A stretch of 64,000 bases of DNA, from assembly GCA_019359435.1 (NCBI GenBank), contig JAHHHI010000091.1:1-64000 (forward strand). The letters are read 5' to 3'. Positions 1 to 64,000 of the stretch are shown piece by piece; the stretch's first letter is position 1; each line of letters opens with the position of its first letter. Under the pieces are notes generated by a model, which ran no database searches, had not been told where the DNA came from, and saw only the letters and a program-made list of their open reading frames with translations. This DNA is from Kaiparowitsia implicata GSE-PSE-MK54-09C. Its GTDB lineage: Bacteria > Cyanobacteriota > Cyanobacteriia > Elainellales > Elainellaceae. Both the position numbers and the translations under genes were made by a program.

Positions 1-219
1 GGGAGATTCGGTGAGAAAGTGATGTAAGGTTTGTGGGTTATCGAGTCCAACGGCTTTGGCAATGGCTGGTAGCGACTTACGTTTAATCTCGCTAATCATC
101 CCCAAGTGCAGAAACTTGAAGGCTTCAAAACTACGCACTTCTGGGAATAAACCCGCATATAACTGGCAGTACTCATCCACAAATCGAATCGTGGGTCGTG
201 CCTCTCTCGAAGCAGGCAT
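1..219 (-). CDS. IS701-family transposase, N-terminal part (cut by window edge)
   Basis: An open frame of 73 codons runs from an ATG at 219 down to base 1 without a stop, so the gene continues outside the window. The product starts MPASREARPTIRFVDEYC and continues with a hydrophobic/aromatic stretch and the segment LPAIAKAVGLDNPQTLHHFL. I recognise this as the N-terminal region of cyanobacterial IS701-type DDE transposases, which cut and paste their own element. The catalytic Asp and Glu residues would lie beyond the window. No terminal inverted repeat could be fixed upstream of the ATG, so the element boundary is not called. Frame and start are certain from the sequence; the family is from recognition, without a search. 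Confidence 0.72.
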   Translation of the reverse strand, partial: MPASREARPTIRFVDEYCQLYAGLFPEVRSFEAFKFLHLGMISEIKRKSLPAIAKAVGLDNPQTLHHFLTESP

Positions 220-582
220 TGAATCTTTCGCACCTCAAAACTCTCTATCCCTATCTTAAATTTCTTCTCCTCAAAGTGATTAAAGAGGGATAAATAGGGA
301 AAGAGTGACTCTGGCAAGCCATTCAAAGCCTTTAAACCCGCTAGTTCGATAGTAGTGTTTCAGACCTGCGCCGCCCGCATTAGGGACAGCACGGGTTGCC
401 GTTGCTGAAACAAATATGAATTCCAGCTTCAATATCCCTGGCAGGGGCGGACAGCTATTCGCCCGTACATAAACCCATGCTGTCACTCAGCAACGCTAGA
501 AATGTCAAATGAGTGAATACAGATGAGTAAATACAGAGAGTTTGAGGACTTCACCCTCCATAGGGCATCGGTGAAGAACAGG
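220..582. other. intergenic region upstream of the transposase and downstream of ubiD
   Basis: No convincing gene is seen. The region holds the 5' flank of the transposase, probably including one IS end that I cannot delimit. It also holds a short repeated motif, AATGAGTGAATACAGA near 509-524, which occurs again near 53337-53352 and here is followed by a diverged second copy (GATGAGTAAATACAGA). Short open frames on the minus strand have no recognisable family. Confidence 0.5.
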
Positions 583-2094
583 CTAGCGAATGTCGTAGCC
601 GAAGAGGTTGGGGTCTACCTCGCTTAGGTTAAGGTCGCCTAGGCCATATTCGGCCCAGCGTTTATCGACGAGCGTGGCGGTATCGGCATCGGGGTGAAGT
701 TCTTCGCTCCATTGGCGATCGCTCTCAGGATAAATCTTCGTCGTGGCGTCGATGCCCATCTTGCTGCCCAGACCCGGGCGTTCAGTGGCAAAGTCGAGAT
801 GGTCGAAGGGGTTTTCGGGCAAGATGAAGACATCCCTTGCTGGGTCTACCTTTGAAGTGACTGCCCACATCACCTGCCGTGGATCGCGCACGTTGATTTC
901 TTTATCTACCACAATCACAAACTTGGTGTAAGTGAACTGGGGTAGCGCGCTCCAAAAGGCCAAGGCTGCTCGCCGGGCCTGCCCCGGAAACGTTTTTTCG
1001 ATAGAAATGAGCGCTGCCTTGTAGCTCAGCCCCTCCATGGGCAAGAAGAAGTCGACAATCTCTGGCACTTGCTGCCGCAGGATGGGGGTATAGATGCGGT
1101 TGAGGGCGATCGCCATCATGGCATCTTCTTTGGGTGGGCGACCGCTAAAGGTCGTCATATAAATGGGGTTCTTGCGATGGGTGACGCAGTGGAAGCGGAG
1201 CAGCGGTGCTGTTTCATTCACGCCACCGTAATAGCCCATATGGTCGCCCGCAGGCCCATCGACCCCTGTCTCTCCCGGCGTAATGGTGCCTTCCAAAATC
1301 ATTTCCGCATCGGCAGGCACCTCCAGATCAATCGTTTTGCACTTGGCTAAGTGAATGCCCGAGCCGCCATAGATGCCCGCAAATAGCCACTCCGACAGAT
1401 CAATCGGCAAGGGTGTGGCCGCCGCCATAATCACGAGCGGATCAACACCTAGGGCGATCGCCACCTCTAGCTTTTGCCCCCGCTCTGCCGCCTTGCGGAA
1501 GTGCCGCGTTGCCCCCCGCACTGAGAGCCACTGCACCGTCATCGTGTTTTTAGACTGAAGCTGTAGGCGATAGACCCCCACATTCACCGTCTTATTTTCA
1601 GGGTCTTTGGTGATCATCAGTCCCAGGGTTAACACCTTGCCCGCATCCCCCGGATACACCTTTAGCAGCGGAAACTGAGACAAATCCACCGCGTCATCCT
1701 TCAGCACCACCTGCTGACAGGGCGGCAAAAAGTCGCGCATGGGCTTCGCTTTGATCACATCAAACAGCGCCTTGCCCAATTCCACCGCCTGCGACATTTT
1801 TTTGGGAGGCCGCAACTGGTATAGCAACGCGAGTCGTTTCCCCAAATCCTCAAGTTCGGCGGGCTGCTGCATATTCATGGCCCAGCACACCCGCTCTACG
1901 GTGCCCATCACGTTGACCGCCACGGGATAGGCCGACCCCTTCACATTCTCAAACAGCAGCGCCGGGCCGCCGCCTTGAATGACCCGGTTATTAATTTCGG
2001 CAATTTCTAGCTCTGGGTCTACCAACGCGCTGATGCGTCGGAGTTGTCCCCGCTGTTCTAACAGGGAGAGGAAGCCCCGCAAATCTCGTGGCAT
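583..2094 (-). CDS. ubiD: UbiD family decarboxylase (4-hydroxy-3-polyprenylbenzoate decarboxylase type)
   Basis: About 503 residues, full length for the family. UbiD enzymes use prenylated FMN, made by a UbiX partner, to decarboxylate aromatic acids. In cyanobacteria the homologue acts on the prenylated 4-hydroxybenzoate intermediate of plastoquinone synthesis in the cytoplasm. Visible features are the N-terminal MPRDLRGFLSLLEQRGQL block, the GGSGIHLAKC segment and the conserved acidic ETGVDGPAGDHMGYYGG loop. A longer frame reaches back to 2166, but the ATG at 2094 (MPRDLRGF) is where family similarity begins, so it is preferred. No ubiX lies beside it. The gene is divergent from the small gene starting at 2230. 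Confidence 0.9.
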   Translation of the reverse strand: MPRDLRGFLSLLEQRGQLRRISALVDPELEIAEINNRVIQGGGPALLFENVKGSAYPVAVNVMGTVERVCWAMNMQQPAELEDLGKRLALLYQLRPPKKMSQAVELGKALFDVIKAKPMRDFLPPCQQVVLKDDAVDLSQFPLLKVYPGDAGKVLTLGLMITKDPENKTVNVGVYRLQLQSKNTMTVQWLSVRGATRHFRKAAERGQKLEVAIALGVDPLVIMAAATPLPIDLSEWLFAGIYGGSGIHLAKCKTIDLEVPADAEMILEGTITPGETGVDGPAGDHMGYYGGVNETAPLLRFHCVTHRKNPIYMTTFSGRPPKEDAMMAIALNRIYTPILRQQVPEIVDFFLPMEGLSYKAALISIEKTFPGQARRAALAFWSALPQFTYTKFVIVVDKEINVRDPRQVMWAVTSKVDPARDVFILPENPFDHLDFATERPGLGSKMGIDATTKIYPESDRQWSEELHPDADTATLVDKRWAEYGLGDLNLSEVDPNLFGYDIR

Positions 2095-2229
2095 GGTGAA
2101 GAAGTGTAACGTGATTACCCTTCCATTATCAGGCAGGATCTGGTCGGTTCCCCATGGGTTGCTCAAACTCGTGCCACTTCTTCACGGGCTATACTTTGCG
2201 GTGTAGTGCTGAGAGTGAAACCCATTGCG

Positions 2230-2667
2230 ATGAACCCCATGCTGGATGAGCTGCGATCGGTCGAGCTGGCCCATCAGGTCAAAAGCCGTGCCAAAACGCC
2301 CTTTGACAATGCCTACCGGGCTGCCCTCGTCATCCCAAGTGCGACCTATGTGCAGGGCTTTGTGGTGCTGGCGGGAGCCTCCCCCCAGCTCAAAGAACAT
2401 GCCTGGATTGAGGCGGGCGATCGCCTATTAGATCCATCTCTGCCCCACTTGCACCATCCCGCCGAGTCGCTGCACTACTTCTCAGCTCAGCGGCTCAGCG
2501 TCAAACAGCTCAAGTCTGCCGTTGAAGAAGCGAAGGAAGACTATCCCGACGATGACCCCTTGCCCATTTACGGTGCCCAACCCTACGACTACTATGGCGA
2601 TGTTCTTCTGGGAGGCAAAGAATACACCGCAGCCTTTAACGCGGCACAAGCCCTGTGCCAGAGTTGA
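2230..2667 (+). CDS. hypothetical protein, soluble, cyanobacterial type
   Basis: About 145 residues beginning MNPMLDELRSVELAHQV. It has no signal peptide or membrane segment, an acidic patch near the end (EDYPDDDPLPIYG) and a Tyr-rich PYDYYGDVL motif. I do not recognise a named domain. The start could also be the GTG at 2206 or the ATG at 2239; ATG 2230 leaves a sensible spacer to the divergent ubiD. Codon use and a HIP1-like site inside support a real gene. Function is unknown. Confidence 0.7.
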   Translation: MNPMLDELRSVELAHQVKSRAKTPFDNAYRAALVIPSATYVQGFVVLAGASPQLKEHAWIEAGDRLLDPSLPHLHHPAESLHYFSAQRLSVKQLKSAVEEAKEDYPDDDPLPIYGAQPYDYYGDVLLGGKEYTAAFNAAQALCQS

Positions 2668-3034
2668 CCAGAGCTGACCGGCTTTGGTTTAAAGATGGGT
2701 TGAGGGTGCCCCATTTTTACGAAAAGACCCGTCCCTCAAAATATGAGGGACTGGCGCAGTTAAACGTCCCAAGCCGCCGCACAACATTCCTACGTCCTGA
2801 CGGGTGAGGAGATTTCTGACAAAGAAAATCCGCATCAAACAGCGGTTCTTTGGATGGTTCTTATGTAAGGGCAACCGATTGTTCGCCCAAGGCGGGAGGG
2901 TCTTCTTAAGAACCCTCCTAAGGATTTTTGCTGAGAATGCGGCAAGATTTTGCGCAAATTTCAGAAAACATCAGGTATGAAGCCGTATCCCTTCTGTAAG
3001 ACAATAACGTGTTCTTACAGGTTCAACTTCAACC
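2668..3034. other. intergenic region with two hairpins, possible small RNA
   Basis: No protein gene is supported. A perfect 7-bp stem with an AAAATAT loop lies at 2731-2751 (GTCCCTC/GAGGGAC). It is followed by a C-rich single-strand-like block (GTTAAACGTCCCAAGCCGCC) near 2760-2779 and ends with a terminator-like hairpin at 2895-2928. This hairpin, block, terminator order resembles small cyanobacterial regulatory RNAs, but I cannot assign a family. Confidence 0.35.
2895..2928 (+). terminator. putative rho-independent terminator
   Basis: GGAGGGT (2895-2901) pairs with ACCCTCC (2912-2918) around a self-complementary TTCTTAAGAA core, followed by AAGGATTTTT. It would end transcription from the 2206-2667 gene or from a small RNA in this gap. 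Confidence 0.5.
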
Positions 3035-3886
3035 ATGATGGCTTTTAATCGCTTTGCAATGCCCTTGGGCGATCGCCGCTCTCTCACCCTCGCCGCCACA
3101 GCCCTAACGGTTTTACTGTCGGCTTGTTCTGGCTCATCCCCATCCCCCGATGTTCCTGATTCTGGAAATAGTGCGGGAAGCAGTGCCCCTGTGACTGATC
3201 CGGGCGCGCCCCCGGTGGCCGACAATGCAAACGAGCGCGTGGCGGGCAACTATTGCTATCAGCTTGAGGAAGACACAATCTCAGGTACAGCGCGGATTCA
3301 GCTAGAGCCAGACAGCAGCCTTACCGGACATTTGGCTGCGGTGATCCAAGACAATGTCAATAATTACTACACCTCGTATCGCCAAACGCTAACCGGCCAA
3401 CTAACCGGAACGCAGCTTCAGCTAGCCGTGGTGACAGACATTGAAAACAGCGTGCAAGACAGCGTTGAAACCTGGACCTGGGAGGGCGATCGCCTTGAAA
3501 CCGAGAATGAAGTCTATACCCAAGTTGATTGCGCTCAACTGCCGCCTGTAGCCGATGGCTCCGGCGAAATTGATTTTGAGCCGATCACTCGTGAATTTCC
3601 CGTCCAGTTTGCGCCAGGCACTTCCTCTACTGTGGTAGAAAACGCCGTCATCCGAGGAGAGCGGGATGTGTATGTGCTCGCCGCCCGCGCCAACCAGATC
3701 ATGACCCTATCGGTTAGTGCCCTTGAAGACAACGCTCGAATGGATGTGGAATCGCCCAGCGGCGCGCTGCTAGAGCAAGAAGCGAGCCAAAGTCGCATCA
3801 CCCTGCCAGAAACCGGAACCTACCGCATTAGTGTGGGCGGCACTCGGGGCAATGCCAGCTATAGCTTAGCTATCGAAATTCGCTAA
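3035..3886 (+). CDS. putative lipoprotein with C-terminal PPC-like beta domain
   Basis: 283 residues. The N-terminus has a hydrophobic signal region ending in the lipobox LLSAC, with the lipidated Cys near residue 31, then a Ser/Pro/Asp-rich linker (about 32-65). A central beta-rich domain contains NYCYQLEEDT and repeated GQLTGTQLQ-like strands. The last 80 residues (YVLAARANQIMTLSVSAL ... GTYRISVGG ... SYSLAIEIR) look like the beta-sandwich C-terminal domains appended to secreted proteins. It is probably anchored in a membrane facing the periplasm. The ATG at 3038 is an equally possible start. Function is unknown. Confidence 0.8.
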   Translation: MMAFNRFAMPLGDRRSLTLAATALTVLLSACSGSSPSPDVPDSGNSAGSSAPVTDPGAPPVADNANERVAGNYCYQLEEDTISGTARIQLEPDSSLTGHLAAVIQDNVNNYYTSYRQTLTGQLTGTQLQLAVVTDIENSVQDSVETWTWEGDRLETENEVYTQVDCAQLPPVADGSGEIDFEPITREFPVQFAPGTSSTVVENAVIRGERDVYVLAARANQIMTLSVSALEDNARMDVESPSGALLEQEASQSRITLPETGTYRISVGGTRGNASYSLAIEIR

Positions 3887-3902
3887 CGATGGCTAGCTCG
3901 CA

Positions 3903-3922
3903 GGCTGCTCCATAAAGCAGCC
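3903..3922 (+). terminator. hairpin after the lipoprotein gene
   Basis: GGCTGCT (3903-3909) pairs with AGCAGCC (3916-3922), 17 bases after the lipoprotein stop. No clear T-tract follows, so its terminator role is tentative. Confidence 0.35.
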
Positions 3923-3930
3923 CGGTTGCC

Positions 3931-4039
3931 CTAGTGCAGCGTCAGCGCTAAGAATTAGGGTTGACGTTCCCCGAAAGTCTTTCTCAGCATGCCTCCCAAA
4001 AGGTGGCAACCTTAAAATTAAGACTTGACGCTGCACTAG
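3931..4039. mobile_element. MITE with CTAG-ended inverted repeats (family B)
   Basis: A 109-bp element is bounded by perfect 14-bp inverted repeats, CTAGTGCAGCGTCA at 3931-3944 and TGACGCTGCACTAG at 4026-4039. It has no coding capacity. The TA or CTAG at each end fits a target duplication of an IS630- or IS5-like transposase. The right-hand CTAG (4036-4039) overlaps the stop codon of the FkbM methyltransferase on the minus strand. A lone CGCTGCACTAG at about 4830-4840 may be the end of a second, decayed copy. Confidence 0.75.
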
Positions 4040-4782
4040 TTCCTCACGCCATACACATAGTGCTGATTAAGTGGGTAGGGAGAAAAGGGGCTGCATTCGG
4101 CAAAGACTGAGAAGCCGTTTTGCTTCAGCAGTGTGGTGATATGGGCTAGGCGATCGCCCACATCATGCACTTCTAGCACAACTTGGCGAATGCGCGGCCA
4201 GTCGCGGTCGGCAATGCCTTGCAGCACGCCATACTCTTCGCCTTCCACATCCACTTTGAGCAAGTCAATGGTGTCGATCTCTTGCTCACGGATGATAGAA
4301 GAGAGCGATCGCACCTCTCCCTTGACCGTTTCCGGCTCAAACAAAAACGCGACCTTTGTGTTGCCCATGGCAGCGCCTAACACCTGCAAATGCTCTTTCT
4401 TTTCAAGAGGATGAATTGTGGAATTGCCGGGCAGGTTGGGGTAAAACGTGAAGGGCACATCGGTGCGATCGCCATCACTTAACCCCACATTTAGCGCCGT
4501 TACATTAGTGGCGCTGTGGAGATCAAGGTTGTGTTCCAGCACCTCAAAAGTGAAGGGCATGGGCTCAAAGCTATAAACGGTGCTTTTGGGAAAACGAGTG
4601 CTAAGAAACACCGCAAACATCCCAATATTTGCGCCCACATCCACAACACAGTCGCCATCTTGAAGGGAAATACCGTGGCGCAAGTAGTGACACTCGGTAA
4701 ACACTTCAGCATAAATCCACTCTGTTTCTTCTATCGATAGGCAAAAACAATCTAGCCCATTGGGCAATGTTACACGTAGCAT
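4036..4782 (-). CDS. FkbM family SAM-dependent methyltransferase
   Basis: 248 residues. Motif I is clear, VVDVGANIGMFAVFLS near residue 48, followed by YSFEPMPFTFEVLEHNL, NVGLSDGDRTDVPFTFYPN and the acidic LLKVDVEGEEYGVLQGI block typical of FkbM enzymes. These transfer a methyl group from S-adenosylmethionine to an oxygen on sugars or secondary metabolites. The substrate here is unknown. It stands alone, with the MITE directly downstream: its TAG stop lies in the terminal CTAG of that element. Its length is normal, so the insertion did not visibly truncate it. Confidence 0.85.
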   Translation of the reverse strand: MLRVTLPNGLDCFCLSIEETEWIYAEVFTECHYLRHGISLQDGDCVVDVGANIGMFAVFLSTRFPKSTVYSFEPMPFTFEVLEHNLDLHSATNVTALNVGLSDGDRTDVPFTFYPNLPGNSTIHPLEKKEHLQVLGAAMGNTKVAFLFEPETVKGEVRSLSSIIREQEIDTIDLLKVDVEGEEYGVLQGIADRDWPRIRQVVLEVHDVGDRLAHITTLLKQNGFSVFAECSPFSPYPLNQHYVYGVRN

Positions 4783-5143
4783 AGATGCTCCCTGATGGTC
4801 AGTCCGTCAACACTCTACACGGATTAGAGCCGCTGCACTAGATTTGCCTGACCCCACAATTTGTCCTCTAAAAACCCGTCAGTTTGGCAAATTCCTAAGG
4901 CTGTGCGGCCCACATCACAGGCAGGCTCGTTGAGCATTGCTTCAGTCCTGCGCTGCGGGTTCAACACAGCGCGATCGAACCCACGTTCTTTTAAGCCGAA
5001 CCGAGGGTCTGTGATATTTGAAACATCTCCCTGCGGAATTCTGCGGAATTCTCGAAGGAGGATGGTTCGCCATCGCTTGGGTTTGCAGGTATCCCACACT
5101 GAGGATTCTCAGCTTCAGCGCCAGCATCGACTCAAGATCGACT
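4783..5143. other. intergenic region, no gene seen
   Basis: Short open frames exist on both strands but none has a recognisable product. A possible decayed MITE end (CGCTGCACTAG, about 4830-4840) and a short direct repeat (CTGCGGAATT twice, about 5032-5051) are the only structures noted. Confidence 0.5.
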
Positions 5144-6247
5144 CTAATCTACGGGTAGCACCAAGCAGTCTTCTGCCTGCCAGCTTAGGGTGAACGAGCT
5201 TGATGCGTGAATGGGGGCTTGACCTAACTGAGTGGTGAGCAAGTCACCCACGGCAGTCGTCAGACGCAGCTCTTGAACCGCGCCAATATAGGTGCTCTGC
5301 GTCAGCGTTGCAGAAACCTGATTCTCTAGAAAATGAGTTGAACTCTGGGTATCTGCGGCAGAACTCAGGCGCAGCCGTTCGGGGCGCACCATCAGCGTGA
5401 CCTCAGTGTTGAGTGCGGGGGCAGGTGAGGATAGGCGGGCCTGCAGCGCTAGGCCATTGACTAAGACGGTGGCGCGATCGCCCGCTACGTCCACAATGGT
5501 GCCCCGCAAAAAGTTAGCCTTGCCGATGAACTGCGCCACAAACAGCGAGGCGGGCGCATCGTAGATGTCGCGGGGTGTGCCAAGCTGCTGCACCTGCCCC
5601 TGATCCATTACGGCGATGCGATCGCTCAGGGCAAGGGCTTCGTCTTGGTCGTGGGTGACATAGATAAAAGTGAGATTGGTTTGGCGCTGCACGGCTTTTA
5701 GCTCTTGTCGCACCTCATCGCGAATTTTGGCATCCAGCGCTGACAGCGGCTCATCCAGCAGCAACACCTTGGGGCGGCTGATCAAGGCTCGTGCCAGAGC
5801 CACCCGCTGCTGCTGCCCCCCCGAGAGCTGATGGGGGCGGCGATCGCCCAGTTCAGGAATCTGAAACATCTTGAGCGCATCCCGCACCTGAGCGTCAATC
5901 TCTTCTCGAGGAGTGCGGGCGATCGCCAACGGATAGGCAATGTTCTCTGCCACACTCAGGTGGGGAAACAGCGCATAGGACTGAAAGACCGTATGCACAG
6001 GGCGGCAGTAGGGCGGCTGCGTCGTGACCACCTCGCCATTTAAGTAGACCTCGCCATACTCAGGCTGCTCAAATCCGCCAATCAGGCGTAGCGTCGTGGT
6101 TTTGCCCGAACCACTCGACCCTAAGAGCGAGAAAAACTCACCCGCCTGCACCGCCAAGGTCACATCCCGCACTGCATAAATCTCAGCCCCCCCAGAGCGA
6201 TAGAGCTTGCTAACACGATCTAAATAAACCAGGGACTGGGTCTGCAT
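5144..6247 (-). CDS. potA: ABC transporter ATP-binding protein, spermidine/putrescine (PotA) type
   Basis: 367 residues, the usual PotA length. In order it shows Walker A GSSGSGKTT (about residue 43), the Q-loop VFQSYALFPHLSV, signature LSGGQQQRVALARAL, Walker B VLLLDEPLSALD and the switch His in YVTHDQDEAL. A C-terminal TOBE-type regulatory region follows (about 250-360; FLRGTIVDVAGD, LMVRPERLRL). It would energise import of polyamines or a related small cation at the inner membrane. The permease gene lies 64-65 bases upstream in the same orientation, so they are very likely cotranscribed. The substrate is inferred from family only, because no substrate-binding protein is adjacent. Confidence 0.88.
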   Translation of the reverse strand: MQTQSLVYLDRVSKLYRSGGAEIYAVRDVTLAVQAGEFFSLLGSSGSGKTTTLRLIGGFEQPEYGEVYLNGEVVTTQPPYCRPVHTVFQSYALFPHLSVAENIAYPLAIARTPREEIDAQVRDALKMFQIPELGDRRPHQLSGGQQQRVALARALISRPKVLLLDEPLSALDAKIRDEVRQELKAVQRQTNLTFIYVTHDQDEALALSDRIAVMDQGQVQQLGTPRDIYDAPASLFVAQFIGKANFLRGTIVDVAGDRATVLVNGLALQARLSSPAPALNTEVTLMVRPERLRLSSAADTQSSTHFLENQVSATLTQSTYIGAVQELRLTTAVGDLLTTQLGQAPIHASSSFTLSWQAEDCLVLPVD

Positions 6248-6311
6248 CGCGCGTGGATATCCTCAATTGCCCAAAAATAGCGCAAAAATTATTGCCCAAC
6301 AATTGACCAAA

Positions 6312-7124
6312 TTACGCCGAGGGCGGCGCACTGTTGCGCTGACTCGCCACCACTAGTATGGAGCTAACCGTCAAAATCACAGTGGCTACCGCTGCAATTT
6401 CTGGGGTGATGTTGGTGCGGAGACGACCCCAAATTTCCATAGGCAGAGTATTGTCTCGCCCGGTGAGAAAAATCGTCACCACGACCTCATCAAAAGATAG
6501 GGTAAAAGCCAGCAGCGCGCCTGCCACCACCGCACTGCGGATGTAGGGAAACAGCACATCGCGGAACACCTGAACCGGTCTTGCTCCCAAGTCGTAGGCT
6601 GCTTCTTCGAGCGCCGTTGGGAATTGCCCCAGCCGGGTCAGAATTGGCCCCAGCGCCACAGGCAAGCCAAACACACCATGGCCCAAAATTACCGTGCCCA
6701 GCCCTAGTCCCAACTCTAGGCTAGAGAAGTAGGCCAGCATCGCCACACCCGTCACGACGCCCGGCAGCAAAATGGGCAGGTTGAGCGCCAGCCGAAACGC
6801 GGTTTTGCCCCAAAACTGATAGCGGTAAATGGCAAAGGCGGCTAAGAGCCCTAGCCCAGTTGCGAACAGTGTGGCGATCGCCGCCACTTTGAGCGAATTA
6901 CCCAAGGCTGCCCGCAGAGGCGCATCGGCCAGGGCGAGCCCATACCAGTCGAGGGTAAAGCCCGTAAACGGCAGCGACAAAATACGCGACTGGTTGACGC
7001 TCATCAGCACCACCACCCCAATCGGTAGATAGAGAAACCCTAGGGCGATCGCCGTCCATACGCCCAATAGCCAAGGGCGGCGCTGCGGACGAGGGGCGAT
7101 CGCAGGAGAGGATACATCAGGCAT
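6312..7124 (-). CDS. potC: ABC transporter permease, PotC type
   Basis: About 270 residues with six hydrophobic segments, beginning near WLLGVWTAIALGFLYLPIGVVVLM. The EAA-type coupling loop is seen as LEEAAYDLGARPVQVFRDVLFP, which contacts the ATPase. It resembles the second permease of polyamine importers. The ATG at 7124 (MPDVSSPAIA) is preferred; a frame start at 7145 adds seven residues. It follows rph by about 100 bases and precedes the PotA-type gene. A PotB permease and a PotD binding protein would be needed for a full transporter and are not in the window. Confidence 0.85.
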   Translation of the reverse strand: MPDVSSPAIAPRPQRRPWLLGVWTAIALGFLYLPIGVVVLMSVNQSRILSLPFTGFTLDWYGLALADAPLRAALGNSLKVAAIATLFATGLGLLAAFAIYRYQFWGKTAFRLALNLPILLPGVVTGVAMLAYFSSLELGLGLGTVILGHGVFGLPVALGPILTRLGQFPTALEEAAYDLGARPVQVFRDVLFPYIRSAVVAGALLAFTLSFDEVVVTIFLTGRDNTLPMEIWGRLRTNITPEIAAVATVILTVSSILVVASQRNSAPPSA

Positions 7125-7221
7125 GGGATGACACAGAAAATCCACAAGAGCACAAGGGTATAGACAAGAGCCAGAGGCGGTGCGGGGAGTCGAGATTAGG
7201 GGCGATCGCCCAAACCCCCTC

Positions 7222-7944
7222 CTAATCTACCTGCAACGCTTGGCGCTGCAGGATGAGCAATTCATCGATTCCAGCCTCAGCCATATCCAGCATTTGGTTA
7301 AGCTGGCTGCGGCTAAAGCTCCCCGCCTCTGCCGTACCTTGCAGTTCGATCAGCTGCCGGTCGCCGTTGAGCACCACATTAAAATCAATCTCTGCCGCTA
7401 TATCCTCCGCATAATCCAAATCCAGATACGGCTCGCCCTCCAACAGCCCCACCGACACCGCCGCAATTTGGCACGCGATAGGAGATACACTGATCTCTCC
7501 CTGCTGAATGAGAGATTGAATCGCGTCACACAGAGCCACATAGCCGCCAGTAATGGAGGTGGTGCGCGTTCCGGCATCGGCCTGCAGCACATCTGCATCC
7601 ACCAACAGCGTGCGCTCTCCGAGAGCCTGGAGGTCGAGGGCTGCCCGCAGGCTGCGACCAATCAACCGCTGAATTTCTTGGGTGCGTCCCGACAGCTTCA
7701 TCCACTCACGGGAATGGCGCTGGGGCGTGGCCGACGGCAACATACGGTATTCTGCCGTGAGCCAGCCCTGACCGCTGCCTTCTAAAAAACGGGGCACGCC
7801 AGGCTGCACAGCCACCGTGCAGAGCACTTGTGTATCACCGCAGCGGGCTAAGACAGAACCCGCCGCAAACCGGGTAAACTTGCGCTCAAACCGCACAGGT
7901 CGAAGCTGGCCGGGGTGGCGACCATCGGAACGGGGGCGAACCAT
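7222..7944 (-). CDS. rph: ribonuclease PH
   Basis: 240 residues, full length. RNase PH is a phosphate-dependent 3'-5' exoribonuclease that trims tRNA 3' ends. Family marks are the start [23 protein letters not shown], the block [21 protein letters not shown], the conserved [17 protein letters not shown] and [19 protein letters not shown]. The C-terminal [19 protein letters not shown] and [10 protein letters not shown] segments form the active site. Start and stop agree with the family. It may head an operon with the two ABC genes downstream on the same strand. Confidence 0.95.
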
Positions 7945-8057
7945 GCTGAATTGCCTCTAGTGACTCAAAAAGGGAAGCCTCAATCAGAATACCGAAGAGA
8001 CGCAGGAAGCGGAACGCCCTCTAAGCTTGTTATCGTATGAGAAGATATTGAGCAATC

Positions 8058-8188
8058 CTAGGGCGTGTCATGAATTCCGACCAAAAGCCTTGTGCTGTGA
8101 GCGTTGCCACGCCCGACCCCAAAAACAGGCTAGGGGCTGTGACCGTTGATTTCTGGGCCATCAGCAGCTAATTGGTGGCAGCCCCTAG
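8058..8188. mobile_element. MITE family A, copy 1
   Basis: 131 bp, bounded by CTAG at both ends, with imperfect inverted termini (CTAGGGCGTGTCATGAATT and, reading inward from the right, CTAGGGGCTGCCACCAATT). A third, internal CTAG at 8130-8133 starts a 59-bp sub-unit (8130-8188) with perfect 10-bp ends CTAGGGGCTG/CAGCCCCTAG. There is no open frame. CTAG matches the YTAR target of IS5-type transposases, so an IS5-superfamily helper is likely. Confidence 0.8.
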
Positions 8189-8315
8189 GGCGTGCCATCA
8201 ATTCCGACCAAAAGCCTTGTGCTGTTAGCGTTGCAACGCCCAACCCCAAAAACAGGCTAGGGGCTGTGACCGTTGATTTCTGGGCCATCAGCAGCTAATT
8301 GGTGGCAGCCCCTAG
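8185..8315. mobile_element. MITE family A, copy 2 (tandem)
   Basis: A second 131-bp copy in the same orientation, sharing CTAG 8185-8188 with copy 1. The left 72 bases differ from copy 1 at five positions; the 59-bp CTAG-bounded right unit (8257-8315) is identical. The shared CTAG suggests insertion of one copy into the terminal CTAG of the other, or unequal recombination. Confidence 0.8.
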
Positions 8316-8484
8316 TATCATGTCGTAAAGAGATCAGGGTTTGGGTATGTTTGAGGGGACGACGCTGCCGTTGACAGAGGCTTCATGCGGCTCTTGGGGC
8401 TAGCATTTGCATGGCTTACCCATCGAAACCCAGCCGATGGCCTGACATCTCCTAATCACCTGAACGACTACTATTGCTATTTTT

Positions 8485-9951
8485 ATGCCTAATTCTGCCT
8501 GGCACGATTCTGATTCCTACGATGACCTGGAAACCATTAGCTCCTTAGTGTCTGACCTCTCTGAGTCAGAAGATGTTAGCGCTCATTTTTATCGCGGATT
8601 GGCTGGGCGACGGCAAAAGGCGGCGGCAGCGCTCACCATTGTATGGAGTGGCACCATTGCATTGCACCTGTTTTCGTGGGGCTATTGGGCGGTGATGGCC
8701 CTGACAACGATGATGGGCATTCACATTCTGCGATTGCTAACAGCGCGGCAGCAACCCCTGCCGGAGCCGTTGCCAGAACGTGACCCTGCTAAGCTGCCGT
8801 TTGTATCGCTCATGGTGGCTGCAAAGAATGAAGAAACGGTGATTGCGTCTCTGGTAAAGGCGCTGTGCCGAGTGGACTATCCGGCCAGTCGCTATGAGCT
8901 ATGGGTGATTGACGACCACAGCACCGACCGCACGCCCCAAGTGTTGCATCAGCTGCAGCAAGAGTATCCCCAGCTCAAGGTGCTGACCCGTAGCAGTGAT
9001 GCGGGCGGCGGCAAGTCTGGGGCGTTGAACCAGGCCTGTGCGCTCGCGGCAGGAGACATCATCGGCGTATTTGATGCAGATGCCCAAATTCCGTCAGATA
9101 TGCTGCGGCGGGTGCTGACGCTGTTTCAGCAGGAGCAGGTGGGTGCCGTGCAAATGCGGAAGGCGATCGCCCAGGCAGAACGCACACGGCACTCGTCAAA
9201 CCTGTGGATTCGCGGGCAAATGGCCGAAATGGCGATCGACAGCTTTTATCAGCAGCAGCGCATTGCCATTGGCGGCGTGGGCGAGTTGCGGGGCAACGGC
9301 ATGTTTGTTCGCCGTGCGGCATTAGATCAGTGCGGCAACTGGAATGAAGAAACCATTACCGACGACCTAGACCTCACCTTCCGGCTGCATCTCGCCGGGT
9401 GGGATATTGAGTTTTTGATGCATCCCGCGGTGGTAGAAGAAGGCGTCACCCAAGCGCGCGGGCTATGGCACCAGCGCAACCGCTGGGCCGAGGGCGGCTA
9501 TCAGCGCTATCTCGACTACTGGCGGCTGATTATTCGCAACCGCCTAGGTCTAAAGAAAACCATCGATTTGCTGGCCTTTTTTGTGTTGCAATACATTTTG
9601 CCCACGGCCACCGTGCCCGACCTGATGATGGCGATCGCCCGCAGCCGTCCCCCGATGTTGGCTCCAGTAACAAGCCTGTCTGTCGCCATGTCGATGATGG
9701 GGATGTATGCCGGGCTGCGTCGCATTCAGGCACAACGCGCCAAGCGTAGCGAACGGGGGCGATCGCCCGCGCTCATCTGGCAAGCGCTGCACCAGGCGAT
9801 ACTCGGCACAGTCTATATGGTTCACTGGCTCCCCGTGATGTCCAGCACGACTGCCCGCATCTCGGTGCGGCCCAAGCAGTTGAAGTGGGTGAAAACAGCG
9901 CATCACGGCACCGATGAGGTGTGGCTAGATGTGTCAGAGCAGGAAGGATGA
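8485..9951 (+). CDS. mgdA: family 2 glycosyltransferase, probable beta-monoglucosyldiacylglycerol synthase
   Basis: 488 residues. Two N-terminal membrane segments (about 45-90) precede a GT-A catalytic domain with PFVSLMVAAKNEETVIASLV, the DDHSTDRTP motif, the DADAQIP metal site, a TDDLDLTFRL acceptor loop and the QRNRWAEGG processive-type motif. C-terminal membrane segments follow (about 350-400). This layout matches the cyanobacterial enzyme that transfers glucose from UDP-glucose to diacylglycerol, the first step to galactolipids of thylakoids. Family assignment to GT2 is firm; the lipid substrate is inferred. Other membrane GT2 enzymes share these motifs. Confidence 0.78.
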   Translation: MPNSAWHDSDSYDDLETISSLVSDLSESEDVSAHFYRGLAGRRQKAAAALTIVWSGTIALHLFSWGYWAVMALTTMMGIHILRLLTARQQPLPEPLPERDPAKLPFVSLMVAAKNEETVIASLVKALCRVDYPASRYELWVIDDHSTDRTPQVLHQLQQEYPQLKVLTRSSDAGGGKSGALNQACALAAGDIIGVFDADAQIPSDMLRRVLTLFQQEQVGAVQMRKAIAQAERTRHSSNLWIRGQMAEMAIDSFYQQQRIAIGGVGELRGNGMFVRRAALDQCGNWNEETITDDLDLTFRLHLAGWDIEFLMHPAVVEEGVTQARGLWHQRNRWAEGGYQRYLDYWRLIIRNRLGLKKTIDLLAFFVLQYILPTATVPDLMMAIARSRPPMLAPVTSLSVAMSMMGMYAGLRRIQAQRAKRSERGRSPALIWQALHQAILGTVYMVHWLPVMSSTTARISVRPKQLKWVKTAHHGTDEVWLDVSEQEG

Positions 9952-10185
9952 TCCAGCCGAATTGGATCATTCAAGACTGAGAAACCCGAATTCAATTAGT
10001 TTTTAGTTTAGAGAGCTGATTGAATAGTCAAGGTGAGTTCACCGAACTTCAATGAGTTCAGATGCAGGACTCTCGTTCGAAGGGTGAGGGCTGAGTTGCG
10101 GGTCAATTCAACCTTCAAAACTGACACTCAAACCGCATAGATTGCCAAACTCAAACCCCACTTATTTTTGAGTTACTCCTGAGTC

Positions 10186-10407
10186 ATGCCATCCAGTCCA
10201 CGGGATTCATCGGGTCAACCTTCGTCTCAGTTTACTCTCGCCGAGTTAGCAGAATGGCAGCAGATCCTAGCCGCTGCGAATCGCAACAATATTCTGCATC
10301 ACTGTCGAGTGTGCGATCGCGAGTGGGTAGCCTCTGAGGCACAACGCTGCACCTGCGGTGGCCGGTCGATAGAGCGCATCGCGTGCTGGCAGTTTCCCGA
10401 TGATTAG
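10186..10407 (+). CDS. small putative zinc-ribbon protein
   Basis: 73 residues. The N-terminal half is polar and helical (FTLAELAEWQQILAAANR). The second half holds CRVC at about 40-43 and CTCGG at about 54-58, a spacing that fits a single zinc knuckle. I recognise no named family. The ATG follows an AT-rich stretch with no strong ribosome site. It lies just upstream of the broken crtH and may be the surviving neighbour of an old rearrangement. Confidence 0.65.
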   Translation: MPSSPRDSSGQPSSQFTLAELAEWQQILAAANRNNILHHCRVCDREWVASEAQRCTCGGRSIERIACWQFPDD

Positions 10408-10458
10408 GCTGTGCCCATTAGATTGGGACTGGAAAGATGCGGACTCAAAAGATCGCGA

Positions 10459-11031
10459 CTCGAATTGGGCCTTGATGCAGCCGACTTGCCCCTCGATTTG
10501 CCCTGCCACCCCATTGTGGTAAACGACTGGAACTAGGGGGTTACCGCACCTCAGAACGTGGTACTGATCTCGATTCCGTCACTGCTGGATAGGTCGCTGG
10601 CACCCTCGGGTAAGCATGTGATCCACGCCTATACGCCAGGGAATGAGCCCTATGCGCGATGGGAGAGGTTGGACCGTCGCAGTGCGGAGTATGAGGAACT
10701 GAAACAGGCGCGATCGCTCGGAATGTGGCAAGCGTTAGAACGGGTGATTCCCGATGTGCGATCGCGCTGTGAGGTCACGCTGGTGGGCACACCGCTAACC
10801 CACGAACGATTTCTGCGGCGACATCGCGGCTCCTATGGCCCAGCGATCGCCGCCGGAGAAGCGCTATTCCCCGGCGCGCGCACCCCGCTGAAGGGACTGT
10901 GGTGCTGTGGTGACTCTACCTTTCCCGGCATTGGTTTGCCAGCCGTCGCCGCCAGCAGCCTCATCACCGCCAACACGCTAGCCTCGTTGCCGCAGCACTG
11001 GGCAATGCTCAAGCGAATTGGCATGGGCTAG
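10459..11031 (+). pseudogene. crtH: remnant of prolycopene (carotenoid) isomerase CrtH, C-terminal part
   Basis: Only about the last 190 residues of a roughly 500-residue FAD carotenoid isomerase remain. The C-terminal NAD(P)/FAD-oxidoreductase signature is intact: LISIPSLLDRSLAPSGKHV, TPLTHERFLRRHRGSYGP and LKGLWCCGDSTFPGIGLPAVAASS. In frame upstream, GLDAADLPLDLPCHPIVVND continues the family sequence but is cut by a TAG at 10534-10536. The FAD-binding N-terminus (GxGxxG) is absent. An open frame from 10558 could still make a 157-residue fragment, unlikely to be active. A functional crtH is expected elsewhere in the genome. Confidence 0.82.
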
Positions 11032-11043
11032 GACTGTGTTGGC

Positions 11044-11173
11044 TTAGGGGCTATCATCAATTGACCGCTAACAGCCTGAGAATCAACGGTTACAGCCCCT
11101 AGCCTGTTTCTGGGTCGGGCGTGGCACCGTCGATAGAATCAGGATTTCGGCCAGACTTGATGACAGGCTCTAG
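11044..11173. mobile_element. MITE family A, copy 3 (inverted)
   Basis: 130 bp related to the copies at 8058-8315 but in the opposite orientation. The ends are TTAGGGGCTATCATCAATTG and, from the right, CTAGAGCCTGTCATCAAG. The internal CTAG is conserved at 11099-11102, giving the same 59-bp sub-unit (11044-11102). The right terminal CTAG (11170-11173) overlaps the thiD stop codon. TTAG and CTAG both fit a YTAR target. Confidence 0.75.
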
Positions 11174-11994
11174 GTCAGCAACGGGTAGAAGTGACCCACG
11201 GGCCCCTGCCCCTGCCCAATGCGCAGCGAATGCCGCAGGGCGTTAGTCACATAGTGCTTAGCCTGTTGCACCGCGCTAAATTGCGCTATGCCTTGAGCCA
11301 GGTTCGCAGCGATCGCCGCCGATAAGGTGCAGCCCGTGCCGTGAGTGTCCCGCGTTTCCACCGGCTCTGTTTGCAGCACTTCTAGCCGATCGCCGTCAAA
11401 CCACACATCCACGCCCCGCAAATCCCCTTCCATGCCGCCGCCTTTGACCAGCACAGCCCCAGTGCCCTGCTCAAAAATAGCGGCAGCAGCAGCTTTCATA
11501 TCGCTCAGGCTATTCAGCTCTAACCCGCTGAGGATCTGGGCTTCGTAGCGATTGGGGGTCAGAATAGCGGCGAGAGGAATTAGATCTCGGGTTAGGGCGG
11601 CGATCGCCGCATCATCAATCAACTGCGCCCCTGTGCGCGACACCATGACGGGATCAACTACCAGATTAGGCAGCGCCCATTGCCGCACCTGCTGTGCCAC
11701 GGCTGCGATAATGTCTTCATTGAGCAGCATCCCGGTTTTGACAGCCTGAACGCCAATATCGTCTACCACCGCGGAAATCTGAGCAATCACAGCGTCAGGC
11801 GGCAGCGCATCCACCCGGGTGACGACCTGGGTGTTTTGGGCTGTGATGCAGGTGAGGGCGCTGGTGCCGTGGACTTGGTGAAAGGCAAAGGTTCGCAAAT
11901 CTGCCTGAATGCCGGCCCCACCGCCGCTATCGGAACCAGCAATGGTGAGGGCCACGGGAATATCACGGTTGGGAGTATCAGTCGGTGCAGGCAT
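11170..11994 (-). CDS. thiD: hydroxymethylpyrimidine / phosphomethylpyrimidine kinase
   Basis: 274 residues, normal length. ThiD phosphorylates hydroxymethylpyrimidine twice for thiamine synthesis in the cytoplasm. Ribokinase-fold marks are LTIAGSDSGGGAGIQADL near residue 16, the TGMLL loop, LVVDPVMVSRTG, LTPNRYEA and the anion-hole/catalytic DTHGTGCTLSAAIA near residue 215. The start MPAPTDTPN is supported by the adjacent family N-terminus. The TAG stop lies in the terminal CTAG of the MITE downstream, so the end of this gene and the end of the element are the same bases. Confidence 0.93.
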   Translation of the reverse strand: MPAPTDTPNRDIPVALTIAGSDSGGGAGIQADLRTFAFHQVHGTSALTCITAQNTQVVTRVDALPPDAVIAQISAVVDDIGVQAVKTGMLLNEDIIAAVAQQVRQWALPNLVVDPVMVSRTGAQLIDDAAIAALTRDLIPLAAILTPNRYEAQILSGLELNSLSDMKAAAAAIFEQGTGAVLVKGGGMEGDLRGVDVWFDGDRLEVLQTEPVETRDTHGTGCTLSAAIAANLAQGIAQFSAVQQAKHYVTNALRHSLRIGQGQGPVGHFYPLLT

Positions 11995-12140
11995 ATAAAA
12001 TTAGAAGGCGTTAGAAGGAATTGCCAGAGCGAGTTGTGAGCGATCGCACAATACCCTCGATCGCCTACTAAATCCTATAGCACGGCACTGGCGAACTGAA
12101 TCAGCAGCATAGACAATTGAGCCATCCCGTTAAAAAGAGC

Positions 12141-12437
12141 CTAGTAGGAGCGTTCTGCATCCAGCCACTGCAAGAGCGCCGCGAGCGTAGGAAGAGTGGG
12201 GAGGGCGATCGCCATCTCCTGCAAATGGTCAAAGGGCAAACTCCCCACGCGCCCCAGCAGGTGAGAATCAATTGAGGGAAACAGATGCTGGAGGATCAAA
12301 ATCAGGATCGCGCTAGCACCCTGCTGGCGACCCCGAGCAATCCCCCGCTGCACGCCTTCTTCAATGCCAGCTTCGCGAGTAAGCACCAGCCTTTCTAAAA
12401 TATGCTCTTGCAATAGCTGTCGAGAAATAATTGCCAT
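12141..12437 (-). CDS. DUF4351-domain protein, probably truncated Rpn-type nuclease tail
   Basis: 98 residues. The first 35 residues are helical and charged (ERLVLTREAGIEEGVQRGIARGRQQG). The rest matches the C-terminal DUF4351 pattern, ILILQHLFPSIDSHLLGRVGSLPFDHLQEMAIAL ... LAALLQWLDAERSY. In cyanobacteria this domain usually ends longer Rpn/YhgA-like PD-(D/E)XK proteins linked to transposition. Here an in-frame TAG lies five codons before the ATG, so the nuclease part is missing. It is either a stand-alone small protein or a remnant. Confidence 0.6.
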   Translation of the reverse strand: MAIISRQLLQEHILERLVLTREAGIEEGVQRGIARGRQQGASAILILILQHLFPSIDSHLLGRVGSLPFDHLQEMAIALPTLPTLAALLQWLDAERSY

Positions 12438-13330
12438 AGGGGTGTCCTGCTACGGTTAGGAAAAGCCACACCGTAAGGGGGTGCGATTCCAGGCGGCGGA
12501 TAGCGGCTGAATCCGCGCATCAAGAGGTCGCCCTACTCCTGCTCTATCTCTACAGTACTCTGCTAACCCTGGACTCTGCCTCACCCAGCACTGCCGCTGA
12601 CCTCGCTATTTGGCGCTGTTCGTGCGATCGCCGTTCGCAACTCTAGACCTCTCAGCAGATAGGTAGGCTAAACCAGAGGGCGATCGCCGCTTCCCAACAA
12701 AACAATGGGCCTAAATTTAGTCAGCTCTAAAGAGCCTCTTTATTTCCCGATAGTTAAAGAATTCTCAGCACAACCTGGATAGGCTTGTTCTACTGTCATC
12801 CATCCTAGCCAATACTTTGCGGACGTATAAAAAAATATTAATATAGACCGCTTTTGACACACTTATCCTATTGGCGTCGCAGTACCGGGTCATGGTGAAC
12901 TAGGGAGGATGAATCGGGCTTGATCCGACCTACCCATCATCCGCTACGTAGGCTTGTTGCTTCACTTAAAAGAATTGTAAAGAGGGTTAAGATTTCAGAC
13001 CATCTAAAGGGTCAATTTTGACAGCGCTTAATGTCGTTGAGATACTCCGGCTCAGTCTATTTAGATTTTAAATTAATACAGACAAATCAAACTCTGACGC
13101 ATAGTAAAACTCGGCAAAATCGCAAGGTTTTTATCTGAGAAATCGTTGCTGAACATGCATCATGATAGGAGGATTTACCTCTTCAATAGTAGTAGTCACC
13201 ATCTAAAAAAACTATTTTTTCGTACTATTTTTGCGCCTTATGACGTGCCATGAATCTATCCATTGAATGAGAACTATATAGGCCATCATTTATAGACTGA
13301 TGGTAACGATGTAAATAGGGATAAAAAACC
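12438..13330. other. long intergenic region, no gene seen
   Basis: About 890 bases. The left part is GC-rich with HIP1 sites. From about 12720 to 13320 it becomes AT-rich, with stretches such as AAAAAAACTATTTTTT near 13204-13218. No open frame has a recognisable product. The AT-rich part probably holds the promoter of the gene at 13331. Confidence 0.5.
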
Positions 13331-13711
13331 ATGAACAACGAACAAGATAAGACGTTAGAAAATAGTGCTGAAAAAAATAACATTCGCACGAATCAGCCGA
13401 TGACCAAGGAAGAGGTTGATCCTAATCAAAAGCAAGCGCATAGAGAAGAGATTCAAGAGCGCGGGAGTGAGCTAACAGTTAATCCGGGCGATCGCCCTGA
13501 GCCGAATGCATCCCACGAAGACAAAGCGACTCAAGTTGCAGTAGACGCGCCAGATATTACGGGAGACCACATCACCGTTCCAACCTACTTCATGGTCGAA
13601 CAACCCAACGGCGAAGAAAAAGCATTGCATCACGTTAAGGATGCAGAAGAAATTTCTGACGTGATTCGACAAGCCCGAGTCGATGAGGACGGAAATCGGA
13701 TTTGGTCCTAA
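13331..13711 (+). CDS. small acidic hydrophilic protein, unknown
   Basis: 126 residues, almost entirely polar (MNNEQDKTLENSAEKNN at the start, no membrane segment). The N-terminal 75 residues look disordered. A more ordered tail (TVPTYFMVEQPNGEEKALHHV, then ISDVIRQARVDEDGNRIW) could fold. It sits about 90 bases before an SDR oxidoreductase in the same direction, and the two are probably cotranscribed. Its composition resembles stress-related proteins, but that is only an impression. Confidence 0.65.
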   Translation: MNNEQDKTLENSAEKNNIRTNQPMTKEEVDPNQKQAHREEIQERGSELTVNPGDRPEPNASHEDKATQVAVDAPDITGDHITVPTYFMVEQPNGEEKALHHVKDAEEISDVIRQARVDEDGNRIWS

Positions 13712-13802
13712 TCATTTATCAAAAGACGCACTAACGGCTGTCGATCCGCTGCGACTTCAGGCTTACGCTAACTCTCCAAAATTCATAAAGCAAGGAAAAC
13801 CC

Positions 13803-14663
13803 GTGACTCAAACTAAAAACCTACAACCGCCTCAAAAGCAAGAACGCCAGCCTGGGTTAGAGTCAGAAATGACGCCCAAGCCAGAGTTTCAGTCTTCTGA
13901 ATATCGCGCCAGCGGACGGCTAAGCGGAAAGGTTGCGCTCATTACCGGCGGAGACAGTGGCATCGGTCGTGCGATCGCAGTTCTCTTCGCCAAAGAAGGC
14001 GCAGATGTGGCGGTTTCCTATCTAGATGAACATGAGGACGCAGAAAAAACGAAGAGCCTAGTCGAATCGGAAGGGCGGCATTGTCTGCTGATGCCTGGAG
14101 ACATTGGCGATGAGATATTTTGCCGAAGCTTGGTTGAGCGAACGGTAAGTGATCTGGGGCAGTTAGATATTTTGGTGAACAATGCTGCCGAACAGCATCC
14201 TCAAGACAGCATTGCAGACATCACAGCTGAACAGCTTGAGCGAACCTTTCGCACCAACGTCTTCAGCATGTTCTATCTGACTAAGGCAGCAGTGCCCTAT
14301 CTCAAAGCAGGCAGCAGCATTATTAACACCACGTCTGTGACGGCCTATCAAGGGAAGAAGCAGCTACTAGACTATTCTGCAACCAAGGGCGCAATTGTGG
14401 CGTTTACGCGATCGCTCTCCCATGCACTGGTTGAGAAGGATATTCGGGTTAACGGTGTAGCTCCCGGCCCCATCTGGACGCCACTGATCCCGTCCACTTT
14501 TCCTGAAGACAAAGTTGCTAACTTTGGCCAACAGGTGCCGATGCAGCGGGTTGGGCAGCCTGAAGAAGTTGCCACTTGCTATGTGTTTCTTGCATCACAG
14601 GATGCCTCCTACATTTCAGGCCAAATTCTGCATCCCAATGGGGGCAACGTGGTGAATGGATAG
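13803..14663 (+). CDS. short-chain dehydrogenase/reductase (SDR), YghA-like
   Basis: 286 residues from the GTG at 13803, which has AAGGA seven bases upstream. A longer frame from 13683 overlaps the previous gene and is less likely. The N-terminal tail (about 45 residues, Pro/Gln-rich) precedes a Rossmann fold with cofactor motif TGGDSGIGRA, NNAAEQ, a catalytic Ser in INTTSVTAY, and the YSATKGA Tyr/Lys pair. The end PNGGNVVNG is family-typical. This subfamily of NAD(P)-dependent reductases is often induced by stress; the substrate is not known. Confidence 0.88.
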   Translation: MTQTKNLQPPQKQERQPGLESEMTPKPEFQSSEYRASGRLSGKVALITGGDSGIGRAIAVLFAKEGADVAVSYLDEHEDAEKTKSLVESEGRHCLLMPGDIGDEIFCRSLVERTVSDLGQLDILVNNAAEQHPQDSIADITAEQLERTFRTNVFSMFYLTKAAVPYLKAGSSIINTTSVTAYQGKKQLLDYSATKGAIVAFTRSLSHALVEKDIRVNGVAPGPIWTPLIPSTFPEDKVANFGQQVPMQRVGQPEEVATCYVFLASQDASYISGQILHPNGGNVVNG

Positions 14664-14716
14664 GGTAACCAGCGATTTAGCAACCTGCTAACCGGCCCAT
14701 TGCCCTATGGGTGGCA

Positions 14717-15646
14717 TTACCCCAGGGGTGACAGCGGTCGCCCCATTACCAGAGCCGGATGCGCCTTGAGAATGTCGAGAAACGCATAGACCGCAGGCGG
14801 ATAAAGCGCGTCAGCGAGAACAATAGCGCCAATCGTGCGCTCTAACGGTGCAGGTAGCGAAAACACCTGCACCGTGGCTGGAATGGGTTCTGCGGCCAGG
14901 CGCGGCAAAACCGTGGCACCCAGTCCTTGGGCCACTAGCCCCACAATTGCGGCATCAGTGCCCACCTCATAGGCCACGTTGAGGCTATGCCCATGGGTGT
15001 GGACATGGGCATAGACATCGCGCATCATCAAATAATCGATCGGCGGCATCACCAACGGCTGAGTACTCAAGTCATGCCAGGTGAGCTGATCGCCCTTAGG
15101 CCGGAAAGAGGCTGGAAATAACGCCACGACTTCATCTCGCAGCATCTCCCAACTGTCGAACTCATCGCTCACAGGCAGCAGCGTAAACCCAATCTCGGCC
15201 TTGCCGTCTGTCAACGCGGCCTCTACCTGGGGGCAATCATCGTGTTCCGTCAGGCTCACATTGACATGGGGAAACCGCTGATGAAACTCGGCAATGACAG
15301 CCGGTAGCAAATGCGTGGCTACGCTGCGAAAAGATGCCAAGCGAATTTGCCCGCCCCGCAGCCCTCGAGCGGCATTGGCGACTTCGGTAATAGCCTCGGC
15401 CCGAGACGCAATTTCTCGAGCGTGCTCCACCACTTGCTGCCCTACTGGCGTTAACCGTGCTCCATGTCGTCCCCGCGCCACGAGAATTACGCCCAGGTGA
15501 TTTTCTAAGGCGGCGATCGCATGACTCACCGCAGACTGAGACATATCAAGGTGCAGTGCCGCTTCGCTAAAATTGCCGTGATCGGCAACAGCCACCAAGA
15601 TTCGAAGCTGCGAGAGCTTCATTTGGTTTTGAGGATTAGCTTTCAT
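14717..15646 (-). CDS. LysR-family transcriptional regulator
   Basis: 309 residues, normal length. The winged helix-turn-helix is at about residues 9-70 (LRILVAVADHGNFSEAALHLDMSQSAVSHAIAALE), followed by a linker helix and a periplasmic-binding-like effector domain (about 95-300; GGQIRLASFRS, VSLTEHDD). The likely start is 15646, with ATG 15622 (MKLSQLRI) as an alternative. It is convergent with the SDR gene and has no obvious divergent target gene, so its regulon is unclear. Confidence 0.9.
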   Translation of the reverse strand: MKANPQNQMKLSQLRILVAVADHGNFSEAALHLDMSQSAVSHAIAALENHLGVILVARGRHGARLTPVGQQVVEHAREIASRAEAITEVANAARGLRGGQIRLASFRSVATHLLPAVIAEFHQRFPHVNVSLTEHDDCPQVEAALTDGKAEIGFTLLPVSDEFDSWEMLRDEVVALFPASFRPKGDQLTWHDLSTQPLVMPPIDYLMMRDVYAHVHTHGHSLNVAYEVGTDAAIVGLVAQGLGATVLPRLAAEPIPATVQVFSLPAPLERTIGAIVLADALYPPAVYAFLDILKAHPALVMGRPLSPLG

Positions 15647-16140
15647 AAAGAGGGTGCTCTAGAGCAAAACCCGATGCCATACTGTACCAGGCATCCAGAG
15701 CTGAAGCTTCCAAATCAGCCTATAGAGTAGGGTGAAACGCTTATGGTGAAAAGGTTTCACGCAGCGTCAAGGAAACGTTGGCTCTGAATTCCAGCATGGA
15801 CAGATCGTCTAGTCTAGCGCCCAATGATAGGAAAAACGGTAGCTTTGGCCATAGACTGCTGGAGTTCATTCGTTTGAGAATATAGCTATGGCTGCGACAC
15901 ACCACGGCTCATAGATTTTACCCGCTATAATCATCCGCGAATGGGTTTGGTCTTCTGGCAGTGCCATCATTACTTATTTATTATTTAGGTCTACCGATTT
16001 TAGGTCTACCGATTCGTGCCGTGCAATATCAGCCCCGAAGGAAATCTGATAAATTCGTGTACTGGAACCCTGACGAGATGAGGGTTTTAATCTGCTATTC
16101 AACGTTTCTGTCGTCACAGTTTCTCTATGACTGATTCTCT
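15647..16140. other. intergenic region with short direct repeats
   Basis: No gene is seen. A perfect tandem 15-bp repeat (TTTAGGTCTACCGAT) covers 15984-16013, and GTGAAAC...GTTTCAC near 15732-15759 can form a hairpin. A 13-base direct repeat (TTCTCTATGACTG) near 16121-16148 spans the start of the next gene. Confidence 0.5.
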
Positions 16141-16641
16141 ATGACTGATGTGTTGCGCGATGCGACCGAGCAAGACCTGCCTGCCATTGTGGCGATTTAC
16201 AATGCATCTATTCCAGGACGGCTGGCAACCGCAGATACGGTCGCTATCTCTGTCGATAGTCGTTGGGATTGGTGGCATAGCCATAACCCACAGACGCGTC
16301 CTATTTGGGTACTGGAGCGCGATCGCCACATCATTGCATGGATCAGCCTCAGCTCCTTCTATGGACGCCCTGCCTACAACGCTACAGCAGAGTTCAGTCT
16401 TTACATTGACCCGGATTGCTGCGGTCAAGGTCTTGGAACCTCTCTTCTTGGGCAAATGGTTGATCGGTGTCCAGAGTTTGGCGTCACGACGCTGCTAGGC
16501 TTCATCTTTGGGCATAATGCACCCAGTCTGCGTCTAGCCGAAAAGTTTGGGTTTGAGCGCTGGGGAGTGCTGCCTGCGGTAGCGGTGCTAGATGGCACCC
16601 CCTGTGACCTTGTGATTATGGGACGTAAAGTTGACGGGTGA
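16141..16641 (+). CDS. GNAT family N-acetyltransferase, phosphinothricin-acetyltransferase type
   Basis: 166 residues, family length. It shows the N-terminal LRDATEQDLPAIVAIYN block, the WDWWHSHN helix found in Pat-like enzymes, the strand AEFSLYIDPDCCGQGLGTSLL containing the acetyl-CoA pyrophosphate loop (Q/R-x-x-G-x-G type, here CGQGLG) and LRLAEKFGFERWGVLP. These enzymes acetylate small amines or amino-acid analogues. The start region is duplicated: a five-residue frame (MTDSL) from 16127 ends in a TGA overlapping this ATG. Confidence 0.82.
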   Translation: MTDVLRDATEQDLPAIVAIYNASIPGRLATADTVAISVDSRWDWWHSHNPQTRPIWVLERDRHIIAWISLSSFYGRPAYNATAEFSLYIDPDCCGQGLGTSLLGQMVDRCPEFGVTTLLGFIFGHNAPSLRLAEKFGFERWGVLPAVAVLDGTPCDLVIMGRKVDG

Positions 16642-16784
16642 TTGCCGGGTCAAGTGTTACGCCTGCGTTCATCTCGTTAGAAAAAGGCACGTTGTTGATA
16701 ACTTAATCGCAGCTCGGTCTAACAGAGGGTTGCGCGTATTCCGTATTCACGTTGATCTAGTCTCGTGGGCGCTGTCTGTTGTCA

Positions 16785-17741
16785 TCACTCACGGCTGCTG
16801 TATCGCGATCGCACCTCCTGCCATAGCGCGGTGTCTTGCTGATAAATGCTGAGGGCATCGAAGGCGGCTTGGGCAGTGGCCTGATTGGAGTGCGTGAGCA
16901 GGGTGAGCAAAAACTGTAGAGCCGCATCAAAGCGTAGAGTGGCGATCGCCAAGAGTGCCGTCTTTTGGAACTCTGGGTCTGGAGTTTGCGCCCACCAGTG
17001 TTGCAGGGGTGGCAACGCTTCAGGCAGGCGCGATTCTCCCAGCGCTAGTGCCGTGAGTTCTTGGGTTTGAGGGTGGGGATGGTTGAGAAATTCCGCCACA
17101 AACGGTACGGAAGGTGTAGGGGCTAGCTTCAGCAACGCGGCGAGGCATTCTGCGATAACCGGGGGATCATCTCCAATGCGGGCGCGCAGGCGCAGCAACG
17201 GCACCCCGTGGGGATTACCGGAATAGGCGATCGCCCGAGCTGCAGCAATGCGTGCTGGCGCTTCTGGATCAGCCAGCAAATCCGCTAACTCAGTCATCAC
17301 GTCAGGATAATTCATCCGCACCAAGCCTAGGGCACAGGTGCCGCGCAGCTCAGCCGCCGTATCCTCTTGCCCGCCCCACACTGGCTCCATCTGCACATGG
17401 TGGATGCCTTGCAAAAACAGTGCATCATCGCTGTAGTCGAGACGGTACAACGCATCAGCAATGGCTGTTTTGCCCAAGCAGTTGGGGTCTGTTTTCTCTG
17501 GGTTCACCCTAGCCTGTTCAAACGCAGCAACCAGATCGGGTACCAGCTCTGTGAGACTGTGCTGACCGATTAAGCGTGCGGCTTGGGCGATCGCCACGCC
17601 GACCTTACTCTGCAACACTTGGCGCAGCCTCTCTTGCGTCGCCGCATCCTTAGGGCTTGCGTCTCCCTGAGGCGGCAACGCCGAACGCACCGCATTCACC
17701 TGTGCCAGCAGAGCTTCTAACTTACGAGATCTTGCCATCAC
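16785..17741 (-). CDS. HEAT-repeat protein
   Basis: 318 residues, all helical. At least five HEAT-like repeats run from about residue 75 to 300, for example CALGLVRMNYPDVMTELADLL, ARIAAARAIAYSGNPHGVPLL and LTALALGESRLPEALPPLQ. No catalytic motif is present. In cyanobacteria such proteins include phycobilin lyases and scaffold proteins; nothing here singles out a lyase, and no phycobilisome gene is nearby. It lies directly downstream of the VOC gene on the same strand (9-base gap), so the two are probably cotranscribed. Confidence 0.82.
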   Translation of the reverse strand: MMARSRKLEALLAQVNAVRSALPPQGDASPKDAATQERLRQVLQSKVGVAIAQAARLIGQHSLTELVPDLVAAFEQARVNPEKTDPNCLGKTAIADALYRLDYSDDALFLQGIHHVQMEPVWGGQEDTAAELRGTCALGLVRMNYPDVMTELADLLADPEAPARIAAARAIAYSGNPHGVPLLRLRARIGDDPPVIAECLAALLKLAPTPSVPFVAEFLNHPHPQTQELTALALGESRLPEALPPLQHWWAQTPDPEFQKTALLAIATLRFDAALQFLLTLLTHSNQATAQAAFDALSIYQQDTALWQEVRSRYSSRE

Positions 17742-17750
17742 GGTTTAGGC

Positions 17751-18146
17751 TCAGTCTGTTGCCCAGTAACAGGCTTCTACTTTATGGCCGTCGAGGTCTC
17801 TTACAAAGCAGCCGTAATATTCTTGCCCGTAATCAGGCCGAGGGCCAGGTGCGCCATCCCCAGTGCCACCCGCGGCGATCGCCGCCTCATAAAACCCGTG
17901 AACGGCTTCCGAAGAAGAGGCCACGAAAGCAATGTGAGTTCCGTTCCCAACAGCGGCGACCTGTCCATCAAATGGAGCCTGAATCCAAAATTCTGGATAG
18001 ACTTTGCCATAGGCGATCGCACCTGGATGCTCCATCAGTCGGCCATACCCCAGCGGCGCGAGCACCGCATCATAAAACGCCGACGCTCGATCCACATCAT
18101 TTGTCCCGAGGGAGACATGAGAAAGAATACTGGGATTTTCGTCCAT
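17751..18146 (-). CDS. VOC-family (glyoxalase/bleomycin resistance-like) protein
   Basis: 131 residues, one pair of beta-alpha-beta-beta-beta modules. SHVSLGTNDVDRASAFYDAVLAPLGY marks the first module, and YYGCFVRDLDGHKVEACYW the second, whose Asp/Glu may bind metal. It starts at an ATG with a strong ribosome site (GGGAGGT, eight bases upstream). Members include metal-dependent isomerases and dioxygenases; the reaction cannot be named. The HEAT-repeat gene follows at once downstream. Confidence 0.85.
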   Translation of the reverse strand: MDENPSILSHVSLGTNDVDRASAFYDAVLAPLGYGRLMEHPGAIAYGKVYPEFWIQAPFDGQVAAVGNGTHIAFVASSSEAVHGFYEAAIAAGGTGDGAPGPRPDYGQEYYGCFVRDLDGHKVEACYWATD

Positions 18147-18491
18147 TCGGGGTACCTCCCTGTGCAGAGCATCAAAAAATAGAAGTTAAACCAGCACTTG
18201 AAGCGCTCCGTGGCGCATTAAGGCGCGTAAAACCTACGCACAGAGCTGACTTCGCATTACAGCTTGAGCTAGCCAGTCTAACAGGTTTGATAGTACAGAA
18301 AAACTATAGCCGACCTACGCCATTTGCGCAATATCGTTCGGCTGCAATGGCAGCCGCCAATAGCGCTGAGCGGTATAGTCGGCCAGCAGCCAGATCGCTC
18401 AGGAGCAGGCGACGCTCCATCGTCGAGATCTGGTTGCTGGCGGTATTGCTCTCAGTTTCGCAAGCGGACAGCTACACCTTACAGGATCACC
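18147..18491. other. intergenic region with a long inverted repeat
   Basis: No gene is seen. GCCAGCAGCCAGATC (18382-18396) pairs with GATCTGGTTGCTGGC (18427-18441) with one mismatch, and the bases between can form a second short hairpin. It lies about 50 bases after the cyclase stop and could terminate the minus-strand kinase/cyclase operon. Confidence 0.5.
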
Positions 18492-19559
18492 TCAACTCCG
18501 CCCCTGCAAAAAATACGTTTTCATGTCGCCTTTGCCCTTCACGTCAATATGTCCTCGCGTCTCAAAGGTGTAGCGCGAGGCGAGCCGTTCATAGGTGGTT
18601 GCGGGAACCTGGATGCAGCCTGGCAGGCTGGTTGATTCCATACGACTGGCGATATTGACGGTATCGCCCCAGAGGTCATAGGTAAACTTTTTAATGCCGA
18701 TTACGCCTGCTCCAACGGGACCTGTATTAATGCCAATCCGTAGCTGAAGGGGGCGGTCGGGGTAGGGATACTGGGGTGAGCTGCTAAATGCGGCGATCGC
18801 CGCCTGCATATCCAAAGCTAAATCGGCGATCGCCTCAGCATGGTCAGCTCGGGGGGTGGGCACCCCACCCACTGCCATATAGGCATCGCCAATGGTCTTG
18901 ATCTTCTCCAGCCCATGCGTTTCGATTAAATTATCAAAGCAGGAAAAAATGGTGTTAAGCAGCTCAACCAATTCCGATGGCGACAGGTTTGATGATAGCT
19001 CTGTGAAGTTGACGATATCGGCAAAGAGCACCGTGACGTCTGAAAAGTTGTCGGCAATGGTTCTAGCACCCTGCTTCAGCTGTTCGGCAATCGGCTGGGG
19101 CAAAATGTTGAGCAAAAGCTTTTCAGACTTTGCTTGCTCTTCTTCGAGTTGCTTTAGATAGGCTTGCTCTTGGTCACGCAGATGCTTCTTTTCTAAACAA
19201 GCGCCAATGCGTGCCTTGAGCAGGATGGGGTTAAACGGCTTAAATAGATAGTCTTCGGCGCCTAGTTCAATGCAGCGCACCACACTATCAATGTCATCCA
19301 GCGCTGAGATCATAATCACGGGAATATGGCGCAGATCGGGATCTTGCTTGATATATTCCAAGACCTGATAGCCGTTTAGCTCCGGCATCATAATGTCGAG
19401 CAGCACTAGGTCAAAGGTATGCTGCCGCATTTTCTCTAGGGCATCTTTGCCGTGCTCTGCCACCACAATGTCGTGCCCTTGACGTTGGAGCCGCCGTGTC
19501 AGCAGGTCGCGGTTCATTTCGTTGTCATCCACTACCAGCAAGAAGCCCTGCTCCGTCAT
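18492..19559 (-). CDS. response regulator fused to class III adenylate cyclase
   Basis: 355 residues from ATG 19559. Residues 1-125 are a receiver with FLLVVDDNEMN, phospho-acceptor Asp in LVLLDIMMPELNG and Lys in YLFKPFN. A short helical linker (EQAYLKQLEEEQAKSEKLLL, LPQPIAEQLKQG) follows, then a cyclase domain (about 175-350). That domain has metal-binding Asp in VLFADIVNFT, the adenine-reading Lys in EKIKTIGDAYM, Asp in YDLWGDTVNIASRME, and the conserved Asn/Arg. The Lys/Asp pair indicates ATP rather than GTP. Its ATG overlaps the stop of the upstream receiver gene as ATGA. It is the probable output of the kinase cluster, making cAMP. Confidence 0.9.
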   Translation of the reverse strand: MTEQGFLLVVDDNEMNRDLLTRRLQRQGHDIVVAEHGKDALEKMRQHTFDLVLLDIMMPELNGYQVLEYIKQDPDLRHIPVIMISALDDIDSVVRCIELGAEDYLFKPFNPILLKARIGACLEKKHLRDQEQAYLKQLEEEQAKSEKLLLNILPQPIAEQLKQGARTIADNFSDVTVLFADIVNFTELSSNLSPSELVELLNTIFSCFDNLIETHGLEKIKTIGDAYMAVGGVPTPRADHAEAIADLALDMQAAIAAFSSSPQYPYPDRPLQLRIGINTGPVGAGVIGIKKFTYDLWGDTVNIASRMESTSLPGCIQVPATTYERLASRYTFETRGHIDVKGKGDMKTYFLQGRS

Positions 19560-19933
19560 TTCACGGCTCCTTCTCCCAGCAGCGCCTGAATCTTGCTCAA
19601 CAGCCGAGCGAATTCCACGGGTTTGGTGTCGTAGTCGTTGCATCCTGCGTCCATGCATTTTTCTTGATCTCCAGCCATTGCATGGGCGGTCAGGGCAATG
19701 ATGGGAATTGCCTGGGTGGTATCGTTGGCTTTGAGTTGCCGTGTAGCAGCCCAGCCGTCCAATACTGGCAGGCTCATATCCATCAAGATTAAGTCCGGCT
19801 GTTCTGCCGTGGCCATTTCTACACCCTGAGCGCCGTCTATGGCTATCAACACCTCCATGCCCCGGCGTTCCAGACGGCGCGACAGCATATCGCGATTCAT
19901 TTCGTTATCTTCGACCAGTAAAATTTTTGGCAT
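19556..19933 (-). CDS. stand-alone response regulator receiver
   Basis: 125 residues, receiver domain only. It has KILLVEDNEMNRDML with the acidic pair, phospho-acceptor Asp in LILMDMSLPVLDG, Thr in IALTAHAMAGD and the Lys in DYDTKPVEF. The lack of an output domain suggests a phosphate shuttle or a CheY-like partner. Its stop overlaps the start of the receiver-cyclase gene by four bases, which implies translational coupling. Its upstream neighbour is the 1023-residue hybrid kinase. Confidence 0.92.
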   Translation of the reverse strand: MPKILLVEDNEMNRDMLSRRLERRGMEVLIAIDGAQGVEMATAEQPDLILMDMSLPVLDGWAATRQLKANDTTQAIPIIALTAHAMAGDQEKCMDAGCNDYDTKPVEFARLLSKIQALLGEGAVK

Positions 19934-20051
19934 AGCGGGTAGACGTTGAAATTAGAGATTGGGAGTTGGGGAGTAGGAATAGGAGTTTTCGTTTAGACGT
20001 TGTTGTTGCTTGAGCGTTGTTTTCGTTTAGACGTTAGAGGAGGGATAACCC

Positions 20052-23000
20052 CTAGCCGCGACTGCCGGTCACAAGGCTGCGAACCGTGGTCATCAGATCG
20101 TCATGGCTATACAGCCCCTTTTGCAGAATGCGCTCGACCCCGATTCGCAGTCGCTTGTCGTCTTCGGCGGTGATGTCTTTGGCGGTGATGATGATGACCG
20201 GGAGCGATCGCCACTCGGGATGCTGTTGCAAGGCTGCAACCACACCAAAGCCATCCAACTCGGGCATCATCAGATCTAGCAGAATCAGCTCGGGGTGATG
20301 TTCTTCTAACAGCTCTAGGGCAATGCGACCGTTCTCGGCTTCGATGACGCACCAGCCGTCGCGCTCTAGCATGGCGCGCATTAGCGTTCGAGTGGCGGGG
20401 TCATCCTCCACAAGCAGCAGGGGGCAGGGCGGGCGATCGCACCGATATCGCTGTAAGACGGCAGCTAACCGGGCTCGGTCAAATGGTTTAACTAAATAAT
20501 CAGATGCACCCAAGGCAAACCCCATCGTCTGGTTATCCGACAGGGTGAGCATAATTACCGGAATATCTGCCAAATCGGGATCGCTCTTCAACGCCGTTAG
20601 GGTTGACCATCCATCCATCTCTGGCATGTTGACATCTAGTGTAATGGCGATTGGGCGAATTTCCCGAGCTAGAGCAATTCCTTTTGCGGCTGTGGGGGCA
20701 CATTCCACTTGGTAGCCCTCTTGGGTTAAGAAGCGCTGCAGCAGATGGTGCATGGTGGGATCATCGTCAATCACAAGCACCGTGTTATGGGTAGCAGCAT
20801 CGGGGCGATCGCCCGCTGGCTGGTCTGGGCTTGGGGGCGCAGTGCCCATCCGAGCCGGAAGCGTCATGGTAAAGGTGCTGCCTTCATCGACCACGCTGTG
20901 AACTGTGATCTCGCCGCCCATCATCTGACAAAACCGCTGGGCGATCGCCAGTCCCAGCCCGGTTCCGCCGTATTTGCGCGTCGTGGATGCATCAGCCTGC
21001 GTAAACGCTTGAAAGATTTTTTGCAACTGTGCCTCAGACATGCCAATGCCCGAATCCGTCACGCGGAACAGGATCTCAGGCGCTAAGGTGGCCGATTCAG
21101 GAATGCTCTGGGTGACGGTGAGGGTAACGGTGCCGTGATCGGTGAATTTAGCCGCGTTGCTCAGCAAGTTGAACAGGTTTTGGCGCACCTTGGTTAGATC
21201 GGAGTACATAGTGCCCAGGGTGGGGGCGCAGTGCACCAGTAGTTGGTTATGATTCTTATCCATCAAGGGTTGAATGGTATTCACCACATCGCCAATGAGA
21301 TGCGCTAGGTCAAACTCTTCCAAAAATAAATCCATTCGCCCGGCTTCAATTTTAGACAGGTCGAGAATGTCATTAATCAGCGCGAGTAAGTGCTTGCCCG
21401 CCGTGTGGATTTTATGCAAGTCGGGCACAAACTCGGGTTGCCCCAGATCCTGAGCATCTTCTTGCAGCATTTCGCTATAGCCGATGATGGCGTTGAGCGG
21501 TGTGCGCAGTTCGTGGCTCATATTGGCGAGAAACTGGCTCTTAGAGCGGTTAGCTTCTTCGGCAGCAGCCTTTTGTCGCTGCAGTTCGTCGGCGCGTTTG
21601 CGTTCCGTGACATCCCGCAAATGCAGAATAATGCCGGCCACTGCCGGGTTGAGCAGCAGGTTGTTGCCCACGGCTTCGAGCACACACCAAGAGCCGTTGT
21701 GGTGCTGCAAGCGCAGCTCAAAGGGGGTGGTCACCCCGAGCTGGTGGGTGGCGTCACTAAAGAACTGGGTGGCAATCTCAAAGTCGTCAGGGTGTACTAG
21801 GGCCAGAATGGGGCGATCGCCCAACTCGGCGGCGCTATAGCCCAACACCGTCTGCATCGAGGGGCTGCTGTAGCGAATGGTGCCTTCGCGGGTGAGGATG
21901 GCGATAATGTCGGATGCGTTTTCGATCAGCGCGCGAAAGTACTCTTCACTGCGGCGCAGTTCGGCTTGCGCTTGCCGCAAGCTTTGCTCGCGATCGCGCA
22001 CCTCTGCGGCCATGTTCAAAAACACCTGGGCCAAGGTGCCCAACTCATCGCCTCGACTCGCAATGCGCTTGAGGGTTTTGGGATCAAACTTCTGCGCTTC
22101 TAAATCATTGGCCGCGTCGATCAGGCGATCGACGGAGTGGGTGACGCGGCGCGACAGCAACAGCGACGCCAACATGCCCACTGCCAGCATTGCCGCCGAT
22201 AGCGTTGCCACGCGGCGCAGATCGCGGCGCATGGCCAAGCGCACCGATTCCGTTGAAAGGTAAACCAGCGTGGCCCCACTCACCGAGCTGTCGGGCTCTA
22301 TCACCGGGGCGATAACCTTGAGTAGCGGCCCCTCCAAAAAGGTATAGACTTCGCCAGAGTCAATCGCTTTCTGCAACATCAGGCGATCGCGCGGACTCAG
22401 GCTGGCAGTATTGGTATTGCTCGAGATCACAGCGCGGGCGCGGTTCGTAAGGGTGCGATCCACAATTCGCACTGCAACCACCGCATTCCCATCCACCAGT
22501 TCGTTGGCGAGGCGCTGCATCCCCACTTGCTGCCGCAGCTGTTGCAGCAGGTTCACTTCAGCCCCAACTTGCACAATCCGGGGCTGATCGATGCCGCCGA
22601 CCCCCGCATACTTAAAGATTCGATTGTCAACTTCGCGTTTGCGAGAGTCCTGAACCACAGACGCGCGATCGCCTGCTAGCAGGGGCCAAAACTCACTGGC
22701 CTGGGGTTGCTCTGCCGGGTCAGGGCTAAAGGTAAAGTCAATGTTGGGAATGGTGCGGATGTGGGCATAGCCGGTTTCATCAGTGACCCAAATTTCGTCG
22801 ATCGTGCTGGTGGCAGTGATTTGCCGCAGGCGATCGCTGATCTCATCAGGCGACAGCCCAGCCTCTTGGGCGATCGCTACAAAATGGCTGGTCAGCGTCG
22901 CCTGGGCCAGCATTTGTTCCCCAATCAAATCATCCACATTTTGCGGAACTTGCTCGACAAACCGAGTCATGCGCGCTAGAAACTGCGCCAGCATCACCCC

Positions 23001-23123
23001 ATCTCGCTCAGTTTTAGCCAAGATCGACTGCCGCGTACCCAACACCAGCACCCCCGTTGTCAAGGCAACGGTTCCCACTAGCAGAGACACAATATGAACC
23101 AAAATGCGGGTGCGAAGCTTCAT
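20052..23123 (-). CDS. membrane hybrid histidine kinase with HAMP, PAS and two receivers
   Basis: 1023 residues. Membrane helix 1 is at about 8-28, a large periplasmic sensor at about 30-305 and membrane helix 2 at about 306-325. HAMP (RRVTHSVDRLIDAAND) and PAS (390-510; YFRALIENASDIIAIL) follow. The HisKA domain has the phospho-His in NMSHELRTPLNAIIGYS (about 540), and the ATPase domain has NLLSNAAKFT, DSGIGM and GGTGLGLAI. Two receivers (785-900 and 905-1020) carry Asp in ITLDVNMPEMDG and LILLDLMMPELDG. It senses an unknown periplasmic signal. It belongs to the same-strand run of kinases leading to the receiver-cyclase. Confidence 0.92.
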   Translation of the reverse strand: MKLRTRILVHIVSLLVGTVALTTGVLVLGTRQSILAKTERDGVMLAQFLARMTRFVEQVPQNVDDLIGEQMLAQATLTSHFVAIAQEAGLSPDEISDRLRQITATSTIDEIWVTDETGYAHIRTIPNIDFTFSPDPAEQPQASEFWPLLAGDRASVVQDSRKREVDNRIFKYAGVGGIDQPRIVQVGAEVNLLQQLRQQVGMQRLANELVDGNAVVAVRIVDRTLTNRARAVISSNTNTASLSPRDRLMLQKAIDSGEVYTFLEGPLLKVIAPVIEPDSSVSGATLVYLSTESVRLAMRRDLRRVATLSAAMLAVGMLASLLLSRRVTHSVDRLIDAANDLEAQKFDPKTLKRIASRGDELGTLAQVFLNMAAEVRDREQSLRQAQAELRRSEEYFRALIENASDIIAILTREGTIRYSSPSMQTVLGYSAAELGDRPILALVHPDDFEIATQFFSDATHQLGVTTPFELRLQHHNGSWCVLEAVGNNLLLNPAVAGIILHLRDVTERKRADELQRQKAAAEEANRSKSQFLANMSHELRTPLNAIIGYSEMLQEDAQDLGQPEFVPDLHKIHTAGKHLLALINDILDLSKIEAGRMDLFLEEFDLAHLIGDVVNTIQPLMDKNHNQLLVHCAPTLGTMYSDLTKVRQNLFNLLSNAAKFTDHGTVTLTVTQSIPESATLAPEILFRVTDSGIGMSEAQLQKIFQAFTQADASTTRKYGGTGLGLAIAQRFCQMMGGEITVHSVVDEGSTFTMTLPARMGTAPPSPDQPAGDRPDAATHNTVLVIDDDPTMHHLLQRFLTQEGYQVECAPTAAKGIALAREIRPIAITLDVNMPEMDGWSTLTALKSDPDLADIPVIMLTLSDNQTMGFALGASDYLVKPFDRARLAAVLQRYRCDRPPCPLLLVEDDPATRTLMRAMLERDGWCVIEAENGRIALELLEEHHPELILLDLMMPELDGFGVVAALQQHPEWRSLPVIIITAKDITAEDDKRLRIGVERILQKGLYSHDDLMTTVRSLVTGSRG

Positions 23124-23188
23124 AACCGTTCAAATCCTGGGAATGGGACTGATGTTGTCGAGTAGCGGGGCAGAGCAGAAGGGCAGAG

Positions 23189-25258
23189 CTAATCTTGAGA
23201 CGCCGCAGAGCTGATGCCGGGTTTGAGAATTAGCGCGGGTATGGAGTGAGTGAGACATTGGCCTTGCTGAGGCTGCTGCTGCAACCACTGTTCTAGCCGA
23301 CCGTTGAGCCGTGACTGATCGGCGGGGGTCAGGTCGCGGTTGGCGATCGCCAAAATCGACTGGTGTCCGGCTGCTGCGGCCTGAAACTGCTCAAGCTGCT
23401 GAAAGCCATCTTTCCCCAACGACAGCAGATCTAACACCACGGCGCGCGGAGGATGGGCGATCGCCGCTGCCAGCGCCACCTCTGCCTCCGCGGTCGCCAC
23501 CACCTCCCAGCCCGCCTGCTGCCACTGCTGCGCCAAGGCACAGCGGAGATTGGCATCCCCATGCAGCAGCAACACTCGCGAGTTCCCTTGAGATTCGAGT
23601 GCATCTGAAGCGCTAGCAGAGAACTCAGCGGCGGCAGTCGCATCGCTAGCAGGCGCAGGTGACGCAGACGTGGGTGACAGGGGCAACCGCCGCAGCAACT
23701 GCTCAATCTGCTGGGCATCGCTAGGCTGGGTCGCCACTTCTACCCAGCCCACCAGATACCCCGATGGGGTGGCTCCCGTCTCTGTTGCCATCACCATCAC
23801 CGGAATATCAGCCAGATCTGGCTCGGCCTTGAGGGTCGCGAGCACACCCCAGCCATCCAGTCCGGGCATGAGCAAGTCCAGCACGATCCAGTCGGGGCGC
23901 AAATCGCGCGCCAGCCGCAGCCCCTCTTGCCCGCTCCAAGCCGTAATCACGCGACAGCCTTGCTGGTTTAACTGATGCACCATCCAATCCCGCACGGCGC
24001 GGTCATTGTCAATCACCAGAACTAGGCCAGCGGTGGCGCCTGACTGCGGCTGCATCGACTCTAGTCGAGCCGCGTGGATTTGCGGCAAATCGACCGGTAG
24101 GGTGAGAGCAAACCGAGTCCCTTGCTGAGGGGCACTATCGACCGTCAGGCGCCCTCCTAGCAGCTCGCTGTAGCGATAGCTGATGGCCAACCCCAGCCCC
24201 GTTCCACCGTAGCGCCGCGTTTTAGAATCATCGGCTTGGGTAAACGCTTGAAAAATGCGCTGCTGCTGCTCAGGCGGAATGCCAATGCCTGTATCAGTGA
24301 CCCCAAAGGTGATGTGGGAGGGCTGAGAATTGGGGGATGGGGCACGGGGGGTAGGCGGATCTACCGTTAAGGTAATGGTGCCGTTATGAGTGAATTTAGC
24401 TGCGTTGCTCAGCAAGTTGAGCAAGACTTGACGCACCTTCGTCCAGTCGGTGTGTAAAGTGAGGGGCGCGGCAGAACTAGGCTCGGGGCTGCGAATAATC
24501 AGGCGGTTGCCGTTGGCCACGACCAATGGCTGCACCTGCTGCACTACATCGTCGAGCAGCGCCGCAACGGCAAAGGTGGTCGGTGTAGTATCGACTCGAC
24601 CTGCTTCTAGCTTCGAAATGTCGAGGATGTCGTTGACAATGCCGAGCAGGTGTTTCCCGGACTGGCGGATTTTTTGCAGATCGGGTACCAGATTGCCGCA
24701 GCCTTCGGCTTCGACGTCTTCTTGCAGCATTTCGCTATAGCCAATGATGGCGTTGAGCGGCGTGCGCAACTCGTGGCTCATGTTAGCCAGAAAGATGCTT
24801 TTAGCGCGATTGGCGGTTTCGGCGGCGGCTTTTTCGGCTTCGAGCTGGCGCAAGTAGGCTTGCTCTTGGTCGCGCAGCCACTTGCGCTCTAGGCAGGCCG
24901 TGACGCGAGCGTTGAGCAATACCGGGTTGAGCGGTTTTACCAAATAGTCCTCGGCCCCTAGTTCAATGCAGCGGACGACACCCTCCAAATCATCCGCTGC
25001 AGAAATCACCAAAATGGGGATGCGGAGCTGGCTGGCATCTGCCCGAATGGCTTCGAGCACTTGGTAGCCGTTCATTTTCGGCATGATGATGTCGAGCAGC
25101 ATCAGGTCAAAGGCGTGGGTGCGAAACAGCTCTAGTGCTTCGGGCCCCGATTGGGCGATCGCCACTGACTCCACCAAGGGGCGCAGTTGTCGCGACACAT
25201 ACAGCCCCATCGCTGGATCATCATCTACCACCAGTACGCTGCCCCATCCCGGCTGCAT
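23189..25258 (-). CDS. soluble receiver-kinase hybrid with two C-terminal receivers (last one degenerate)
   Basis: 689 residues from ATG 25258 (GTG 25261 is an alternative). An N-terminal receiver (1-125; VLVVDDDPAMG, LMLLDIIMPKMNG, YLVKPLN) feeds a kinase with NMSHELRTPLNAIIGYSEM and ATPase motifs NLLSNAAKFT, TDTGIGI and YGGTGLGLAI. A second receiver follows at about 395-510 (VLVIDNDRAVRDW, WIVLDLLMPGLDG). The final unit (about 560-680) keeps Asp in AVVLDLLSLGKDG but has HGD in place of the acidic pair and lacks the switch Lys, so it is a pseudo-receiver. There is no membrane segment. The start overlaps the stop of the upstream kinase. Confidence 0.9.
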   Translation of the reverse strand: MQPGWGSVLVVDDDPAMGLYVSRQLRPLVESVAIAQSGPEALELFRTHAFDLMLLDIIMPKMNGYQVLEAIRADASQLRIPILVISAADDLEGVVRCIELGAEDYLVKPLNPVLLNARVTACLERKWLRDQEQAYLRQLEAEKAAAETANRAKSIFLANMSHELRTPLNAIIGYSEMLQEDVEAEGCGNLVPDLQKIRQSGKHLLGIVNDILDISKLEAGRVDTTPTTFAVAALLDDVVQQVQPLVVANGNRLIIRSPEPSSAAPLTLHTDWTKVRQVLLNLLSNAAKFTHNGTITLTVDPPTPRAPSPNSQPSHITFGVTDTGIGIPPEQQQRIFQAFTQADDSKTRRYGGTGLGLAISYRYSELLGGRLTVDSAPQQGTRFALTLPVDLPQIHAARLESMQPQSGATAGLVLVIDNDRAVRDWMVHQLNQQGCRVITAWSGQEGLRLARDLRPDWIVLDLLMPGLDGWGVLATLKAEPDLADIPVMVMATETGATPSGYLVGWVEVATQPSDAQQIEQLLRRLPLSPTSASPAPASDATAAAEFSASASDALESQGNSRVLLLHGDANLRCALAQQWQQAGWEVVATAEAEVALAAAIAHPPRAVVLDLLSLGKDGFQQLEQFQAAAAGHQSILAIANRDLTPADQSRLNGRLEQWLQQQPQQGQCLTHSIPALILKPGISSAASQD

Positions 25259-28200
25259 CACTGTGCCTCCCCTGTTTTGGCTCGCCGATGGCGAATACAG
25301 GTTAATACTAAGTCATGCACCTCGCGCAGCAGATCATCGCAACTGTGGGCGTCTTTTTGCAGAATTTGCTCAACGTATCCGTTGAGGTGCAGGTGGTCTG
25401 CTGGGGTGAGGTTGAGGGCGGTGACGACGACGATGGGGAGCGATCGCCAGTCTGGATTGTGGCGCAGTGCTGTGATGAACTGAAATCCGTCCATTTCTGG
25501 CATCATCAAATCCAGCAAGATCAAATCGGGCATAGCAACGGCTACCTGCTCTAGCCCCACGCGTCCGTTTTCGGCTTCGGCCACGGCCCAGCCTTCGCGC
25601 TCTAGCATCCGCCGAAACATAACGCGGATGGTAGGGTCATCTTCGACCAAGAGCACCTGACCGGCTCGGTCGGGCGTGTTAGACATTGCAGGCTGGTACT
25701 GCCGCAGCAGCGTGGTAAGGCGGCGATAGTCGACCGGCTTTGTGAGATAGTCGGCAGCCCCCAGGGCAAAGCCTTTGTTCTTATCATCCACAATGGTCAT
25801 CACCACAACGGGGATATCGGCCAGCTCGGGATCGGTCTTAAATGCAGACAGCACAGACCACCCATTCATGGTGGGCATCAGCACATCTAGGGTAATGGCA
25901 TCGGGACGCAGCTCCCGCGCTAGCCGCAGTCCCTCAGCCCCATCTGCCGCTGTTTCAACATGAAAGCCTTCACGCATGAGGTAGCGCTGCATCAGGTCGC
26001 GCACGGCGGGGTCATCATCGATCACCAACACGGTGCTGCCTTGGGCGATCGCCTGCCTCGACTCGTGGTGCAGCGATACACTCCCCTGACCTTGGGTCAT
26101 CTGCTCCAGATCCCGCTGAGTGTCGGCCACATTCATCGGTAGCCAAATGGTGAAGGTGCTGCCTTGTCCGGCCTCACTGGTCACGGTGATATCACCGCCC
26201 ATCATCTGACAAAAGCGGCGGCTGATCGCCAGCCCTAGCCCCGTGCCGCCATATTTGCGAGTAGTAGAAGCATCAGCCTGACTAAAGGCCTGAAACACCT
26301 TCTGCATCTGAGCCTCTGTCATGCCAATGCCTGTATCAGACACCCGAAAGCCAATGTAGGCTGGGGAAGGAGAAAGGGGGAGCGAGGACGTGGGGGGGAG
26401 GGAATGTGGATAGCGCGTAGACGGCAACACCGTGAGGGTGATGGTGCCGCGTTCGGTGAATTTAGCCGCGTTGCTCAGCAGGTTTAGCAGAGATTGCCGC
26501 ACCTTGGTGAGATCGGCATGCACCATCCCTAAGTCAGAGGGGCATTCAATCACAAAAGCATTATGGTTTTTGTCCATGGCGGGCTGAATGGTCGCTTGCA
26601 CCTCATGCACGAGTTGAGACACCTCGAAGGTTTCGAGATAGACTTCCATCTTCCCGGCTTCAATTTTGGAAATATCGAGAATGTCGTTAATCAGCGACAG
26701 CAGATGCTTACCCGCGCCGCGAATTTTCTCTAAATCTGGCACGATATCGCTATAGCCCAAGTCATCTGCATCCTCTTGCAGCATTTCGCTATAGCCGATG
26801 ATGGCGTTGAGCGGCGTTCGCAATTCGTGGCTCATGTTAGCCAAAAACTGGCTCTTGGCGCGGTTGGCGTCTTCGGCTGCTTCTTTGCTGTTGCGCAGGG
26901 TTTCTTCGGCCTGCTTGCGATCGCTAATATCCCGCTGCACAGAAATCCAATGGGTGTGGGTATTGACATCGTCTGCCACCGGAATCATCTCAAACTCCAT
27001 CCAAAATTCAGAGCCGTCTTTGCGATAGCCCACCATCTCGGCCTGGAGGGGCTGTAGCCGGGTCAGCGCTGACTGGATGCGGAAAATCTCGGTGGGGCTG
27101 GTGTTCTCACCGAGCAAAAAGTTGGGCGATCGCCCCATTACGTCTTCCAGGGTGTAGCCTGTCATCCGGGTAAAGGCAGCGTTGACATAGGCAATCTGCA
27201 ACCGCATAGACGCGTCTGACGCAATTTCTGTAATCATCACCGCGTCGCCCGTATTCACCACCACCGACTCCAGCAGGCGCAAGCGTTCTTCTTGGCGACG
27301 GCGATCGCTAACGTCAAAAATCACGCCATCTAGGCAGATCACCTGCCCCTGCTCATCCAAGATGCCGCGTCCCTTTTCGTAGAACCAGCGGATATTGCCG
27401 TCTGCATGGCGAATGCGATATTCCAGGCTGTAGGATCGATCCTCCTCTAGCGCTCGGGTAATCTCTTCAGTGACATAGTCGCTATCTTCTAGCAGAATGA
27501 TGCTGGCATAGGTGAGGTCGCGGTTGTTGATAAACGCGCTAGCCGGATAGCCCGTAATCTGCTCAACCGGGTCACTAATAAACTCCATCGTCCAGTCTTC
27601 ATCAAACACGCAGCGGTACACCGCCCCCGAAATGTTCGACAGGAGAGAGCGAAACCGCTCTTCGCGCTCGCTGAGTGCCTGATTAGCCAGTCGCCGCTGC
27701 GTGATGTCTTGCACAATACACACCAGCCCGCCATCATCTAGCGCAGTTAGCGATACCTGCTGAGGGAAGGTGCTGCCATCTTGCCGCAGCCCTTCGGCTT
27801 CGCCGCTCCAGCCGCCCTGCTGGGCAAACTGGGGCATTACCTCCGTCTGAAAGCGCTGTAGCTGCTGCGCATCGTAAAGCAGCGTCCAAGATTTGCCAAT
27901 CAGTGCGGCAGGGTCTTCATAGCCATACACTTCCGCATGCACACGGTTCATATAAATAAATTCGCCCGCTGCATTCAAGATGCCAATCCCGGTTCCCGAT
28001 GCTTCGATTGCCGTCAACTGACGGCACATAGTTAGCTCCGCTTCTTTGCGGCGGGTGATGTCTTCCACAGTGCCCTCGTAGTAGAGAAGTTGCCCATCCG
28101 CATCCCGAACCGCAATGGCTTGCTCAGCGATCCACACCACTTGGCCATCGCGACGATAGACCTGAGACTCAAACTCGGAGACCGCACCCGTTTCCTTCAT

Positions 28201-28419
28201 TAAGGTAACGAACTCCTGCCGCCGCTGTGGGTTGACATAGAGCTGATCCTGAATGTTGAGAATGGCGGCCATCATGGCCTCAGGCGACTCGTAGCCATAG
28301 ATGGCTGCCAGTGCTGCATTGACGCTAATGTATTGCCCATCAACAGTGGTTTGAAAAATTCCAGTCATGGCATTTTCAAAGATGCTGCGATATTTCTCTT
28401 CAGCGCAATGATGGGACAT
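25258..28419 (-). CDS. soluble four-PAS hybrid histidine kinase with two receivers
   Basis: About 1053 residues from ATG 28419 (MSHHCAEEKYRSIFENAM); a TTG at 28449 would add ten. Four PAS modules follow in series (about 10-130, 135-250, 255-375, 385-505), with PAC-type ends such as GTVEDITRRKEAE and SVQRDISDRKQAE. HisKA has NMSHELRTPLNAIIGYSEM; the ATPase has NLLSNAAKFT, SDTGIGM and GGTGLGLAI. Two receivers at the end have Asp in ITLDVLMPTMNG and LILLDLMMPEMDG. It is the most upstream gene of the minus-strand signalling block. The PAS pockets may bind a redox cofactor or ligand, but none can be named. Confidence 0.9.
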   Translation of the reverse strand: MSHHCAEEKYRSIFENAMTGIFQTTVDGQYISVNAALAAIYGYESPEAMMAAILNIQDQLYVNPQRRQEFVTLMKETGAVSEFESQVYRRDGQVVWIAEQAIAVRDADGQLLYYEGTVEDITRRKEAELTMCRQLTAIEASGTGIGILNAAGEFIYMNRVHAEVYGYEDPAALIGKSWTLLYDAQQLQRFQTEVMPQFAQQGGWSGEAEGLRQDGSTFPQQVSLTALDDGGLVCIVQDITQRRLANQALSEREERFRSLLSNISGAVYRCVFDEDWTMEFISDPVEQITGYPASAFINNRDLTYASIILLEDSDYVTEEITRALEEDRSYSLEYRIRHADGNIRWFYEKGRGILDEQGQVICLDGVIFDVSDRRRQEERLRLLESVVVNTGDAVMITEIASDASMRLQIAYVNAAFTRMTGYTLEDVMGRSPNFLLGENTSPTEIFRIQSALTRLQPLQAEMVGYRKDGSEFWMEFEMIPVADDVNTHTHWISVQRDISDRKQAEETLRNSKEAAEDANRAKSQFLANMSHELRTPLNAIIGYSEMLQEDADDLGYSDIVPDLEKIRGAGKHLLSLINDILDISKIEAGKMEVYLETFEVSQLVHEVQATIQPAMDKNHNAFVIECPSDLGMVHADLTKVRQSLLNLLSNAAKFTERGTITLTVLPSTRYPHSLPPTSSLPLSPSPAYIGFRVSDTGIGMTEAQMQKVFQAFSQADASTTRKYGGTGLGLAISRRFCQMMGGDITVTSEAGQGSTFTIWLPMNVADTQRDLEQMTQGQGSVSLHHESRQAIAQGSTVLVIDDDPAVRDLMQRYLMREGFHVETAADGAEGLRLARELRPDAITLDVLMPTMNGWSVLSAFKTDPELADIPVVVMTIVDDKNKGFALGAADYLTKPVDYRRLTTLLRQYQPAMSNTPDRAGQVLLVEDDPTIRVMFRRMLEREGWAVAEAENGRVGLEQVAVAMPDLILLDLMMPEMDGFQFITALRHNPDWRSLPIVVVTALNLTPADHLHLNGYVEQILQKDAHSCDDLLREVHDLVLTCIRHRRAKTGEAQ

Positions 28420-28928
28420 TTCGAGTTTTTCCAGGAAAAGGGCAATCAATCAGGACTAATAGAGCTGATCTATGGCAACCCAGCACACCCTGAGACGCTT
28501 GAGCGAGGATCGGCAGTGGCAAGATGGAGTCAGCTTCCGCCAGAGGTTTCACCGCGAGGCTGTCATCAAAAAACACGCCTAGCAACGAGACAGGCTCGAC
28601 CGAGGCCCGCTGTGGTAAATCCATGGGCTTGGGTGTCGCTCCCTCACACTATTTCTCGGCAAGATTGTTCCCTACAAGCTCAACAGCCGTTCGCCTCTAC
28701 GGTATGACGGCGGGTTGATGTGGGGGTTCTATAGCAAAAATTGCCGACGAGAGCTGCCTGTGGTTTCAGGATGCCCAAATCCTCGGTATTCTCAACGAGA
28801 GGGGGCGTTGGGGATTTGGGGTCGAGGAAGCTTGGAGGGGGTGTCAGCCAGCCCTCAACCCGGCCCTGAAACCCTCAAAACCCCACGGCCCAGTTGATTC
28901 TGCACACCCTAGACGGTGGGAGAGTTTC
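28420..28928. other. intergenic region between the kinase operon and folP
   Basis: About 500 bases, divergent promoters expected for the kinase operon (minus) and folP (plus). Short open frames present are not recognisable. No hairpin with a T-tract was seen. Confidence 0.45.
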
Positions 28929-29789
28929 ATGTGGATATTTCCAAATGCTGAGCCCTGGGTTTGGGGCGATCGCACCTATTTGATGGGGGTGCTCAACGTA
29001 ACGCCTGACAGCTTTAGCGATGGGGGTGAGTTTGCAGTGCTAGAGGCGGCGATCGCCCAAGCGCACCATCTAGCGATTAATGGAGCAGACCTGCTGGATG
29101 TAGGCGGGGAATCCGCACGGCCCAATGCCGCAGCAGTGTCGTTAGACGACGAGATGCAGCGGGTGATTCCCGTGATTCAGGCGATCCGCCAGGGCACGGC
29201 CCAGGCCCCGCCGCTGACGATACCCATTTCGATTGATACCACCAAAGCGGCGATCGCCCGAGCGGCGGTTCAGGCTGGCGCAACTATCGTCAACGATGTG
29301 TCGGGGGCCACCTACGATCCAGACATGCTAACGGTGGTGGCGGAATTGGGCGTTCCCCTCGTGCTGATGCACCTGCGGGGCACCCCAAAAACCATGCAGC
29401 AGCTCACAGACTATGGTGATGTGGTGCAAGAGGTGGGTGAGTTTTTGCAGCAGCGCATTGAGGCGGCGATCGCCGCTGGCGTTTCTCCCCATCACATTGC
29501 GATTGACCCTGGCATCGGGTTTGCCAAAACCCCGCAGCAAAGCCTAGAGCTGCTGCGGCGATTGCCAGAACTCAAGGCACTCGGCTATCCGGTGCTGGTC
29601 GGCGTGTCGCGCAAAAGCTTTCTTGGCAAGGTGCTAGACCAACCTGACCCCAAACAACGCCTGTGGGGAACTGCCGCCGCTTGTACGGGGGCGATCGCCG
29701 CTGGAGCCGATATTCTGCGCGTTCACGATTTGCCGCAACTCTGGGACGTGGCGCGGGTTGCCGATGCCATCTGGCGGCATAGGCCATGA
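28929..29789 (+). CDS. folP: dihydropteroate synthase
   Basis: 286 residues, full length. FolP condenses p-aminobenzoate with the pterin pyrophosphate in folate synthesis in the cytoplasm. TIM-barrel signatures are in order: MGVLNVTPDSFSDGG (about 19), DLLDVGGESARP, ISIDTTKA, IVNDVSGA, IAIDPGIGFAKT, GVSRKSFLG and ILRVHD near the end. The start MWIFPNAEPW follows the intergenic region directly. A hairpin lies 23 bases after the stop. No other folate gene is adjacent. Confidence 0.95.
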   Translation: MWIFPNAEPWVWGDRTYLMGVLNVTPDSFSDGGEFAVLEAAIAQAHHLAINGADLLDVGGESARPNAAAVSLDDEMQRVIPVIQAIRQGTAQAPPLTIPISIDTTKAAIARAAVQAGATIVNDVSGATYDPDMLTVVAELGVPLVLMHLRGTPKTMQQLTDYGDVVQEVGEFLQQRIEAAIAAGVSPHHIAIDPGIGFAKTPQQSLELLRRLPELKALGYPVLVGVSRKSFLGKVLDQPDPKQRLWGTAAACTGAIAAGADILRVHDLPQLWDVARVADAIWRHRP

Positions 29790-29812
29790 CTTGCCCCTCC
29801 TTTAAAGCCAAA

Positions 29813-29842
29813 AGCCTGGAGGGAACCACTCCCCTCCAGGCT
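29813..29842 (+). terminator. hairpin after folP
   Basis: AGCCTGGAGGG (29813-29823) pairs perfectly with CCCTCCAGGCT (29832-29842). There is no long T-tract, so it may be a stabilising hairpin as much as an intrinsic terminator. Confidence 0.6.
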
Positions 29843-29867
29843 CTGATGCGACCTGAGATGCATGCCA

Positions 29868-29900
29868 ATCGCTATCCATCGCTATCCATCGCTATCAATC
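29868..29900. repeat. short tandem repeat, 10-bp unit
   Basis: Three consecutive copies of a GCTATCCATC-like unit (29871-29900; the last has one change). No function is evident. Confidence 0.6.
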
Positions 29901-30025
29901 ACCAACGGCTCCAGTCGCTAACCGATCACAAGACTCTATCTGAACTCTGACGCTGACAAGACACCCGTGCAGCGGCAATGTAGGGCTGTCGTCATGCTCC
30001 GTAAACTCACGATAGCCTCGCGAAA

Positions 30026-30325
30026 CTAGGCTTTTGCCGCCTCAGTCGATACTCCAGTGCCGCTAACCTCATCGCCACCCTCATCGCCACTGCGGCGAGA
30101 CTTGAGCGATCGCACCTGCTGCACCAGCAATGGCGAAAGTTCTGAGATCAGCAGCGAGACCAGCAGGGCATCGTCGAGCTGCCCCACGAGAGGAATCGCA
30201 TCGGGCAAAATATCCAGAGGATTAATCAAGTAAGCCAGTGCCCCCGCCAGCACCCACCAGCGGTGTTTAGGGTGAGCCAGCAGTTTGCGTAAGAGTTGAT
30301 AGAGAGGGCGAGCAAAAAATTTCAT
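30026..30325 (-). CDS. DUF1232 / YkvA-family small membrane protein
   Basis: 99 residues from ATG 30325 (MKFFARPLYQLLRKLLAHPKH); the frame reaches back to 30355 but the family begins here. The DUF1232 core is clear: WVLAGALAYLINPLDILPDAIPLVGQLDDALLVSLLI. Its PxDxxPDxxPxxGxxDD motif sits beside one or two membrane segments. The charged tail (LKSRRSGDEGGDE) is variable. The family is widespread; its role is unknown. The gene stands alone. Confidence 0.85.
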   Translation of the reverse strand: MKFFARPLYQLLRKLLAHPKHRWWVLAGALAYLINPLDILPDAIPLVGQLDDALLVSLLISELSPLLVQQVRSLKSRRSGDEGGDEVSGTGVSTEAAKA

Positions 30326-31060
30326 AGGTGTTCCACACACAACACCTTCGATCATCGCGGATTGGCTGGGTAGATGACGGGTTGATCAGGTGTGGATCGC
30401 ATCCCTAAAGCAGGTGTGGAAAGCCTCCGGCGGGAGTCGGTGAACGCATTAAGCCAGAGAAGGGGCGATCGCTCCTCCTCTGATCACATCGGGTACATCC
30501 CACGTTTGCAACCCTCACCCTTGTATCTTAATAACCAGGACGGTAGAAAGGCTTTGAATCCGGCTCCTCTTCTCCCAAAACGAGAGAAGGGCTGGGGGAT
30601 GAGGGCAAACTTGCAAAACTGGGATGCACTCATCACATCCAACTCACATCCAACTCACATCGGACTCACTATCTAACCCAAACCGAGCTGAAGCAGTGAG
30701 AGGATTTGCAGTGAGAAGATTTTAGGAGCGCTACATTAGCCCAAACCCGTCCAACCTTCTCAAGATGCTGCACGATGGGCCTATACCCTGCTGACCCGCG
30801 CCATTTTTCTATCTTGTTGAACTTGCATTCCGATCCATCATTCCCTACCATCAGCGTAGATCTGGGTTGTGGCATAGCGCCGCAGGCTCCACCAGTCAAA
30901 CCCAACCATTGACCCAGTGCATTGAGGGTCAGCGACTTCGTCTCTAGGCACCTTGCCCGAAAGTCTGGTGCACGTTGCTGCTGGTAGTATCATTTGTCCG
31001 CTTCTCCCGTAGGCTGCACCTGTCGTCAAGTTTTTCTATCCTTTTCCAGGAATCTTCGCC
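30326..31060. other. intergenic region with a small tandem repeat, no gene seen
   Basis: About 735 bases. An 11-bp unit (CACATCCAACT) is repeated three times at 30634-30666, the third copy with two changes. A segment around 30838-31029 has an open minus-strand frame without a known family. The last 60 bases carry a possible ribosome site (CCAGGAA) for the transketolase gene. Confidence 0.5.
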
Positions 31061-32968
31061 ATGAGTAACGTCTCTTTCCCTATCGACCTCAGTGCCTACA
31101 AACCCGTCACCCTAGACTCCGCGACACCCACACTCACCGCTGATCAGCGCAGTGCTCTGATATCCAACATTCAGCTCTGTCGTGATGCGCTAGTCTTCTT
31201 CACCTCCACAGGTGCAGCCCATGGTGTCGGCGGGCACACAGGCGGCCCCTACGACACTGTCCCTGAAGTGATGATTCTGGATGCGCTCTTCCGCAGCCAT
31301 CCTGACCAGTTTGTGCCCACCTTCTTTGATGAAGCAGGGCATCGTGTCGGCACGCAGTACTTAATGTCTGTTTTGCGGGGGCACATGCCTGCTGAGCACT
31401 TGATGCAATACCGCATGCCCCATGCCAAACTACCTGGGCACCCCGAGCTTCGCCTGACCCCCGGCGTGGAATTTAGCTCGGGACGGTTGGGCCACATGTG
31501 GCCTTATGTCAACGGCGTAGCGCTAGCAAACCCTGGCAAAACCGTATTCTGCTTAGGCTCTGATGGGTCGCAGCAAGAGGGCAACGATGCCGAAGCCGCC
31601 CGCCTTGCCGTGGCGCAGCACATCAACGTCAAGCTGATTATTGATGATAACGATGTCACCATTGCTGGACATCCCTCCAAGTATTTGCCAGGCTATAGCG
31701 TTAAGCAAACCCTAGAGGGGCATGGCCTGAAGGTGTTGGAAGTGAATGGCGAAGATATCGATGCGCTCTATGCCGCTATCTGCGAAGCCATCAACACACC
31801 GGGCCCCATGGCCATCATTTGCAAGCGCCCCATGTGCCCCGGCATCGAAGGGCTAGAAGGCTCAAACCACGGGCATGACGTTATTTCGGTGAAGATGGCG
31901 CTGCAATACCTTGAGTCCAAGGGGCACACTGCCGCAGTGGACTACCTCAAAGCGATCAAAAAGCCCAGCAATCCTGATACGTTTCTCGGCATTAGCGAAA
32001 CCTGGGACTCCAATCGCAACGTGTTTGGCGATGCAGTCAACAGCGCACTGAGCCAAATGAGCGAAGCCGATCGCAAAGCCAAGGTGCTGGTGATTGACAG
32101 CGACCTAGAAGGCTCTTGCGGGCTGAAGAAAATCCACGATGCTTATCCTGAGGTGTTTATCCCGTCTGGGATTATGGAGCGGGGTAACTTGTCTGCGGCT
32201 GCGGGCTTTGGCATGCAGGAGGGCAAACAGGGAATTTTTGCCACGTTTGCGGCCTTTTTGGAAATGTGTGTTTCCGAGATTACGATGGCGCGGCTGAACT
32301 TCTCCAACCTGCTCTGCCACTTCTCTCACTCGGGCATTGATGACATGGCTGATAACACCTGTCACTTTGGCATCAACAATTTCTTTGCGGATAACGGGTT
32401 GGATGACGCCTATGACACCAAGCTCTACTTCCCAGCTGATGCAAATCAGATGCGGGCTGTGGTGGCGGCAATCTTCCATGATCCGGGGCTGCGGTTCATC
32501 TTCTCTACTCGGTCAAAAACGCCGATTTTGCTCGACAGCACGGGTAAGGAACTGTATGGCGAAGGCTACCGCTTTACACCTGGAAAAGATGAGGTGGTAC
32601 GCGAAGGAACTGCGGGCTACATTGTCAGCTTTGGCGATGCCTTGTATCGGTCGCTCGACGCAGTGGAGCGACTGAAGCAAGAGGGGCTGGATGTGGGTCT
32701 GATTAATAAGCCCACGCTCAACGTGGTCGATGAAGAGACGATGGCGCTAGTGGGGAAGGCTCCCTTTGTGCTGACGGTAGAGTGCTTTAACCGCAAGACC
32801 GGGTTGGGTAGCCGGTTTGGCTCTTGGCTACTAGAACGGGGGTATACGCCAAAATTCGGTTATTTGGGCACCCATCAAGAGGGCAGTGGGGGGCTGTGGG
32901 AACAGTTCCCGCATCAGGGGCTAGATCCTGCGGGAATTATGGCCAAGGCTAAGAAGTTGGCGGGGTAG
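31061..32968 (+). CDS. transketolase-like protein, divergent from the Calvin-cycle enzyme
   Basis: 635 residues with the three transketolase parts. The thiamine-diphosphate domain has GVGGHTGGPYDTVPEVMILDAL and the GSDGSQQEGNDAE motif with Asn in IDDNDVTIAGHPS. The pyrimidine-binding domain (about 330-500) has LVIDSDLEGSCG and SGIMERGNLSAAAGFG, with the catalytic-type Glu. The C-terminal domain has GLINKPTLNVVDEETM. The substrate-channel loop reads CHFSHSGIDDMADNTCHFG instead of the usual GEDGPTHQP-type loop. The housekeeping cyanobacterial enzyme starts quite differently, so this is likely a second transketolase of changed specificity. The gene contains no GCGATCGC site in 1.9 kb. Confidence 0.82.
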   Translation: MSNVSFPIDLSAYKPVTLDSATPTLTADQRSALISNIQLCRDALVFFTSTGAAHGVGGHTGGPYDTVPEVMILDALFRSHPDQFVPTFFDEAGHRVGTQYLMSVLRGHMPAEHLMQYRMPHAKLPGHPELRLTPGVEFSSGRLGHMWPYVNGVALANPGKTVFCLGSDGSQQEGNDAEAARLAVAQHINVKLIIDDNDVTIAGHPSKYLPGYSVKQTLEGHGLKVLEVNGEDIDALYAAICEAINTPGPMAIICKRPMCPGIEGLEGSNHGHDVISVKMALQYLESKGHTAAVDYLKAIKKPSNPDTFLGISETWDSNRNVFGDAVNSALSQMSEADRKAKVLVIDSDLEGSCGLKKIHDAYPEVFIPSGIMERGNLSAAAGFGMQEGKQGIFATFAAFLEMCVSEITMARLNFSNLLCHFSHSGIDDMADNTCHFGINNFFADNGLDDAYDTKLYFPADANQMRAVVAAIFHDPGLRFIFSTRSKTPILLDSTGKELYGEGYRFTPGKDEVVREGTAGYIVSFGDALYRSLDAVERLKQEGLDVGLINKPTLNVVDEETMALVGKAPFVLTVECFNRKTGLGSRFGSWLLERGYTPKFGYLGTHQEGSGGLWEQFPHQGLDPAGIMAKAKKLAG

Positions 32969-33082
32969 AGTCTGCCGTTACGCGGCTGGTGGAACTGGTA
33001 GTGGTGATGGGGCGATCGCACGACTCGCCCCATCAGTTTGTTTAGGTAAGTTCGTTAGGCAAGTTTGATTAGGCTTGCAGTC

Positions 33083-33244
33083 TCAGAACAGTTTTAGAAC
33101 AAACTCAATTCGGCGGCTCATCTGTTCCGCGGGTTCATCAGGCGCATCGCTAGGGCGACTTTGCAACCAAGCAAACATGGCAGATGTAGCCACCATCACA
33201 ACGGTAACCATCAATACGAGCTGGAGCATGATGCTGTAGCGCAT
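33083..33244 (-). CDS. 53-residue putative single-span membrane protein
   Basis: A short frame from ATG 33244 to TGA 33083. It reads MRYSIMLQLVLMVTVV, then MVATSAMFAWLQSRPSDA, then a charged tail (DEPAEQMSRRIEFVLKLF). Residues 5-27 form one clear membrane helix; the tail is soluble. It has no recognised family. It lies convergent to the transketolase gene (stop at 32968) and just downstream of the ferric-reductase-like gene on the same strand. The ribosome site is weak. The clean helix-plus-amphipathic-tail design argues for a real gene. Confidence 0.5.
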   Translation of the reverse strand: MRYSIMLQLVLMVTVVMVATSAMFAWLQSRPSDAPDEPAEQMSRRIEFVLKLF

Positions 33245-33348
33245 GGGTTTAATCTCACGGACTGCTTGATTCCCTAATCAACGGCCTACTTATGGCCTGT
33301 AAAATTATCTTGTTGGCAAGACCAAAACCTAAACGCAAGTTCAGCCCA

Positions 33349-34695
33349 TCAAACCATGTTGAAATGTTCCATGTGAATGTTGGTGACAGGCACCTCTAAA
33401 TCGTGCAGAGCGGCTTCCACCGCATCCATCATCACGGGTGCGGCGCAGATAAAATATTGCCGAGTGCCTCGGCGACGGGGCAAGTAGCGCTCTAGCAAAT
33501 CTCGATCTACATACCCAGTGTCTCCCGTCCAGTCTTCTGGGGGTTCGCGCAGCACATACACCACCTTAAGGTTGATCCGCTGGCTTATCTCACCTAGCTC
33601 ATCGCGGAAGGTGATGTCATCCCAACTTTTGGCAGCATAAATCAACAGGTAGGGGCGTTCGTCGTCGCCGCGCTGGGCGTGGGTCAGCATCATGCTCATA
33701 AAGGGCGTAATGCCAATGCCGCCCGCAATAAACACAAACCCAGAGGTGTCTTCGTAGCGATCGCTCGTAAACACTCCATAGGGGCCATCTAAATAAGCTT
33801 TGGTTCCTGGTTTCACATCTTTAATTCCCTGGGTAAAGTCACCTAACGCCTTAATGCTAAACTCCAGCCGCTCGGAATTGTCGCCGTTAGACGACATTGA
33901 GAAGGGATGCTCGCGCATCCGAAATGGAGAAATGTCGAGCGTGATCCAGGCAAACTGCCCAGGATTGAAGGTAAACCCTGGGTGACCGTGGGGTCGCAGT
34001 GCTAGCGTCCAGGTGTCCCCTCGCTGCTCAATCACCTCTTCCACCAGATACGGCTTTTTCAACATCAGCCAGGGCTTAACAACGCGCACATAGACCCATA
34101 GCCATAACGCGGTTAGGGCGATCGCCGACCACAGCAGTACCTTCCAAAATAGCGACAGATAATAGCTGACACCCAAAATATGCGCTAACCCGAACGACAG
34201 CGCCAGCACTGCAAACAGGCCATGCAAAATGCGCCAGGTTTCATAGGGAATCTTTAACCGCTGTCGCCAGATAGACGTCGCAATCAACGCCGTAAGTGCC
34301 AACGTTGCGGCTACCGCAAAGCGGGCGCGCCATGGAGCTTCCAGCACATTTAGCAGTCCCAACGTCTCTGGGTCTTCGATAAACAAAATCACTGGATGCA
34401 CCAGGATAAACACAAACGCCACAATCGAGGTGTAGCGGTGAAACTGCAAAATAATATCAACACCGTAAGATGCTTCAATCCGGTTGATTCGAGCGGTAAG
34501 GGCAAACTGTAGGGCCATCATCGCCAGGCCAATAAACCCCAACGCAACCGAAAACTCAACCCACCAACCTCGATCAGCATTGGGCGTTGGTGGATATAGC
34601 AGCAACACCAGCAGAGGAAATACTGTGCATACCAAGTAAGTAGTAATCCAAAACAGCGCCACCGCAATGGGACTGCGCATCAGCAGGCTTTTCAT
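33349..34695 (-). CDS. ferric-reductase-like membrane flavocytochrome (NAD(P)H oxidase family)
   Basis: 448 residues. The N-terminal half has six membrane helices, with bis-histidine pairs for two haems in LQFHRYTSIVAFVFILVHPV and RILHGLFAVLALSFGLAHIL. The C-terminal half is an FNR-like domain: FAD-binding REHPFSMSS and nucleotide-binding GGIGITPFMSMM, with FICAAPVMMDAVE near the end. Electrons pass from NAD(P)H via FAD and haem across the membrane to Fe(III) or oxygen. The reduced target is not determined. It is a single gene in its orientation, with the 53-residue peptide downstream. Confidence 0.88.
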   Translation of the reverse strand: MKSLLMRSPIAVALFWITTYLVCTVFPLLVLLLYPPTPNADRGWWVEFSVALGFIGLAMMALQFALTARINRIEASYGVDIILQFHRYTSIVAFVFILVHPVILFIEDPETLGLLNVLEAPWRARFAVAATLALTALIATSIWRQRLKIPYETWRILHGLFAVLALSFGLAHILGVSYYLSLFWKVLLWSAIALTALWLWVYVRVVKPWLMLKKPYLVEEVIEQRGDTWTLALRPHGHPGFTFNPGQFAWITLDISPFRMREHPFSMSSNGDNSERLEFSIKALGDFTQGIKDVKPGTKAYLDGPYGVFTSDRYEDTSGFVFIAGGIGITPFMSMMLTHAQRGDDERPYLLIYAAKSWDDITFRDELGEISQRINLKVVYVLREPPEDWTGDTGYVDRDLLERYLPRRRGTRQYFICAAPVMMDAVEAALHDLEVPVTNIHMEHFNMV

Positions 34696-34911
34696 ACAGG
34701 AGAATGAACGAAAGATTCTTCTACAAACTATCAGATCCCCTACCTACGACATCCTTCAAAAAGCAGAGATTGTATCTGACGAGAGAATGAGTGGACATCT
34801 CCGCGCTCACTCTGCTGCTGGGTTCTGTTTCTAGAAAAAATCTCACCTTAAACTTGCATCTTTAATAATGCCAAGACTTATACACTGCGTGTAGCATCCT
34901 GGAAGCTTTAG

Positions 34912-34946
34912 GCAATTTTGGGGAGGCCTAGTCTCCCCAAAGTTGC
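34912..34946. terminator. strong hairpin downstream of the amylase gene
   Basis: GCAATTTTGGGGAG (34912-34925) pairs with CTCCCCAAAGTTGC (34933-34946) with one wobble mismatch around a GCCTAGT loop. It may end the amylase transcript. No T-tract follows on either strand. Confidence 0.5.
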
Positions 34947-35100
34947 CCAATTGCGTAAATTCTAAATACTTCGTTTAGCCGCTTATAGCTAAGCCACAAG
35001 CAGACAAACTAAGCATTGATTCCATCAGAGGCGTATCTGAAACTCCTTCTAATTAGCACTGCATCAACAGTGCAAATGACCCCTAACGCAAGCCGTCGCT

Positions 35101-36579
35101 CTAAGATTGTGGAACCCAGACAGATACAGAGCCTGCGTCACACCGAAATTCAGCCCAACCGTCATCGTTAGTTGTAATGGGTTCATCAATATGCTCAGTG
35201 ATATCAACATACGTACAGTTCGGTTGACCAGTCTCCATAGACTTATGCCCTTCCTCCCCGTTGCTTAGCACTACAGCCATCCCACCCGGGTGTTCATCAT
35301 TCCCCAACCGCGTCCAGCCTATCGTATTAGCATGATCAAAATAATCATACTGATCGCCATAGGCATAGGTCTGACGGGCATATAAGAACTTGTCAATGAT
35401 CCATTGATGACTGTCCAGCCAAATCTCGTATTCTTCTCCATCCTTACCAGCGTCCTTATAGTGAGCACCATAGTAGTCTGCATAAAATACGCAGGGATAT
35501 CCATCTTGCCGCAACAGGATCAGCGCATAGGCCAAGGGTTTAAACCAGCCTTCTACCACAGACTCTAGCGACTGCAACGGTTGGGAATCGTGATTGTCAA
35601 CAAGGGTAACAGCAAGGGCAGGCTGCTGTTGAACCAGCGTCTCGTCAAAAATCTGACGCATGTCATAGTCACTTCCCTGTTTGCTGGCACGGCTGAAGTT
35701 ATAGTGCAAGGGCGCATCAAACAACAGCACGTCGCCCCCCGTAACGCTAATAAAGTGGTGTAGCGCCTCAATTTCAGCAGACCAATATTCACCTACCGCA
35801 AACAGCGTGCGGCCTGCTTTTTGGCGACAATGCTCTAACCACTCCGGGAAAAATCCTGCTTTGACATGCTTCACTGCATCAAAGCGAAATCCATCTACAT
35901 TAGTGGTCTCTACAAACCATTCACCCCAATGTTTTAGCTCATCTCTTACGTCTGACGATTGCATGTCTAGATCGCATCCCATGAGATAGTCAAAGCCGCC
36001 TTTTTCCAGATCGACATTCTCATCAAATGCTTTGTCTTTAAACAAGTAGACAGCATCTTCACCTTCGTTATAAACGTTGTAATCTACTGCATTAAAGTGC
36101 CACCAATGCCACTCTAATTCTGAGTATTTTCCTTTGCGCCCAGGAAATGTAAAGTGTGTCCACACTTTAATGGTCTGCATCTCTCCAATCGGTTCACTCC
36201 GATTGTGTGGATTGTAAGGAGTTGCCTCTACTTCTTCAGGCTCATCCGCTCCGAGTTTATGATTTAAAACTACGTCAGCATAGACTCGAATTCCTGCATC
36301 TTTAGTTGCTTTAATAGCTGCGATATATTCGTCTTTTGTGCCATATTTTGTACGTACAGAGGCTTTTTGATCGAATTCACCCAGATCGAATAGATCATAG
36401 ACTCCATACCCCACATCATAGCCACCTGCTGTACCTTTGTAGGCCGGAGGAAGCCAGACAGAGGTAAACCCAGCATCAGCCAGTTCTTTAGACTTTTCCT
36501 TGAGTTCGTTCCAAAGGGTTCCATCTGGGGGAATGTACCAATGAAAATATTGCATCATTACGCCATTTGGTGCAGACAT
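35101..36579 (-). CDS. cytoplasmic alpha-amylase, GH13 subfamily 5 type
   Basis: 492 residues from ATG 36579 (MSAPNGVMMQYFHWYIPPDG); frame extensions to 36591 and 36663 are not family-like. No signal peptide is present, so it acts inside the cell on stored glucan or maltodextrin. Catalytic motifs in order: VYADVVLNHK (region I), GFRFDAVKHVK with the nucleophile Asp, FAVGEYW with the acid/base Glu, and LVDNHDSQPLQS with the third Asp. Trp-rich substrate and C-terminal beta regions follow (DGWAEFRCDAGSVSVWVP). No glucan gene is adjacent, and HIP1 sites are absent from the gene. Confidence 0.93.
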   Translation of the reverse strand: MSAPNGVMMQYFHWYIPPDGTLWNELKEKSKELADAGFTSVWLPPAYKGTAGGYDVGYGVYDLFDLGEFDQKASVRTKYGTKDEYIAAIKATKDAGIRVYADVVLNHKLGADEPEEVEATPYNPHNRSEPIGEMQTIKVWTHFTFPGRKGKYSELEWHWWHFNAVDYNVYNEGEDAVYLFKDKAFDENVDLEKGGFDYLMGCDLDMQSSDVRDELKHWGEWFVETTNVDGFRFDAVKHVKAGFFPEWLEHCRQKAGRTLFAVGEYWSAEIEALHHFISVTGGDVLLFDAPLHYNFSRASKQGSDYDMRQIFDETLVQQQPALAVTLVDNHDSQPLQSLESVVEGWFKPLAYALILLRQDGYPCVFYADYYGAHYKDAGKDGEEYEIWLDSHQWIIDKFLYARQTYAYGDQYDYFDHANTIGWTRLGNDEHPGGMAVVLSNGEEGHKSMETGQPNCTYVDITEHIDEPITTNDDGWAEFRCDAGSVSVWVPQS

Positions 36580-37130
36580 GATGATACCCATCCTTTTGAA
36601 GATAGAGAGAGTTTGAATTGATACTGTGGTTAGCTTATCTGGAAAACCCGCAGAACAGAACAAAAATTAAACCCGTGTCAGAATCCCTGACTTTTCGTTG
36701 TGAGACTCACTATACGAAGAGGGCTCTACGAAGAGGGGTCAAGGCTAGGCTTCCGTTCAACTCTTTGTTCAATTCATAGGAATTATTTATAGAGATAAAG
36801 AATACGAGAATGTATAGGATAGAAGAGCAAAAATTTTTCCAGTAATCTATTTGTTAGTGTCTCACTAAGCTCACGGAAGTTCCATATTCCCTTAGAGGTA
36901 GGATTTGGACTACTTCTAGGGCCAGGTTAAGGTAGATCTACGAAAAAGTTGAAGGCTCTATGCTTGGCTTGGATGCTTGGCTTAGTGGATGTTAGTGGAT
37001 GGATGATGGCTCAGGCATAACTAATGAACTGCAATCCTGAATTGCCTAAGCTGGGTTGTTAGCAACGCAACGCAGATGGGCATTTTTAAGGCATCAGTAG
37101 GGGATTCAAATTAGTGAGAGAGCCAGACCA
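36580..37130. other. intergenic region between divergent amylase and kinase genes
   Basis: Promoter region for both genes. A short direct repeat (TACGAAGAGGG, near 36712-36738) and a low-complexity stretch of GGATG/CTTGG repeats (36960-37010) were noted. No gene is seen. Confidence 0.45.
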
Positions 37131-38942
37131 ATGCCATCATGTTTTAGGCCACTAACCAAGATGCGTGTCAGCCACAAGATTGCATGGAGCCAAGGTTTAG
37201 CACTGAGTGTGGCAGTTTTGGGAACCTCGTTAGGGTTGTGGATCGGGCATCAGTATCAGCGCAATGCGCAACAAGCAGCTAAGGAAGGGCACGAGGCTGG
37301 AGAACTCATTCACCATTTGCAGGCAGAGTTGTTGCTAGCGCTGTCACAACAGCAGCAGTTTGTGACAGCGGCGAATTCACCCAGGGCGTTTGAGGATGCT
37401 TATAAGGAATTTGAAGAGCACATGGATGAAGCTGAGGAGCTATTAGAGGAGGCGATCGCTTCTGATGATCTACAGGGGGTGGTGGCAATCCAGACTTTGT
37501 TGGCCGAGCAGGGTGGTGCGTTAGATGCCTATAGGCAAGCTGTGGATTCACGAGTTTTTGGCTTGGATGCTAATTCAAGTTTGGGGGAACCTGATAGAGC
37601 ACAAGCTGAGTGGCTCAGTTTCGCAGAGAGTGATGCGGCTACTGAGTTTCGCGAATTTGTTCACGAGATGCATGAACTCGGTGAAACTGCATTTGATCTG
37701 GAAATAGTGGCGTGGGAGCAGCAGCAGCAAGCGCTTCGCATTAAAGATTCAATTTTAATTGGGAGCATGGTGATCTCTGCCGTTGTAGCCACAGTGTTGG
37801 CTATGCTCACAAGTCGGGCGATCGCCCAGCCGTTGAATAGAACAACGGCGATCGCCCAACAAATGATTGACGCCGCCACCTTCGATCAAAAGATTCCTGT
37901 GACAACCCAAGACGAGATCGGCACCTTAGCCACCACCCTCAACCTGCTCATGCAGCGCGTCAAAACCCTGCTGCTCAAACAGCAAGAAGAGTCCAACCAA
38001 CAGCTGCTTCAAGCCGAGAAAATGTCGAGCCTTGGACGAATGTTGGCCGGCATCGCCCATGAAATCAACAATCCAGTCAACTTTCTATTTGGCAACGTGT
38101 CTCATATACGTGCGTATGTTCAAGATCTTTTGACGATAGCTGACGCCTATAGAGCCAATGTCTCTCCCACCGATATTCAAAAGCTGGCCGATGACCTTGA
38201 TCTGCCGTTTTTGCAAGAAGACTTGCCCCGAGTGTTGGAATCTATGGCGATGGGAGCTGACCGCGTACGGCAAATTGTGCTCAGCCTCAAAAACTTTTCC
38301 CGCTTGGATGAAGGCCAAATGCACCCGGTAGATTTGGCTGACTGCCTCGATAGCACGCTCCTGATTCTCAACAACCGCATCAAACAAGGCATTGTGGTTG
38401 AATGTCAGTACGAGCAAGTTCCACAGATCCAAGGTCTGTCTGGCCCGCTCTACCAAGTGTTTATGAACATCTTGAGCAACGCCATTGATGCGATTGAAGA
38501 CGCTTGGGATGTGCCCAAGGGCGTGAGGCGTTCTCACAATGCCACCGACCACTCGCCTGCCCGTCCCACGCTGACCATTCGCCTTGCACGGATTGAAGAC
38601 GGCCAAATGGAAGTATCCATAAGCGACAATGGCACCGGCATTGCCCCAGACGCTATCAGCAAAATTTTTGAGGCGTTCTTCACCACAAAACCAGTTGGCA
38701 TAGGCACAGGGTTGGGCTTGGCAATCAGCCACCAGATTGTGACCGAGAAGCATCACGGTACGCTGACGGTTGAATCTGAAGTGGGCAGAGGCACCACGTT
38801 TATTGTGACGCTACCCATTCAGCAGGCGTTGACCTCAAATGAATCCATTAACTCGAAGGCGGCGGTTGATTTTCTGAACCCCTCTTTAAGAACGGCATCA
38901 GCAGAGCCTTTGGATAAACGGTCTCTCACTCCACAACGCTAG
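37131..38942 (+). CDS. membrane sensor histidine kinase with HAMP
   Basis: 603 residues. Membrane helix 1 is at about 20-42, an extracytoplasmic helical sensor at about 43-200 with Gln/Glu-rich coils, and membrane helix 2 at about 205-228. HAMP follows (AIAQPLNRTTAIAQQMID). The kinase core has the phospho-His in GIAHEINNPVNFLFGN and ATPase motifs IMNILSNAIDAIED-like, SDNGTGI and GTGLGLAIS. It ends with a polar tail. This HisKA type (HEINNP) is common in cyanobacterial light or nutrient kinases. No partner regulator is adjacent. The stop overlaps the Nudix stop on the other strand in a shared CTAG. Confidence 0.9.
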   Translation: MPSCFRPLTKMRVSHKIAWSQGLALSVAVLGTSLGLWIGHQYQRNAQQAAKEGHEAGELIHHLQAELLLALSQQQQFVTAANSPRAFEDAYKEFEEHMDEAEELLEEAIASDDLQGVVAIQTLLAEQGGALDAYRQAVDSRVFGLDANSSLGEPDRAQAEWLSFAESDAATEFREFVHEMHELGETAFDLEIVAWEQQQQALRIKDSILIGSMVISAVVATVLAMLTSRAIAQPLNRTTAIAQQMIDAATFDQKIPVTTQDEIGTLATTLNLLMQRVKTLLLKQQEESNQQLLQAEKMSSLGRMLAGIAHEINNPVNFLFGNVSHIRAYVQDLLTIADAYRANVSPTDIQKLADDLDLPFLQEDLPRVLESMAMGADRVRQIVLSLKNFSRLDEGQMHPVDLADCLDSTLLILNNRIKQGIVVECQYEQVPQIQGLSGPLYQVFMNILSNAIDAIEDAWDVPKGVRRSHNATDHSPARPTLTIRLARIEDGQMEVSISDNGTGIAPDAISKIFEAFFTTKPVGIGTGLGLAISHQIVTEKHHGTLTVESEVGRGTTFIVTLPIQQALTSNESINSKAAVDFLNPSLRTASAEPLDKRSLTPQR

Positions 38943-39496
38943 CCAGTGCTGAGCCAATAGCGCCGCGCCAGCATCAGGCTGCAAATCGACTTGGCATCGA
39001 CGGGTTCTCCATCTAGAATCGCCTGCTCTAGCTCTGTTGGCGTCATCAGCACTGTTTCAATATCCTCGTCTTCGTCTTGATTCGGCGGATGAGCCAACTG
39101 CTCTAAGTCTGTGGCAAGGTAGGCATAGATAATTTCATCAGAATAGCCAGGGGCCAGATAAAACTGCCCCAGCGTTTGCCATTGGCTCGCTCGATAACCC
39201 GTTTCTTCTTGAATTTCACGCTGAGCCGTGGCCAGGGGGTCTTCACCCGGTTCTACTGTACCTGCCGGAAACTCCAGCAAACGTCGTTCTGCGGCAAACC
39301 GATACTGCCGCACCAGCACTAGCTTTCCGTCCTGGGTAATCGGCACTGCTAACGACCCACCCGGATGATGCACACAGTCCCAGTCGCCCTCTACGCCATT
39401 GGGTAATCGCAGCCGATTCACCTCAAAGCTGAACTTGCGCCCCTGATAGAACAGCTTTTGAGCCAGATGCTGAGGAGGTTCGGACGGAGAAGTCAT
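38939..39496 (-). CDS. Nudix hydrolase, ADP-ribose pyrophosphatase type
   Basis: 185 residues. The Nudix box is complete: GTVEPGEDPLATAQREIQEETGY, with REIQEE providing metal ligands. The preceding RLLEFPAGT and following FYLAPGYSDEIIYAYLA fit the ADP-ribose subfamily. It would cleave ADP-ribose to AMP and ribose 5-phosphate in the cytoplasm. ATG at 39496 gives a normal length. It is convergent with the histidine kinase, their stop codons overlapping. Confidence 0.92.
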   Translation of the reverse strand: MTSPSEPPQHLAQKLFYQGRKFSFEVNRLRLPNGVEGDWDCVHHPGGSLAVPITQDGKLVLVRQYRFAAERRLLEFPAGTVEPGEDPLATAQREIQEETGYRASQWQTLGQFYLAPGYSDEIIYAYLATDLEQLAHPPNQDEDEDIETVLMTPTELEQAILDGEPVDAKSICSLMLARRYWLSTG

Positions 39497-39842
39497 AGAG
39501 CAAAAGATCCCATAAGTGGATAGTTCTAAGATAGTTTAATACCGTGAGTTCAGGATAAGCTTAAACCCCCAGTACGCTAAGCTTACGGCGCCTTAAGGCT
39601 TTGGTGTGCTGTGGTGTAGGTAGTGCATTAACGTAAAGGATAGAGGAAAATTAAGACATTGCTGTCGCATGTCTAAAGTTTGAGGGAGCTGTCCTTTTCA
39701 AAGAAGCTAGAGAATCACATCGGTGCGATCTGGATGTTCATCCACGACTACAATCGCTAGGTCAGAGAGAAGCTGGTAGAAGGGAAAGACAGGGTCTTCC
39801 CCTCTGTCCTTTACTAAAATGCATTACCGAGTGTGCCAACCT
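39497..39842. other. intergenic region, no gene seen
   Basis: Upstream flanks of the divergent Nudix and cupin genes. A HIP1-poor stretch without recognisable open frames. No terminator-like hairpin was found. Confidence 0.5.
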
Positions 39843-40226
39843 ATGCTGATTCAAAAACTGATGGACTGTCCTGAGTTTATTGCGGGCGATCGCACCCGAC
39901 TCCGCGAAATGCTGCACCCCGACAAACAGGCGATCGCCCTGCGCTATAGCCTGGCCCACGCCACGGTGGCACCTGGCGATACCTCCACTCCCCACGCCCT
40001 CAAAACCTCTGAGGTCTACTACATTCTCAGCGGCTACGGCGAGATGCACATCGACGATGCGGTGCAGCCCGTAGAACCCACCGACACTATCTACATCCCG
40101 CCCATGGCGCGACAGTTCATCCACAACACCGGCCCAGAGCCGCTGGTGTTTATCTGCATCGTCGATCCCGCTTGGAACGTTGAGGACGAGATTGTCTACA
40201 AGGCCGACGCTCCGGGGCAAGCCTAA
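39843..40226 (+). CDS. cupin-domain protein
   Basis: 127 residues from ATG 39843 (MLIQKLMDCPEF). The single cupin fold is seen from GDTSTPHALKTSEVYYILSGYGEMHIDDAVQPV to PPMARQFIHNTGPEPLVFICIVDP. Its first motif has His and Glu (PHALKTSEVYYILSG) and the second His in QFIHNTG, fitting a metal site. Such proteins bind small ligands or act as isomerases; function unknown. The frame opens at 39819, which is less likely. It is convergent with the substrate-binding protein gene. Confidence 0.85.
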   Translation: MLIQKLMDCPEFIAGDRTRLREMLHPDKQAIALRYSLAHATVAPGDTSTPHALKTSEVYYILSGYGEMHIDDAVQPVEPTDTIYIPPMARQFIHNTGPEPLVFICIVDPAWNVEDEIVYKADAPGQA

Positions 40227-40255
40227 CGGGTAAACCTGAGGGAAATAATGCAGCG

Positions 40256-41710
40256 CTAGGGACGAGCCATGCCCAACGCCTCAGTCCGCGGCGGGGACGG
40301 CGGCACCCCAATCGGCACAAAGTCATAGCCATAGCCGGAGTGCAGCCCTGGCCGAACTTCTACCAGTTGCACCCCCTGATTGCGATCGCCCGACGGCAGA
40401 AACCGCACAATGCTCGTCGCCCCCTCGGCAAAAAAGCTGAGATCTTGGAGCGATCGCCCAATGCTCTGACGGTTTGGCGACCGGGACAGAGCGCCCGGCA
40501 ACTGAACGCGCATTGCCGCCACCAGCGACTGCACCGCATCATAGGCGGCAGCCGTTCGCCAGCTCACCTCACGTCCCCACTGCTGCTGCGCCGCCACCAC
40601 AAAGGGCGAGGCCCCGGCGGTCTGGGCGTGCCACGGCACCGCCACCACCAGCCCAATGGCATCCGGCCCGCCCACCTCCAAGGTTTGCGGGGCATAGAGC
40701 GCACTGCCCGCCACCATCCCCAGCCGCCCCGCGTTAACGCGCACCAACTGCAGCCCCCGCTCTAGCCGCGTGGCGCTCGGCACGAGCGCCAGCACCGTTG
40801 CGCCCAAGGCGATGGCCTGCTCCACCGTAGCTCCTGGGCTAAAGCTGGCACTGCTCAGATCTACCTCTTGCACCACCTGCCCACCCCCGAGCACGAGCGC
40901 CGTTGCAAACTCATCTTTAAGTGAACGGCTCTCGTCGCTTTCGCTGCTGTAGGCCACCACGACCCGCTGGTGCCTGTTCAGCAGATGCTGCGCCAACGCG
41001 CGGGCAGCAATAAAATCGCTGGGAACCGTGCGCCGCAGGTAGGGACTCACATTGGTCAGCGTCACCGAAGAGCTCAGGGGCGACATCACGGTCAGGCCCC
41101 CGGCTGCATACTGTTCGATCGCAATCCGAGTCGTGGCCTCTGACCCATGCCCCACAACCCCCAGAATTGCAGCATCCTGAGTCAGATGCCGAGCCAAGGC
41201 GATCGCCTGTTCAGCAGAATTCTCGTCGGTGGCGATCGCCACTCGCAGCGGCACCCCGTGGATGCCGCCGTTCTGATTCACCGTCTGTTGCGCTTGGGCT
41301 ACCCCCTGCAAGACCTCTAGGGCTGTGGGGCGATCGCCCGCCAAGGCCACCACCACCGCCAGCGTATAGGCAGGCACCGTGCCAATCTCAGCATTGGCTC
41401 GATAAATATGCGTTTCTGGATCGCCCGGAGCCGCTCGCAGCGCCTGATCAAAGTGAATCACCGCTTCTGCATAGCGCCCGTGTGCCACCGCCCGACTGCC
41501 GAGTCGTTTTTCGGGCAGCGCCTCCGCAGGCAGCAGCAGCAACTCGCCCTGGCTAATGCGGGCAACCTCAGCCGATCGAGGCGGTAGCCGCAACCCCTGA
41601 AGATGCAGCGTGGCCAGCGACCCCAGCGACCAGCGCAGGCCAACCGTCAGCAGCCCCAATGTAATCAAGAGCGCCAAAACTAGCGCTGGCGTTTCGCGAT
41701 GAGAAAACAT
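40256..41710 (-). CDS. membrane-anchored TPR / ABC-type substrate-binding-like protein
   Basis: 484 residues. A membrane anchor lies at about 8-30, then a TPR-like helix pair (about 70-105; AVAHGRYAEAVIHFDQALRAAPGDPETHIYRANAE). A type I periplasmic-binding fold of the branched-chain amino acid kind follows (110-450; AVVVALAGDRPTALEVLQGVA, GVVGHGSEATT, MSPLSSSVTLTNVSPYLRRT, RVVVAYSSESDES). It may act as a sensor for an extracytoplasmic ligand rather than as a transporter part, because no permease is near. The Ser/Thr kinase starts upstream on the same strand 33 bases away, so they are probably one operon. Confidence 0.82.
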   Translation of the reverse strand: MFSHRETPALVLALLITLGLLTVGLRWSLGSLATLHLQGLRLPPRSAEVARISQGELLLLPAEALPEKRLGSRAVAHGRYAEAVIHFDQALRAAPGDPETHIYRANAEIGTVPAYTLAVVVALAGDRPTALEVLQGVAQAQQTVNQNGGIHGVPLRVAIATDENSAEQAIALARHLTQDAAILGVVGHGSEATTRIAIEQYAAGGLTVMSPLSSSVTLTNVSPYLRRTVPSDFIAARALAQHLLNRHQRVVVAYSSESDESRSLKDEFATALVLGGGQVVQEVDLSSASFSPGATVEQAIALGATVLALVPSATRLERGLQLVRVNAGRLGMVAGSALYAPQTLEVGGPDAIGLVVAVPWHAQTAGASPFVVAAQQQWGREVSWRTAAAYDAVQSLVAAMRVQLPGALSRSPNRQSIGRSLQDLSFFAEGATSIVRFLPSGDRNQGVQLVEVRPGLHSGYGYDFVPIGVPPSPPRTEALGMARP

Positions 41711-41743
41711 AAAGCCCTAAACAAGCAGGATGCACCGTTAGCG

Positions 41744-43252
41744 CTATAGCACCCGCGACAGCAGCAGGTACACCAGCCTGAATATGATTGCAATCACCAC
41801 CGCCGCCAATCCGGTCAAAATTCCTAAAATCAGCACAACCCGAAACAAACTGAAGAGATTATCGTCAACACCCGGCAGCACTCGATTCAAAAACGGGAAC
41901 ATCACCACCACAATCAGCGTGCCGACGGAGATGATCACCAGATCCATACGCTCGATCCAACGGCGAGACTGGGCGTAGACTAACCCCAGCACCCCCATCA
42001 GCCAGACCACCCAGAACATAGGGTTGACGAGGGTGCCAATCAGGCTGGCAATGCCAATGGCTAGCAGCCCACCCTCAAACCCAGTAAATGCGGCGCCCGC
42101 CAGATATTCCAGCAGTGAGGGGGGCGACGAGACCGAGACGGGGCGGGATGCCATCGATTGAGGCGCAGGTGCGGGTGTCGCGCTCGCGCTTGCCGCCGGA
42201 GCCGGAGCCGCGGCTCCCTGCAGAGAAGTCGTAGGTGCTGCCGCTGCGGCGGCTGCGCCAGTGGAGGAGACCACCGCTGGTGGAATACCGACTGGCGGAA
42301 CAGGTCTGAGGCTAGCCTGCGCGGCTTCAGCAGACTGAGGACGCTGACTGGGCGTGGCTTCTAGCATCTGATCTAACAGGGTGGCGAGAGCATCGCTCAC
42401 GGTGGTGCGATCGCGCCATTTCCACGTATTGCTGTAGGCGTCATAGAGCTGACTGGGCTGCTCCCCCGTCAGCAGGGTAATGCAGGTTACGGCCAGCGCG
42501 TAAAGATCCGTCGCGGGATACACCATGTCCCCCCGCATCTGCTCCGGCGGCGCAAACCCCATGGAATAAATGCCAGTTGAGGCTTTGCCGCCGGGAGAAC
42601 CCGCCGCCGCCGTCACCTGCTTCACCGCCCCAAAATCTAACAGAAACAGCCGCCCATCCTTATGACGCATAATATTGGATGGCTTAATATCCCGATGAAT
42701 AGAGCCGTTCTCATGGACAAACTGCAGCACCTGCAGAATTTCGCGCAGCACCTCGCGCACCGCTTCCTCAGAAAACGTGCCGCGCCGCGCTAGTTCTTCC
42801 TCCAGGTTTTCTCCATCAATAAACTCTTGCACCAGATAGAAATAGGTATCTGCCTTGCCGGGGCTACTGCTGGGAGCGTCAACTTCAAAAAACGCCAGCA
42901 GGTCTGGAATTTGCCGATGCCGATTGCCCAACGATTCCAGCACTTGCGCCTCGCGCTCAAATAGGTTTTGCGCCACTTGAAGCTGCGCCGCATTGAGGTC
43001 GCCCGAGGGCTGAAATTGCTTCACGACACACTGTCGCATGGCGGGTGTGTAGCGATCGCGCGCCAAAAACGCCGCCCCAAAGCCCCCTTGCCCCAGCAAC
43101 CGCACGGGCAAATAGCGCCCCGCCAACAGTTGGGGCATCCCGCAGGTAGTGCAAAACTTTTGCTGCACCGTGCGCAAAGTCGCCGGGTCATCTAAATCTG
43201 AAAAATGGTTCTGCGGTCGAGAGCAACCGGGTCGAGTGCAGTAGACATCCAT
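41744..43252 (-). CDS. Ser/Thr protein kinase with N-terminal four-Cys motif and C-terminal membrane helices
   Basis: 502 residues. An N-terminal zinc-ribbon-like pair (YCTRPGC near 4-10 and FCTTCG near 34-39) precedes a full Hanks kinase: glycine loop GQGGFGAAFLARD, Lys in CVVKQF, catalytic loop SIHRDIKPSNIM, metal loop LLDFGAVK and activation segment end GFAPPEQ. An Ala/Pro/Ser-rich linker (about 310-375) leads to four membrane helices (about 385-500). This is the SpkB-like cyanobacterial type. Targets are unknown. It is followed by the TPR/binding-protein gene on the same strand, which may feed it a signal. Confidence 0.92.
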   Translation of the reverse strand: MDVYCTRPGCSRPQNHFSDLDDPATLRTVQQKFCTTCGMPQLLAGRYLPVRLLGQGGFGAAFLARDRYTPAMRQCVVKQFQPSGDLNAAQLQVAQNLFEREAQVLESLGNRHRQIPDLLAFFEVDAPSSSPGKADTYFYLVQEFIDGENLEEELARRGTFSEEAVREVLREILQVLQFVHENGSIHRDIKPSNIMRHKDGRLFLLDFGAVKQVTAAAGSPGGKASTGIYSMGFAPPEQMRGDMVYPATDLYALAVTCITLLTGEQPSQLYDAYSNTWKWRDRTTVSDALATLLDQMLEATPSQRPQSAEAAQASLRPVPPVGIPPAVVSSTGAAAAAAAPTTSLQGAAAPAPAASASATPAPAPQSMASRPVSVSSPPSLLEYLAGAAFTGFEGGLLAIGIASLIGTLVNPMFWVVWLMGVLGLVYAQSRRWIERMDLVIISVGTLIVVVMFPFLNRVLPGVDDNLFSLFRVVLILGILTGLAAVVIAIIFRLVYLLLSRVL

Positions 43253-43453
43253 TACAGGGAACCAGAACCCACATAAAACAAGACATAGAGCTAAGGCACG
43301 CCCTTCGGCTTCCGCTAGGGCAACCGCTAGAGCAATCAGCCAGAGTGATGGGCTGGACTCTGTGCGCCCTTCTGCCTAAACAAGAGAGCACACGCTCTAG
43401 GTTACTCTAGCCGTGATGCAGATGAACAGCAAGATAGATCGCCAGTTGACCTG

Positions 43454-45631
43454 TTAGTCCACCGTGGACCCACTGCTCTGAACCCGCTGCATCAAAAACG
43501 CCTGAGCGTTACGCTCGCTCACCCGTCCTCGCGGGCGGCGCTGCCGATAGCTTCCATCGGGGTGCAGATCCCAGGCATGGCGATTGTCGACCAACAACAG
43601 CCCCAGCGTTTCCTGAATATCTTGAATTAACGCCGGATCTTCAATGGGAATGAGCGTCTCAACTCGGTGATCGAGATTGCGCGTAATCCAATCAGCGCTG
43701 CCGATATACACCTCTTCCTGCCCGCCATTGTGCAGGTAGATCACGCGGCTGTGTTCTAAAAAACGGCCCATGAGACTAATCACGCGGATGCGATCGCTCA
43801 GCCCCTTGATACCGGGGCGCAGGCAGCAGGCATCGCGTACCACCAGGTCAATAGACACACCCGCCTGAGACGCCTCGTATAGCGCTGCAATCAGCACGGG
43901 ATCACACAGGGCGTTCATTTGGGCAACGATGCGGGCATGGTGCCCAGCTCGGCTATGCTCCGCCTCGCGTCGAATCAACCGCAACAGGCGATCGCGCAAA
44001 TTCATCGGCGCGACCAGCAGTTTGCGAAAGAGCTGCTGCCGCGAGTAGCCCGTTAAGTAGTTAAACAAATCAGTCATATCGGCGCCTAGATCGTCGCGGC
44101 AGCTCAACAGCCCGAGGTCAGCGTAGTGTTGCGCTGTGGTGGGGTTGTAGTTACCTGTGCCGGCATGGATGTATCGGCGCAGCCGCTGCCCTTCTTGCCG
44201 CACCACCAAAATCAGCTTGGCGTGGGTTTTTAGCCCCACCATGCCATAAACCACATGCACCCCCACCTCCTCTAACCGACGCGCCCACTGAATATTATTG
44301 GCTTCGTCAAACCGGGCCTGAATTTCGATCAGCACAGCCACCTGCTTGCCGTTTTCTGCCGCGGCCAGCAGCGCCGCCACAATGGGCGAATCGCCTGAGG
44401 TTCGATAGAGTGTCATCTTAATCGCCAACACGTCAGGGTCCTGCGCTGCCTGCTCTAAAAACCGCTGCACCGATCCGGCAAAGGAGTGATATGGATGATG
44501 CAGCAAAATATCATGCTGCCGAATTAACTTGAACAGGCTGGGCGTGGCGCTCGTGGACGTTTGCGCTGCGCTGCGCCGCAGTTGGGGATGGGGCGTAGGC
44601 ATCCAGGCAGGATAGGTGTGCTGAGGCTGGTGCAGGGGGGCGTGAGACCCCTGCGCTAGGGCCAGCAGATCCCCGAGCGGCAAGGGGGTGTTTAGCTCGT
44701 AGATATCGGTAGAGCCGATGTCTAGCTCGTGGCTGAGCGATCGCCGCAAGGATCGGGGCATGGTGGCCGCCACTTCTAGCCGCACAACAGCCCCACCAAA
44801 CTGCTGCCGATGCAGCCCTTGTTCCACCACGTTCACCAAGTCGCCGTCGTCGTCATCGCTCTGCAAATCTAGCCCCTGCACCCCCAAGGCAGCACTGCGG
44901 GTGATCCGAAAGGGATAGACCTGATGCACGTCGAACCCAGGAAACAGCCGATCGCTATGGTGGGCGATCGCCCCCACGAGGGATAATCCCTGCCATGTTG
45001 CCTGCGGGTGGGGATGCGTCCACTGCTCAGGCGGCAGCGGCACTAGCGGGGAGAGTTGAGGGGGCACCTGCACCCACGCCAATTTTCGTGACCGGCTGGG
45101 GGGCTGCCGCAGCACCACCAGTAGCCATAGGCTGAGGTTAGACGACGCTGGGTGGGGCTGACCAGGCTCTATCGCCAGCGGGGTGAGGGCTGGCAGAATG
45201 TTGGTTTCTACCGCATGGGCGAGCCAGTCTTGCTGGGGGGCAGACAGTTCGGCATAGTCCTGCAGATGTATGCCTGCTGAGCTGAGCTGAGGCAGCAACA
45301 CCATCTGCCAGTGCTGTTGCTGCTGCTCTAGCATGGGGCGCAGGTGGCGGTGAATGGCGGTCAACTGCTGCCGTTGGGTGAGGCCATCGGGCGATCGCTG
45401 CGATAGCCCCGCCGCCAGCTTTTGCTTTAGCCCAGCCACCCGCACCATAAAGAACTCATCCAGATTCTGGCTAAAGGTGGCAATCAGCGCCACCCGCTCC
45501 AGCAGCGGCGTGCGGCGATCCATCGCGCCATGCAGCACCCGGCAGTTAAACTCCAGCCAGCTAATATCACGGTTAAGCAAATCGTGGGAATCCGTTGAGG
45601 CTGCGCTAGCAGCCTGCTCTGCTTTGGGCAT
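43454..45631 (-). CDS. ppk: polyphosphate kinase 1
   Basis: 725 residues, normal length. PPK1 makes polyphosphate from ATP reversibly, in the cytoplasm or at the membrane. It has the N-terminal NRDISWLEFNCRVL block, FFMVRVAGLKQK, the ATP region HPYHSFAGSVQRFLEQAAQDPDVLAIKMTLYR, the phospho-His in LKTHAKLIL and the RYIHAGTGNYN segment. The second conserved His is in FLEHSRVIYLHNGG, and the end has EVYIGSADWITRNLDHRVE. The start at 45631 (MPKAEQAAS) is reasonable. It heads the minus-strand stretch with the kinase genes but is separated from them by about 200 bases. Confidence 0.95.
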   Translation of the reverse strand: MPKAEQAASAASTDSHDLLNRDISWLEFNCRVLHGAMDRRTPLLERVALIATFSQNLDEFFMVRVAGLKQKLAAGLSQRSPDGLTQRQQLTAIHRHLRPMLEQQQQHWQMVLLPQLSSAGIHLQDYAELSAPQQDWLAHAVETNILPALTPLAIEPGQPHPASSNLSLWLLVVLRQPPSRSRKLAWVQVPPQLSPLVPLPPEQWTHPHPQATWQGLSLVGAIAHHSDRLFPGFDVHQVYPFRITRSAALGVQGLDLQSDDDDGDLVNVVEQGLHRQQFGGAVVRLEVAATMPRSLRRSLSHELDIGSTDIYELNTPLPLGDLLALAQGSHAPLHQPQHTYPAWMPTPHPQLRRSAAQTSTSATPSLFKLIRQHDILLHHPYHSFAGSVQRFLEQAAQDPDVLAIKMTLYRTSGDSPIVAALLAAAENGKQVAVLIEIQARFDEANNIQWARRLEEVGVHVVYGMVGLKTHAKLILVVRQEGQRLRRYIHAGTGNYNPTTAQHYADLGLLSCRDDLGADMTDLFNYLTGYSRQQLFRKLLVAPMNLRDRLLRLIRREAEHSRAGHHARIVAQMNALCDPVLIAALYEASQAGVSIDLVVRDACCLRPGIKGLSDRIRVISLMGRFLEHSRVIYLHNGGQEEVYIGSADWITRNLDHRVETLIPIEDPALIQDIQETLGLLLVDNRHAWDLHPDGSYRQRRPRGRVSERNAQAFLMQRVQSSGSTVD

Positions 45632-46163
45632 GAGACTTGTCGCCCTTGATGTGCCGAAATTGTCACTGCAGTTAGACTAATTCTGCGAAATGGAAATTTT
45701 AATATTTCTTGAAGATTTATTCTCAGAACGCGTTCCAAACCAGCGTTGTCGTTCTCAGGTTGAGCAGATTGTGAGCCCTAAACTGAAAGATTAGGGCATG
45801 GGGTGCATCCCTACATTGACCTGAATTGACTAGGATTGTACGTCCTAGACCAGCCGCCGATTTGTAAAGTACCGCCATATTACCGTTTCTCAACCTAACG
45901 TGCCTTCGAGATCAGCCCAAACTTTGCGAACCCAAGCTGAGGGCAATCTGTTATTAACCTATTACTTTGCAAGAGGGCGATCGCCCTTCCAAACCGCTGC
46001 AACCCCAACAGTGTCAGAGGACTGGATGCTGTACTCTAATGAGAATTCCACCTGTTCAAGTCAGGGGTAGTCCCTAGTTGAGCCAGGATTTTGACATGGC
46101 ACGACAGCATTCACCCTGTCAAACTCCTGACCTCAAGACCACCACCCATTCAGGATGAGTTCC
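45632..46163. other. divergent intergenic region upstream of ppk and uspA-like gene
   Basis: About 530 bases. It holds the promoters of ppk (minus) and the universal stress gene (plus). No gene, hairpin or clear Pho-box pattern could be assigned by eye. Confidence 0.45.
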
Positions 46164-46598
46164 ATGAGCCTATTTGAGAAAGAGCGAATTCTAGTCCCAA
46201 TTGATTTTTCAGACATTTCGTTTGATGCGCTGCGAGAAGCCATCGACTTTACCGCCGACCCAACTCGAGTCTATGTGCTGCATGTGGTGCCCCATCTAGA
46301 AGCAACCGATCCCGGCATGATTTGGCAGAGCGAGAGCGTTAGCAACGACAGCCGCAAAGAGCATGTGCAACAAGCATTTGACAGCAAAATGGAAGAGATG
46401 GGGCTCAGTGGCGTTCACTTCAGCACAGCAATTGGTGACCCTAGTTCTGAAATTATTGACTATGCCACCACTCAAGGGATTGACCTGATTGTGTTGCCCT
46501 CAAAGGGGAAAACTGGGATTGAGCGGTTTTTGCTGGGGTCAGTAGCCGAACGTGTGGTGCGTCATGCCCACTGCCCGGTATTGGTGTTGCGCAGCTAA
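46164..46598 (+). CDS. universal stress protein, UspA family
   Basis: 144 residues. ATG 46164 is preferred because AGGA lies eight bases upstream; the earlier ATG at 46155 would add three residues. The fold shows ILVPIDFSDISFDALREAIDF at the N-terminus, VYVLHVVPHLE, and the nucleotide-binding tail LIVLPSKGKTGIERFLLGSVAERVVRHAHCPVLVLR with G-x2-G-x9-G(S) character. It probably binds ATP. It is a single gene next to ppk. Role: stress tolerance by family only. Confidence 0.92.
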   Translation: MSLFEKERILVPIDFSDISFDALREAIDFTADPTRVYVLHVVPHLEATDPGMIWQSESVSNDSRKEHVQQAFDSKMEEMGLSGVHFSTAIGDPSSEIIDYATTQGIDLIVLPSKGKTGIERFLLGSVAERVVRHAHCPVLVLRS

Positions 46599-46881
46599 GC
46601 GGCAGTCTGTTGGGTGAACGCGCAGGGATGTAAAACCGCTGTAATGTAAAAGCGAGTGATCCTAAGTTTTCACCCAACAGACGACGACTTCGAATTTGAA
46701 GAACTTAAAGAGACAGAAAGCTTATTTCGAATTGACTAGAGACTTAAAGAAAAGAATAGGTAGATGATACAGAATGAATGTCAATTCTTATTGCCATTCC
46801 ATTATTTCGTGATGATATTTGGTGGCAAGCGACGATTTCTGGGAACAAATAAGCTAATTCTCTTTATTGGATAGCAATACA

Positions 46882-47709
46882 ATGCGTGCCTTGACCTTTT
46901 TCTTAGCAGGCTTAGCCTTTTCCATGATGGGAGTCGTATCTTGCACATCCTCGCTTTCTATAGGTGAGGATGTTTCTCCAGAAATTGAGGATGCAGTATC
47001 TGTCGAAGTTGCCAGCGATAAAGACTCATTAAGTGTCTCCGAGGATCTTTTTAGGGAGGCAGTCAATAGTGCTACTGCTGCTTCTGAAGCTGCTCAAGAT
47101 GCTCAAAGCATTGACGAATGGCATGAAGTTGCCAATCTTTGGAGTCAGTCAATTGAGCAAATGAAAGCTGTTCCTGAATCACATGACAGTTACGCAACTG
47201 CTCAAGAAAGAGTCGTTGCATATCAGCCCAACCTTGAATATGCGAAACAAAACACTCAGGTTTTTCTGAGAGCTACTGCTCAAATTCAAGGTCAAACCGT
47301 GATCGTATCTGGAGAAACAAATTTGCCTAATGGCTTCATTATGTCGGTAAGTGGCAGTCGTTATCACATTGAAGCCGATGGTCCACATGAGATGTCTACC
47401 GTTCATCCCGGCAATAGTGCCAAGGTTGCCGTTTCTAATGGCCGTTTTCAAGCTGAAGTTATTATTCCAACTATTCACCAAGTTAAGCAAGGTTTAGTAG
47501 AATTTGGGCAGGCTATAGGAGATCCAGGCTTGGCGAACAGTCCTATTAATCAGCACGCAGATATATATATTGTTGGAACTCCAATGAACCAAGATGATGC
47601 CATACTCCAGCTTGTTGGCGGAAAAGAAGGTGCTTATCTGGTCGGCCCTAATGTCAGAGAGTCTACAGCTTTCCGTGTCGCTGACTTAAACCTAAAAGTT
47701 GAAATGTGA
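46882..47709 (+). CDS. putative lipoprotein, unknown function
   Basis: 275 residues from ATG 46882; the frame opens at a TTG (46867). A signal peptide with lipobox VVSC (FLAGLAFSMMGVVSCTSS) is followed by an acidic linker, a helical region with EAVNSATAASEAAQDAQSIDEWHEVANLWSQS (about 60-100) and a beta domain. The helical part resembles cyanobacterial tandem A-rich helical modules. The gene is AT-rich and has no HIP1 site, unlike its neighbours, which hints at transfer. No function can be given. Confidence 0.72.
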   Translation: MRALTFFLAGLAFSMMGVVSCTSSLSIGEDVSPEIEDAVSVEVASDKDSLSVSEDLFREAVNSATAASEAAQDAQSIDEWHEVANLWSQSIEQMKAVPESHDSYATAQERVVAYQPNLEYAKQNTQVFLRATAQIQGQTVIVSGETNLPNGFIMSVSGSRYHIEADGPHEMSTVHPGNSAKVAVSNGRFQAEVIIPTIHQVKQGLVEFGQAIGDPGLANSPINQHADIYIVGTPMNQDDAILQLVGGKEGAYLVGPNVRESTAFRVADLNLKVEM

Positions 47710-47828
47710 AGCACTCTGTTTGCAGAGAGATTGGTCAGCTGTTGGGCCGCATGCTCAATGCTATCGAGATGACTTGCCGCCCACAGCAACTCTTTGTAGA
47801 AGGTCTCTGGCCGATACTCCCCCTGCAT
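47709..47828 (-). pseudogene. possible transposase N-terminal remnant
   Basis: About 40 codons on the minus strand read MQGEYRPETFYKELLWAASH, then LDSIEHAAQQLTNLSA. The pattern of an early Tyr-Lys-Glu-Leu helix and an IEHAAQQL helix resembles the start of IS4/ISH8-type transposases. No continuation is found and the frame runs antisense into the lipoprotein. The assignment is weak. Confidence 0.25.
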
Positions 47829-48021
47829 CGTCCACGTGCAGATGGGCCTTCAGGCACTGTAGGCGACATTCAAGGTAAAATCGTTAATCAATGCGGGCAG
47901 AGGTAATACTGAGGAAGGGCAGGTTGTCATGGCTATTCATCCAATATTTTTGGCCTGATCTTACCCTTTTCTAAGGATTCAGCACCTGCTTCAATTCTTT
48001 ATGATCTACTGAGCTTGGATA

Positions 48022-48618
48022 TCATGGGCTGCCGATAAAGGGTGTGGCCCAAATGCGCCAATTTTCTTTGTTGAAGGGCGATCGCCACCGACTAATCAAC
48101 GCCGACTCTAGGGCTTGGCGGGGACGAGTCGCTGCAGGAGCCCCATGCCAGAACGCAATGCCCAACTGCGTGGGCAGGTTATGTTCCACATGAGCTTGTC
48201 GATAGTTGAGCAGATAGCGCTTGCAGTCATGCTCTCCCTTCCAGCGCTGATTCGACTTCACCGTTTCGCCGACATAGAGCAGTAGTGAACTCTCATAGTC
48301 GATCACAAAATACAGCGCCGAGACGCCTGCATCGGCGGCGCGCCAGCGCCAAAACTCAATGTTTTGCTGGGGCAGATCAAAGGGGTTGATCGCTTCTGCC
48401 GCTGGAGTTTGGGTGGGCTGCATCGTCTGGGGCGATTCTGCCGCAAACAGCGACCCTTGCTCAGGGGGCAGGTGCGATCGCACCTGCTGCTGAAACTGCC
48501 CAACCCGCTGCTTCCAGTCTGAGAGAGCCGATTGGCTCATGGTTAGGGTTTTGGGCACCACCCGATAGCTGCCGCCTGCTTCTGCTGCTGAGAATAGGGA
48601 GGGCTGATAGTCGGTCAT
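48022..48618 (-). CDS. GIY-YIG-like domain protein, downstream member of a pair
   Basis: 198 residues. The first 90 residues are polar and Gln/Pro-rich (QFQQQVRSHLPPEQGSLF). A compact domain at about 95-190 has ALYFVIDYESSLLLYVGETVKS, a degenerate GIY...YIG core (YFV/YVG), and RWKGEHDCKRYLLNY with candidate Arg/His/Tyr residues. The C-terminal QALESALISRWRSPFNKENW carries the usual Glu, and the Asn-Lys-Glu-Asn-Trp tail is typical. It may bind or cut branched DNA, or only bind. Its start lies 42 bases after the stop of the second GIY-YIG-like gene, same strand. Confidence 0.68.
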   Translation of the reverse strand: MTDYQPSLFSAAEAGGSYRVVPKTLTMSQSALSDWKQRVGQFQQQVRSHLPPEQGSLFAAESPQTMQPTQTPAAEAINPFDLPQQNIEFWRWRAADAGVSALYFVIDYESSLLLYVGETVKSNQRWKGEHDCKRYLLNYRQAHVEHNLPTQLGIAFWHGAPAATRPRQALESALISRWRSPFNKENWRIWATPFIGSP

Positions 48619-48660
48619 GGGGCTCTACACTCCAAAACTGCAAATGGGTTTCCCCCAGCC

Positions 48661-49218
48661 TCAAACACTTTTAAGACCGAGATAGCCGTCGTCCTTTAGC
48701 TTAGGGTCAAACCGGAGGGGAATCGCAACACCCCGCGCCTTGAGGGTATCGAGGATGGTAGCTTCAACTCGGCGGGCGATCGCCTTCAGGGTTTTGGCTT
48801 TATCTCGATCTTCGCTCGCAGCATAGGCCGCATGATCCGCCTCGGTCATGTAGGGGCGCACGTCAATGTCTTGCGTCCACAGGGCGATCGCCCCCGCCTC
48901 ATTGCCGGGAGGAACGCTGCCATTCTCCGCGATCCAAGCCTGGCTCATGCCGTCGAGTGCCGTGCGACTGGGGCGATCGATCGTCTGCAGCTTGAGCCAA
49001 TAGCAGTGGTGGGGCTGTCGCACCAAATGCTGCTTAAGGCTCATAGCAATATCCCGCGAATAGCCAACAAACTGGAGCGATCGCCCCTCGTCAAAAATGG
49101 CATACACCCCAATCTTGCCCACCAAGTGCGGCGGCAACTGCCCCTCCTCATCGATATAGGGCAACCAGGGAAGCTGCGCCAGAGAAGGCGTATCAGCAAT
49201 GGGAGATCCAGAAGTCAT
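48661..49218 (-). CDS. GIY-YIG nuclease-family protein, upstream member of a pair
   Basis: 185 residues. Residues 30-95 show a GIY-YIG fold: IGVYAIFDEGRSLQFVGYSRDIAMSLKQHLVRQP, with GVY and FVG in place of GIY and YIG. The helix with WIAENGSVPPGN includes the Glu needed for catalysis. The remaining half (RPYMTEADHAAYAASEDRDK) is helical. Cyanobacterial homologues are generally uncharacterised. With the gene downstream it forms a two-gene unit of related domains. Confidence 0.75.
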   Translation of the reverse strand: MTSGSPIADTPSLAQLPWLPYIDEEGQLPPHLVGKIGVYAIFDEGRSLQFVGYSRDIAMSLKQHLVRQPHHCYWLKLQTIDRPSRTALDGMSQAWIAENGSVPPGNEAGAIALWTQDIDVRPYMTEADHAAYAASEDRDKAKTLKAIARRVEATILDTLKARGVAIPLRFDPKLKDDGYLGLKSV

Positions 49219-49588
49219 AGGCAGTGTAAAACGTGACGACGATGATGCGTGAGTGACTGCTGAGCCACGGCAATGGGAACGGGCGATCGCGCTCAGCTAT
49301 TCCCCCGTAGAGTCGGCATAGCGTTGGTGCATACGGGTTCTACCATACACCGCCAGCTCTGCACCTGGGGAGAGGGCGATACAATTCACCACAGGCTGTA
49401 GCCTTGGGCAAGATGGCTCCCCATTGGATAGTGGCATCAGCCTTCAAAGCACGTCAGTCTCCAAGGCTGGGAGCCGGAAGGTGCAAAAAACCAAGAGTCG
49501 GCCTACCAGGGCTTTCAGCCCCACCCGTGGACATTGGGCGTTGCTATGTTGCGGGATGAATCTGTGGCAGTTGAATCAGTGCCGCGAC
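49219..49588. other. intergenic region of unclear content
   Basis: About 370 bases between two minus-strand genes. There is a small hairpin GGGCTTTCAGCCC near 49518-49530. Reading the minus strand, a short frame (NIATPNVHGWG then a stop) might be a decayed TnpB tail of an IS200/IS605-type element, but this is too short to call. Confidence 0.35.
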
Positions 49589-51205
49589 TCACACGACCTG
49601 GCGATCGCGCACCATGCTCAACGCAACCGCCTCCGCGACTTTGATGCCGTCAATGCCCGCAGAGAGAATGCCCCCCGCATAGCCCGCCCCTTCCCCCGCC
49701 GGATATAGGCCCTCTGTATTCAGGCTTTGATAATCGGCTCTGCGCTTAATGCGAATAGGGGACGAGGTGCGCGTTTCTACCCCGGTAAGCACAGCATCGG
49801 GCATGGCAAAGCCGTGGATCTGAGTGTCGAACGCTGGTAAGGCTTCGCGAATGGCGGCGATCGCATACTCGGGCAAGCTCTGGCTCAAATCCCCCAACCG
49901 CACTCCCGGTGTATAGGAGGGCCGCACCGTCCCAAACTCCTGCGAGGGTCGATTGGCGAGAAAATCTCCCACGAGCTGCCCCGGTGCATCATAGGTGCCG
50001 CCACCCAGCTCAAAGGCGCGTTCTTCAAGGCGACGCTGCAAGGCAATCCCCGCTAGGGGATGACCAGGGTAATCCTCAGGCGTGATGCCCACGACGATCG
50101 CACTGTTGGCATTGCGCTCATTGCGTGAATATTGGCTCATCCCATTGGTGACCACGCGTCCCGGTTCCGATGCGGCAGCCACCACCAGCCCACCTGGGCA
50201 CATGCAAAAGCTATAGACTGACCGACCATTTTGGCAGTGGTGCACCAGCTTATAATCGGCAGCCCCCAAAAGCTTATGACCCGCGCGATCGCCAAACCGA
50301 CAGCGATCGATCAGCGGTTGGGGATGCTCAATGCGAAAGCCAATAGAAAACGGCTTAGGCTCGATATAAACGCCCTGGTCAAACAGCATTTGAAACGTAT
50401 CGCGGGCACTGTGCCCCACCGCCAGCACCACATGATCGCTCGCAATGCAATCCCCATTGGCTAAGGTCACACCCTGCACTTGCCCCTGGTCAATCTGGAG
50501 ATTCGTCACTCGGCTTTGAAAGCGAACTTCGCCACCTAGGGCCTCGATGCGGGCGCGCAAGCTTTGGACGATGCCCACCAGTTTGAAGGTGCCAATGTGG
50601 GGCTTATTGACGTAGAGAATCTCGGGTGACGCCCCCGAATTGACCAACTCCGTCAACACCTTCCGCCCATAGTGGTTGGAATCTCTCACCTGGCTATACA
50701 GCTTGCCATCCGAAAAGGTGCCTGCCCCCCCCTCGCCAAACTGCGCGTTTGATTCAGGGTTTAATCCGTCTTTCTTTTTCCAAAAGGCAAAGGTGTCTAC
50801 GGTGCGATCGCGCACGGCTTTTCCTCGCTCTAGCAAAATGGGGCGAAACCCCATTTGCGCCAGCATTAGCCCCGCAAACATCCCGCAGGGGCCAGTCCCA
50901 ATCACAATGGGCCGATGTGCCAGATCGGGAGGAGACTGCGCCACCAAGTGGTAGCTCATATCGGGCGTGGGCATCACATGGGGATCTTTTTTGAACCGCT
51001 GCAGCAGCCGCTGTTCCTGAGTGGTCTCAATATCCACGATGTAGACCAGCAGGATGTTGTCCTTCTTTCGAGCATCGTAACTGCGCTTGAAGATGGAGTA
51101 GTTGAGCAACGCGTCGGGAGCAATGTGCAACTTTTTTAGAATGGCCGCCTCGATCGCATCATCAGCATGGTCAAGCGGCAGCTTTATTTCAGTCAGTCTT
51201 AGCAT
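49589..51205 (-). CDS. FAD-dependent oxidoreductase, NAD(FAD)-utilising dehydrogenase type
   Basis: 538 residues from ATG 51205 (MLRLTEIKLPLDH); two residues longer is possible. The dinucleotide fold has PIVIGTGPCGMFAGLMLAQMGFRP near residue 105, preceded by an N-terminal helical domain (about 1-95). Further marks are NAQFGEGGAGTFSDGKLYS, VVLAVGHSARDTF, IGFRIEHPQ, and a C-terminal FAD loop GLYPAGEGAGYAGGILSAGIDGIK. The family (COG2509) is widespread but its substrate is not established. The gene is isolated. Confidence 0.9.
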   Translation of the reverse strand: MLRLTEIKLPLDHADDAIEAAILKKLHIAPDALLNYSIFKRSYDARKKDNILLVYIVDIETTQEQRLLQRFKKDPHVMPTPDMSYHLVAQSPPDLAHRPIVIGTGPCGMFAGLMLAQMGFRPILLERGKAVRDRTVDTFAFWKKKDGLNPESNAQFGEGGAGTFSDGKLYSQVRDSNHYGRKVLTELVNSGASPEILYVNKPHIGTFKLVGIVQSLRARIEALGGEVRFQSRVTNLQIDQGQVQGVTLANGDCIASDHVVLAVGHSARDTFQMLFDQGVYIEPKPFSIGFRIEHPQPLIDRCRFGDRAGHKLLGAADYKLVHHCQNGRSVYSFCMCPGGLVVAAASEPGRVVTNGMSQYSRNERNANSAIVVGITPEDYPGHPLAGIALQRRLEERAFELGGGTYDAPGQLVGDFLANRPSQEFGTVRPSYTPGVRLGDLSQSLPEYAIAAIREALPAFDTQIHGFAMPDAVLTGVETRTSSPIRIKRRADYQSLNTEGLYPAGEGAGYAGGILSAGIDGIKVAEAVALSMVRDRQVV

Positions 51206-51614
51206 GGTCAACGGTTAAGCGGCAGCAACATTTGGGAACAGAATTTGGCAACAGCCGTTAGGACAGAAGAACGGCCTTTTTCTAGGCGTCCGTTTGGGCG
51301 TTTGTGCAGAAAGATTTTCATGCAGAGAGACTTAATAGGACAGCGCTTGAGTGAAGTAGAGACGGACTAGAGATATCCAGTCTGAAACCTTTGCTGTGTA
51401 AGAGTTCCACACTACTCAATCTACCAAAAGCAGGCGATCAACTCGCACAAGATCCACTGCCACGCAATCACCGGGAATTTGATCAACTGACGCTGTGAAC
51501 GCGATCGCCAATCAACCGGGGGCTATTCTATTCTGGCGTTTGCCTTTACGGTTGAGCCTTATTCGTCTGTCCAGCGCATAGATTAGTTCATCGCACAGAT
51601 TAGTTCATCGCAGG
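51206..51614. other. intergenic region, no gene seen
   Basis: About 400 bases between two minus-strand genes, with a repeated TTAGTTCATCGCA near 51582-51610. It may contain the promoter of the FAD oxidoreductase. No recognisable open frame. Confidence 0.45.
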
Positions 51615-52739
51615 TCAATACAGTTCATATTTCATGAGCTGACAGGGCAGTGTTCCGTTGTATACGGCGATTCGTTGGGATGACTTGAGTCCAATGGACT
51701 GCGCCAGTTCTTTGTTGCCGCTCAGCACAAAGGCCGTCCACCCTTTAAAGCGCTGTTTCAACACATCGCCCAATTGTTTGTAGAACGCTCCCAAATCGCT
51801 GTTTTTGCCCAAGCGTTCGCCGTAGGGCGGGTTGCAGATGACAACGCCGCTATCGGCAGGGGCGACCACATCCGCCAAGTCGATTTGCGCGAAATAAACT
51901 TGGTTGAGCACGCCACAATTGGTGGCATTGGCGATCGCCTGTTCAATCACGGCTGCATCGCGATCGCTCCCCCAAATGGGTGCAGAGAGACTGTCGCGCT
52001 GGCTGTCCTCGGCCTCTTGCATCAGGCGTTCTAGCAGCGGCAGGTCGGCGTCAAGCCAGGTCTCAAAGCCAAACTGCTCTCTAAATAGACCGGGAGCGAC
52101 GTTGAGCGCGTTCAAGCTAGCTTCTAAGGGCAACGTGCCCGATCCACAGAGCGGGTCGTAAAACATTTGCTCTGGCTGCCAGCCCGATAGTTGAATTAAT
52201 GCTGCCGCCAGCGATTCTTTCAGCGGAGCCGCGCCCACGGCAGGGCGATAGCCTCGACGGTGCAGGCTTTTGCCAGAGCTGTCGAGGCTCACGGTGCAGA
52301 CGCCCTGATGAATATGAACGTTGATTTGCACATCTGGCGTTTGCAGCTCTACATCGGAGCGATCGCCCAACCGATCTTGCTGCTGATCCACCACGGCCTT
52401 CTTCACCTGAAGCGCCGTGAAGTGCGTATGGTTGAGCTGCGCGCTTTTGCCCGTTGCATTCACCGCCAGCGTTAGATCTGGCGTGAGATAGGCGCCCCAG
52501 TCAATAGTCTGAATCCCCCGATAGAGATCATCTGCATCTTGACAGGGAAACTCGTGCAGCTTCACCAAAATCCGAAACGGTAGCCGTGCCCAGAGATTGA
52601 CAGAGTAAAGCAGCGTGCGATCGCCCGCAAACGCCACCCCACAAAAACCTGGCTCCACCTTATGGGCACCCAGTTGCGCTAACTCTTGCGCTGCCAGTGC
52701 TTCTAAGCCACGAGCAACGGTTGCAAAATATTGATTCAT
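51615..52739 (-). CDS. THUMP-domain class I rRNA methyltransferase (RlmL/YpsC type)
   Basis: 374 residues. The N-terminal THUMP domain (about 1-155) contains VEPGFCGVAFAGDRTLLYSVNLWARLPFRIL and HTHFTALQVKKAVVDQ. The Rossmann methyltransferase half has DPLCGSGTLPLEASLNA (SAM motif I), IWGSDRDAAVIEQAIANA and the catalytic NPPYGERLG motif for base N-methylation. It probably methylates a guanine of 23S rRNA. The end reads ELAQSIGLKSSQRIAVYNG ... LMKYELY. A partly matching copy of this last region lies at 53265-53317. Confidence 0.92.
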   Translation of the reverse strand: MNQYFATVARGLEALAAQELAQLGAHKVEPGFCGVAFAGDRTLLYSVNLWARLPFRILVKLHEFPCQDADDLYRGIQTIDWGAYLTPDLTLAVNATGKSAQLNHTHFTALQVKKAVVDQQQDRLGDRSDVELQTPDVQINVHIHQGVCTVSLDSSGKSLHRRGYRPAVGAAPLKESLAAALIQLSGWQPEQMFYDPLCGSGTLPLEASLNALNVAPGLFREQFGFETWLDADLPLLERLMQEAEDSQRDSLSAPIWGSDRDAAVIEQAIANATNCGVLNQVYFAQIDLADVVAPADSGVVICNPPYGERLGKNSDLGAFYKQLGDVLKQRFKGWTAFVLSGNKELAQSIGLKSSQRIAVYNGTLPCQLMKYELY

Positions 52740-53105
52740 ACCCTCAATTAACGTTAACGCGGCTCAACTCTCGACCAAAATCTGAATCCTGGCTAACCCA
52801 AAAGTTGCAATTCTGAACCCTAACGATAACGTCAATTCAGGCTAGTGGGGCTACAAGGACTGGGTTTCACTGAGATCGGTGCGAAGGGTAGTTTGGTAGG
52901 CTGTAGGAAACATATTAATTATGGGAAGTTGTACTAACGCGCCCTATTTTTTGCCCCTCTATTCTCTCAAAACTCTGTGCCGTATGGCGTTGAGTCCCTT
53001 GTCACCCGTTAGGTGTGTGACGTGCAATGCCCGACGAATCTAGATGTCTCTGTACATCCAGGGTTTAGGGGTGTCTCAGACTCACGTTGTAGGTTGAACA
53101 GCGCT

Positions 53106-53140
53106 AAACCGTTCTGCCCGCGACGCGGGCAGAACGGTTT
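53106..53140. terminator. perfect bidirectional terminator hairpin
   Basis: A 16-bp perfect stem, AAACCGTTCTGCCCGC (53106-53121) and its complement (53125-53140), around the loop GAC. A-tract before and T-tract after give bidirectional potential. It is not next to any complete gene end, so it may finish an unannotated transcript in this gap. Confidence 0.72.
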
Positions 53141-53209
53141 TATATTGGTAATGTTCTAGACCTGTGTTTTACGACAGAATAGAAAAGTCCTGCTGCTTAC
53201 ACTCTGCTC

Positions 53210-53269
53210 ATGGTTCTCGAACCCGTTTGCTGCCCCACTTGTCACACCCCCTGCACCACTAAGCGGCGA
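53210..53269 (+). pseudogene. IS1-type transposase start fragment
   Basis: Twenty codons, MVLEPVCCPTCHTPCTTKRR, match the start of cyanobacterial IS1-family (InsA-like) zinc-finger transposases, with the CPTC motif intact. The frame then runs into unrelated bases and stops. It is a fragment left after decay or deletion of an IS. Confidence 0.4.
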
Positions 53270-53317
53270 ACCGTTGGGATGACTTAAGCCCAATGGAGTG
53301 CGCAGGTTTCCTGACCG
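53265..53317 (-). pseudogene. fragment related to the THUMP methyltransferase C-terminus
   Basis: On the minus strand this reads PAHSIGLKSSQRFAA and then a stop, closely matching LAQSIGLKSSQRIAVYN at the end of the methyltransferase (coded at about 51666-51708). Most of the ~40 matching bases are identical. It is either a partial duplication or the remnant of a second paralogue fused to the IS1 scrap. Confidence 0.55.
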
Positions 53318-53435
53318 GTTTTCTTAGTATATAAAATGAGTGAATACAGAAAATCAAACAGGCTGCTCGACGACTAGTTTAGGCTAAGGTTGTAATAGCC
53401 ATTTTTCGGTTCTACATACGTCCATAATTTTGCCC

Positions 53436-54110
53436 ATGAACTCCGCTTCACTCCGCTACAAAAAGCTGGTCTGTCACTCACTAGCTGTCTGTCTAAGTAG
53501 CTTATTTCTGCATTATTTCGGCCCCTTAAGGGCTTTCGCTGGGGAGCAAGCTGGTTCGTTAGTAGAAGCTCCTCAGCAAAAGTCGACCGAGCAGGCGGAG
53601 TCTAGTTTACGCATTTTGCCAGAGCCTATGTTGAGTAGTCCGGCGATGGTTTTACCACCGGTTGATCCACCTGCTGGACTTGCTCCGTCAGAGACAGATC
53701 TTTTGCCAGAAACTGTTGAGCAATTGGTGCAACTTCGGCTGAGCTTGAGCGATCGCAAGGTATATGTTTACAGAGGCGATGTTGTTGAGGCGAGTTTTCC
53801 CGTCGCTGTTGGCAGACCTGGATGGGAAACCCCAACGGGAGAATTTGAGGTATTTTCGCAGATCAGTCAGCCCGGTTGGACAAATCCATTTACCGATGAA
53901 GTTATGCCGCCGGGCCCCGAAAATCCTTTAGGCGATCGCTGGATTGGCTTCTGGAGTGATGGGAATAACGTCATCGGCTTTCACGGCACCCCCAACCGTG
54001 ATTCTGTAGGGCGTGCGGCTTCCCACGGCTGCGTTCGTATGTACAACGAAGATATTCGCCAGCTATTCGATATGGTCGACTTGGGAACCCTCGTTATCGT
54101 TGAGGAATAG
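53436..54110 (+). CDS. exported L,D-transpeptidase, copy 1
   Basis: 224 residues from ATG 53436; a TTG at 53430 opens the frame. A signal-type hydrophobic stretch (about 10-36) and a Pro/Ser-rich linker precede a YkuD domain (about 100-222): LSLSDRKVYVYRGD, PVAVGRPGWETPTGEFEV, GFHGTPN and the catalytic SHGCVRMYNEDI with Cys. It would form 3-3 peptidoglycan cross-links or attach proteins in the periplasm. It is very similar in its domain to the gene at 60836. A strong terminator follows. Confidence 0.92.
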   Translation: MNSASLRYKKLVCHSLAVCLSSLFLHYFGPLRAFAGEQAGSLVEAPQQKSTEQAESSLRILPEPMLSSPAMVLPPVDPPAGLAPSETDLLPETVEQLVQLRLSLSDRKVYVYRGDVVEASFPVAVGRPGWETPTGEFEVFSQISQPGWTNPFTDEVMPPGPENPLGDRWIGFWSDGNNVIGFHGTPNRDSVGRAASHGCVRMYNEDIRQLFDMVDLGTLVIVEE

Positions 54111-54181
54111 CGTTTTCTTCTGAGCCTGTGCTTATCCGGCTGAGCCAAGCCAGACATTTACTCTACATAAATTACAGCTCT

Positions 54182-54228
54182 AAAAAAGTCTGCTCTCTCA
54201 TCCAAAGGATGAGAGAGCAGACTTTTTT
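54182..54228. terminator. perfect bidirectional terminator
   Basis: A 22-bp perfect stem (54182-54203 with 54207-54228) with loop AAA, preceded by an A-run and followed by TTTTTT. It ends the L,D-transpeptidase transcript. Confidence 0.9.
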
Positions 54229-54368
54229 ATGCCCAACGGTATGTATACAAGAAAACAGTTTGTTCGTTATGTTGTGTGGAGTCTACCGTAATGAATTTTG
54301 CGATGACATCTATACGACTATTGATAACTACAAGTGATAACTACAGATGACTTTCAGGAGATGCCAGT

Positions 54369-55088
54369 ATGAAGCAACATAGATCACTATCTGCCTCGCG
54401 TCGAGGTTTGATAAAGTGGGGGCTTTTAGGCTTTGGAGGGCTAATGATTGCGGCTCTTCCTAAAGCGGTAAGCGCCCAGTCTAGCGGCCGCACCATTACC
54501 TTTTCTGCTGATGACGTGGGTATTCTTAACTTTGCCCTACTGTTAGAAGAACTTGAGGCTGCTTTTTACGCCGCTGCCGTTGACTCTGGCCAAATTTCTG
54601 ACAGCATGGAACTGGAGTATGTGCAAGTTTTAGGCGCTCAAGAAGCGGCTCACGTCACATTTTTGCGGAGTGTTTTAGGTGATCAGGTGCTGTTTGAAAC
54701 AGCAGATCTGAGCTTCAATTCCTCTGGATTGAATGCTGTTTTGAGCGATCGCAGCACCATTCTCAACACAGCGGTCACTTTAGAAGATCTGGGCGTTCAT
54801 GCTTATAACGGGGCTGGCCCTAGCCTCACTAACCCCACTTTTATTCTGGCCGCAGGCTCAATTGTTTCGGTTGAAGCCCGCCACGCTGGCGGTGTACGAG
54901 CGCTGCTTGGGAGATCTACTACCCAACCCGACAGCGATCGATTGGTGAGTGATGACGATCTGGTCGCTAGCCTCAACCCGTTCAAGGGCCAGGCTTACGA
55001 CGAGCTGTACACTCCCGGACAAGTCGTAGCTATTGTCGGATCCCTCGGCATTCTCAACAATCCCATCAATGGCGCGCTCGTTGCCTAA
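54369..55088 (+). CDS. exported ferritin-like domain protein, first of a pair
   Basis: 239 residues. The N-terminus has twin Arg (SRRGLIKWGLLGFGGLMIAALP), suggesting Tat export, cut after VSAQ. The Ferritin_2-type four-helix bundle follows: FALLLEELEAAFYAAAVDSGQ, VLGAQEAAHVTFLRSVL, VTLEDLGVHAYNGAGP and VSVEARHAGGVRALLG, with Glu/His residues placed as in di-iron carriers (E in LEELEA, EAAHV, EARH). This family includes plant desiccation-related proteins. Strong SD-like AGGAG (54357) precedes the ATG. The second copy follows 12 bases after the stop. Confidence 0.87.
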   Translation: MKQHRSLSASRRGLIKWGLLGFGGLMIAALPKAVSAQSSGRTITFSADDVGILNFALLLEELEAAFYAAAVDSGQISDSMELEYVQVLGAQEAAHVTFLRSVLGDQVLFETADLSFNSSGLNAVLSDRSTILNTAVTLEDLGVHAYNGAGPSLTNPTFILAAGSIVSVEARHAGGVRALLGRSTTQPDSDRLVSDDDLVASLNPFKGQAYDELYTPGQVVAIVGSLGILNNPINGALVA

Positions 55089-55100
55089 AGGAGACTATCT

Positions 55101-56033
55101 ATGAAAATCTATTTCAACTCAATTTTCTATCCAATAAATCAGGCTCTGCGGCCTGTAATTGTAAAGATTACTGCCTTGGGCGATCGCTGCGATCAGCAGA
55201 TTAAACAGATGCAGCGTCTAGGCCGAACGATAGCTCTTGCCCTGCCGCTGGCAATGCTGCTGCTCTGCGCTGGCCCGATCGCTGCCGCCCAAGCCCAGGA
55301 AGCTGTCTTGACCCCTCGACAGGTGACTGAATATGCCCTCACCCTAGAAAAACTAGAAGCTGACTTTTACCGCCGTGCGGTCACGGCTGCTCAAAGCGGT
55401 GGCTTGTCTGGCGTTCCCCAAGCGGCAAAAGATATCATTGTTTCTTACGGTCAAGACGAAGCCCAGCACGTAGCTGATCTTTCGGCTGTTCTGCCTTCGT
55501 TGGGTGGCAATCCAGATATGGTTGTGATTCCGACTAACCCCAATTACGCGGCTATCCTAGGCCGCGACCCGTTTGCTAATCCGGCCGACTTTTTGCTGGT
55601 TGGGCAGTACGTCGAAGATCTGGGTGTTGCCGCTTACAAAGGACAAGTACAAAACCTGTTGGCCGCAGGTGAAGCTGGTAAAACCGTACTGGCGGCAGCG
55701 CTAGAAATTCATAGCGTAGAGGCTCGCCATGCAGCCGGTGTCAGGTTCCTCCGGCAGACTCTGCTAGGCGCTGATGTCAGGCCCTGGATTTCAGAGAACG
55801 CCAGGACTAAACAGAATGCCAGCAGTGTCGAAGTCATTTACAACGAAAATCGGATGGGTTCTCCTATTCCCTTTAGTTCTGACGCATTCGACGGTTATGC
55901 AACTCAGAGTGAAGTCTTGGCACTCGTCGGCCCGATTTTGACTGAAGCTCCTCAAACTAGCCAACCCAGACCTCAAACGCCCAGCAACCAAGGTGGATCT
56001 ACAGAAAACAACGCTCCTCGAGCACTTTGGTAG
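55101..56033 (+). CDS. exported ferritin-like domain protein, second of a pair
   Basis: 310 residues. A long N-terminal region ends in a signal-type segment (IALALPLAMLLLCAGPIAAAQAQ, about 45-66). The Ferritin_2 bundle has YALTLEKLEADFYRRAVTAAQ, QDEAQHVADLSAVLP, YVEDLGVAAYKGQ and IHSVEARHAAGVRFLRQTL. A proline-rich tail ends the protein. A ribosome site (AAAGGAG) precedes the ATG, and a terminator lies about 70 bases after the stop. It forms a two-gene operon with the gene at 54369. Function: iron binding or desiccation protection by family only. Confidence 0.87.
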   Translation: MKIYFNSIFYPINQALRPVIVKITALGDRCDQQIKQMQRLGRTIALALPLAMLLLCAGPIAAAQAQEAVLTPRQVTEYALTLEKLEADFYRRAVTAAQSGGLSGVPQAAKDIIVSYGQDEAQHVADLSAVLPSLGGNPDMVVIPTNPNYAAILGRDPFANPADFLLVGQYVEDLGVAAYKGQVQNLLAAGEAGKTVLAAALEIHSVEARHAAGVRFLRQTLLGADVRPWISENARTKQNASSVEVIYNENRMGSPIPFSSDAFDGYATQSEVLALVGPILTEAPQTSQPRPQTPSNQGGSTENNAPRALW

Positions 56034-56100
56034 GCCCAATTTTGGTGACAACCGTTGAGAAGCTAGCCAGAGCCATTTACAAACCTCTGCTTTAACTCAG

Positions 56101-56136
56101 CAAAAGCCGTTGCTTCCCAGTGAGCAGCGGCTTTTG
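56101..56136 (+). terminator. terminator of the ferritin-like operon
   Basis: CAAAAGCCGTTGCT (56101-56114) pairs with AGCAGCGGCTTTTG (56123-56136), one G-U. The TTTTG run completes an intrinsic terminator. Confidence 0.8.
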
Positions 56137-56376
56137 TCTCGTTCTAGGGCATCAATGGCGCGGCTTTCTGAACTGGTTTGGCCTCTCGTATCCCAGAAAC
56201 AGCTGTTTCTAAAGCTGAGATGACCTTTCAGAAAACATTAAAGAACCCGTAGACCCTGTTTAAAGGGTCGCTAAAAACCGTATGGTTTTCAAAGGCGGTC
56301 TTTTGGAGAACCGCGCCTCGCAAAGTTCCCCATAACCCCTTTGTGTATTATGCGTATTGCCACGCAGGCTCGGGGC

Positions 56377-57363
56377 CTATCGGCTTAGCTCCAGCATCCG
56401 CTGAATTGGCTTGAGCGCAGCGGTTTGGGTGTCGGCGGGGAGGGTGATTTCGGGCTGGCGATCGCGCATACAGAGATACAGCTTTTCTAGTGTATTGAGC
56501 CGCATGTGAGGGCATTCGTTGCAGGCGCATTGGTTCATGGGCGGCGCAGGGATAAACTGCTTCTGCGGTGTTGCCTTTTGCATCTGGTGGATGATGCCCG
56601 GCTCTGTCGCCACAATAAATGATGGGCGATCGCTCCGTTGGGTATAGTTCAACAGCGCCGTAGTGGAGCCAATATAGTGGGCATGGCGCAGCACCGCAGG
56701 CTCACATTCGGGATGAGCAATGATCTCAGTCTCAGGATGCTGAATCTGTAATTCTACAATCTTGCGTTCTGAAAACGTTTCATGCACCATGCAGCTGCCC
56801 TGCCATAGCACTAGATCACGCCCCGTCTGCTCCATCACATAGCGACCCAAGTTGCGATCTGGCGCGAAGATAATGGGCTGGTCATCGGGAATTTGTTGAA
56901 TGATCTTCACCGCATTAGAACTCGTGCAGATAATGTCACTCATCGCCTTGATCTCAGCCGTGCAGTTAATGTAAGACACCACGAGATGATCGGGATGCGC
57001 TGCCTTGAATGCAGCAAACGCATCAGGCGGGCAACTATCTGCAAGGGAGCATCCTGCAGCCAGATCTGGCAGCAGCACTAGCTTGTGGGGGTTGAGGATC
57101 TTGGCCGTCTCTGCCATAAAGTGAACCCCGGCAAACACAATCACGTCGGCATCTGTGCTGGCAGCCTGCTGCGATAGACCGAGTGAGTCGCCAATATAGT
57201 CAGCAATATCCTGAATATCGGGATCTTGGTAGTAGTGTGCCAACACGATGGCGTTAAGGTCTTGCTTGAGAGCGGCGATCGCCCCAAACAAATCTGCAGG
57301 CAAATCATAGAAGCCCCCTGAAACACGCGAGGGATTTTGGTGAGATGAAACAGTAGTAAACAC
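56377..57363 (-). CDS. nadA: quinolinate synthase A
   Basis: 328 residues from the GTG at 57363 (frame reaches 57636, but the extra 91 residues are not family-like). NadA condenses iminoaspartate with dihydroxyacetone phosphate to quinolinate for NAD synthesis. Marks are [34 protein letters not shown] and the 4Fe-4S cysteines in [21 protein letters not shown] and [11 protein letters not shown]. The active-site ICTSSNA and GSCMVHETF segments are present. No nadB or nadC lies near. It is divergent from the beta-propeller/transglutaminase gene. Confidence 0.94.
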
Positions 57364-57696
57364 GATGGCACTAGGTCCTGGGTGACAGAATGGATAAACG
57401 CAGCCACAACTTATAGTTAATTCTACCAAAATCAATAGAGGCTGCGGGGGCTTCCCCAGGCAGATTTTTGGACGGTGCGTCACGCCCTCTCTTTGCACCG
57501 ACACCTTTCGTCTGATCGCAAGCTTGATACATAAGAGGGAGCCAGTTTTGACTATGATGATGGGCAGGTAGTGCGCTCCCTTGCCCCCCAGCTCAGAATT
57601 GACTCGGCCGCGCTGTTCATCCAGTGCCCTGCTCAATTCTTCTTAGCTGCGATCGCCCACTGCCCCGTCCGTTACTGATGCTCTGGCCTGAATACC

Positions 57697-59385
57697 ATGC
57701 TGCTCGAACCCGCATCGACTCAAATGCCCTCCCCAACCTCCGAGCTTGCATCGATGCAGGCGCTGCCGCGTTCCGTTCGACCTCTTGGGATCTATGCTTT
57801 GGCTGGTATTACGTCTACCGCCGATGGAAACTTGTTGGCGATCGACCCTTCTCGGGGCTATGTGTTAAAAATTGATCCGGCCACCGACAACACCACAATT
57901 CTCAATACTCAGCAAAGCGAGCATTTCTTAGATGCGGGGGGTCTTTATTTGGCCGGTGACACCCTCTGGTTTACGCGTGACAACAGCATCTACTTCTGCA
58001 ACCTAACCGACTTCACCCCCCAACTGTTTGGCTCGCTACCCTACCCGGCTGATGGGGTGGCGGTGTGGCAATCCGCAGTCTATGTGAGCTGCCAAAAAGC
58101 AGGCTACATCTTGATCTACGACATCACCACTCGGCGCGAAATTACGCGCTTTACATCTCCAGGCGTGGGAATCGAACGCCTCACCATTCGAGATGAGGAC
58201 TTGTGGATTTGTGACGACATCGAGCAAAGTGTTTACTGCATGGATCGGGCGACGGGCGAGCTAAAATTCAGCGTTCTGACTCCGTTCCGCCCGCCGACGG
58301 GGTTGGCGTTTCAGCCTACGACCAATACCCTCTACGTGGCTTACATGATTGAAGAGGGGTTCGTGCGCGATAACCCCAATACGCCGGACTATCCCTATGA
58401 GTTGGGAGTGCGCGATCGCCTGCTGATTCATCCACTCCAGTTTCGCCATGACGCCGCGGAGCACTACACCCTATCCAATGGGTTTTTGATTGAGATGTCC
58501 TATGTAGAGGAGTTGGCACCTCTCGAAGATGCCTCAGAGCTGAATGTCGATAATTTTGAATGGCGCATTGCCCTCCCTGCAGAAACGAATCGCCAGCGGG
58601 TGAAGCAGGTAGAGTCCATTGGCAGGCCCTTTACGGAAGAGATCGTGGATGGGCAGCGGGTGGCGGTGTTTCGGTTTGAGCACTTAGGCTTTGGCGATCG
58701 CCATCTGTTTGGCTGGAAGGCGCTGCTAGAGGTGCGGGCCATTAAGTACCATCTCACCTATGACGATGTGGATCAGATCCCGGCGTTGCCGGTCGATTTT
58801 CAGGCGCGCTATCTGGTCGATGATGACGATCTAGCGATGGATAACCCCGTCATTCAACAGGCCGCACGAGAGGCCATCGGTACAGAAACTAACTTGCTGC
58901 GGAAGATGCTAAAAATCCGCAACTATGTTTATGATCGCCTCTCCTATGGGCTAACCGTTCATATTGAAACACCAGATGTGGTGCTAGAACGGGGTGTTGG
59001 CTCCTGTGGCGAATATGTCGGGCTGTTGCTAGCGCTAGCGCGACTCAATGGCATTGCCTGCCGCACAGTGGGGCGCTATAAGTGCCCTCCGTTTGGCGAT
59101 CGCCACCAGCAACCCTTAGAGCCTGATTACAACCACGTGTGGATTGAGTTTTATATCCCAGGCATGGGCTGGGTTCCAATGGAGTCAAACGTCGATGATG
59201 TAGCCGAAGGTGGGCCGTACCCTACCCGCTTTTTTATGGGCTTGCCGTGGTGGCACGCAGAAATGAGTAAAGACATCGCCTTTGAAACCATCACAACCCC
59301 CAAGGGTGATATCGACCTATCCCTTGGGGATCTATCGATTAACCACATTCGCTTCACGATTCTGAACGAATTGCCTGCTCCGTAG
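57697..59385 (+). CDS. beta-propeller plus transglutaminase-like protein
   Basis: 562 residues. Residues 30-230 form propeller-like blades (GIYALAGITSTADGNLLAIDPSRGYVLKID, LTIRDEDLWICDD). A middle beta domain (about 280-400) follows, then a transglutaminase core (about 420-540) with the catalytic Cys in GVGSCGEYVGLLLALARLNGI, His in NHVWIEFYIPGMGW, and Asp/Asn in PMESNVDD. It may cross-link or hydrolyse amide bonds. No signal peptide is evident. No partner gene (such as an alpha-E or circularly permuted ATP-grasp) is near. Function unknown. Confidence 0.85.
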   Translation: MLLEPASTQMPSPTSELASMQALPRSVRPLGIYALAGITSTADGNLLAIDPSRGYVLKIDPATDNTTILNTQQSEHFLDAGGLYLAGDTLWFTRDNSIYFCNLTDFTPQLFGSLPYPADGVAVWQSAVYVSCQKAGYILIYDITTRREITRFTSPGVGIERLTIRDEDLWICDDIEQSVYCMDRATGELKFSVLTPFRPPTGLAFQPTTNTLYVAYMIEEGFVRDNPNTPDYPYELGVRDRLLIHPLQFRHDAAEHYTLSNGFLIEMSYVEELAPLEDASELNVDNFEWRIALPAETNRQRVKQVESIGRPFTEEIVDGQRVAVFRFEHLGFGDRHLFGWKALLEVRAIKYHLTYDDVDQIPALPVDFQARYLVDDDDLAMDNPVIQQAAREAIGTETNLLRKMLKIRNYVYDRLSYGLTVHIETPDVVLERGVGSCGEYVGLLLALARLNGIACRTVGRYKCPPFGDRHQQPLEPDYNHVWIEFYIPGMGWVPMESNVDDVAEGGPYPTRFFMGLPWWHAEMSKDIAFETITTPKGDIDLSLGDLSINHIRFTILNELPAP

Positions 59386-59460
59386 GTGTAGCAGCATCCA
59401 CCCCCAGCCTGCTCGCTATCGCCCAACACCTCCCCACGCTGAGGTGCATGGGCTTATAAA

Positions 59461-59499
59461 CGAGGGAAGGGAGACGGCACTGCCATCTCCCTTCCCTCG
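59461..59499. terminator. perfect hairpin after the transglutaminase gene
   Basis: CGAGGGAAGGGAGA (59461-59474) pairs with TCTCCCTTCCCTCG (59486-59499). It sits between the convergent genes at 59385 and 59596 and may stop both transcripts. Confidence 0.6.
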
Positions 59500-59595
59500 C
59501 TATATGACTGACAAAGTAACAGACTAGCCGTTGCGTAGCCTGCCGTTTGAGCCAGATGCTCGCCACGTTAGCCGCACACAACGGTTGCTGAGTAT

Positions 59596-60099
59596 CTAGA
59601 ATAGACCGCGCACTGGCCCAGTAGGCGCAGCGGGTGGAACGCCAGGCGCTGCCGGAGTGAGCATGGGGCGATCAAACTGGACGGGAATACCTGTGGGACT
59701 GGCCTGCTGAAACCCCGGCGAAAAGAAAAGCGAGGTGTCAAATGGGCTAGCCAAGTCTGCGGTGCGAATGGCCGGAGTTTCAGTGCCTTGGTCGCGCAGA
59801 GTGTTGACATAGACTTCATGCACAGAGCGTCCATCTAGCGAAATGTTGCCCTCGGGAAAGGGGCCAATCAACCAGGTGATGTTGTTGGGAATTTGCCGGT
59901 TGCGCCAGTAGGTGCCGCTAAGCCCAAAGTAAGCATCTTCATAGGCATCTTGCACTGTTTGCTGGCCTCTGAGGCGCTCGCGGGTGCGGAGTGGTTGAGC
60001 ATCTTGGGCGATCGCCGCCCCTGCCCATGCGAGCGATGATGCCACCAGCAGCACCCCTGCAACCAGACCTCGTGTCCTCATGCCCATGACTATGCTCAT
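59596..60099 (-). CDS. secreted hypothetical protein
   Basis: 167 residues. A signal peptide (LVAGVLLVASSLAWAGAAIAQ, cut near residue 31) is followed by a mature part with DAYEDAYFGLSGTYWRNRQI and GPFPEGNISLDGRSVHEVYVNTL. The tail is Pro/Ala-rich (APGVPPAAPTGPVRGLF). No domain is recognised, but the protein looks authentic by codon use and a HIP1 site. It is probably periplasmic. Confidence 0.75.
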   Translation of the reverse strand: MSIVMGMRTRGLVAGVLLVASSLAWAGAAIAQDAQPLRTRERLRGQQTVQDAYEDAYFGLSGTYWRNRQIPNNITWLIGPFPEGNISLDGRSVHEVYVNTLRDQGTETPAIRTADLASPFDTSLFFSPGFQQASPTGIPVQFDRPMLTPAAPGVPPAAPTGPVRGLF

Positions 60100-60835
60100 A
60101 CCGTTTACCCCTCAATAGTTGCCCTTTATCCTAACCTATGAAAATCAGTTGCGATCGCTTTTTTTAAGCCGGTCAACTTCTCATAGTTGCCCCTACTATA
60201 GCAATCCCAAAAAAGGGGTGAACCCTGCATTCTCTCTAGCGTTGATTCGAGCCCATAACAGAGATTGGAGAATCTGAAAGCGCGATCAGATTTAGAAGTT
60301 AGTGACGTCAAAATCACGTACTAAAATCCTATACTTAGAGCAAGCGTTTTGAGCAAAGAGTGCTAGCTAATTCCTCAAAAATCTATCCCTGTGGTAACGC
60401 TACAGGGTGAAATGATCCATGACGCTATAGGTGGGTGGAGCGAGATGCCGGGTCTAGGACGCTGAGTTATTCCCTCTCGTTAATCCAGTGTGTAATAGAA
60501 TTAAAGGCTCACAAAGGCGCGGTTCACCCATCACAGTGTCCTGGTAAGTGCTTCTGGTTTGTACGCTGTATTTTGTGCTGTCGTCAGCATCCACCTGATT
60601 GCGGCGTTTAGAAGCGTCGTCGCATTCAGGTGTAGCTGGGGAGATTCTAAGTCAGGATTAATCTTTGATTTGGGTGGCGTGGATATTCTATTGCCAGTAG
60701 TGAAATTGTGTCAGGGTTATGAATAGGGTGTTTGCCCTGTATAGGGTGTTCTAAAACGGGTTGGGGTCGGGGCTTAAGGCACCTGCTTCGATATGTTCTG
60801 GAATGTCCTGGAGTGAGTGAGTTAGATTGGGCTGA
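60100..60835. other. intergenic region upstream of the second L,D-transpeptidase
   Basis: About 735 bases, no gene seen. It has a short repeat ATAGGGTGTT (twice, near 60723-60750) and several GGGG-rich stretches. Promoters of the divergent genes at 60099 (minus) and 60836 (plus) are expected here. Confidence 0.45.
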
Positions 60836-61564
60836 ATGTTTGAGCTGAATGTCGTCATGAATGAACTGCTAATGGGTGGGGGAAGTGAGGAGCAACATCG
60901 CCGTCAGGTGACGCCCCAACGTCGTCTAGGGCGATCGCTCTGGATAGCGCTATTGGGCAGCGGAGTATGGCTGATGCTGGCGGATATCGCCCCGGCTCAG
61001 GATGCCATCCGCAGGCTAAATTTGTCTTCCACCCCCGCTTTCATTGATACCCCAATAGGAGCTGAGGATGGCTCTCAGATGGCGCTGTCTCCCGCCTATG
61101 AACCCTATCTCGAACCCGTGGTATATGAGGCCGAGGCCGATGTGCCCCTACTGCACGAGGCTGCGGTAGGGGAGCCTCTGCTCATTGAGATTCACCTGGG
61201 CGATCGCCGGTTGACGCTATACCAAGGGGACACTGCCATTAAGCAGTATCCCGTTGCGGTAGGGCGCGAGGGCTGGCAAACACCCACGGGTGAGTTTGAA
61301 GTGACGCAGATGATTCCTGATCCAGCCTGGCAGCATCCCTTTACCGGCGATGTGATTCTCGGCGGCACGCCTGAAAATCCCTTAGGCCGCTATTGGATTG
61401 GCTTTTGGACGGATGGCACCAACTGGGTTGGGATGCATGGCACCCCGAATCCTGAAACCGTGGGCACGGCGGCTTCTCATGGCTGCATCCGGCTATATAA
61501 CCAAGATATTGAAGAGCTGTTTGCGCTCGTGCAGCCAGGCACCCCAGTAGTGGTGGTGCCCTAG
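60836..61564 (+). CDS. exported L,D-transpeptidase, copy 2
   Basis: 242 residues. The start is uncertain (ATG 60857 is the main alternative). A membrane or signal helix lies at about 34-53 (LWIALLGSGVWLMLADIA). The YkuD domain (about 115-240) has IHLGDRRLTLYQGD, PVAVGREGWQTPTGEFEV, GMHGTPN and the catalytic SHGCIRLYNQDI. Closely related to the copy at 53436 in the catalytic half but diverged in the linker. Role: peptidoglycan cross-linking in the periplasm. Confidence 0.9.
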   Translation: MFELNVVMNELLMGGGSEEQHRRQVTPQRRLGRSLWIALLGSGVWLMLADIAPAQDAIRRLNLSSTPAFIDTPIGAEDGSQMALSPAYEPYLEPVVYEAEADVPLLHEAAVGEPLLIEIHLGDRRLTLYQGDTAIKQYPVAVGREGWQTPTGEFEVTQMIPDPAWQHPFTGDVILGGTPENPLGRYWIGFWTDGTNWVGMHGTPNPETVGTAASHGCIRLYNQDIEELFALVQPGTPVVVVP

Positions 61565-61810
61565 TGCCAAGTTCCTTGAAGTTCTTAGAAACGTTCTTAG
61601 AAACGCTCTGACTAAGAGGATGGAGCGTGAGCGACAGAAGGACGAGTTTCCCTTGATCAACTATCCGTTCGCGTTCTCACCAAAACAAAATGGAGCGTTG
61701 CAGGCTGTTGAGCCTGCGGGTTTCTGCCCTCTTTGATCGATGGCCTACTGACCCAGTCATTCCACCTCACACAACTCCACTACTGTCCTGCCCTTGCAAA
61801 TGGTGCATCC

Positions 61811-63151
61811 ATGACTGAGTTTGAGGCTGAGGCTGAGCATCTGGCTGAGCATTTGATTGTGTTTACGCGCTACCCGGAAGCTGGCAAAACCAAAACCCGG
61901 CTGATTCCGGCGCTAGGTGCTGCAGGGGCCGCAGAGGTGCAGCGGCAAATGACGTTGCACACGCTGCGACAGGTTCGGCAATGGCAGCAGCAAGCCTCGA
62001 CCATCAGGCTTGCATCTCCTCAAGTGACGGTGCAGTTTTCTGGCGGCTCGCTGCCAGAGATGAGACAGTGGCTAGGGCTGCAGTGGAACTATCAGCCCCA
62101 GGTGGCTGGCGACTTAGGTGCTCGACTTATCTCAGCGGTGATAGCCGCCGCGCAGAGCGGTGCGCAGAAAATGGCAGTGATTGGCATTGACTGCCCAGGG
62201 GTTGATGCAACCTGTCTGTCACAGGCGTTTGCGCTGTTGCAGCAGCACGATGTGGTGCTAGGGCCTGCGACCGATGGCGGCTATTACTTAATTGGGCTGC
62301 GGCAACCTGTGCCCGATCTCTTTGTGGGGATTGACTGGGGCACAGACCGGGTGCGATCGCAAACTGAGGCGATCGCCCACTCCCTTAACCTACGCGTCGG
62401 CTACCTTGACCCGCTCACCGATGTGGACTATCCCGACGATTTGGGCGCGTGGGAGGCGGTGCGATCGCAGCAGATCTCGGTGATTATCCCCGTGTTGAAT
62501 GAAGCCAGCTCGATTGGCGATCGCCTGCGAGAACTCAGCGCCACGCCTGAGGTAGAGGTGATTGTGGTAGACGGCGGCAGTCAAGACGATACCGTAGCGG
62601 TGGCTGAATCCTTTGGCCCAAACGTCTTGCACACGCACCCAGGTCGGGCGCACCAGATGAACATCGGCGCAGCCGCTGCATCAGGAGGTATTCTGCTGTT
62701 TCTTCATGCAGACACTCAACTGCCGCCGCAGTTTGCGGATTGGGTGCGCGCGGTGCTGGCAGAACCTGGGGTGGTGGCAGGCGCGTTTGAGCTAGCGGTG
62801 GCAGGGCAGCAGACCGGGCTCCGCTGGGTGGAATGGGGCGTGAAATGGCGATCGCGCCTCTTGCAAATGCCCTATGGCGATCAGGCGATCTTTCTGCGAC
62901 AGTCTGAGTTCATTGCGGCAGGCGGGTTTCCGCAACTCCCGATGATGGAAGACTATGCCCTGGTGCAGCAATTGCGGCAACGGGGACGGGTGGCGATCGC
63001 CCCGGCGACCGTTGTAACCTCAAGCCGTCGCTGGGCAAGGTTGGGCGTGCTGCGAACCACACTTCTAAACCAGTTGATCATCATGGGCTATCATCTGGGC
63101 GTTTCACCAGAGACGCTACTCCGCTGGTATCACCGCAAATCGCGCTTTTAA
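61811..63151 (+). CDS. bifunctional TIGR04282/TIGR04283-type glycosyltransferase fusion (arsenosugar type)
   Basis: 446 residues from ATG 61811 (frame opens at 61733). The N-terminal part (1-200) is the nucleotidyltransferase-like TIGR04282 fold: LIVFTRYPEAGKTKTRLIPALG, IGIDCPGV, GPATDGGYYLIGL. From about 220 a family 2 glycosyltransferase follows: SVIIPVLNEASSIGDRLREL, VIVVDGGSQDDT, LLFLHADTQLPP and GDQAIFLRQSEFIAAGGF. Such fusions occur in cyanobacteria in arsenosugar or related pathways. The arsM/arsS partners are not in the window, so the sugar product is an inference. Confidence 0.85.
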   Translation: MTEFEAEAEHLAEHLIVFTRYPEAGKTKTRLIPALGAAGAAEVQRQMTLHTLRQVRQWQQQASTIRLASPQVTVQFSGGSLPEMRQWLGLQWNYQPQVAGDLGARLISAVIAAAQSGAQKMAVIGIDCPGVDATCLSQAFALLQQHDVVLGPATDGGYYLIGLRQPVPDLFVGIDWGTDRVRSQTEAIAHSLNLRVGYLDPLTDVDYPDDLGAWEAVRSQQISVIIPVLNEASSIGDRLRELSATPEVEVIVVDGGSQDDTVAVAESFGPNVLHTHPGRAHQMNIGAAAASGGILLFLHADTQLPPQFADWVRAVLAEPGVVAGAFELAVAGQQTGLRWVEWGVKWRSRLLQMPYGDQAIFLRQSEFIAAGGFPQLPMMEDYALVQQLRQRGRVAIAPATVVTSSRRWARLGVLRTTLLNQLIIMGYHLGVSPETLLRWYHRKSRF

Positions 63152-63773
63152 TCTAGCCTCGTTCAACGAGTGTCGGCATTCGCCGAACCGACGGCTGGAA
63201 AACAGTTGGAAGATTGATCGCTGATGATAGTTAAACTGCAATCGTCTTAATAACAGGCTTATCTAGAACTAGCGTTACAATACATAAGAAACTGCGGTAA
63301 ATTCGTAGGCAGTCTGGGCTGTTGCCCAATCTACACCACGGTTTACACGGATCACTCAACGTTGATCCACCATGAAACGCCAATGAGACTCCAGATTTTC
63401 GTGAGCGTACGCCATCCGTGAAGAGATGCCTTTTGCACAAGGGCATTAAGAAGCGCGGTTTGAGCTGAGGTGCGATCGCCCTACCCAAGATTTGACTAGG
63501 GTGATTGGCACGGAGTTGGCTCATATAGTGACGGCGTCGCTGTTCTGGTTTGGTTGATGCATTGGCTGATTGATACATGACCTGATAAACGACACACCAT
63601 GTTGCAATGCGGCTGGGGCCAAGCCCCCTCACACCCATTCCGAATTCAGTTGTCACCTCATCGGCAATTTGTTGATGAGGTGTTGCGAACGTTTAGGACG
63701 AGACGTGCCTGTGGGTTCAGTCAGGCCTTCTCGATGCAGGATTTTGTCCGCTAGCCCCTATCCCTTAAAACGA
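63152..63773. other. intergenic region, no gene supported
   Basis: About 620 bases. A 141-codon minus-strand frame (63231-63656) lacks family marks and is not called. No structure was seen before the terminator at 63774. Confidence 0.4.
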
Positions 63774-63811
63774 GAGGAGGCTGAAGACCATCGGTCAGCC
63801 TCCTCTGTTTT
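63774..63811 (+). terminator. intrinsic terminator / leader hairpin
   Basis: GAGGAGGCTGA (63774-63784) pairs with TCAGCCTCCTC (63795-63805), followed by TGTTTT. It sits just before the nuclease start, so it either ends an upstream transcript or acts as a leader attenuator. Confidence 0.75.
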
Positions 63812-63812
63812 G

Positions 63813-64000
63813 GTGCCTAGTTCTATCCGCGCGGTGCCGCCTCAACCCCACCACGACCCTGTTTACATAACCGATACGCTGCTATTCGACTTTCAACGCT
63901 GTCATCGCCGAGCATTCTTGGACAAATTCGGCGAGTCGCAGCGGCGGGATGCGCCCAGTCCTTATTTGCGCAAGCTACGGCAAGACAGCATCACGCACCG
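63813..64000 (+). CDS. TM0106-type RecB-like nuclease, N-terminal part (cut by window edge)
   Basis: An open frame from GTG 63813 (or GTG 63834) reaches the window end without a stop, 62 codons. The product has ITDTLLFDFQRCHRRAFLDK then DAPSPYLRKLRQDSITH, the start of the RecB/Cas4-like PD-(D/E)XK family found in many cyanobacteria. The catalytic residues would lie beyond the window. Recognition rests on the N-terminal FQRCHRRAFL motif. Confidence 0.72.
   Translation, partial: MPSSIRAVPPQPHHDPVYITDTLLFDFQRCHRRAFLDKFGESQRRDAPSPYLRKLRQDSITH

Follow-up and report, generated by a model that had tools for sequence, protein, structure and literature searches.

What is the tandem repeat at positions 8058-8315 of the window (the whole 64,000-nucleotide stretch of Kaiparowitsia implicata GSE-PSE-MK54-09C DNA that was analysed), how did two copies come to lie there head to tail, and is each copy one mobile unit or two? 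The first-pass annotation had described a tandem MITE with an internal palindrome bounded by CTAG, and our analysis supports all three elements of that description, the palindrome being genuine. It had also proposed that a smaller element was inserted in a larger one, or that either part of a modular unit could be mobilised, and this proposal fared differently.

Architecture of the repeat

Direct reading of the sequence confirms two head-to-tail copies of 131 bp with one common CTAG, which repeat with a period of 127 and are 96% identical. The third CTAG noticed in each copy does open a 59-bp unit with perfect 10-bp ends (CTAGGGGCTG/CAGCCCCTAG), at 8130-8188 and 8257-8315. The chance expectation for the three end patterns is 0.01-0.03 each per window, so the repeat lies far beyond chance. 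The features of the locus are as follows.

8058-8188, plus strand: copy 1 including the flanking CTA and TAG (direct reading, repeat period and genome profile)
8061-8185: mobile unit proper of copy 1, 125 bp, with limits predicted from the TA duplication
8185-8315, plus strand: copy 2, differing from copy 1 at five positions; mobile unit 8188-8312
8185-8188, no strand: the dimer's common CTAG, made of the last C of copy 1, TA (8186-8187) and the first G of copy 2
8061-8076, plus strand (copy 1), and 8188-8203 (copy 2): left terminal inverted repeat, family consensus GGGCGTGTCATCAATT
8170-8185, minus strand (copy 1), and 8297-8312 (copy 2): right terminal inverted repeat, by end-pattern match
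8061-8114, plus strand: hairpin 1 of copy 1, arms 8061-8067 and 8108-8114; in copy 2, arms 8188-8194 and 8235-8241 with one mismatch
8130-8188, plus strand: hairpin 2 of copy 1, identical with the 59-bp unit, arms 8130-8140 and 8178-8188; in copy 2, 8257-8315
11044-11173, minus strand: third, diverged copy, whose CTAG gives the TAG stop (11172-11170) to the flanking minus-strand gene
11170-11994, minus strand: that gene, for phosphomethylpyrimidine kinase, ending in the third copy's CTAG
7222-7944, minus strand: RNase PH gene, left of the dimer
8485-9951, plus strand: glycosyltransferase family 2 gene, right of the dimer

The dimer thus sits in the divergent intergenic region between the RNase PH and glycosyltransferase genes. 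Both of its right ends read GGTGGC, where the majority of copies have GATGAC. No open reading frame of at least 80 aa in the window's list crosses the 131-bp copies, which therefore hold no transposase gene. Rfam gave no match within 7900-8500, no terminator-like site was found around the dimer, and a plasmid collection held no match to it.

Abundance and distribution

The assembly of the genome comprises 6.72 Mb in 109 contigs. A genome search that scored 40 of 204 first-look candidates placed the repeat in at least 40 positions with E ≤ 3.7e-41. A profile search of 1.664 Mb, a quarter of the genome, found 67 places, namely 60 full-length and 7 partial copies. The whole genome may hold roughly 240 copies, an estimate that is only rough because the stretches of the sample were picked by contig and partly for already known matches. 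A second abundant palindromic repeat of about 126-140 bp, unrelated to the first, follows the IS5 fragment described below (G000:C77:46640-46775; G000 is the present genome) and occurs at many places in the same sample.

Run with strict filters, at which weak matches are lost, a covariance model built from 23 sequences gives hits in 59 of the 388 class genomes (the present one included) and in 24 of 160 genera. In a scan of named genomes, the matches listed for the core of the element include Nodosilinea nodulosa PCC 7104, Leptolyngbya sp. PCC 6406, Halomicronema sp. CCY15110, Tildeniella nuda and Stenomitos rutilans. Across 51 distinct sequences the length stays within 129-133 bp.

Target site

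The first-pass annotation took CTAG as the boundary of the element. If all four bases were duplicated on insertion, the two sides of a copy should be alike. TA is constant in most copies, and there are copies with unequal outer bases (TTAG and CTAG, CTAG and CTAA, or TTAG and CTAA on the left and right), for which a 4-bp CTAG duplication was rejected and which fit a duplication of TA within YTAR. In some older copies TA is no longer present on one side.

An empty site was found for one copy of a relative, locus L227 in genome G211. Each of the 26 genomes searched in that genus has a match to the flanks or to the element, and a profile search that recovered the G211 control found no element in any of the 17 congeners with both flanks in one locus. 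In the 16 of these with a placeable gene end, the right-hand gene runs for 129 open codons and then meets a stop, YTA, at the exact insertion position; the empty sites read CTAG in six, TTAG in six, TTAA in one and YTAC in three. This comparison shows that the L227 element entered a stop codon and rebuilt the stop with its own terminal base. When paralogous empty sites were sought in the present genome, joined flanks matched only inside or beside the repeats themselves. Separately, loci L087 (G033) and L088 (G026), from different genera, have in common a near-identical stretch that contains one and the same insertion of the MITE, a likeness due either to transfer or to bin contamination.

Ends of the repeat and the putative parent

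The inverted ends next to TA have the consensus GGGCGTGTCATCAATT on the left and GGGGCTGTCATCAATT on the right. In the present genome, a fragment at C77:46418-46575, situated where a truncated IS5-type transposase gene ends, carries 15 of the 16 bases of the left end. This single-copy fragment is the only trace of an autonomous partner found in the genome, from whose 109 contigs repeated insertion sequences may be missing. Used as a query, the fragment matched 54 of the 388 genomes of the class, its own included, and at 12 of the 29 class loci examined a matching inverted end lay 823-852 bp away, delimiting IS5-family elements. The left end of the MITE agrees with the IS ends in relatives at 16/16 bases and the right end at 14/16, and the likeness covers about the terminal 16-19 bp only. 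The IS element at L160, which has a full-length gene, scores 303 bits (cut-off 110) against the NCBIfam model NF033580 for IS5 transposases and contains the domains PF13340 and PF01609.

Elements of this type have been described. ISPssp5 (IS5/IS427, 837 bp) has the right inverted repeat GGGCGTGTCATCAATTA, a left repeat with one base different and the direct repeat TA (PMC6514802); as printed there, its right repeat and the left end of the MITE are identical over 16 bases. The IS427-group elements considered from Paracoccus measure 832-865 bp and have 2-bp repeats in 10 of 11 cases (PMC3281130). Since ISPssp5-type ends duplicate TA, the mobile unit would measure 125 bp, with TA as its duplication and CTAG composed of target plus tip. 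By its ends and its target, the MITE is assigned to the IS427 group of the IS5 family, and we infer that the repeats are non-autonomous derivatives moved by an IS427-type transposase.

Other parents were considered and rejected. For an IS701-family parent, PF13546 picks out two weak loci in the genome, and the stretches read show matching ends at neither of them. An IS630/Tc1-mariner parent, considered for the TA duplication, was rejected as none of nine PF13358 loci is bounded on both sides by matching ends in the stretches read; a single end near one IS630 locus lies outside the IS630 relic. IS200/IS605-type elements, which are palindrome-ended, have asymmetric ends without terminal inverted repeats and make no duplication. 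An element of that type is ruled out here by the inverted-repeat ends and the TA duplication.

Two further observations concern neighbouring insertion sequences. An IS630-family relic at G000:C76:61700-62860, with an 88% identical copy at C8:150-1280, stands on C76 beside an isolated IS427-type end. Another IS5-family element, with the end CTAGGGCGTGTAGACAATCAA, is found at G000:C30:23780-23905 and C3:48178-48303; as both places are close to contig ends, it is perhaps multi-copy and cut by the assembly.

One unit or two?

The nested reading of the first-pass annotation drew on the fact that the 59-bp parts of the window copies are identical and the 72-bp parts differ at five positions. The counts are correct, and the contrast carries little weight. 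For five differences out of five to fall within the first 72 of 131 positions has a probability of P = 0.047, and when all pairs of the 60 genomic copies are compared, both parts are conserved to an equal degree (mean identity 0.841 and 0.849).

The search for free 59-bp units that had been suggested as a check was run in the element's own genome, where 85 exact 59-bp palindromes occur. The surroundings were read for 55 distinct ones of these 85, and 54 of the 55 carry the 72-bp part; the sole free intact unit lies at G000:C13:34001-34059. The companion search for free 72-bp units yielded two pieces that are degenerate and only 72-bp-like, at C55:282730-282804 (with CTAG on both sides) and C56:198500-198572. 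These three pieces, together with the perfect 10-bp ends and the CTAG of the inner unit, are what favours a modular element, in which a 59-bp palindrome, mobile in its own right, was inserted into a larger element and either part can move. However, deletion between CTAG(GG) repeats within one element can account for both kinds of piece, a deletion between CTAGGG repeats yielding an identical free unit, and the pieces are therefore no proof that the parts are mobile. Moreover, the inner end, CTAGGGGCTGTGAC, lacks the TCATCAATT that is common to both outer ends. With 54 of 55 palindromes attached, we regard a modular element as very improbable, and neither an insertion of a small element nor regular mobilisation of the unit as either part is supported. 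In some G033 copies, not all, TCATCAATT is altered alike at both ends (TCATCCATT in L096). The internal CTAG occurs at the same place in elements of several cyanobacterial families, so that if it ever arose by insertion, this was an old event.

Origin of the dimers

The 1.664-Mb sample holds three dimers. Each is head to tail with a common CTAG position, which in one of them now reads CTAA. Two of the dimers join unlike partners (identity 0.879 and 0.756) that are not mutually nearest, ranking 27/11 and 54/39 of 59. This is expected if a new copy lands at the end of an old one, and it indicates that these two dimers arose by insertion into the CTAG at the old copy's end. As 161 of the 5713 CTAG of the sample lie within full copies, a few such insertions would need no special mechanism. 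The window pair are mutual best matches (identity 0.962) and, the copies being sisters, less decisive; sister insertion and local duplication are both possible origins. A fourth dimer, in Leptolyngbya sp. PCC 6406 (L321:4249-4504), is likewise head to tail, with one common CTAG and near-identical copies.

Could the dimers instead be tandem duplications, or products of head-to-tail transposition intermediates? That all four dimers found (three from the present genome and the one from L321) have the same orientation, and that the window and L321 pairs are near-identical, would agree with such an origin. On the other hand, inverted dimers would be long palindromes, presumably unstable and hard to assemble, and the partners are unlike in two of the three dimers of the present genome. 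We consider this alternative unlikely, if by no means negligible, and retain end insertion as the preferred origin.

Placement relative to genes

The repeat avoids genes: joined flanks form an open frame of at least 150 codons at 6 of 60 copies, compared with 333 of 500 random positions, and inspection of the six by eye revealed no clear case of gene interruption. Among the 59 classed copies, 19 lie in convergent, 29 in tandem and 11 in divergent spacers, the last including both copies of the window dimer, whereas 9.1, 30.2 and 19.7 would be expected from non-genic CTAG (P = 6e-4).

Does the repeat prefer stop codons? In the present genome it shows no enrichment, as 9 of 60 copies overlap a stop compared with a background of 171/1597 (P = 0.15). 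In relatives the overlap amounts to 14 of 28 loci against 9 of 117 non-genic CTAG, and to 19 of 60 further loci against 17 of 205 (P = 2e-5), both sets consisting of high-scoring copies and not of a random draw, with genes called as long open frames only. The set of 28 leaves out a locus truncated at a contig end as well as the second L199 copy; since L196 and L202 have common flanks, 13 of 27 independent loci overlap a stop. Five genomes of one genus have 15 of 29 copies in a stop codon (G273 3/7, G211 3/7, G332 3/6, G337 5/6, G352 1/3), and five other genomes 4 of 31 (G328 1/7, G205 0/6, G264 1/7, G165 0/6, G114 2/5). A family-wide rule of stop-codon placement was rejected on account of this variation by genome and the lack of enrichment in the present one. 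The overlap can in part be a by-product, in that a frame running into the tip may end there: the left gene at L227 seems to end in the element tip after a frameshift, and two frames among the 60 further loci end inside an element. Purifying selection may be enough to explain the placement, to which a role of the hairpins at transcript ends would add.

Hairpins and inner arms

Each end of the element has a complementary arm inside it. In hairpin 1 the left tip GGGCGYG is complementary to the internal CRCGCCC, and hairpin 2 is the palindrome that starts at the internal CTAG. In the 51 sequences, which are the best-scoring ones and by this choice favour conserved features, the ends reach 0.935 and 0.955 in mean column conservation and the inner arms 0.916 and 0.957, compared with 0.781 in the spacer and 0.664 and 0.606 in the loops. 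In hairpin 1, pair 9-52 is T-A in 25, C-G in 20 and unpaired in 6 of the 51, giving one compensatory pair, and the covariation for this hairpin is limited since it rests on that pair. The change from T to C there abolishes end-to-end pairing at this position and mostly keeps hairpin 1. No two-sided change is present in the alignment for hairpin 2. The end-to-end pairing has three pairs with two-sided changes, as co-evolving transposase sites would also give. Predicted folds vary by copy, and in some the end-to-end pairing is the predicted fold.

These data suggest that the inner arms are under some constraint, either in RNA or in transposition. That they are kept for a role in transcripts near the 3' ends of genes, rather than for transposition, is a serious possibility, which we rate somewhat below an even chance. 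A constraint without any RNA function, in which the transposition complex requires the arms at the DNA level in cis, e.g. as hairpins or extra binding sites, would account for arms that are complementary to the tips, as conserved as these and co-varying at pair 9-52; moreover, families that spread must have stayed movable. However, no such inner arms are seen in the outermost 20-40 bases at the ends of the parent IS, and MITEs of other families are thought to need their ends only. To this reading, too, we give a real chance that stops a little short of one in two.

Proposed mechanism and significance

The explanation that we favour for the whole, and hold to be highly probable, is that an IS427-group (IS5-family) transposase acts in trans on a MITE, with TA duplication and with dimers formed by end insertion. 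The transposase would recognise the inverted ends TAGGGCGTGTCATCAATT, and the 125-bp unit would enter at the TA within YTAR, mostly CTAG, with duplication of TA. As the unit starts with G and ends with C, each junction would read TAG on the strand running into it, and an insertion in a TAG or TAA stop would therefore rebuild a stop. A resident copy would offer a CTAG at each end, where later copies could form head-to-tail dimers with one CTAG. Each end would pair with its internal complementary arm into a hairpin of its own, which would make the internal CTAG the foot of hairpin 2. The end sequence, the target, the fixed architecture and the dimers of unlike copies are direct observations.

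The repeats form a real and abundant family of MITEs, of a kind already known, for which IS427-group transposition is a good explanation. Their constancy across the class and their paired inner arms are the unusual features. We put forward as a speculation, on balance doubtful, that they represent an ancient class-wide MITE lineage whose two-hairpin design is under selection, the hairpins providing a transcript end or insulator by which the element could occupy stop codons and convergent spacers harmlessly. If this were true, the YTAR target, the tip base G and the RNA structure would together make a self-sparing mobile element.

Our analysis offers an explanation for a repeat that is very frequent in filamentous cyanobacterial genomes, links it to its likely mover and corrects the duplicated target to TA. 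The family may also serve as a clear test case for the question of how a gene-less mobile element comes to retain its length and inner pairing across a class, and by insertion that rebuilds a stop a transposon would have a simple means of persisting in a compact genome. Our literature search, partial in coverage, found no description of the element, which may yet be in print, the MITE list of Anabaena sp. 90 (PMC3542288) being one place where it could stand.

Comparison with known elements

How does the repeat compare with elements already known? Several short mobile or palindromic repeats resemble it in some respect. Nezha is a cyanobacterial MITE of similar size (Zhou 2008). It reportedly has a DTA duplication and ISNpu3-like ends, in which the present repeat would differ from it.

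With the IS427 group, represented by ISPssp5 (PMC6514802) and the Paracoccus elements (PMC3281130), the MITE has in common ends of the type GGGCGTGTCATCAATTA and a duplication of TA or 2 bp, and parents of ~830 bp exist in relatives. It differs from them in its length of 125 bp, in the missing transposase gene, in its two inner hairpin arms and in its right end, GGGGCTG in place of GGGCGTG. GTAG-tagged REP repeats (PMC3733652) are palindromic and intergenic as well and are known in cyanobacteria; they measure 20-40 bp and bear a one-sided GTAG tag, whereas the present repeat has 131 bp, inverted ends and CTAG targets. Bacterial MITEs with a known parent IS include MITEAba12 (113 bp; PMC6382973), which has ISAba12 as its parent and 9-bp duplications. 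Both elements are short, non-coding and of nearly fixed length, and each resembles its parent IS at the ends only; in contrast to MITEAba12, the repeat described here duplicates TA, is spread over many families of its class and carries paired inner arms.
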